IMG/VR virus record: IMGVR_UViG_3300034103_000598
Location: 1-23,239 of that record
Direction: 5' to 3' (one strand)
DNA length: 23,239 bases
Source of the DNA: a virus
Shown: positions 1 to 23,239 of the stretch, in pieces
Position numbering within the stretch: the stretch's first letter is position 1
How the letters are laid out: each line of letters begins with the position of its first letter
Program-made: the position numbers and the translations under genes
The notes under the pieces: model-generated
Database searches by the model: none
Seen by the model: the letters and a program-made list of their open reading frames with translations, nothing else
Told to the model about the DNA's origin: nothing

Positions 1-1
1 A

Positions 2-370
2 TTAGGTAAATTAAAATTACTTACAAGTCCTGGTTTTCACGAAAGAGGTATTGTATCAACAAAAGGGGATTTAGCGGCTAACTATCTTCGTCAAGGTGTA
101 ACATTAGGTATATCTTCTCGTGGTGTTGGGTCTCTTAAAAAAGTTGGTGAACAAAACGAAGTACAGGATGATTTTGAATTAATTTGTTTTGACTTAGTAT
201 CATCTCCATCCACGCCAGGAGCATATCTTTTCAGAGATAAAGACGAAAGAATGAATTACGAAGAGAATTTAGATGAGGAGAAAAAAATGCAAGCCGAAAG
301 ACATATTGGTGAAACAGGATCAAAATCACTTGACTTAATGAATAGATTGTCCGATTATTTGAATAAATAA
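2..370 (+). CDS. Prohead core protease (T4 gp21-like), 3' part only
   Basis: The open frame enters from the left edge and gives the last 122 residues of a phage prohead protease. In the T4 family this serine protease sits in the prohead core and cleaves scaffold, capsid and internal proteins after (I/L)-x-E. The visible part carries the family pattern GVTLGISSRGVGSL, with the Ser-Ser-Arg-Gly at 113-124 that contains the presumed nucleophilic serine. It is followed by a D-x-x-SxPSTPGAY stretch resembling the T4 'VNEPSTxGA' segment. The N-terminal part with the catalytic histidine lies outside the window. The tail (about residues 80-122) is charged and probably helical. The neighbours are scaffold and capsid genes in the T4 order 21-22-23. 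It ends with TAA, 6 nt before the next ATG. Confidence 0.85.
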   Translation, partial: LGKLKLLTSPGFHERGIVSTKGDLAANYLRQGVTLGISSRGVGSLKKVGEQNEVQDDFELICFDLVSSPSTPGAYLFRDKDERMNYEENLDEEKKMQAERHIGETGSKSLDLMNRLSDYLNK

Positions 371-376
371 TTAATT

Positions 377-589
377 ATGGACGAAAAATATTTTGTAGCA
401 AAAATCACCACTGATATGGTTGATGAGAACACAGGTAAGATTAAAAAGCTGAGAGAAGAAAAATTGGTTCGTGGGTACTCACCTACTGATGTTGAAGCTA
501 AAGTTACCAAGGTTTACGAAAATTATTCTATGGATTGGAGAATCACCGCAATCGTCGAATCAAAAATTGATGAGGTTATAGAAGGTTAA
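377..589 (+). CDS. Small hypothetical protein, DUF4494-like
   Basis: A 70-residue acidic protein without signal peptide or membrane segment. The pattern (start with F-x-A-K, then V-x-E-x-TGKxKKxxEEKLVRG, then an alpha/beta segment ending in W-R-I-T-A-I-V-E-S-K) resembles the small DUF4494 proteins of Bacteroidota, in which a short beta sheet is followed by a helix and a final strand. This match is from memory and is the main reason to suspect a Bacteroidota host. It is shorter than typical members. It lies 6 nt after the protease and just before a strong terminator, so it is probably co-transcribed with the protease. Function is unknown; a role in head assembly can only be guessed from position. 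Confidence 0.7.
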   Translation: MDEKYFVAKITTDMVDENTGKIKKLREEKLVRGYSPTDVEAKVTKVYENYSMDWRITAIVESKIDEVIEG

Positions 590-609
590 TAGTAACAAGA
601 ATTTAAAGG

Positions 610-648
610 AATGGGAGTTGACAAAAATGTCTTCTCCCATTTTTTTTT
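610..648 (+). terminator. Intrinsic terminator after the protease operon
   Basis: AATGGGAG (610-617) pairs with CTCCCATT (634-641). An inner GACA (620-623) pairs with TGTC (628-631) around an AAAA loop, separated from the outer stem by a TT/TT bulge. A run of T (641-648) follows directly. It sits 20 nt after the stop of the small gene and separates the protease transcript from the scaffold-capsid transcript. Confidence 0.9.
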
Positions 649-688
649 GTCTGAAATACCCAAGAAATAAATTTTTTTTAAAATCTAT

Positions 689-698
689 GATATTTATT
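689..698 (+). promoter_or_regulatory. Candidate late promoter box before the scaffold gene
   Basis: GATATTTATT lies between the upstream terminator and the scaffold ATG at 708. The core TATTTATT (691-698) ends 9 nt before the start codon. It is one mismatch from the TATTTATA box found 11-12 nt before three other virion genes here. A new promoter is expected at this place because a strong terminator precedes it. Assignment to the gp55-type sigma factor is inference. Confidence 0.5.
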
Positions 699-707
699 TG
701 ATAATAA

Positions 708-2309
708 ATGAAAAATACAAATATGGCAAATAACCAAAATGTAGTAGAGGATGCTCTTTACCAAATTAGAAATTTGGAAGAGACCTTACAAGAAAATGCA
801 AAAGGAATACTTCAATCGACGATGAGTGAAGAAATCAAACAATTAGTAAAAGAATCTCTTAAAGAATCAAAAAAAGATGAGGAGATTGATGAGCAAGATG
901 AACCCGTAACAGGTGGAGAGGCTGAAATGGACACAGAAACTGAAATGGAAGATGAAGAAATGGACGATGATATGGAGGCTGATGCTGAAATGGAAATGGA
1001 CACTGAAGATTCTGATATGGAAGGTGAAGACGAAATGGAAGATGTGGACATGGAAGGAGACGAAATGGAAGATGAAGAAACTATCGATATGACAGGAGCT
1101 TCTGACGCTGAAGTCTTAAGAGTTTTTAAAGCTATGGGTGATAATGATGGAATCGTTGTGAAAAAAGAAGGTGAGAATACAGTTCATCTTACAGACGGTG
1201 ATAACGAATACATGATCCAATTGGGTGAATCTGAAGAAGATATGAATGAAACAATTTACGAAATAGAAATGGACGGATCCGACGACATGATGGAAATGGA
1301 AGATGACATGATGGAAATGGATGATGACATGATGGAATACGACATGATGGACTCTGACGAACTTGACGAATGGTCTTGGGGTGGTGCTGCAACAGGTGCT
1401 ATCAAAGGCGGTTTAGGTCTTGAAGAAGAAGATGACATGATGGAAATGGATGATGACATGATGGAAATGGATGATGACATGATGGAAATGGAAGCTGAGT
1501 TTGACATGGAAGGTATCATGGAATCAATTAAAAAATCTGTTAAACCAAAAGGTGTTGGAATTGGAAAAGGTCCAAAATTTAGCTATGACAAAAAACCTAA
1601 CATGGGCGGAGGGTTCAATGAAAAAAGAAAAGAAGCTTTTGGAAAAGGAACTAAGGCTATGGGTACAGGTAAAGCTAAATTTGAATATAAAGAAGAAAAA
1701 GAGTGGGGTGGTAACAAAGGTGACTACAAGAGAAGTAAAGGTCACAAAGTAGGTGATAAAGATGGTCACTATAAAGACTATGAAAAGAGAGAAACTAAAG
1801 AAGCTGTGAGAACTAATAGTTATCCTAGAGCTAACAAAGTTGGCAACAGAAAAGGTTCTGACCAAAATGTGAATAGAAAAGAAATTAGACAAAGACCTAA
1901 CACAAGAGTTAACGAAGAAGTTCAATTATTGAAAAATAAAAATGATGAGTACAAAAAAGCACTTGACGTTTTTAGAACTAAATTGAATGAAGTTGCTGTG
2001 TTTAACTCTAATTTGGCATACGCTACTCGTTTGTTCACTGAACATTCAACTACTAAACAAGAAAAAGTTAACATCTTAAGAAGATTTGATAATGTTGAAT
2101 CTTTAAAAGAATCAAAAAATCTGTACAGAGTTATTAAAAATGAGTTAAACTCAACTGGCTCTTCATCAGAACAAAAATTAACTGAGTCAATTGAAAGAAC
2201 TGTAAATAGAACTGTTGAAACAGGATCAGCAGTGAATTTGATTGAATCAAAAACTTATGAAAATCCTCAATTCTTGAGAATGAAGGATTTAATGGGAAAA
2301 ATAAAATAA
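708..2309 (+). CDS. Prohead core scaffold protein (T4 gp22-like)
   Basis: A 533-residue protein between the protease and the major capsid protein, the position of T4 gene 22. Residues 1-65 are helical and charged. About 60-270 is extremely acidic, rich in Met, Glu and Asp, with degenerate DDMMEM repeats. About 272-400 switches to a basic Gly/Lys-rich stretch. From about 401 to the end there is a Leu/Asn/Lys coiled-coil region (VQLLKNKNDEYKKAL onward) that resembles the conserved C-terminal region of gp22-like scaffolds. In T4 this protein fills the prohead core and is degraded by gp21; many I/L-x-E sites are present. T4 gp22 is much shorter (about 270 residues), so the acidic and basic inserts are an expansion. 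The start at 708 is preferred over the ATG at 723 because of the promoter box spacing. The gene ends 30 nt before the capsid gene. Confidence 0.8.
   Translation: MKNTNMANNQNVVEDALYQIRNLEETLQENAKGILQSTMSEEIKQLVKESLKESKKDEEIDEQDEPVTGGEAEMDTETEMEDEEMDDDMEADAEMEMDTEDSDMEGEDEMEDVDMEGDEMEDEETIDMTGASDAEVLRVFKAMGDNDGIVVKKEGENTVHLTDGDNEYMIQLGESEEDMNETIYEIEMDGSDDMMEMEDDMMEMDDDMMEYDMMDSDELDEWSWGGAATGAIKGGLGLEEEDDMMEMDDDMMEMDDDMMEMEAEFDMEGIMESIKKSVKPKGVGIGKGPKFSYDKKPNMGGGFNEKRKEAFGKGTKAMGTGKAKFEYKEEKEWGGNKGDYKRSKGHKVGDKDGHYKDYEKRETKEAVRTNSYPRANKVGNRKGSDQNVNRKEIRQRPNTRVNEEVQLLKNKNDEYKKALDVFRTKLNEVAVFNSNLAYATRLFTEHSTTKQEKVNILRRFDNVESLKESKNLYRVIKNELNSTGSSSEQKLTESIERTVNRTVETGSAVNLIESKTYENPQFLRMKDLMGKIK
1281..1340 (+). 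repeat. In-frame 21-bp tandem repeat (acidic Met repeat), copy block 1
   Basis: Three consecutive units that encode DDMMEM followed by E, D or (in the last, partial unit) a changed DDMMEY. The units begin at 1281, 1302 and 1323, and the DNA core is GAYGACATGATGGAAATG. It lies inside the scaffold gene; block 2 has the same unit. Confidence 0.9.
1431..1493 (+). repeat. In-frame 21-bp tandem repeat, copy block 2
   Basis: Three units starting at 1431, 1452 and 1473, encoding DDMMEMD, DDMMEMD and DDMMEME, nearly identical at DNA level. Block 1 ends about 90 bp upstream, separated by a Trp/Gly-containing segment. Such repeats can change copy number without breaking the frame. Confidence 0.9.
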
Positions 2310-2339
2310 ACATAAACTAAAAATAAAAAACCTAAAAAA

Positions 2340-4286
2340 ATGGGAGCATTATTAGAATCAGGTCTTGTAGGTAACATCGGGTTGAAACACCTTAAAGTTA
2401 TCAAAGAAGACACAATTAACAAGTGGGACAAATTAGGCTTTTTGGATGGTCTAAAAGGTCACTTAAAAGAAAACGTTGCACAATTATACGAAAACCAAGC
2501 ATCTTACTTGATCAACGAAGCAACTTCTGACGGCCAATCAAACGGAGCGTTCGAAACAGTTGTTTTCCCAATCGTAAGAAGAGTTTTCTCTAAATTGTTA
2601 GCTAACGATATCGTATCAGTACAAGCTATGAACTTACCTATCGGTAAATTGTTCTACTTCGTACCAAGAATCCAAGGATATGCAAACGCATCTTCTGAGT
2701 ATGCTAACTTATATCCTAACTCAACACCTTCTAACAGTACCGCTGGTGGTGACCACTACGCACCTATTGGATCTCCTGAAGCGGTAGCAAACAGTCAAAA
2801 CAATCCTAACCAAGGATACCCTGATAACGACTTCTATTACAAGAAAGATCTTTATGATTTATTCTATGAAGGTAACGAAGCGTCTTTAGATCCTCCAGGA
2901 TTATTTGACTACTCTAAAGGTAAGTGGACTGCAGTTACAGCTACAACAACAATCCAAGCGTGGACAGGTTCTTCGTTGGTTGACGCAGCTATCGGTGCTG
3001 GACAATTGATTCCAGCAGGTAACTACAGAAAAGTTATTGTTAGACTTTGTGGATTCGCAAGTGCAGGAGCAGGTAAATTGATCGGTCCTGATGGTAACGA
3101 AATGGATACTGAATCATTCCTTTCTGACCTTAGAATCTATGCTGCTAACGGGTTCTCAGCTAACACAACTTCACCTTGTAGTGTAACAACAACTACTTTC
3201 AATGGATCTACAGTATATGCACCTCTATTATTTAGAGTTGTAACTCAAATCTACGGTAAAGGTATTGTTAAATACGGAACAAACAAAGCTACTGAATTTA
3301 GAAACGCAGGTGATAACAACACTGAAATATACACACCACCAACAGGTAACGGAGGTAATTACAATGATATTTGTGATGCTAACGGTTGTATTTGGTTAGA
3401 AGTTGACCTTTCTTGTCCTGTATGTGCTGACTGTGACGCTACATCATTAGATGGTTACACAGGAACTACAATTGCATCAGGTGGATCTGCTACTTCATTC
3501 ACTGCATGGTATAGAAGATATGCTAACCTTGAGTTCGAAGATCAAATTGGTGAGGTTTCTTTTGACCTTGAGTCAGTAACTGTATCTGTTACAGAAAGAA
3601 AACTAAGAGCACAATGGTCTCCTGAATTAGCTCAAGACGTTGCAGCATTCCATAACATCGACGCTGAGGCTGAGTTAACAGCATTGTTATCTGAGCAAGT
3701 AGCAGCTGAGATTGACCGTGAAATCTTACGTGACTTACGTAAAGGTGCGGCATGGCAATTACGTTGGGATTACAACGGATGGAGAAGAATCAACAACCAA
3801 GTATCTTACACTCAAAAAGACTGGAACCAAACATTGATTACAGCAATCAACCAATTGTCAGCACAAATCCACAAATCTACTTTGAGAGGTGGTGCTAACT
3901 GGATCGTTGTTTCATCTGAGGTTTCTGCTATCTTTGACGATTTAGAATACTTCCACGTATCTAACGCGGCTCCTGAGCAAGATCAATACAACATGGGTAT
4001 TGAAAGAGTTGGTACATTATCAGGTAGATACCAAGTTTACCGTGATCCTTACTTCCCACCAAACCAAGTTTTGATTGGACACAAAGGAACATCATTGTTA
4101 GACACAGGTTACATCTACGCTCCGTATGTACCTCTACAATTGACACCTACAATGTACAACCCATTCAACTTTACACCTATCAAAGGTATTATGACACGTT
4201 ACGCTAAGAAAATGGTTAACAACCGTTTCTACGGACGTATCACAGTTGATGGAGTTAGAACATTCGACTTGAGAGAATTGAGATAA
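2340..4286 (+). CDS. Major capsid protein (T4 gp23-like)
   Basis: A 648-residue HK97-fold major capsid protein of the T4 type. Recognisable segments are SVQAMNLPIGKLFYFVPR (about 93-110), the run F-D-L-E-S-V-T-V-S-V-T-E-R-K-L-R-A-Q-W-S-P-E-L-A-Q-D near 408-433, then H-N-I-D-A-E-A-E-L and the E-I-D-R-E-I-L-R helix, and YAPYVPLQLTPTMYNP near the C-terminus. Residues 1-60 form the delta region removed at maturation; YLINE/ATSDG, with cleavage after Glu60, matches the I-x-E rule and the position of the T4 cut (Glu65). It is longer than T4 gp23 (521) because of a large insertion at about 115-390 with a Cys cluster (345, 350, 359, 362, 365). Codon choice leans to C-ending codons (AAC, TAC, ATC), unlike its neighbours, which fits very high expression. 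Confidence 0.95.
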   Translation: MGALLESGLVGNIGLKHLKVIKEDTINKWDKLGFLDGLKGHLKENVAQLYENQASYLINEATSDGQSNGAFETVVFPIVRRVFSKLLANDIVSVQAMNLPIGKLFYFVPRIQGYANASSEYANLYPNSTPSNSTAGGDHYAPIGSPEAVANSQNNPNQGYPDNDFYYKKDLYDLFYEGNEASLDPPGLFDYSKGKWTAVTATTTIQAWTGSSLVDAAIGAGQLIPAGNYRKVIVRLCGFASAGAGKLIGPDGNEMDTESFLSDLRIYAANGFSANTTSPCSVTTTTFNGSTVYAPLLFRVVTQIYGKGIVKYGTNKATEFRNAGDNNTEIYTPPTGNGGNYNDICDANGCIWLEVDLSCPVCADCDATSLDGYTGTTIASGGSATSFTAWYRRYANLEFEDQIGEVSFDLESVTVSVTERKLRAQWSPELAQDVAAFHNIDAEAELTALLSEQVAAEIDREILRDLRKGAAWQLRWDYNGWRRINNQVSYTQKDWNQTLITAINQLSAQIHKSTLRGGANWIVVSSEVSAIFDDLEYFHVSNAAPEQDQYNMGIERVGTLSGRYQVYRDPYFPPNQVLIGHKGTSLLDTGYIYAPYVPLQLTPTMYNPFNFTPIKGIMTRYAKKMVNNRFYGRITVDGVRTFDLRELR

Positions 4287-4305
4287 TCAATTAAAACCGA
4301 ATAAG

Positions 4306-4337
4306 AAAAAGGTCAGAGAAATCTGACCTTTTTTTAT
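4306..4337. terminator. Bidirectional terminator between the capsid gene and a minus-strand small gene
   Basis: AGGTCAGA (4310-4317) pairs with TCTGACCT (4322-4329) around a GAAA tetraloop. It is flanked by A on the left (4306-4309) and T on the right (4330-4335), so it works in both directions. It lies 20 nt after the capsid stop and touches the TAA of the minus-strand gene that ends at 4334. Confidence 0.9.
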
Positions 4338-4543
4338 TTTATTAAAGTTCGAATTGATTTAGATATCACTTCAGATTCACCAATTGTAAACACACCTTTG
4401 GCATGTGCGGATTTAACAGACTCAATTAAATAATAAAGAGCGTGTTCTTTATCCATTGTACTTAATATAAGTTCTAAATGGTCTTCACTTAACAAGTTAA
4501 TAGACCCAAATAAATTACCATAGATTTTGTTTTCTTCTTCCAT
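4334..4543 (-). CDS. Hypothetical small protein
   Basis: A 69-residue acidic, helical protein (starts MEEENKIYGNLFG) with no signal peptide or membrane span; I do not recognise the family. It is the only minus-strand gene within the head block and ends on a shared bidirectional terminator, so it forms a one-gene transcript. It is divergent from the internal-protein gene at 4578, with only 34 bp between the starts. On the minus strand the spacer reads TATAAATA (4566 down to 4559), the exact T4 late promoter octamer, 15 nt before its ATG. That makes late expression possible. The clean terminator and promoter support it being a real gene. Confidence 0.65.
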   Translation of the reverse strand: MEEENKIYGNLFGSINLLSEDHLELILSTMDKEHALYYLIESVKSAHAKGVFTIGESEVISKSIRTLIK

Positions 4544-4558
4544 AATTAAAAAGTTAGA

Positions 4559-4566
4559 TATTTATA
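4559..4566 (+). promoter_or_regulatory. Candidate late promoter box in a divergent spacer
   Basis: TATTTATA ends 11 nt before the plus-strand ATG at 4578, the same spacing as the boxes before 6873 and 8365 on the minus strand. Read on the other strand it is TATAAATA, 15 nt before the minus-strand ATG at 4543, so one box could serve both genes. Confidence 0.5.
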
Positions 4567-4577
4567 ATTATAATATA

Positions 4578-5522
4578 ATGGATAGATTAAATCAAATAAT
4601 TAAAAGAGTTATTAAAGAGGCCACTTCACAAAGAGGAGGTTCCGCAGGTGCATACGTTACACCGGTACAACCAGGATTTAGACCTTTTAGTAAAGATAGT
4701 TTAGCACCATTTAACATATCTGTTTCTAAATATGATAACCCATTAGTCCAATACGATAGTTTAGATCATAAAATGGATTTAAGAAAAGACCAAATTGCAA
4801 AATTAGAAAAAGAAGCAAATGATATAACTAATTTTATGAGAAAACATCCTGATTTAGCAACAGGAGATGATGACGGTGGTGTTATAAACCAATATATGTA
4901 TAATCATAAAACACCTAAAGGGGATAGCCCAATGAGACCTTTCACAAAAAAAGTAAAATTTAATGAGTGGGTTGATTTATCTTATGATAATTTATTATCG
5001 GAAATTAGTTCCACTGTTACAGCAGGATTATATAATGCACCATTAGAAATTGGTAAATTAGAGTGGAAAAAAAATGAATTAGATCCATTTACTGAAAAGG
5101 TTATGACAGACTTTAATAAAAAATCATTAAAGAATACCTTGAAAAATAATATTAAAAGAAACGTTGGTGTTTGGGAAAAAAATAAAGATGGTTCATATAA
5201 AAGAGATATTGACTACCCCGAGACAATCAATGAAGATTTAGCTGTTTGGTTTGGTAAAAAGAAGAAACCTAAGGGATCTTCTCAACCAAAAGGACCTTGG
5301 GTGAACATTTGTCGTAAAGTAGACGGAAAACACCCTCCCTGTGGACGACACGACACTTCTAAAGGTTCATACCCAAAATGTCGTGCCGCAGGAGTTGCTG
5401 GTAAGATGTCAGATTCGGCTAAAAGATCTGCTTGTCAACAAAAGAGAGCTGCTGAAAAAAAAGACACTCAAACTGGTAAAGGTCAAAAACCTATTATGAC
5501 TTCTTACAAACCTAAAAAATAA
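4578..5522 (+). CDS. Putative internal virion protein with a capsid-targeting N-terminus and Cys/Lys-rich C-terminal module
   Basis: A 314-residue protein. The ATG at 4578 is chosen over an in-frame ATG at 4527 because the earlier one would overlap the neighbouring gene's start and the promoter box. The N-terminus MDRLNQIIKRVIKE/ATS aligns without gaps to the N-terminus of the protein encoded at 6008-6481 and ends in an I-K-E site followed by ATS, as in the capsid protein (INE/ATS). That is the pattern of T4 internal proteins, which carry a short capsid-targeting peptide cut off by gp21. The middle is mixed charged sequence. Residues about 239-314 form a basic module with four Cys (245, 255, 268, 286), including HPPCGRHDTSKGSYPKC, a small domain I associate with marine phage proteins. 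Packaging into the head and DNA binding are inferred. The stop abuts that of the convergent gene. Confidence 0.75.
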   Translation: MDRLNQIIKRVIKEATSQRGGSAGAYVTPVQPGFRPFSKDSLAPFNISVSKYDNPLVQYDSLDHKMDLRKDQIAKLEKEANDITNFMRKHPDLATGDDDGGVINQYMYNHKTPKGDSPMRPFTKKVKFNEWVDLSYDNLLSEISSTVTAGLYNAPLEIGKLEWKKNELDPFTEKVMTDFNKKSLKNTLKNNIKRNVGVWEKNKDGSYKRDIDYPETINEDLAVWFGKKKKPKGSSQPKGPWVNICRKVDGKHPPCGRHDTSKGSYPKCRAAGVAGKMSDSAKRSACQQKRAAEKKDTQTGKGQKPIMTSYKPKK

Positions 5523-5936
5523 CTATTGTTCAGATATTTTATTATAAACTTTAACTAAAGAGTTTTTAATATTTGATTTTACTTCAGCCTCAGTAAGGTT
5601 TCTTCTTTTTTCAGTTTCAGTGTCATATAAATAAGTAACACGCTCAAAATCTCTACTACTCATTTTGACATCATAATGAAATACATGATTAGTAATCTCA
5701 ACTCTACCAAAATCAATAAGAACAAAAAGACCTAATTCTTCATTTATAATGTACCTCTTACTAGACATTGGTGCAATCATGAAATCAGATTTTTTATGTG
5801 ATATCATTTTCACAACAATCTTGAATGCGGTTTTTTCATAAGGTTCTATTTCTTCATGAGTTGGCATAGATTTTCTCATTCTTCTCGCCATTTTGACCTT
5901 AAATCTTTTGTAGAGTCTTTTAAAAAAGTTTTTCAT
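5523..5936 (-). CDS. Hypothetical basic protein with a host-type promoter
   Basis: A 137-residue protein I do not recognise. Residues 1-25 are strongly basic (MKNFFKRLYKRFKVKMARRM), an amphipathic, membrane- or nucleic-acid-binding type of start. The rest is alpha/beta, with hydrophobic strands (KIVVKM, LGLFVLIDFGRVEI) and a charged C-terminal helix. It is transcribed against the internal-protein gene; the two stop codons are adjacent (TAA then CTA) with no terminator between them. A Bacteroidota-type promoter lies directly upstream, unlike the virion genes on either side, so it may be an early gene placed among late genes. Confidence 0.65.
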   Translation of the reverse strand: MKNFFKRLYKRFKVKMARRMRKSMPTHEEIEPYEKTAFKIVVKMISHKKSDFMIAPMSSKRYIINEELGLFVLIDFGRVEITNHVFHYDVKMSSRDFERVTYLYDTETEKRRNLTEAEVKSNIKNSLVKVYNKISEQ

Positions 5937-5960
5937 AGTTAGTTTTTGTTTTTCTAACTA
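5936..5960 (-). promoter_or_regulatory. Inverted repeat over the expected transcription start
   Basis: TAGTTAG (5936-5942) pairs with CTAACTA (5954-5960), with an 11-nt A/T loop. It lies between the -7 element and the ATG of the minus-strand gene, so it could be an operator or a hairpin in the leader at the start codon. No protein partner is known. Confidence 0.4.
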
Positions 5961-5989
5961 CAAATATATAAAAAAATATTGATTAACAA
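5961..5989 (-). promoter_or_regulatory. Bacteroidota-type housekeeping promoter
   Basis: On the minus strand TTG (5989-5987) is followed after 18 nt by TATATTTG (5968-5961), which fits the TTG / TAnnTTTG consensus of Flavobacteriia and Bacteroides primary sigma factors. It sits 24 nt before the ATG at 5936. This suggests expression by unmodified host RNA polymerase. Confidence 0.55.
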
Positions 5990-6007
5990 AAAGGAAGTTA
6001 AAAAAAT

Positions 6008-6481
6008 TTAACAATATGCTCCTGAGCATCTCTTTTTACCGTCCAATCCAGGTTTGGTTCCTTTACATACCTGAACTGCGTATCCGTTGGCGTACGCCGA
6101 AGGGTAAACGTCAAACTTAGCTTTAGCTGCAGCTTTTCCTCTTGCACAAAGCTTTGTTCCTGTTTTTTTTCTACCTTCCATCATAACATTATCTTTCATC
6201 TCAGCATCAAATTCAGAATTTGTTTCATTCATTAAAAAATCAAAAACTTGGTCTAAATTGTTTTTTGCTTCTGCGATATGATCTTGAGCCCAATCATGAC
6301 CTTGATCTAATATTTCTTCAATCGTATTATGATCCATTTCTAAAAGTAGATCACATTGTCTTTTCATTTGTTCTAAATTTGAAAAGAACATATACCTTGA
6401 AGATTCTTTTTCTTGTCTAGAAGGTTTGTCACCTATATTTTCTTGGATAACTTTTCTGATAATCTTATCTAAACTATTCAT
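6008..6481 (-). CDS. Putative internal virion protein with a capsid-targeting N-terminus
   Basis: A 157-residue protein. Its N-terminus MNSLDKIIRKVIQE/NIG shares the pattern M-x2-L-x2-II-[KR][KR]-VI-x-E with the protein encoded at 4578-5522, ending in an I-Q-E site suited to the gp21-type protease. After this come an acidic helical part (about 25-110) and a basic C-terminal module (about 105-157) with KLCARGKAAAKAKFDVYPS, then A-Y-A-N-G-Y-A-x2-V-C-K-G and a final Cys pair (R-C-S-G-A-Y-C). I have seen this type of module in hypothetical proteins of marine phages. It starts 2 nt after the stop of the Cys-rich gene at 6484. The role as an internal, perhaps DNA-bound and co-ejected protein is inference from the N-terminus and basic tail. 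Confidence 0.75.
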   Translation of the reverse strand: MNSLDKIIRKVIQENIGDKPSRQEKESSRYMFFSNLEQMKRQCDLLLEMDHNTIEEILDQGHDWAQDHIAEAKNNLDQVFDFLMNETNSEFDAEMKDNVMMEGRKKTGTKLCARGKAAAKAKFDVYPSAYANGYAVQVCKGTKPGLDGKKRCSGAYC

Positions 6482-6483
6482 AA

Positions 6484-6873
6484 CTAAGAGTATAATCCGT
6501 TCATTCCTCCTAACTCAACCGCATTTGCCTGAACAACGACCTGTCCATTTAAACCTGTCCAAATAGGATGAGGAGTCGATACCGAATTTACGGTTGATCC
6601 TGTCCCACAAGGACAACATATAACACAAGCTTCATATGGTGTTCCTGCAGTTATAAAAGTTGTGATAGTTTGTAAACAAGGTCCACAACCACTATATTGT
6701 GTCATTGCGGAAAAATTTGGTGTTCCTTGTGATGCTTGTACAACTGTACCACATATAATTTGCCCATTAGCACCACTGAAAGCCCAAGTTTGACCTGGAC
6801 TTAAAGTTTCTTCTCCCGATTCACCAAGAACGTATTCTTCATCAGTACATAAAAGTATTTGGAATGTTGACAT
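6484..6873 (-). CDS. Cys-rich small protein, probably virion-associated
   Basis: A 129-residue, Gly/Thr-rich, probably all-beta protein with eight cysteines (9, 41, 63, 66, 83, 86, 87, 89), including CGPC and CVICCPC. The family is not recognised. Beta-rich composition, a candidate late promoter 12 nt upstream and its place between virion genes suggest a small structural protein such as a tail, fibre or decoration component. The clustered Cys could bind zinc or form disulfides once outside the cell. There is no signal peptide. It is followed after 2 nt by the internal-protein gene at 6481, so both are likely on one transcript. Confidence 0.7.
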   Translation of the reverse strand: MSTFQILLCTDEEYVLGESGEETLSPGQTWAFSGANGQIICGTVVQASQGTPNFSAMTQYSGCGPCLQTITTFITAGTPYEACVICCPCGTGSTVNSVSTPHPIWTGLNGQVVVQANAVELGGMNGLYS

Positions 6874-6885
6874 GTCTTTTTTATA

Positions 6886-6893
6886 TATAAATA
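6886..6893 (-). promoter_or_regulatory. Candidate late promoter box
   Basis: Minus-strand TATTTATA (6893 to 6886), 12 nt before the ATG at 6873, in the 25-bp gap between two virion genes. Confidence 0.5.
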
Positions 6894-6898
6894 CTTCT

Positions 6899-8365
6899 TT
6901 ATTCTACTTTCTCATTTACGATTTGGAAATTTATTTGTTGTTTGTAAACATTTACCTGACCAGATGTCGTAACTTTTAAATCTACAAAGTACTCATTAGG
7001 TATTTTATCTCTCATATCAAAAATAAAATAGTACTCATTAGGTGTTCTATTCAAATTAGTCCAATCCTGAACTATAACCTCAGTTTGACCTTCTCTAACA
7101 TAAACTCTGTATTGTCCATCAACATTTGGGAGTTGTTTGTTTGTCGTATACGCCTGTTTGATAATAACACCAACTTTTCTAATTTCAGTATTTAGAATCT
7201 TTTCGTTTTGTTTTAATCCATAATAAGTAAACCCATATTGGGCAGGATCGTTTGTATTTGTACCAATTTGTACAGATCTTTTAGTTGGGTAAACGGTAAA
7301 TTCATTTATTTCATTTGGTAATGAAAAACCATTTAATTTTATGTTTGACCAAGTATCTGTGAATAAACATGGAGTTTTATAACCGATAAGTGGTGGTATT
7401 GTTATTTCATAAACCCCCTTAGTTCTTTGACAAGATGGTAAATTAATCAAACCTGTAATAGGAGTTCCTGAAGAATCAGAAATAGTGACTAAAGGCGGAA
7501 TATCTAAATTTTTAAAGTCACCGTCCTCATAAACATATAAGTAAAGTTTGTTTACGGTTCCCAATGTAAAGTTATTTCTGTCGTCTTCGATTAGATCGTT
7601 GTATGTTGTTAGTAGGTATGGCTCGTAAAATGTTTGTGTGTGTCTTGTAAAGAAACCTACAGAATACGATCCTACAGTACCTATTAAATTTTCAACTTCA
7701 GGTAAATAAGCAATACCCCAACCTGAAGGGTTAACAATTCCACCGATCAACAAATCATTAATTTCGTCAGTCATATCAAATTCAATATCTTCATTACCAA
7801 ATTCAAAATGTTGTATATCTACTATTGTTAATCCTGAAAAAGGTACTGGACCTAAATTCATGTTATTGTAGATTCCTGCTTGTTCCCAAGTATCTATAGT
7901 TGTGGTTTGATACCAGTTTGATGGCCTATTTGAATACGCTCTATTAGGACCCAATCCATCAGGAATATCATAAAAATCATAACCAACGCCTTCATCCCAA
8001 TATTGTGGTTGGTTAGGGTCTAAATCTCTCGGGGGTATTCTAAATAAAATTAAATCAAATGATGTTGCTCTAAGACTACCATCAGGCATAGATGTATTTA
8101 ATAAATCTTCACTAAATGAAGATGTGTTAGTCATTTTGAGTATATGTCTAGTATTATCAGTACACCCTGTTGAAATAATCCCTGTTGCCAATTTTTCTCT
8201 TAGAAGTGTTAAATCTAAGTCAAAAATAAAACGAGAATATCCTATTGGATTTACTAAACCACCATCTCCATAATATAGTTGCATAACAGGATTTCTTCCT
8301 GTGTTTACATAACTGTTAAAAACTATGGTGTTGTTTCTACTGAAATAAGAATTATTAATTGACAT
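6899..8365 (-). CDS. Beta-rich putative virion protein (adhesin or baseplate component)
   Basis: A 488-residue protein rich in Asn, Thr, Tyr and Gly, with the alternating pattern of beta structure and no membrane segment. The N-terminal half (about 1-235) has features reminiscent of DNRLRE-type jelly-roll domains: Y-S-R-F-I-F-D-L-D-L, then a L-x-L-F-R-I-P strand, a W-Y-Q-T-T-T-I-D-T-W segment and I-E-F-D-M-T-D-E-I-N-D-L-L followed by G-W-G-I-A-Y-L-P. That resemblance is weak and by eye. The C-terminal half looks like several Ig-like beta domains. It has its own candidate late promoter and lies downstream of the gp5-like gene, so a peripheral baseplate or receptor-binding role is plausible but not proven. 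Confidence 0.7.
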   Translation of the reverse strand: MSINNSYFSRNNTIVFNSYVNTGRNPVMQLYYGDGGLVNPIGYSRFIFDLDLTLLREKLATGIISTGCTDNTRHILKMTNTSSFSEDLLNTSMPDGSLRATSFDLILFRIPPRDLDPNQPQYWDEGVGYDFYDIPDGLGPNRAYSNRPSNWYQTTTIDTWEQAGIYNNMNLGPVPFSGLTIVDIQHFEFGNEDIEFDMTDEINDLLIGGIVNPSGWGIAYLPEVENLIGTVGSYSVGFFTRHTQTFYEPYLLTTYNDLIEDDRNNFTLGTVNKLYLYVYEDGDFKNLDIPPLVTISDSSGTPITGLINLPSCQRTKGVYEITIPPLIGYKTPCLFTDTWSNIKLNGFSLPNEINEFTVYPTKRSVQIGTNTNDPAQYGFTYYGLKQNEKILNTEIRKVGVIIKQAYTTNKQLPNVDGQYRVYVREGQTEVIVQDWTNLNRTPNEYYFIFDMRDKIPNEYFVDLKVTTSGQVNVYKQQINFQIVNEKVE

Positions 8366-8377
8366 TTATCTTTTATT

Positions 8378-8385
8378 TATAAATA
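8378..8385 (-). promoter_or_regulatory. Candidate late promoter box
   Basis: Minus-strand TATTTATA (8385 to 8378), 12 nt before the ATG at 8365 and starting directly after the TGA of the gp5-like gene. The longer match GATATTTATAAATA also contains the T4-orientation octamer TATAAATA. Confidence 0.5.
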
Positions 8386-9936
8386 TCAATTAATTCGAAT
8401 ATTTTGATTTAATATCGAATTGTCAGCGTCTTGTAGAATTTTGTAGATTTCTTCTAATTTAGTCCCATCAACTCCGATTGGAATTGGAGCTTCATTTATG
8501 TTGTGTACGTGTGCCCCTAAAAAGTCCACTATTAATTTTAAAAGTTTCATTAGCTCATTTCCTCTAACCATAGGATCAGTGTTTTGCAAAATGTTCTCAG
8601 TAAAATATGGTTGTGGTATACCATATAAAGTTTCTTTAGGCTCCAACATAATTTTTCTTTTCGAAGGTATGTCAGATTTATGTGATAATAAATATAAAAA
8701 GTCTGCGGCAACTGTTCCGTAAGAAACAGGATTAGGGTTATATGTATTTTGCCTTAATGTTTCTGTTTCAGGTGTCAATTGTTGACCAACAACATTTTTA
8801 GCCCAAACTAAAACACTACCAAATTGTCTATCTGATGGTAATAATTTTACTTTAGTAAAGAAGTTGTTAACCATATTGAAATCTGTAGATCCTGTTGAAC
8901 TTAATTTGTCAATATTATTTTTTGTTGGTCTAAAATAGAATGGGAATTGACTTGAGATCCTCAAATCATTATCAAAAGGAAATTGTTCATACCCTTGAAT
9001 ATTAATTTTTCCTTCATTCAACCCATTTATAAATTGATTTATAATTTTTACTCCCTCATCTAAAGTTTTTCCTGTAAATACTAAAGTATACTCAGGTCCA
9101 CTTTTATATTGATCTAACGGGGTATCCATATAGATTTCACTAGTTTTAGTTTTGTCTTTAGGTAATAATGAATATAGACTTATATTACCGTTATAAAACG
9201 TAGATCCTGTAACACCACCACCTGAAGTATTTCCAGTAATAGTTACTTGATTGGTAACTTCCCACTCAATTAATTTTTTAACTAATTGAGGTTTATTTTT
9301 TAGAATTGTTTTTTTAATAGGATCTTTTTCAACTCTCTCTAAATCAAAATTTGATATTTGTAAAAACCCTCGATTTAATCTTGGTGTTGGTAGATTAAAT
9401 CCTGCGGTTTGGGTTGGTATGTTCTTACCTGCTCTCACTAAAACCTCATCCTGTTTTACAATAACGTCTGCGGTTCCTCTACCTAATAACGCATTATCAC
9501 CAGGTTCAGGATAAATACCTTTTGCCTGACCTTTGATTTCAAAACTTATAGGATCTTTAATATTGTTAGCTTGCTTCAAAAATACACCACTAGCCAACAT
9601 TGACTCAGAGTTATGCCAATTTTCGTAAAAATTGTTCTGAGGTCTTGTTATAGGACCCTGAATGTAGAATTTAGTGTTATCTACAACATAATCTTTATTA
9701 TAGTAAAAAATGTGAATATACTCCTCAACTTTAGGTACTTGACTCACATAATAAGGTAACAAAGGTAAATAAATCAAAGGATCTCTTTCAGTCCAAATAT
9801 CCTTTTCAGGGTTCCAATTAGTAGGTAATACATCGGCCTCAACTTGATCTATTGGTAAAGCTCTAATTCTTCCTAACATTAAAGGATCTTGATTGTTAAT
9901 TACATAACCTTGAAATATTATCTTTTGTTCACTCAT
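8386..9936 (-). CDS. Baseplate hub protein with OB-fold (T4 gp5-like, without lysozyme)
   Basis: A 516-residue protein. Residues 1-95 match the OB-fold N-terminal domain of T4-type gp5 proteins: G-Y-V-I-N-N-Q-D-P-L-M-L-GRIRA, then a hydrophobic P-x-V-E-E-Y-I-H-I-F-Y-Y strand and a Y-I-Q-G-P end. At 151-170 is LGRGTADVIVKQDEVLVRAG, a segment I associate with phage hub proteins of this type. In T4, gp5 forms the central trimer of the baseplate below the tail tube, with a lysozyme domain in the middle; no lysozyme-like sequence is visible here. The C-terminus holds a G-A-H-V-H-N motif like those of gp5/VgrG-related proteins. It overlaps the upstream 77-residue gene by 1 nt. Assignment is by motif recall and so moderate. 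Confidence 0.7.
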   Translation of the reverse strand: MSEQKIIFQGYVINNQDPLMLGRIRALPIDQVEADVLPTNWNPEKDIWTERDPLIYLPLLPYYVSQVPKVEEYIHIFYYNKDYVVDNTKFYIQGPITRPQNNFYENWHNSESMLASGVFLKQANNIKDPISFEIKGQAKGIYPEPGDNALLGRGTADVIVKQDEVLVRAGKNIPTQTAGFNLPTPRLNRGFLQISNFDLERVEKDPIKKTILKNKPQLVKKLIEWEVTNQVTITGNTSGGGVTGSTFYNGNISLYSLLPKDKTKTSEIYMDTPLDQYKSGPEYTLVFTGKTLDEGVKIINQFINGLNEGKINIQGYEQFPFDNDLRISSQFPFYFRPTKNNIDKLSSTGSTDFNMVNNFFTKVKLLPSDRQFGSVLVWAKNVVGQQLTPETETLRQNTYNPNPVSYGTVAADFLYLLSHKSDIPSKRKIMLEPKETLYGIPQPYFTENILQNTDPMVRGNELMKLLKLIVDFLGAHVHNINEAPIPIGVDGTKLEEIYKILQDADNSILNQNIRIN

Positions 9937-10169
9937 TAAATTTTAGTTCTTTCAGTATATTCTTTATGTAAAACATTATAGGTATTTTCTAATGCATCTA
10001 AATGGTGTGTGAGTTTTATTATAGATTCTTTAGTTACTTTGTGGTCTTCATTAATAAATTCCATTGCGATTTGAAGATCTCTATTTGATCTTTCTTTATG
10101 TTCTTTTATTATCAATAAAACCTCGTTAGCTTTGATTCTTTTTTCGTCAATGTTAAATGAACTTTCCAT
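9936..10169 (-). CDS. Hypothetical small coiled-coil protein
   Basis: A 77-residue, highly charged, almost wholly helical protein with heptad-like spacing of Leu, Ile and Val (KANEVLLIIKEHKE, then SIIKLTHHLDALENTYNVLH). It overlaps the upstream 639-residue gene by 17 nt and the downstream hub gene by 1 nt, so translation is probably coupled. The family is unknown; chaperone or small tail-assembly component are possibilities from context only. Confidence 0.7.
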   Translation of the reverse strand: MESSFNIDEKRIKANEVLLIIKEHKERSNRDLQIAMEFINEDHKVTKESIIKLTHHLDALENTYNVLHKEYTERTKI

Positions 10170-12072
10170 ATGCGTCTTTTGGGATTGTTACACCAGCCGG
10201 TGTTATAGTTAATGGACCAATACCGATAGCGACTTTTCCATTCTCCTCAACTTCTTGTGCGTTACCATCAATCATCGCTTTAATTGATGCTAAAAATTTA
10301 TTCGGACTCCCGTCAGGCATAGGACCTGTTGGGACACCTATTTCTTGTAAATTTTGAACAGTATTTAAGAATGACCTTGTTGGTGAGTATCCGTCAAGTA
10401 GTTTGGCGGATAATAAAAGTGGTAGTGGTAAATCTCCTCCTTTTTCTGCCAATTTATCTAACCTTTTTTTAATACCAATATTAAGTAATTGAAGTAGTTC
10501 ATCTAAAACACTTTTACAATCTCTAAAATCTTTAGTGATTACTGCCAATCCTGGTATAATTGCGACAATCGCTAAAACCATCCTATAACGTTTTCTTGTC
10601 TTTTCATCGTTGATATCTTGAAGTAACAATTTTACTAATGCTTTGACTTCTTTTTTTAATTCATTGAAAACTTCTTTTGTAAAAATCGCCACAACTTTAG
10701 TCATGAATTCATTAAAAAATGTTCTGAATTTTTTTTGGAAATCTTCAATGTTTGAAACCTGTTTATAAAACGGTTGGTCGAACATTGCCGCTATCGTCAT
10801 AATTGGTAAAACATTTTTTGGTGATAAAACAGTATTGACTAAAGCTTTTAAAAATTGTTCAAAAAAACCTTCATCCAACGATAGTTTAAATCCGTCATCT
10901 AATGTTGGGTAGATTATTCCTGATGCCGCCTCAATCTCATTTAAATCTGAAGTATCTTCATTAAATTGTAAATTATCTAATGCCGTTAGCGTCGCTTCTA
11001 AATTTAAAGGAACTTTGATGTTATCACATTCCTCAAATTCTACAACACCCAATTTTATGTCTGAAATACTTTGTTCTATAATTCTTAAATCAATATCGTT
11101 AAATTCATAAAATGACTCATCAACATTATCAACTTCAGATACTTTAGATGATGCCCCCACATTAATTTCTTTATTGGAGTCAGAACAAAGACCAAGTATT
11201 CTTTGCATGATTAATAAAGTTTTTTGGATGGTTTGTATTTTTAAAAATCCATCACCTCTACCAAATGAAATTACACCAGTAACATAATCCGTTAGATTTG
11301 CAAAGAATTGTTTGTAATCCAATATATCTATTGATTCGTAATAATCCGCTAAAAAAATATCAACAGCCGGAAGACCTACTCTTGTACTTATGTCAACTTT
11401 GAAGGTTGGTTCATTTACGGGTAGTAATGTTATTGGATCCGTGTAGGTTTCTATATATGTAACATTAAATAAATTTTGGTTTGATTTACCTCTATATGGG
11501 GATCCAGCAACTGCCTGATAAGGTTGGTTTAAATTTTGAGTTCTTTGGTAAAGTTCTCTATTCATTGAGAATGGAAAATCGTTATACTGAATAGGTTTTT
11601 GTTCGTAGAAAAATTTACCAATTTTATCGTCAGGACCCAATTCAAAAGACCCAAACAAATCGACACACCTTACTGGAACATAGTATGTTGATGGTATTGT
11701 AGTCATCGTATTACTACAACCCAAGGCGTTTATTGCTTCCTCAATTAAAATTGTTTTAAGTTGTGGTTTAATCTTCTTTAAAGAATTTAAAAATATTCTT
11801 TTGATCAATTTATCGGTTTCAAGACCAGAACCTTTAGTTTCTTTTAGTTGTTTGATTAATTCTTGTAAAAAACTTTTGGCATTTGAGGTATGTTTTTTTC
11901 TCCACTTATTATAATCTGTAAGTGGTTGAGATAAAAATTTATTTGCGGTTTCTTGAGAACTACCCGCTTTCTTTTTTAAGCTTTCGTAACTTTTTTTATA
12001 TTCTTTATAAGTTTTATAAACACCTGTTTTGTTACTTGCTTTTTTTAAATCTTCATTAATATCGACAGCCAT
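10153..12072 (-). CDS. Large hypothetical protein of the tail/baseplate cluster
   Basis: A 639-residue protein that I cannot assign to a family. Residues 1-110 are strongly basic and helical. About 115-300 is mixed, with YYVPVRCVDLFGSFELGP and several aromatic residues. About 300-390 is acidic. About 400-515 contains hydrophobic helices, one of them (about 498-513, MVLAIVAIIPGLAVIT) long enough to cross a membrane. The C-terminus is Gly/Pro-rich (GPMPDGSPNKF) and ends in a beta-like G-K-V-A-I-G-I-G-P-L-T-I-T. It lies between a gp5-like gene and a small coiled-coil gene in one tight unit, so a virion or tail-assembly role is likely. The hydrophobic helix could insert into the host membrane during DNA delivery. 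These roles are guesses from context. Confidence 0.7.
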   Translation of the reverse strand: MAVDINEDLKKASNKTGVYKTYKEYKKSYESLKKKAGSSQETANKFLSQPLTDYNKWRKKHTSNAKSFLQELIKQLKETKGSGLETDKLIKRIFLNSLKKIKPQLKTILIEEAINALGCSNTMTTIPSTYYVPVRCVDLFGSFELGPDDKIGKFFYEQKPIQYNDFPFSMNRELYQRTQNLNQPYQAVAGSPYRGKSNQNLFNVTYIETYTDPITLLPVNEPTFKVDISTRVGLPAVDIFLADYYESIDILDYKQFFANLTDYVTGVISFGRGDGFLKIQTIQKTLLIMQRILGLCSDSNKEINVGASSKVSEVDNVDESFYEFNDIDLRIIEQSISDIKLGVVEFEECDNIKVPLNLEATLTALDNLQFNEDTSDLNEIEAASGIIYPTLDDGFKLSLDEGFFEQFLKALVNTVLSPKNVLPIMTIAAMFDQPFYKQVSNIEDFQKKFRTFFNEFMTKVVAIFTKEVFNELKKEVKALVKLLLQDINDEKTRKRYRMVLAIVAIIPGLAVITKDFRDCKSVLDELLQLLNIGIKKRLDKLAEKGGDLPLPLLLSAKLLDGYSPTRSFLNTVQNLQEIGVPTGPMPDGSPNKFLASIKAMIDGNAQEVEENGKVAIGIGPLTITPAGVTIPKDAYGKFI

Positions 12073-12079
12073 ATAAAAA

Positions 12080-12466
12080 TTATTTTTTCATTTTATAGGT
12101 CCCATCATTGTTGATGTCTTTTTGAAGTAGACTTTGAATTGCAACGTCATCCATGTCTAAATCAGAGAGAGTGAAATCCTGTTCTTTATCCGTAGATTTT
12201 TGCCACATTGTAGATTGTAATTTTGAAAGGGTTAATTTTTTTTCAACACAGTCATTAATTATTTTTTGTTGTTTTTCAATTACAGGACCAATAAGAGTCA
12301 TGTCCTCAGGTTCCTTCATCATTGTCAACATTTTGTTTTGGATTCTAATCGCGGTGTTTCTTTGTTCTACTAATTCATTGTAGATTTCTTGCATCAAAGA
12401 TAACATTGACTCTTTTGATAAATTTATCTCTTTTTTCGGTGGTCTTGGCATACTAGTAAATATCAA
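12080..12466 (-). CDS. Hypothetical helical protein coupled to the late sigma gene
   Basis: A 128-residue protein, mainly a Met/Glu/Lys-rich coiled coil (about 20-90) with an acidic, probably disordered C-terminal part (LSDLDMDDVAIQ). The ATG at 12466 is chosen because it forms a 4-bp ATGA overlap with the stop of the sigma-factor gene, a typical coupling arrangement. The ATG at 12451 (MPRPPKKEINL) is the alternative and would remove five residues. The family is not recognised. It is the first gene of the structural stretch after the sigma factor, 7 nt before the 639-residue gene. Confidence 0.7.
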   Translation of the reverse strand: MIFTSMPRPPKKEINLSKESMLSLMQEIYNELVEQRNTAIRIQNKMLTMMKEPEDMTLIGPVIEKQQKIINDCVEKKLTLSKLQSTMWQKSTDKEQDFTLSDLDMDDVAIQSLLQKDINNDGTYKMKK

Positions 12467-13209
12467 TCTTTCAGTAATTCTTGAACTAAATCAAAATATA
12501 ACTTTTTATATTTTTTAATAGAATTTCTTATTTCTTTGGTAGATAAATTAGTCATTTCTCTCAATTCAAAAAGGATAAGATTCTTATTAAACTTGTTGTT
12601 ACTTGATTCGTGAAAAATTTGGTTATAGTTTTCAAATAAGTCATAAATCGCAGAACCTAATTTATGTTCTTGATCATTAGTCTCATTATTATCTAAATTA
12701 TCTTTCAGCCTCTCAAGAAACTTTTTTATAATTGTTTCAGAACTTAATTCGTCATTATCAATAAAATATGACATTTCAGCTCTATTGGAAAGATCAGATG
12801 AAATATCTTCGTAAGATATTTTTCTATTCATTTCTTTTTGATCTTTCATTATTTGACCCATCAAATAATTTTTACAGATCGTCCCAAAGTATGAGTATGC
12901 TTTCTTCTCTTTAGAAGGTTTAAATTTCTCAATCTTTGTCATAAGAAAAGAATGTGTATCTACGTGTATTTCTTCGTAGTTCATATCCTTCCTGTACAAT
13001 TTATATCTTCTAATAATTGAAGATATCATTTTATCTAAAGGTTCTTTCAAAAATTCGTTATATATTTTGTTTCTTTCTTCATAAGTTTCGGCGATTAAAA
13101 ACATTTTAACCGCCGTCTCTTCTCGTTCATCAAAATAATTATTAACTTTTGGTTTTCTTCCTTTCTTCTTCTTTTCTGTTAAAACTTCAGTTTCATTGTT
13201 TACCATCAA
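12463..13209 (-). CDS. Late-transcription sigma factor (T4 gp55-like)
   Basis: A 248-residue protein resembling the diverged sigma70-region-2 protein gp55 that directs T4 RNA polymerase to late promoters. The core is about 55-135: L-D-K-M-I-S-S-I-I-RRYKLYRKDMNYEE, then D-T-H-S-F-L-M-T-K-I-E-K-F-K-P-x5-AYSYFGTICKNYLMGQI, then KDQKEMNRKISYED. T4 gp55 has the same order (F-D-x4-NPHAYITQACFNAF, then KKERKEVAKKYSYF). No region 4 is seen, as in gp55. The start has a basic stretch (KKKKGRKPK, residues 13-21) like an AT-hook, absent from T4 gp55. The C-terminus ends in a hydrophobic-acidic helix (YKKLYFDLVQELL) that could match the gp55 clamp-binding tail. It overlaps its upstream GT2 gene and its downstream neighbour by ATGA. 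Confidence 0.8.
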   Translation of the reverse strand: MMVNNETEVLTEKKKKGRKPKVNNYFDEREETAVKMFLIAETYEERNKIYNEFLKEPLDKMISSIIRRYKLYRKDMNYEEIHVDTHSFLMTKIEKFKPSKEKKAYSYFGTICKNYLMGQIMKDQKEMNRKISYEDISSDLSNRAEMSYFIDNDELSSETIIKKFLERLKDNLDNNETNDQEHKLGSAIYDLFENYNQIFHESSNNKFNKNLILFELREMTNLSTKEIRNSIKKYKKLYFDLVQELLKD

Positions 13210-14012
13210 ATATTTTGTGGTTCATAATTTATATCTCTTTCGTTTTTGAAAAAATATTCTTTTTTGGCCGACTCAATCCAAAACCTTGCTTCGTCTTGAT
13301 CTAATCTGTCGTCACCATTTTTGTAATTCCAAAATATAGATCCTTCTCTTAAATTCATGTGTTTATAACCAATACGAGGTATTGTCATAATTTTTACTGA
13401 ATTGTGGGTAAGTCTTAAAAATAATTCATATCCGAAAGTAAGTTTAATGTTAGACTTAATACCACCAACTTCTTGGTATTTTTCTTTTTTGAAAACCATA
13501 CCAGATGTTTGAAAATTTTGATATGTTTGTAATGTTTCATTTGTCAAAATTCCCATATCTGTTGATACGTTTGCCGCGAAAGTTGCCTCATTAGTGAACC
13601 CTGCGAAAACTAATTTATCATCAACGTCAACAACGATTGGTAAAAAAGCATCTACATCTTTATAAATATCCATATATTTAGTTGCGTTTTTGAACCAAAT
13701 ATTTGAATACTCGTCATCAAACTCGGCGATTGAGCACCATTCTGATTTTGCTAACTCGACACCTCTATTCACTTGTTTTGCAAAATTAGGTTCTTCATCC
13801 CAAACCTCATTAACAACTGTCAATCCACTAAATTCATAATTGTTTACGAAGTTAGTTAAATAATCTTCAGAACCATGAACAATAATTAATTCATTTAAAT
13901 AATCACCTTGATTTCTGATTGATTGGATACACTTATCAAAGAACTCTTTGAAGTCTATCGCTTTACCCGATTTAATAGGTAAAATAACTGATATTTTATT
14001 TTCGATACTCAT
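13206..14012 (-). CDS. Family 2 (GT-A) glycosyltransferase
   Basis: A 268-residue inverting GT-A transferase of the GT2 type. The first strand ISVILPIKSG (7-16) is followed by the CIQSIRNQ helix, ELIIVHGSED, the N-F-A-K-Q-V-N-RGVELAKSEW helix and EFDDEYS (97-103), the D-D of which is the metal-nucleotide-sugar site. Donor and acceptor cannot be read from sequence. No membrane segment is present, so it acts in the cytoplasm. It begins 2 nt after the GT-B gene and ends in an ATGA overlap with the sigma gene. Together with the GDP-fucose genes upstream it points to a phage-encoded glycan or to glucosylation-like modification of DNA or virion protein. Confidence 0.85.
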   Translation of the reverse strand: MSIENKISVILPIKSGKAIDFKEFFDKCIQSIRNQGDYLNELIIVHGSEDYLTNFVNNYEFSGLTVVNEVWDEEPNFAKQVNRGVELAKSEWCSIAEFDDEYSNIWFKNATKYMDIYKDVDAFLPIVVDVDDKLVFAGFTNEATFAANVSTDMGILTNETLQTYQNFQTSGMVFKKEKYQEVGGIKSNIKLTFGYELFLRLTHNSVKIMTIPRIGYKHMNLREGSIFWNYKNGDDRLDQDEARFWIESAKKEYFFKNERDINYEPQNI

Positions 14013-14014
14013 AA

Positions 14015-15073
14015 TTATACTGTTTCAATTTTTTCTAGTTGATCTTCAAAAGAAGTGATTCTACTCTCAAACATTTTACCAAACAATTCTAATGTTTCTG
14101 TTTGGAATTTCTCAAAATCATTGATTGATTCAATTGTTAAATCCATATTAGAGAACAATTCAGGATTTAAATTATCTTCTAACCAATTTTGGATATAATC
14201 AGATAATACATCAACAATAATTGTTTTATTATTTACCCACAGACCATTGTCTTCGTTCATCCATGACGGTACATAGTCAGGAACTAAACCTAATACTGGA
14301 ATACCCATTTTCATAGACTCTAATGGGAAAGTTCCAAAAGAACTTGTTTGGTCAATCCAAACAGAGATAAAGCTATCTTTCATTGCTTCACTAAATTCTT
14401 CTTCAGACAAACCTCTTAAATCTCTAAATGTGATCCATCTATATTGTGGGAATTTAGCATAAAATGTTTTGATTAGATTAGTCGTATCTCTATGGTCTCT
14501 TGTGTGAATGTTCACAATAGTTTTAGGCGGGAAGACATTCTTTTGGAATGTATCTGAAACATATGGTGAAATAACATCAACATATACATTTCTCATAACT
14601 GACTCAATAAGTTCTTTTTGTTTGTTAGAAGTTGTGATACATTTGTAGAACCCTAATTGACTCCAAGTTTGACCTGGTTGTAAAGTCTCAAATATATGGT
14701 CAAATGCTTGACAAAGAACAATTTTACCACAAGGTAATTTAGTAATTTGGTCCATGATAAAACCATAAATTTCAGGAATGATAATTAAATCATCTGGTGA
14801 AATTTCTAAACTAGTACCCTCAATGGCTCTGTGTTCTAATTCAGACATATACTCGTCTCCTAACCAAGTCTCAACACCATAGTATTCAGGTTTTTCATGA
14901 AGGATAATTGAGTTATATCCGTTTCTTTTTAATGTTAATGCCATTTGGTAAATGTATCTAACAGATGCCTTAGCGTTTCCTTTTGTGTCTTGTACTATGA
15001 AATAAATTCTAGACAACTTTTCTTTCATGTTGTTGATAGAATTTTCCAATTTTGTGATTTGTTCTGTATTCAT
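14015..15073 (-). CDS. GT-B fold glycosyltransferase (GT4-like)
   Basis: A 352-residue protein. Residues 1-20 form a helix. From 21 there is a Rossmann-like N-domain (RIYFIVQDTKGNAKASVRYI with L-x-R-N-G-Y-N-S-I-I-L-H). The C-domain contains S-S-F-G-T-F-P-L-E-S-M-K-M-G-I-P-V-L-G (244-262), the donor-binding signature of GT4-like retaining transferases (in which an E-x7-E-like helix precedes G-x-P-V). A DIISPYVSD-like linker lies between (about 166-174). The sugar donor is not predictable. It has neighbours on both sides with short spacing and is likely co-transcribed with the GT2 gene. Confidence 0.75.
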   Translation of the reverse strand: MNTEQITKLENSINNMKEKLSRIYFIVQDTKGNAKASVRYIYQMALTLKRNGYNSIILHEKPEYYGVETWLGDEYMSELEHRAIEGTSLEISPDDLIIIPEIYGFIMDQITKLPCGKIVLCQAFDHIFETLQPGQTWSQLGFYKCITTSNKQKELIESVMRNVYVDVISPYVSDTFQKNVFPPKTIVNIHTRDHRDTTNLIKTFYAKFPQYRWITFRDLRGLSEEEFSEAMKDSFISVWIDQTSSFGTFPLESMKMGIPVLGLVPDYVPSWMNEDNGLWVNNKTIIVDVLSDYIQNWLEDNLNPELFSNMDLTIESINDFEKFQTETLELFGKMFESRITSFEDQLEKIETV

Positions 15074-15078
15074 ATCTA

Positions 15079-15333
15079 TTATAATTTATTTATTATTTTT
15101 TTCATTAGTAATGTATTAAAAGAGATTTTAAAAGGAAGGGTAACTTCATTAGTTTTGAAACCCATATTTTCATCAACCACTTCGTTTTCAGTAAGAATAG
15201 TTTCTACCATATTTTTTATCATCTCGTATTTAACTAAATGGATTTGGGATTCCCCACTTGTACCTACTAACTCAACTTCTTTTTCAATTTTATCTAAGTC
15301 GACGTAGTAATTTTCACCAAGAATTTTAAACAT
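15079..15333 (-). CDS. Hypothetical small protein
   Basis: An 84-residue protein with an N-terminal beta hairpin (MFKILGENYYVDLDKIEKEV), a short S/G turn (VGTSGESQIHLVKYEMIK) and a C-terminal basic helix. The family is not recognised. It overlaps the end of the HAD-like gene by 8 nt and lies 5 nt before the GT-B gene, which supports real translation. Confidence 0.65.
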   Translation of the reverse strand: MFKILGENYYVDLDKIEKEVELVGTSGESQIHLVKYEMIKNMVETILTENEVVDENMGFKTNEVTLPFKISFNTLLMKKIINKL

Positions 15334-15991
15334 TTTGTTTAAGGTTTTGTATTATCTGTTCAAATTCAGAAAGTGAAGAAATTTCATAATCTGATTTGAT
15401 TTGTTTATTGTAGGAAGTGTTAAACTTAACAACAATTTTACCTACAGGTTTTTCTAATAATAGAATAGGATCTGCGGTAAGTAAAATGTCTATTTGATCC
15501 CACATATTGTTTTTTGTTATTTCACTGAAAAAAACTACTTTTTCCAACAAACATCCAAATTTTGATAAGAAAAATAATGATGAGGGTTTTGATTTACCAA
15601 TTTCTCCTGAGACAACTATTAATTCATTTTTATCTCTTAAATTAAAATAAATTTCATTTAGTATGTTAAACGTTGTCATTTCTGTAGACGGTGCGTGACC
15701 AAATAATTCCATTGCATATTCCTCATACATAAAATTAAATAACTCGTCTTTACCCCTAAAAGAAAAATGTTTATCCAACTCTAAGGAATCTACATCAGAT
15801 ATTTGTTTATATTCAAACTTTTCTAACGTTTCTGTTATTGGTTTTGTATTACCAGACATATCAAGTTCATAGGTTGTTTGTGTAACCTCATCATCGGTGT
15901 TACTCTCAATTAGATGCTTTTCATATAGTTGAGTAAATTTACCGATAGTATCTCTTAATACACCATTAATATCAATCCCTATCTTCATCAT
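15326..15991 (-). CDS. HAD-like hydrolase with altered motif I
   Basis: A 221-residue protein with the HAD order. Motif I is IGIDINGVLRD (4-14), with the nucleophile Asp7 but Asn9 where most phosphatases have the second Asp. Motif II is likely LIVVSGE (Ser128), motif III K133/K135 in GKSKPSS, and motif IV the acidic WDQIDILLTADP (164-175). The size fits small nucleotidase-like or sugar-phosphate HADs. Loss of the Asp+2 acid/base residue may lower or change phosphatase activity. Start: ATG at 15991 or the next codon, 15988 (MMKIG). It overlaps the PhoH gene by 20 nt. Its substrate is unknown; neighbouring nucleotidyltransferase and PhoH genes suggest nucleotide or sugar-phosphate metabolism. 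Confidence 0.7.
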   Translation of the reverse strand: MMKIGIDINGVLRDTIGKFTQLYEKHLIESNTDDEVTQTTYELDMSGNTKPITETLEKFEYKQISDVDSLELDKHFSFRGKDELFNFMYEEYAMELFGHAPSTEMTTFNILNEIYFNLRDKNELIVVSGEIGKSKPSSLFFLSKFGCLLEKVVFFSEITKNNMWDQIDILLTADPILLLEKPVGKIVVKFNTSYNKQIKSDYEISSLSEFEQIIQNLKQNV

Positions 15992-16703
15992 ATTTTTGTA
16001 ATATTTTTGTAATTATTGGATTTCTAACTCCATCTTTATCTCCGAACTCAAAAATTCCAATACCATTAATTCCGTTAAATCTAATTAAAGCATCATACAA
16101 ACCTGAATGTTTTTTATCTTTATATCTATCGGTTTGCTCAATATCACCGGAAATAAAGAATTTAGTGTTAGTACCTATTCTTGTCAATAGTAATTTCATT
16201 TGTTTTGGGGTTGCGTTTTGAGCTTCCTCAAAAATTAAAATTGAATTGTCTATTGTCATACCTCTCATATATGCTAATGCAAATACCTCAATTACTTCAG
16301 CATCTTTTAATTTTTCTCTCGCTTCTTTACCAATAATTTTATTTAAAAGGTAATAAGACGGGAAGATGTATGGGTCTAATTTTTCTTCTAAGTTACCAGG
16401 TAGTGCCCCCAATTTTTCTTCAGCTTCAACAGCTGGTCTTACAATGATAATTTTATCATATCCATTACCATCATCTAATAAAAGATCCACAGCGGTTTTC
16501 ATCGCCACGTAACTTTTACCAACACCTGCAGGACCTGAACAAATTGTAATTTGATTATTCAACAAAGTTTCGGAATAAATTTTTTGATTTTCGGTTAAAA
16601 ATTTACCTTTTGGTCTTTTTTTAACTACTTGTGAGATTACATCTCTTTTAGAGTTCAAAGGAACGTAAGCTTCCTCTGTTGGTTGTGGTTTTCTTCTTGT
16701 CAT
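15972..16703 (-). CDS. phoH: PhoH-family ATPase
   Basis: A 243-residue PhoH-type P-loop ATPase, common in marine and T4-like phages. The N-terminal 35 residues are basic. FLTENQKIYSETLLNNQ leads into Walker A GPAGVGKS (57-64), the IIIVRPAVEAEEKLGALPG segment, Walker B ILIFEEAQN (155-163) and the SGDIEQTD sensor region (185-192). These are the family hallmarks. The cellular role in phages is unresolved: RNA helicase/RNase-associated or phosphate-stress functions have been proposed. It is 3 nt from the nucleotidyltransferase gene and overlaps the HAD-like gene, so it belongs to the sugar-gene train. Confidence 0.95.
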   Translation of the reverse strand: MTRRKPQPTEEAYVPLNSKRDVISQVVKKRPKGKFLTENQKIYSETLLNNQITICSGPAGVGKSYVAMKTAVDLLLDDGNGYDKIIIVRPAVEAEEKLGALPGNLEEKLDPYIFPSYYLLNKIIGKEAREKLKDAEVIEVFALAYMRGMTIDNSILIFEEAQNATPKQMKLLLTRIGTNTKFFISGDIEQTDRYKDKKHSGLYDALIRFNGINGIGIFEFGDKDGVRNPIITKILQKYDEDRD

Positions 16704-16706
16704 ATT

Positions 16707-17153
16707 TTATTTAACAAATCTTTTAGTGGATTCTTGTTCGTAAATCCTTGTTCTTAAACTACTTGTAGAAAAGTCATGATCTCTTTTGTTATAAATAAAT
16801 CTTATGTTTCTTTTCATACAAATATCTTTTGCAGTGAAGTTTTTATCTTTGTACTCTTCACCAATAATTCTAACATCAATATCTAAAGACGAGAATATGG
16901 TTTTTAATTCTTCCTCATTATTATAAGGTATAATTTTATCCACATATTGAACTGCGTCCAATTGAATGTACCTCTCAACTAAAGATTGGATGGGTTTGTT
17001 TTTTTCGGGTCTGTCTAATGATGGGTCTACTTGTAGAGCACATATTAGGTAATCACAATATTTTTTACATTCTTCTAACATTATTATATGACCTGCGTGA
17101 AGGAGATCAAATGTCGAACAAGTAATACCTATAATTCTGTTTTGTTTATCCAT
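16707..17153 (-). CDS. Cytidylyltransferase-like nucleotidyltransferase (TagD/RfaE type)
   Basis: A 148-residue nucleotidyltransferase. It has ITCSTFDLLHAGH with the HxGH motif (19-22), LVERYIQLDAVQYVDKIIPY (58-77), D-V-R-I-I-G-E-E-Y-K-D and STSSLRTRI (129-137), the counterpart of the ISTTxLR signature. Such enzymes join CTP or ATP to an alcohol or sugar phosphate, as in CDP-glycerol or ADP-heptose synthesis. The first motif has Cys-Ser-Thr rather than the usual G-x-F/T-F-D, a small change. It overlaps the GDP-fucose synthase gene by 8 nt. The activated product is unknown; no matching kinase is visible here. Confidence 0.85.
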   Translation of the reverse strand: MDKQNRIIGITCSTFDLLHAGHIIMLEECKKYCDYLICALQVDPSLDRPEKNKPIQSLVERYIQLDAVQYVDKIIPYNNEEELKTIFSSLDIDVRIIGEEYKDKNFTAKDICMKRNIRFIYNKRDHDFSTSSLRTRIYEQESTKRFVK

Positions 17154-18063
17154 TTTTTCTTACAATACTATAATTGTTTTCAAAAAATTCAATAGTTTCC
17201 TTCAGACCTTCATAGAATGGTGTGAATTTAAAGTTTGGTAGATAATTTTTAATTTTAGTATTGTCTGATGGTTTTCTAAACTGTCCATCGGGTTTTGAGG
17301 AGTCAAAAATTACATCCCCTTTAAAGTTCATTAATTCGGTAATTACATTAACAACCTCTTTGATCGATATTTCTTCAGAAGTTGATAATATTATTGGTTC
17401 ATTTTCGTTGTAGTTATATAAAACCCATTCGGTCAGTTTTGCAACATCTTTACTAAATATAAATTCACGTAAAGGTTTACCTGACCCCCATATCTTAAGT
17501 GGTGTTTTATTTTCTCTTGCCAAATAACACTTGTGAATTAATGCCGGCAACACATGACCATTTTCAAGATCATAGTTGTCATTTGGTCCATAGATGTTTG
17601 TTGGGATAACAGATTTATAATTTAAACCGTATTGTTCGTTGTAAGCCCTAATTTGAACGTCCGTCATTCTTTTTGCATACGCATAAGCATTGTTAGAAAA
17701 ATGTGGTTCACCTAAGTGAATCTTTTTTTCTGTTAGTGGGTAATCCACTTTGTCAGGAAAAACACAAGTCGATAAAAATGCCACTAAATTTTTTACGCCT
17801 GAAAGTCTCGCACCCTCAATTACATTTGTGTTCATCATTATGTTATTATAAAAGAATTCTCCTTTATAATTCATATTAGCACCAACACCACCAACTTTAG
17901 CAGCACAATGTATAATACCATCAAAGCCTTTCAACATTAGTCTGTAGGTTTGATCTCTATCGATCAAATCATATTGTTTTGAGGATGGTTTAAAATATTG
18001 GTCCCCAATAAATTCAGAACCTACTAATCCATTCCCACCTGTAACTAATATCTTATTTCCCAT
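17146..18063 (-). CDS. fcl: GDP-L-fucose synthase
   Basis: A 305-residue short-chain dehydrogenase/epimerase that turns GDP-4-keto-6-deoxy-mannose into GDP-L-fucose with NADPH. The nucleotide-binding motif GGNGLVG is at 9-15. The family segment HCAAKVGGVGANM is at 52-64, LSTCVFP (97-103) carries the catalytic Ser, and YAYAK (127-131) the Tyr and Lys. NIYGPNDNYDLENGHVLPAL and GSGKPLREFIF are specific to this enzyme. The length matches E. coli fcl (321). It overlaps the gmd gene by 11 nt, in the usual gmd-fcl order, so both steps are co-expressed. Confidence 0.93.
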   Translation of the reverse strand: MGNKILVTGGNGLVGSEFIGDQYFKPSSKQYDLIDRDQTYRLMLKGFDGIIHCAAKVGGVGANMNYKGEFFYNNIMMNTNVIEGARLSGVKNLVAFLSTCVFPDKVDYPLTEKKIHLGEPHFSNNAYAYAKRMTDVQIRAYNEQYGLNYKSVIPTNIYGPNDNYDLENGHVLPALIHKCYLARENKTPLKIWGSGKPLREFIFSKDVAKLTEWVLYNYNENEPIILSTSEEISIKEVVNVITELMNFKGDVIFDSSKPDGQFRKPSDNTKIKNYLPNFKFTPFYEGLKETIEFFENNYSIVRKNG

Positions 18064-19030
18064 AATATTCTACCCAATATTCAATCATTTCATCTAACAT
18101 AGTCTCAAAAGTATATTCAGGTTGCCATGACAACTCTTTTCTCAATTTAGATGAATCACCTTTTAAATTTTCTAATTCTTCAGGTCTAAAATGTTTTTCA
18201 TCAATAACAATATGGTCCATATAATCTAAACCTAATGAGCTGAAAACATAACTACATAGATCTTGAACAGAGTGAGAAACCCCTGTTGCACAAACATAGT
18301 CGTCAGGTTTATCTGATTGTAACATTAACCACATAGCATAAACATAGTCTTTTGCGTGACCCCAATCTCTAGTTGCAGATAGATTACCAATATTTAGTTT
18401 ATCTTGTAAACCAAGACTAATTCTAACCGCAGCTTTAACAACTTTGTTAGTCACGAAATTAGTCCCTCTTCTTGGGGACTCGTGATTAAACAAAATACCA
18501 TTCCAAATCTTCATCCCGTAAGAATTTCTATAGTTTCTACAGATATTGTATGAAAATACTTTGGCACACCCATATGGTGATACGGGATTCATTGCTGTAG
18601 TTTCTCTTTGGTATCCGTCTTCGTCAATTGTATTTCCAAACATTTCAGAGGAAGATGCTTGATATATTTTTGAGTGTGGTGAAACCAATCTAACGGCTTC
18701 TAATAAATTTAATGTCCCAACACCTGTAACATTTGTTGTATAGATTGGTTGGTCAAAACTAATTCTAACATGAGACTGTGCAGCTAAATTATAGACCTCA
18801 TCTGGCTGTACCATTGATAATACTTTAACTAAAGATGCCATGTCTGTTAAATCGGCATATTCAAGATGGATTAAATTTCCATCCCTTAAACTTTCAATCC
18901 TCGAAGATTGTGTTTCAGAAACAGAATTTCTTTTTACTGTTCCCCATACTTCATAACCTTTTTCTAAAAGTAATTCGGCAAGATATGATCCGTCTTGTCC
19001 GTTTATTCCTGTAATTAATGCTTTTTTCAT
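18053..19030 (-). CDS. gmd: GDP-mannose 4,6-dehydratase
   Basis: A 325-residue extended SDR enzyme for the first step of GDP-fucose synthesis (GDP-D-mannose to GDP-4-keto-6-deoxy-D-mannose). It has GINGQDG (8-14), the family segment VYNLAAQSHVRISFDQP, SSSEMFG (126-132) with the catalytic Ser and Glu, SPYGCAK (Y153, K157) and the specific NHESPRRGTNFVTNKV and ATRDWGHAKDYVYAMWLML. It appears complete, though somewhat shorter than E. coli Gmd (373). The start codon overlaps the stop of the DegT-like gene by 4 nt. The GDP-mannose must come from the host or from phage genes outside the window. Confidence 0.95.
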   Translation of the reverse strand: MKKALITGINGQDGSYLAELLLEKGYEVWGTVKRNSVSETQSSRIESLRDGNLIHLEYADLTDMASLVKVLSMVQPDEVYNLAAQSHVRISFDQPIYTTNVTGVGTLNLLEAVRLVSPHSKIYQASSSEMFGNTIDEDGYQRETTAMNPVSPYGCAKVFSYNICRNYRNSYGMKIWNGILFNHESPRRGTNFVTNKVVKAAVRISLGLQDKLNIGNLSATRDWGHAKDYVYAMWLMLQSDKPDDYVCATGVSHSVQDLCSYVFSSLGLDYMDHIVIDEKHFRPEELENLKGDSSKLRKELSWQPEYTFETMLDEMIEYWVEYYGK

Positions 19031-19662
19031 TCCTTAACTTTACAATTTTTAAAAATATCAAACTCAGTTAAATCTCTATACCCATTATTTTCATCTAAAT
19101 CTGATTTATGTTCAGGATAATTTTGCATCAAACATAATCCATGTGCCGCTTCTTGAGGCGTCATATACATATTCCACCCTATTGTATTGATATTATCTTC
19201 TTTATAATAAACTTCATTTCTACCTTCATATCTGGATTTTCTAAACCATTTTGCTGCTTCCTCATCGTCTGTCAATATCATCCCACCTTTACCAATACCT
19301 AAATTTTTTTTGATGTGAAATGATAAACACATAAAACTATTTTTTATAAACATATTAGATGTAAATCTTTTAGCGGAGTCGTATATTGGATAAGGTTTTA
19401 GTTGGTATAACCCTGACCAATGGTTGGTTTTTGGGGTCTTATCAAAAACTACACTTCCGCCAGCATTTATGATACTCATAGGTACTGATAGATAAGTTTT
19501 GGATGGGATAGTTACTTCTGTAACATTCAGGTATTTACAACATAAAAAAATAGCGTTTGTACAACTATCGACCGAAATTGCAAATTTAGCACCTGTATAT
19601 AGTGCTACTTCTTCTTCAAACATTTTTACAATGGTATACGGGTTGTGTTTTTTAATTGGCAT
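19027..19662 (-). CDS. Short DegT/DnrJ/EryC1-type PLP protein
   Basis: A 211-residue protein matching the N-terminal, PLP-binding part of sugar aminotransferases of the DegT family: F-E-E-E-V-A-L-Y-TGAKFAISVDSCTNAI, a TIPSKTYLSVPMSI strand-turn, YDSAKRF (the D-A-A-Q site), and SFHIKKNLGIGKGG, in which Lys119 matches the Schiff-base lysine. Typical members have 360-400 residues; the C-terminal domain is absent, and the protein ends with E-F-D-I-F-K-N-C-K-V-K-E. It could be a real minimal enzyme, a domain working with another subunit, or a decayed gene whose frame stays open. It is translationally coupled on both sides (overlaps of 11 and 4 nt), which argues against decay. It would make a dideoxy- or amino-sugar nucleotide. 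Confidence 0.8.
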   Translation of the reverse strand: MPIKKHNPYTIVKMFEEEVALYTGAKFAISVDSCTNAIFLCCKYLNVTEVTIPSKTYLSVPMSIINAGGSVVFDKTPKTNHWSGLYQLKPYPIYDSAKRFTSNMFIKNSFMCLSFHIKKNLGIGKGGMILTDDEEAAKWFRKSRYEGRNEVYYKEDNINTIGWNMYMTPQEAAHGLCLMQNYPEHKSDLDENNGYRDLTEFDIFKNCKVKE

Positions 19663-20338
19663 TTTTTCCTATATAAAATCCTGTTATATAATTTTTTTCT
19701 AAAAATGGTAAACCATGACTAAACATATTATTAAATTCGTCACTTTCAAAAATGTTACCGACTATTTTGTCATTTAAAAAATAATCATGAGACCACAATA
19801 CTTTTAGGTTATTAAATTTTTTTAATAAACGTAGTTCTTTTATTACATGATCATGGTCATGACAACCATCCTGTACTACAAAGTCATATGTATTATTTTC
19901 AATTAAAAATTGTAAAGAGTCGGAAATAATTTTATTAAATGGATATAAATTTTCTATATTACTATCAGGATAATCAATTATATCTATAGTGTCAATCTCA
20001 CATGGATAACCATCAAGATCATTGTTTTTACATGCTAATAAAATATGTTCAGTTCCACAACCTTTATGTGTACCTATTTCTAAAATTTTTTTTGGTTTAG
20101 TAAGTCTTATTGTGTTATACAACATTTTTAATTCTCTACGACCCGCACTATTATAATCTAAAGTATTTTCCCACCCATTTAAATTATTTTCATTTATCCA
20201 TTTATTAAAATTTTCTATTTCACATTCAGGAAACAATCGTTTGAATCCATCCCAATATTCACTCAACATGATATTTTCATCTTCGGTTTTTTCAGTCCAA
20301 GTGACTCCGAAATTTTTTTGCATTTCTAATATTGTCAT
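19652..20338 (-). CDS. Class I SAM-dependent methyltransferase
   Basis: A 228-residue protein with the SAM-binding motif ILEIGTHKGCGT (85-96), an acidic end of strand 2 (E-I-D-T-I-D-I), and FVVQDGCHDHDHVIKEL (153-169), the latter reminiscent of the Methyltransf_24/macrocin or CmcI-like group that methylates sugars and small molecules. Residues 1-80 are an N-terminal helical addition. Substrate unknown; a sugar or glycan hydroxyl is likely from the neighbours. It overlaps the acyltransferase gene by 4 nt and the DegT-like gene by 11 nt. Confidence 0.8.
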   Translation of the reverse strand: MTILEMQKNFGVTWTEKTEDENIMLSEYWDGFKRLFPECEIENFNKWINENNLNGWENTLDYNSAGRRELKMLYNTIRLTKPKKILEIGTHKGCGTEHILLACKNNDLDGYPCEIDTIDIIDYPDSNIENLYPFNKIISDSLQFLIENNTYDFVVQDGCHDHDHVIKELRLLKKFNNLKVLWSHDYFLNDKIVGNIFESDEFNNMFSHGLPFLEKNYITGFYIGKNAN

Positions 20339-21114
20339 TTTTTTGGTATAAATTTTATTAGTTTATTTTGTAAATCTTTCATAAATAAGATTTCTTCGTC
20401 GGTTCCTTTTTTGGTGTACGTTCTGTCAACAATATTAAAATAACTAAATTCATCTGAAATTATTTCAGAATCATTTTCAATTAGTTTTATTTTTTCAGAT
20501 AATTTAAACTGACTCATTATTTTTCTTCTTTCATGAATTGTAATTTCTCTAAATTGTGGCGTTATTTTATCTGTTAAATCTTTGGCTGGACTACCCCCAT
20601 AAATATGGTTAAATTCCATATTTTTTGTAATCACACTACCAACAAGAGCCATAGATTTGTCTTCGGCTATTATAGGAGATACAACACAATGACCAACAAA
20701 CCAAACGTCATTACCGATAATTAATTTTTTTTCTGATTCGTAATTACACCCCTCCAAAGGGTCCCCATATCTAATATGACTCCATAATTGTGAATATGCC
20801 CCAATACCACAATTATTACCAATTGTGACACCCCCAATACTATCTATAATAGTGCCTTGTCCTACCCATGCGTTATGACCTATCGACAATGGTTTATACC
20901 CATGAATATTACTGTGGTGATGTATTTTACAATAATCACCAATTGTTAATTCATCAATAATTATTTGGACATTGTCACCAATATAAGTGTTATCTCCTAT
21001 TACAATTTTTTTTGAGTTACCATTCAGTCCTCTAATTGTTGCACTTTCAGAAATAAAAACATTTTTACCTAATATTAAATTATCAACGTGGATATTGTTC
21101 ATATTTTTTTTCAT
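20335..21114 (-). CDS. Left-handed beta-helix acyltransferase (hexapeptide repeat)
   Basis: A 259-residue protein with at least ten hexapeptide turns ([LIV]-G-x4), for example IVIGDNTYIGDNVQI, LTIGDYCKI, LSIGHNAWVGQGTII, VTIGNNCGIGAYSQL and LIIGNDVWFVG. H-H-H at 65-67 may hold the catalytic histidine. The end of the helix is IYGGSPAKDL (171-180), typical of the sugar O-acetyltransferase type. A charged C-terminal helix follows (181-259). ATG at 21114 gives a 32-nt overlap with the upstream gene; the ATG at 21102 (MNNIHVDN) would cut it to 20 nt and is equally possible. It probably transfers an acetyl group to a sugar in the phage glycan. Confidence 0.85.
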   Translation of the reverse strand: MKKNMNNIHVDNLILGKNVFISESATIRGLNGNSKKIVIGDNTYIGDNVQIIIDELTIGDYCKIHHHSNIHGYKPLSIGHNAWVGQGTIIDSIGGVTIGNNCGIGAYSQLWSHIRYGDPLEGCNYESEKKLIIGNDVWFVGHCVVSPIIAEDKSMALVGSVITKNMEFNHIYGGSPAKDLTDKITPQFREITIHERRKIMSQFKLSEKIKLIENDSEIISDEFSYFNIVDRTYTKKGTDEEILFMKDLQNKLIKFIPKK

Positions 21115-21886
21115 ACCAAAAATCAGTTTTTATCCATTCATTTTTTACATTATGGGGGTTAATTTCCTTTTGAATAAACCCAATTTTTTTAGACTCATCA
21201 TTAATAATCTGAACAATTTCGTCTATATCAACTTTTACTTGACTCCCTTCTCTTAAATAATTTTTTAATCCTATTATTGATGGGAATTTATAAGGGGAAC
21301 TCATAACCGTTTTAATTCCCATTAAACCTAACTCTCTAACTGTAGTATAACCATGTTTACCTGATAAATTTAAACTTAAAAAACATTTATCATAATAATT
21401 TGTTTTTAGGTTTTCTAATGTATCGTAATATTTTGCATCACTAACCTCACCACCAAAAATTATTTCATAATTAATCTTTTTTTGAATTTCTAATATTATA
21501 TTTTTTTGAAACTCGATGGGGTCCCTCATATATGAATAAATTTTATCACCCAAAATTTTAGGTTTAAATATTGAATAATCTTGGTACTCAAATTCAATAT
21601 TAGCAAATTTATAGTTTTTAATAGGTTTTAATAATGGATCATTTATTATGAATAAATTATCAGAATTTTCTATATCATTTAAAGTTTCACAATCTGATGG
21701 AGTTATAAACTTAATAATTTTTAACCCTCTATGATCATTAATTTTTTTAATTTCACCAAGACCACCCCAAAAAAAGCAAGGACTGTTAATATCATAATAA
21801 TCAACAAATCCGTATCTTTTTTTTAGTCTATCCGAAAATGGATAGATGCCATGATTGGCCACGTTTATTTGTTTTATTTTTTTCAT
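21083..21886 (-). CDS. Probable glycosyltransferase, C-terminal GT-B-like part
   Basis: A 267-residue protein that I recognise only weakly. The C-terminal part (about 165-205: C-F-L-S-L-N-L-S-G-K-H-GYTTVRELGLMGIKTV) resembles the donor-binding region of GT-B transferases, where a G-x-x-x-x-R-E-L/E-A-x-x-x-G-x-P pattern is usual. The N-terminus (N-H-G-I-Y-P-F-S-D-R-L-K-K-RYGFVDYYDINSPCFFWGG) is compatible with a short Rossmann domain. It lies between a GT9-like gene and an acyltransferase, 4 nt downstream of the first. Alternatives: a sugar-binding or adaptor protein of the glycan system. Confidence 0.6.
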   Translation of the reverse strand: MKKIKQINVANHGIYPFSDRLKKRYGFVDYYDINSPCFFWGGLGEIKKINDHRGLKIIKFITPSDCETLNDIENSDNLFIINDPLLKPIKNYKFANIEFEYQDYSIFKPKILGDKIYSYMRDPIEFQKNIILEIQKKINYEIIFGGEVSDAKYYDTLENLKTNYYDKCFLSLNLSGKHGYTTVRELGLMGIKTVMSSPYKFPSIIGLKNYLREGSQVKVDIDEIVQIINDESKKIGFIQKEINPHNVKNEWIKTDFWYEKKYEQYPR

Positions 21887-21890
21887 AAAA

Positions 21891-22589
21891 TTAATTAAAT
21901 ACGGTATATTCTAATTGACTAGTTGAGTCATTAAACAAGTCATTATTTCGTTTTACCTCATTCAACATATTAATGTGGTAAAAAATATTTGTTTTACGCA
22001 ATTTTAACGAATCAAATATTAATCTAAATGAACTATCAATAAAATGAGATTCAACACTATGTTCCATTAAATAACAATAATCAAAAACATTATCAGTTAA
22101 ACCGATTTTTGGTCTGATAATTGGTAAATCTTTGTTAATTATTTTGTCTTGATTTACATTGTAATTTCTAGTATAGTCGTCGTGAATAAAAATGTATTCA
22201 TTTTCAACAACATTAAATTTGTTAAATAATTCTTTTTCTGATTTTAAATCTCTCTCAACATAAAAGTTTTTCCACCTGTTTTCAAATGGGATATTATTTT
22301 GCATATAAAAACTTTCATCAAAACCTTTTGCGTCAGGATGTCTATAAAATCCGGCAACAATTAAATTATCACGATTTAATTTATTTTCAACTATGTAATT
22401 TTTTGCGTAGTTATCGTCTCCAACTAAAAAACTTAAATTTTTTAAATCTCTGTACATTGATGTAACAGTTGTTAAATTGTGAGATTTAACAAACATTTTA
22501 TATTCCTCATTTTTGTTAATAATCGTTCTAACTAAACCATTACATATTATATGATCCCCTAAACCTAAATGGTGGTATATATATTTCAT
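21891..22589 (-). CDS. Probable glycosyltransferase (GT9-like)
   Basis: A 232-residue protein. The start MKYIYHHLGLGDHIICNGLVR resembles the G-L-G-D-x motif near the N-terminus of heptosyl- and related GT-B transferases. The later stretch C-Y-L-M-E-HSVESHFIDSSFRLIFDSL resembles the acceptor/donor-side helix of GT9 proteins (H-x-D-S-x-F). The similarity is partial, so a diverged transferase is the best guess. It shares one base (TAATG) with the upstream GT31-like gene, a tight coupling, and ends 4 nt before the next gene. Confidence 0.6.
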   Translation of the reverse strand: MKYIYHHLGLGDHIICNGLVRTIINKNEEYKMFVKSHNLTTVTSMYRDLKNLSFLVGDDNYAKNYIVENKLNRDNLIVAGFYRHPDAKGFDESFYMQNNIPFENRWKNFYVERDLKSEKELFNKFNVVENEYIFIHDDYTRNYNVNQDKIINKDLPIIRPKIGLTDNVFDYCYLMEHSVESHFIDSSFRLIFDSLKLRKTNIFYHINMLNEVKRNNDLFNDSTSQLEYTVFN

Positions 22590-23212
22590 TATTTACAAGA
22601 ATTATAAAGTTTATCCATTTCGTCAAAATGTTTAACATAATGGAATGTAATGTATTCGCAACATTCATTAATTTCTAAATTAAAAAATAAAGGGTTTTGT
22701 GATCTGAACCTAAAATCATCGATACTTATTATACCCAAATCTCTTAATTTTACCCCTAAAGTAACATCAGCAAATCCCGTATTAGTTACCTCAATTGTTT
22801 TACAAACTTCAGATAATATTTTTTTACTTATCAAATACCCCGCACCTCCAGAACAATAAGTAAGGTTAAGATCTAAAGGCCAAGTCCCTTTCAATACCGA
22901 CCCATGTACCACATCATCACTGGCCGTTTTTGTGTAATCAATCAAATTATCAACATTAACAAATGTATCGTCATCACAGAAAAAGAACCAATCATAATCA
23001 GTCTTATTATCGTTAACATATTTTAATACGTTTATATGTTTTTCTTCATTTGATTCATAATGTGTTTTATCAGATACTTTAATTATATTTTTTTCTAAAT
23101 CTTCGTGATCCGAATAAAAAATATGATCAATATCTTTACCCCATGTTTTTATGACATTATCATATCTATTTGGAAACATGGATCCGTGTAATATTAAAAC
23201 TAAAATTTTCAT
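22589..23212 (-). CDS. Fringe/GT31-like glycosyltransferase
   Basis: A 207-residue GT-A transferase of the Fringe/beta-1,3-galactosyltransferase type. The core is YDWFFFCDDDTFVNVDNL (73-90), with the DxD metal site at Asp80-Asp82, then YCSGGAGYLISKKIL (119-133), FADVTLGVKLRDLGI (147-161), where Asp149 fits the catalytic base, and a closing F-H-Y-V-K-H (191-196) like the metal-binding His of Fringe. Fringe adds GlcNAc in beta-1,3 linkage to O-fucose; other GT31 members use galactose. Donor is unknown here. Without a signal peptide it would act in the cytosol. Start ATG at 23212; upstream sequence ends at the window edge, so the preceding gene is not visible. It is the first gene seen in the minus-strand train. 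Confidence 0.8.
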   Translation of the reverse strand: MKILVLILHGSMFPNRYDNVIKTWGKDIDHIFYSDHEDLEKNIIKVSDKTHYESNEEKHINVLKYVNDNKTDYDWFFFCDDDTFVNVDNLIDYTKTASDDVVHGSVLKGTWPLDLNLTYCSGGAGYLISKKILSEVCKTIEVTNTGFADVTLGVKLRDLGIISIDDFRFRSQNPLFFNLEINECCEYITFHYVKHFDEMDKLYNSCK

Positions 23213-23239
23213 TGTAAAAAAACTGTATGGTCGTTAGTT

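Follow-up and report, generated by a model that had tools for sequence, protein, structure and literature searches.

A portable N-terminal tag on unrelated proteins of uncultured T4-like phages is a probable capsid-targeting sequence

Head genes and two proteins with a shared start

The window analyzed here is the entire virus record IMGVR_UViG_3300034103_000598 (23,239 nt), and the whole-genome set of tags lies beyond its reach. Its gp23 gene, prohead protease gene and a gene in the scaffold position identify an uncultured T4-like phage, whose relatives in IMG/VR are up to 296 kb long. The best matches of gp23 among catalogued phages showed only 43-46% identity over part of the protein. The features referred to below are the following.

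2..370, plus strand: C-terminal part of a gp21-type prohead protease (window translation; complete copy in a close relative, L082)
691..697, plus strand: TATTTAT element 5' of the scaffold-like gene
708..2309, plus strand: scaffold-like gene in the gp22 position, between protease and gp23 as in T4
2340..4286, plus strand: major capsid protein gp23 (Pfam Gp23, E=3.1e-73)
4559..4565, plus strand: TATTTAT element 5' of gene A
4578..4619, plus strand: short-form tag of protein A, MDRLNQIIKRVIKE, followed by ATS (from the sequence)
4620..5522, plus strand: body of protein A, 300 aa (from alignment; weak match to phrog_23735 at residues 241-297)
6008..6439, minus strand: body of protein B (from alignment), a helical core (RYMFFSNLEQ...) and a basic Cys-containing C-terminal module
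6440..6481, minus strand: short-form tag of protein B, MNSLDKIIRKVIQE, followed by NIG (from the sequence)
6887..6893, minus strand: TATTTAT element 5' of gene 6484-6873, which sits 2 bases ahead of gene B on the same strand

The complete protease of the close relative (L082:7378-8106) belongs to Peptidase_S77 (E=1.5e-22; 80.5 bits against a Pfam cut-off of 27). The propeptide of gp23 is predicted to be cut at INE60↓ATS, between 2519 and 2520, the site named in the initial annotation, and INE↓(A/S) was conserved in 81 of 81 distinct relatives. The product of 708-2309 had no family match and was assigned as a scaffold by position alone; it contains long Met/Asp/Glu-rich repeats (DDMMEMEDDMMEMDDDMMEYD...), which are odd for a scaffold. 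At the other end of the window, 16707-23212 on the minus strand holds a long run of sugar-metabolism-like and glycosyltransferase-like genes, one of them GDP-mannose dehydratase-like by eye.

Genes A and B begin at 4578 (plus) and 6481 (minus), where the initial annotation had placed them. Their 14-residue starts align without gaps, with the identities it had listed (M1, L4, I7, I8, V11, I12 and E14), and their bodies proved unrelated, as it had claimed. The ends of the two tags, IKE in A and IQE in B, do fit the proposed (I/L)-x-E rule, and each protein is predicted to be cut after E14 (in A, between 4619 and 4620). E14 of protein A was invariant in 22 aligned homologues, which continue past the tag with AT(S/G)D, resembling the capsid site INE↓ATSD. 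The body of protein A ends in a Cys/Lys-rich module and has internal LxE sites at its module joints, LSE142↓ISSTV and INE219↓DLAVWFG, and the homologues likewise have LxE at module joints (INE↓DLAVWFG; LSE↓ISSTVTAG). Several of them carry a second tag at the C-terminal end (LTENDLTRIVKRVLNEDTNKI in L030, YIVNRVLSEIRNSF in L042), and in L014 and L123 an extra domain lies behind this second tag. We infer from this arrangement that protein A may be a chain of cargo units with protease sites between them.

Residues 108-150 of protein B matched phrog_27331 (E=2.7e-15). AlphaFold2 predicted a separate N-terminal helix (residues 2-16) and core helices at 22-87, at modest confidence (pLDDT 63.5), and this model had no significant match in the PDB; the model of protein A was mostly of low confidence (pLDDT 41.3). 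The helical core of B also occurs in LR756502 (642 kb; L235:4737-5204; 44% identity over residues 24-89), where another start (MENIKSFDSFNEKKW) and another basic module flank it. The basic Cys-containing C-terminal modules of B (108-150) and A (241-297) recur in Pelagibacter, Synechococcus and Prochlorococcus phages, and A-type and B-type modules adjoin within about 400 bases in HTVC023P and HTVC027P.

Abundance, portability and conservation of the tag

A strict motif, [LIVM]2[KR]2[LIVM]2xE, had exactly two matches in the six frames of the window, both being the starts of A and B. When the residues of the 28 gene starts in the window were shuffled, the best pair had at least six non-Met identities in 276 of 5000 trials. 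Because an equally good pair arises in 5.5% of shuffles, the window pair alone is not convincing, its resemblance being barely beyond chance (p about 0.05). Across relatives the shared start is not chance: in five genomes of 229-296 kb (G002-G006; 1594 ORFs called), 49 of 52 matches to the strict motif lay in the first 30 residues of an ORF, against about 6 expected by residue share.

A looser definition of the tag yielded 84 tagged ORFs in the five genomes, a handful of them doubtful, with bodies in 66 BLAST clusters. A tighter count by class gave 39 long-form, 36 short-form and 6 related ORFs, about 16 per genome, the short form being MxxLxxIIKKVIKE (about 14 residues) and the long form MKKIIRLTESDLTRIVKRVIKE (about 22). 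The long motif was also found inside longer proteins of G002 and G003. When viral contigs were scanned for the long form, at least 386 of 600 listed candidate stretches were confirmed, and the loci kept contained at least 128 long-tag ORFs in at least 87 body clusters. Among homologues of protein B (80 distinct starts), either the short or the long form precedes the same conserved body, with a linker of variable length; on the tree of this body, which is poorly resolved, the form changed at least 12 times, 3 of these changes being forced by well-supported branches. The 66 body clusters and the exchange of forms on one body bear out the earlier proposal of a transferable tag, not full-length homology. 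The tag also serves as a search key for candidate cargo, as had been suggested, but the pattern put forward, M-x2-L-x2-II-[KR]2-VI-x-E, is too narrow, since neither the long LTESDL form, present in about one third of protein B homologues, nor a tag lying C-terminally or between fused domains is caught by it.

The Glu of the predicted cut site is near-invariant. P1 was Glu in 74 of 74 canonical tags of protein B homologues, although the aligning pattern itself includes that Glu; six further starts outside the canonical pattern also end in xE, and P3 is hydrophobic, mostly L or I. In 155 long tags the invariance of Glu 9 and Glu 22 is partly imposed by the search pattern; a search that did not require Glu found the second Glu in 84 of 146 LTES-like starts, many of the remainder belonging to another leader class. 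Synonymous codons differ widely at the conserved residues of the 155 long tags, which therefore points to selection on the peptide. An N-terminal excess of (L/I)xE over shuffled starts was seen in the five relatives (z 3.8-6.0), in Flavobacterium phage vB_FspM_immuto (3.7) and, weakly, in T4 (2.2), and was absent in P-SSM2 (z 0.7) and crAss001 (z 1.3).

Few of the tagged bodies could be named by searches of Pfam, PHROGs and NCBIfam. The named ones are a phage lysozyme (G003), a weak DHH match (G004) and one LysM protein, with leucine-rich-repeat proteins in several genomes. PHROG tape-measure families matched single members, and one further body is lysis-enzyme-like by eye. Pfam families for terminase, capsid, tail and replication proteins were absent from the tagged sets scanned.

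Further leader classes in G002-G006 (L162-L232) are associated with TATTTAT, namely MKIIITESQY (53 ORFs) and MKKFLITEEEKxRILGMH...LxEQ (14 ORFs), and a rarer leader reads MNLQExIxRIKxMMGL. In LR756508 (484 kb), an array 3' of gp23 (L234:15721-20411) has starts of an LxE-ending flavor (MRLKEILLE, MKLKGILKE, MRLKNVLLKE) and a YxRGT-like motif in several proteins, none of the array proteins having a Pfam or NCBIfam match. A guess that the tagged proteins at this position are Alt-like ADP-ribosyltransferases was dropped, family searches having given it no support.

Upstream element, protease and comparison with known systems

TATTTAT, usually 10-25 nt 5' of the start, was found ahead of 58 of the 84 tagged ORFs and of 398 among the 1510 others (p=3e-15). 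Single transcription is commoner among tagged genes, and a second tally therefore took in only genes whose own upstream gap was 50 nt or longer. The element was then found at 24 of 26 long-form and 13 of 15 short-form genes, against 142 of 464 genes with no tag or leader (87-92% vs 31%), and at 15 of 16 genes of the ITESQY class and 8 of 9 of the ITEEEK class. In G004 it also lies 5' of the terminase, portal, protease and scaffold genes, and in the window 5' of the scaffold gene, gene A and the gene immediately upstream of gene B. These positions suggest that TATTTAT is a late promoter.

The Peptidase_S77 gene lies next to gp23, and the family was present in all six large relatives examined. 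Of 18 further records chosen by the long tag alone, 16 also had it, a rate that refers to tag-bearing records only; the two virus records in which it was missing may be fragments. No S77 was found in five Bacteroidota MAGs with tag-like starts, which are fewer and mostly weaker there. In Bacteroidales MAG contigs such starts occur singly or paired, and at L357:4343-5603, L362:4481-5273 and L365:111-1541 they head divergent gene pairs (for example MKKVIRLTESDIHRIVKNSVKKVLTEL and MNTLDNIIKESIDNIINEG). Transposase-like ORFs resembling one another (MINFAKFNNII..., MIDFSKFNSII...) occur in L357, L361 and L362. Phage remnants are one possible identity of these Bacteroidales loci, satellite-like elements another.

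In T4, IPIII needs no more than its first 10 residues to be packaged, and gp21 cuts after L/I-x-E (PMC9026906). Our T4 controls showed ipII and ipIII starting MKTYQEFIAE↓A, and Alt starting MELITELFDE after one further Met in the called ORF. Like the capsid-targeting sequences (CTS) of IPI-III and Alt, the tag is a short N-terminal leader that is portable among unrelated proteins, the T4 leaders ending in L/I/F-x-E, and as in T4 a Peptidase_S77-family protease is encoded beside the scaffold and gp23 genes. A CTS is expected to span some 10-19 residues and to end in L/I-x-E; the 14-residue window tags fall within this range and the long form (about 22) slightly exceeds it, and both portability and an S77 protease in the same phage were found. 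The tags that protein A homologues carry C-terminally or between domains recall T4 Alt, which is processed at both ends (PMC9026906).

Unlike MKTYQEFIAE, the tag is basic, I/V-rich and 14 or 22 residues long; it has two interchangeable forms, heads roughly 16 genes per genome as against a few in T4, and also lies between fused domains. The T4 sequence (MKTYQEF or MELITEL) is not shared: the short tags differ by eye, and the long-tag profile gave E=0.06 for a 34-codon frame in the T4 record. With tag residues so unlike the T4 CTS, common descent of the two is therefore unsupported. The long-tag profile found nothing significant in immuto, T4, P-SSM2, crAss001, phiST or RM378, and one moderate match in LR756508 (E=9e-5). 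Bare tag peptides had no match in cultured phages, a result that the short query explains as well as absence does.

Immuto is the nearest cultured, annotated Flavobacterium relative by gp23. Its annotation lists a prohead serine protease, a small gene and gp23, arranged much as in the window, but its protein starts look different (for example MKKSQLRQIIKEA and MENFDLKKFLVEN). A search of the literature yielded no usable proteomics of immuto virions, and the tag sequences were not found in the open-access literature, subscription papers being outside that search. In SPN3US, according to the available part of PMC10052503, head proteins lose N-terminal propeptides to a prohead protease; of nine substrates identified, most have propeptides of 111-254 residues and two have short ones of 20 and 24. 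Such SPN3US/phiKZ-like giant phages thus resemble the phages here in the removal of N-terminal head propeptides by a protease, and differ in that the same part of that paper describes no portable shared tag.

A probable lineage-specific capsid-targeting sequence

We conclude that the shared start is probably a lineage-specific capsid-targeting sequence that works like that of T4 and is cut by the gp21-type protease. Sequence comparison establishes its portability, its near-invariant Glu with a hydrophobic P3, selection at the protein level, the accompanying protease gene and the association with the upstream element. The tag would be a short amphipathic leader, produced alongside late proteins, and would bring its protein to dock on the prohead scaffold, the scaffold-like 708-2309 product being the expected partner. 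The gp21-type protease would then remove the leader after (I/L/V)-x-E, and the body would be left among the packaged DNA of the virion, able to be ejected into the next host cell. As a portable module it would serve many unrelated bodies, in some relatives from a C-terminal position or between fused domains. New here are the scale, the two interchangeable forms and the copies behind or between domains.

An unlikely alternative is that the tag is an uncleaved amphipathic helix with which late proteins dock at the inner membrane or at some other structure, such as the tail or a membrane-bound assembly site. It is basic, hydrophobic and a separate helix in the AlphaFold2 model; one tagged body is a lysozyme, which could equally act in the periplasm or tail, another is the lysis-enzyme-like protein, and late expression suits tail or membrane as well as head. 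A membrane helix, however, needs no invariant Glu two residues past Ile, Leu or Val, and it leaves the match to the gp23 cut site and the copies at LxE joints of fused domains unexplained. We consider it more improbable still that the leader is removed by another protease, of host or phage origin, or is a virion docking peptide unlinked to prohead maturation. The two tag-picked records and five MAGs showing no S77 would agree with this, and cleavage of the tag by S77 is a prediction; yet the site fits the gp21 rule L/I-x-E (PMC9026906) as well as the gp23 site of the phage itself, incompleteness may explain the two virus records, and the MAG matches are weaker. Full-length homology or a DNA-level signal (a translation start or recombination cassette), for which near-identical upstream DNA among some tagged genes of one array might speak, as in duplicated cassettes, was rejected as hardly credible on the body clusters (66 and at least 87), the switching of tag form, the many synonymous codons at conserved residues and the tags at C-termini and between domains.

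With a capsid-targeting sequence as the preferred reading, a broader proposal can be made tentatively: the interchangeable leader classes (short, LTESDL, ITESQY, ITEEEK...H) may form a general head-loading system that fills the head with tens of accessory proteins from each genome. About 154 ORFs in the five genomes belong to these classes taken together, some 30 in each genome; the classes all share the association with the upstream element, and most of them include LxE. If every class counted, the injected protein set of these virions would rank among the larger ones, and a large part of the unnamed genes of such phages would code for head cargo. The tagged bodies are at most candidate effectors, almost none having a recognized function.

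The function of most small genes of large phages is not known. A tag readable from sequence would sort many of them into a head-travelling class before any homology is known, would make the question of injected proteins testable in a widespread environmental phage group, and may serve as a loading signal that is portable and carries a predicted protease site.
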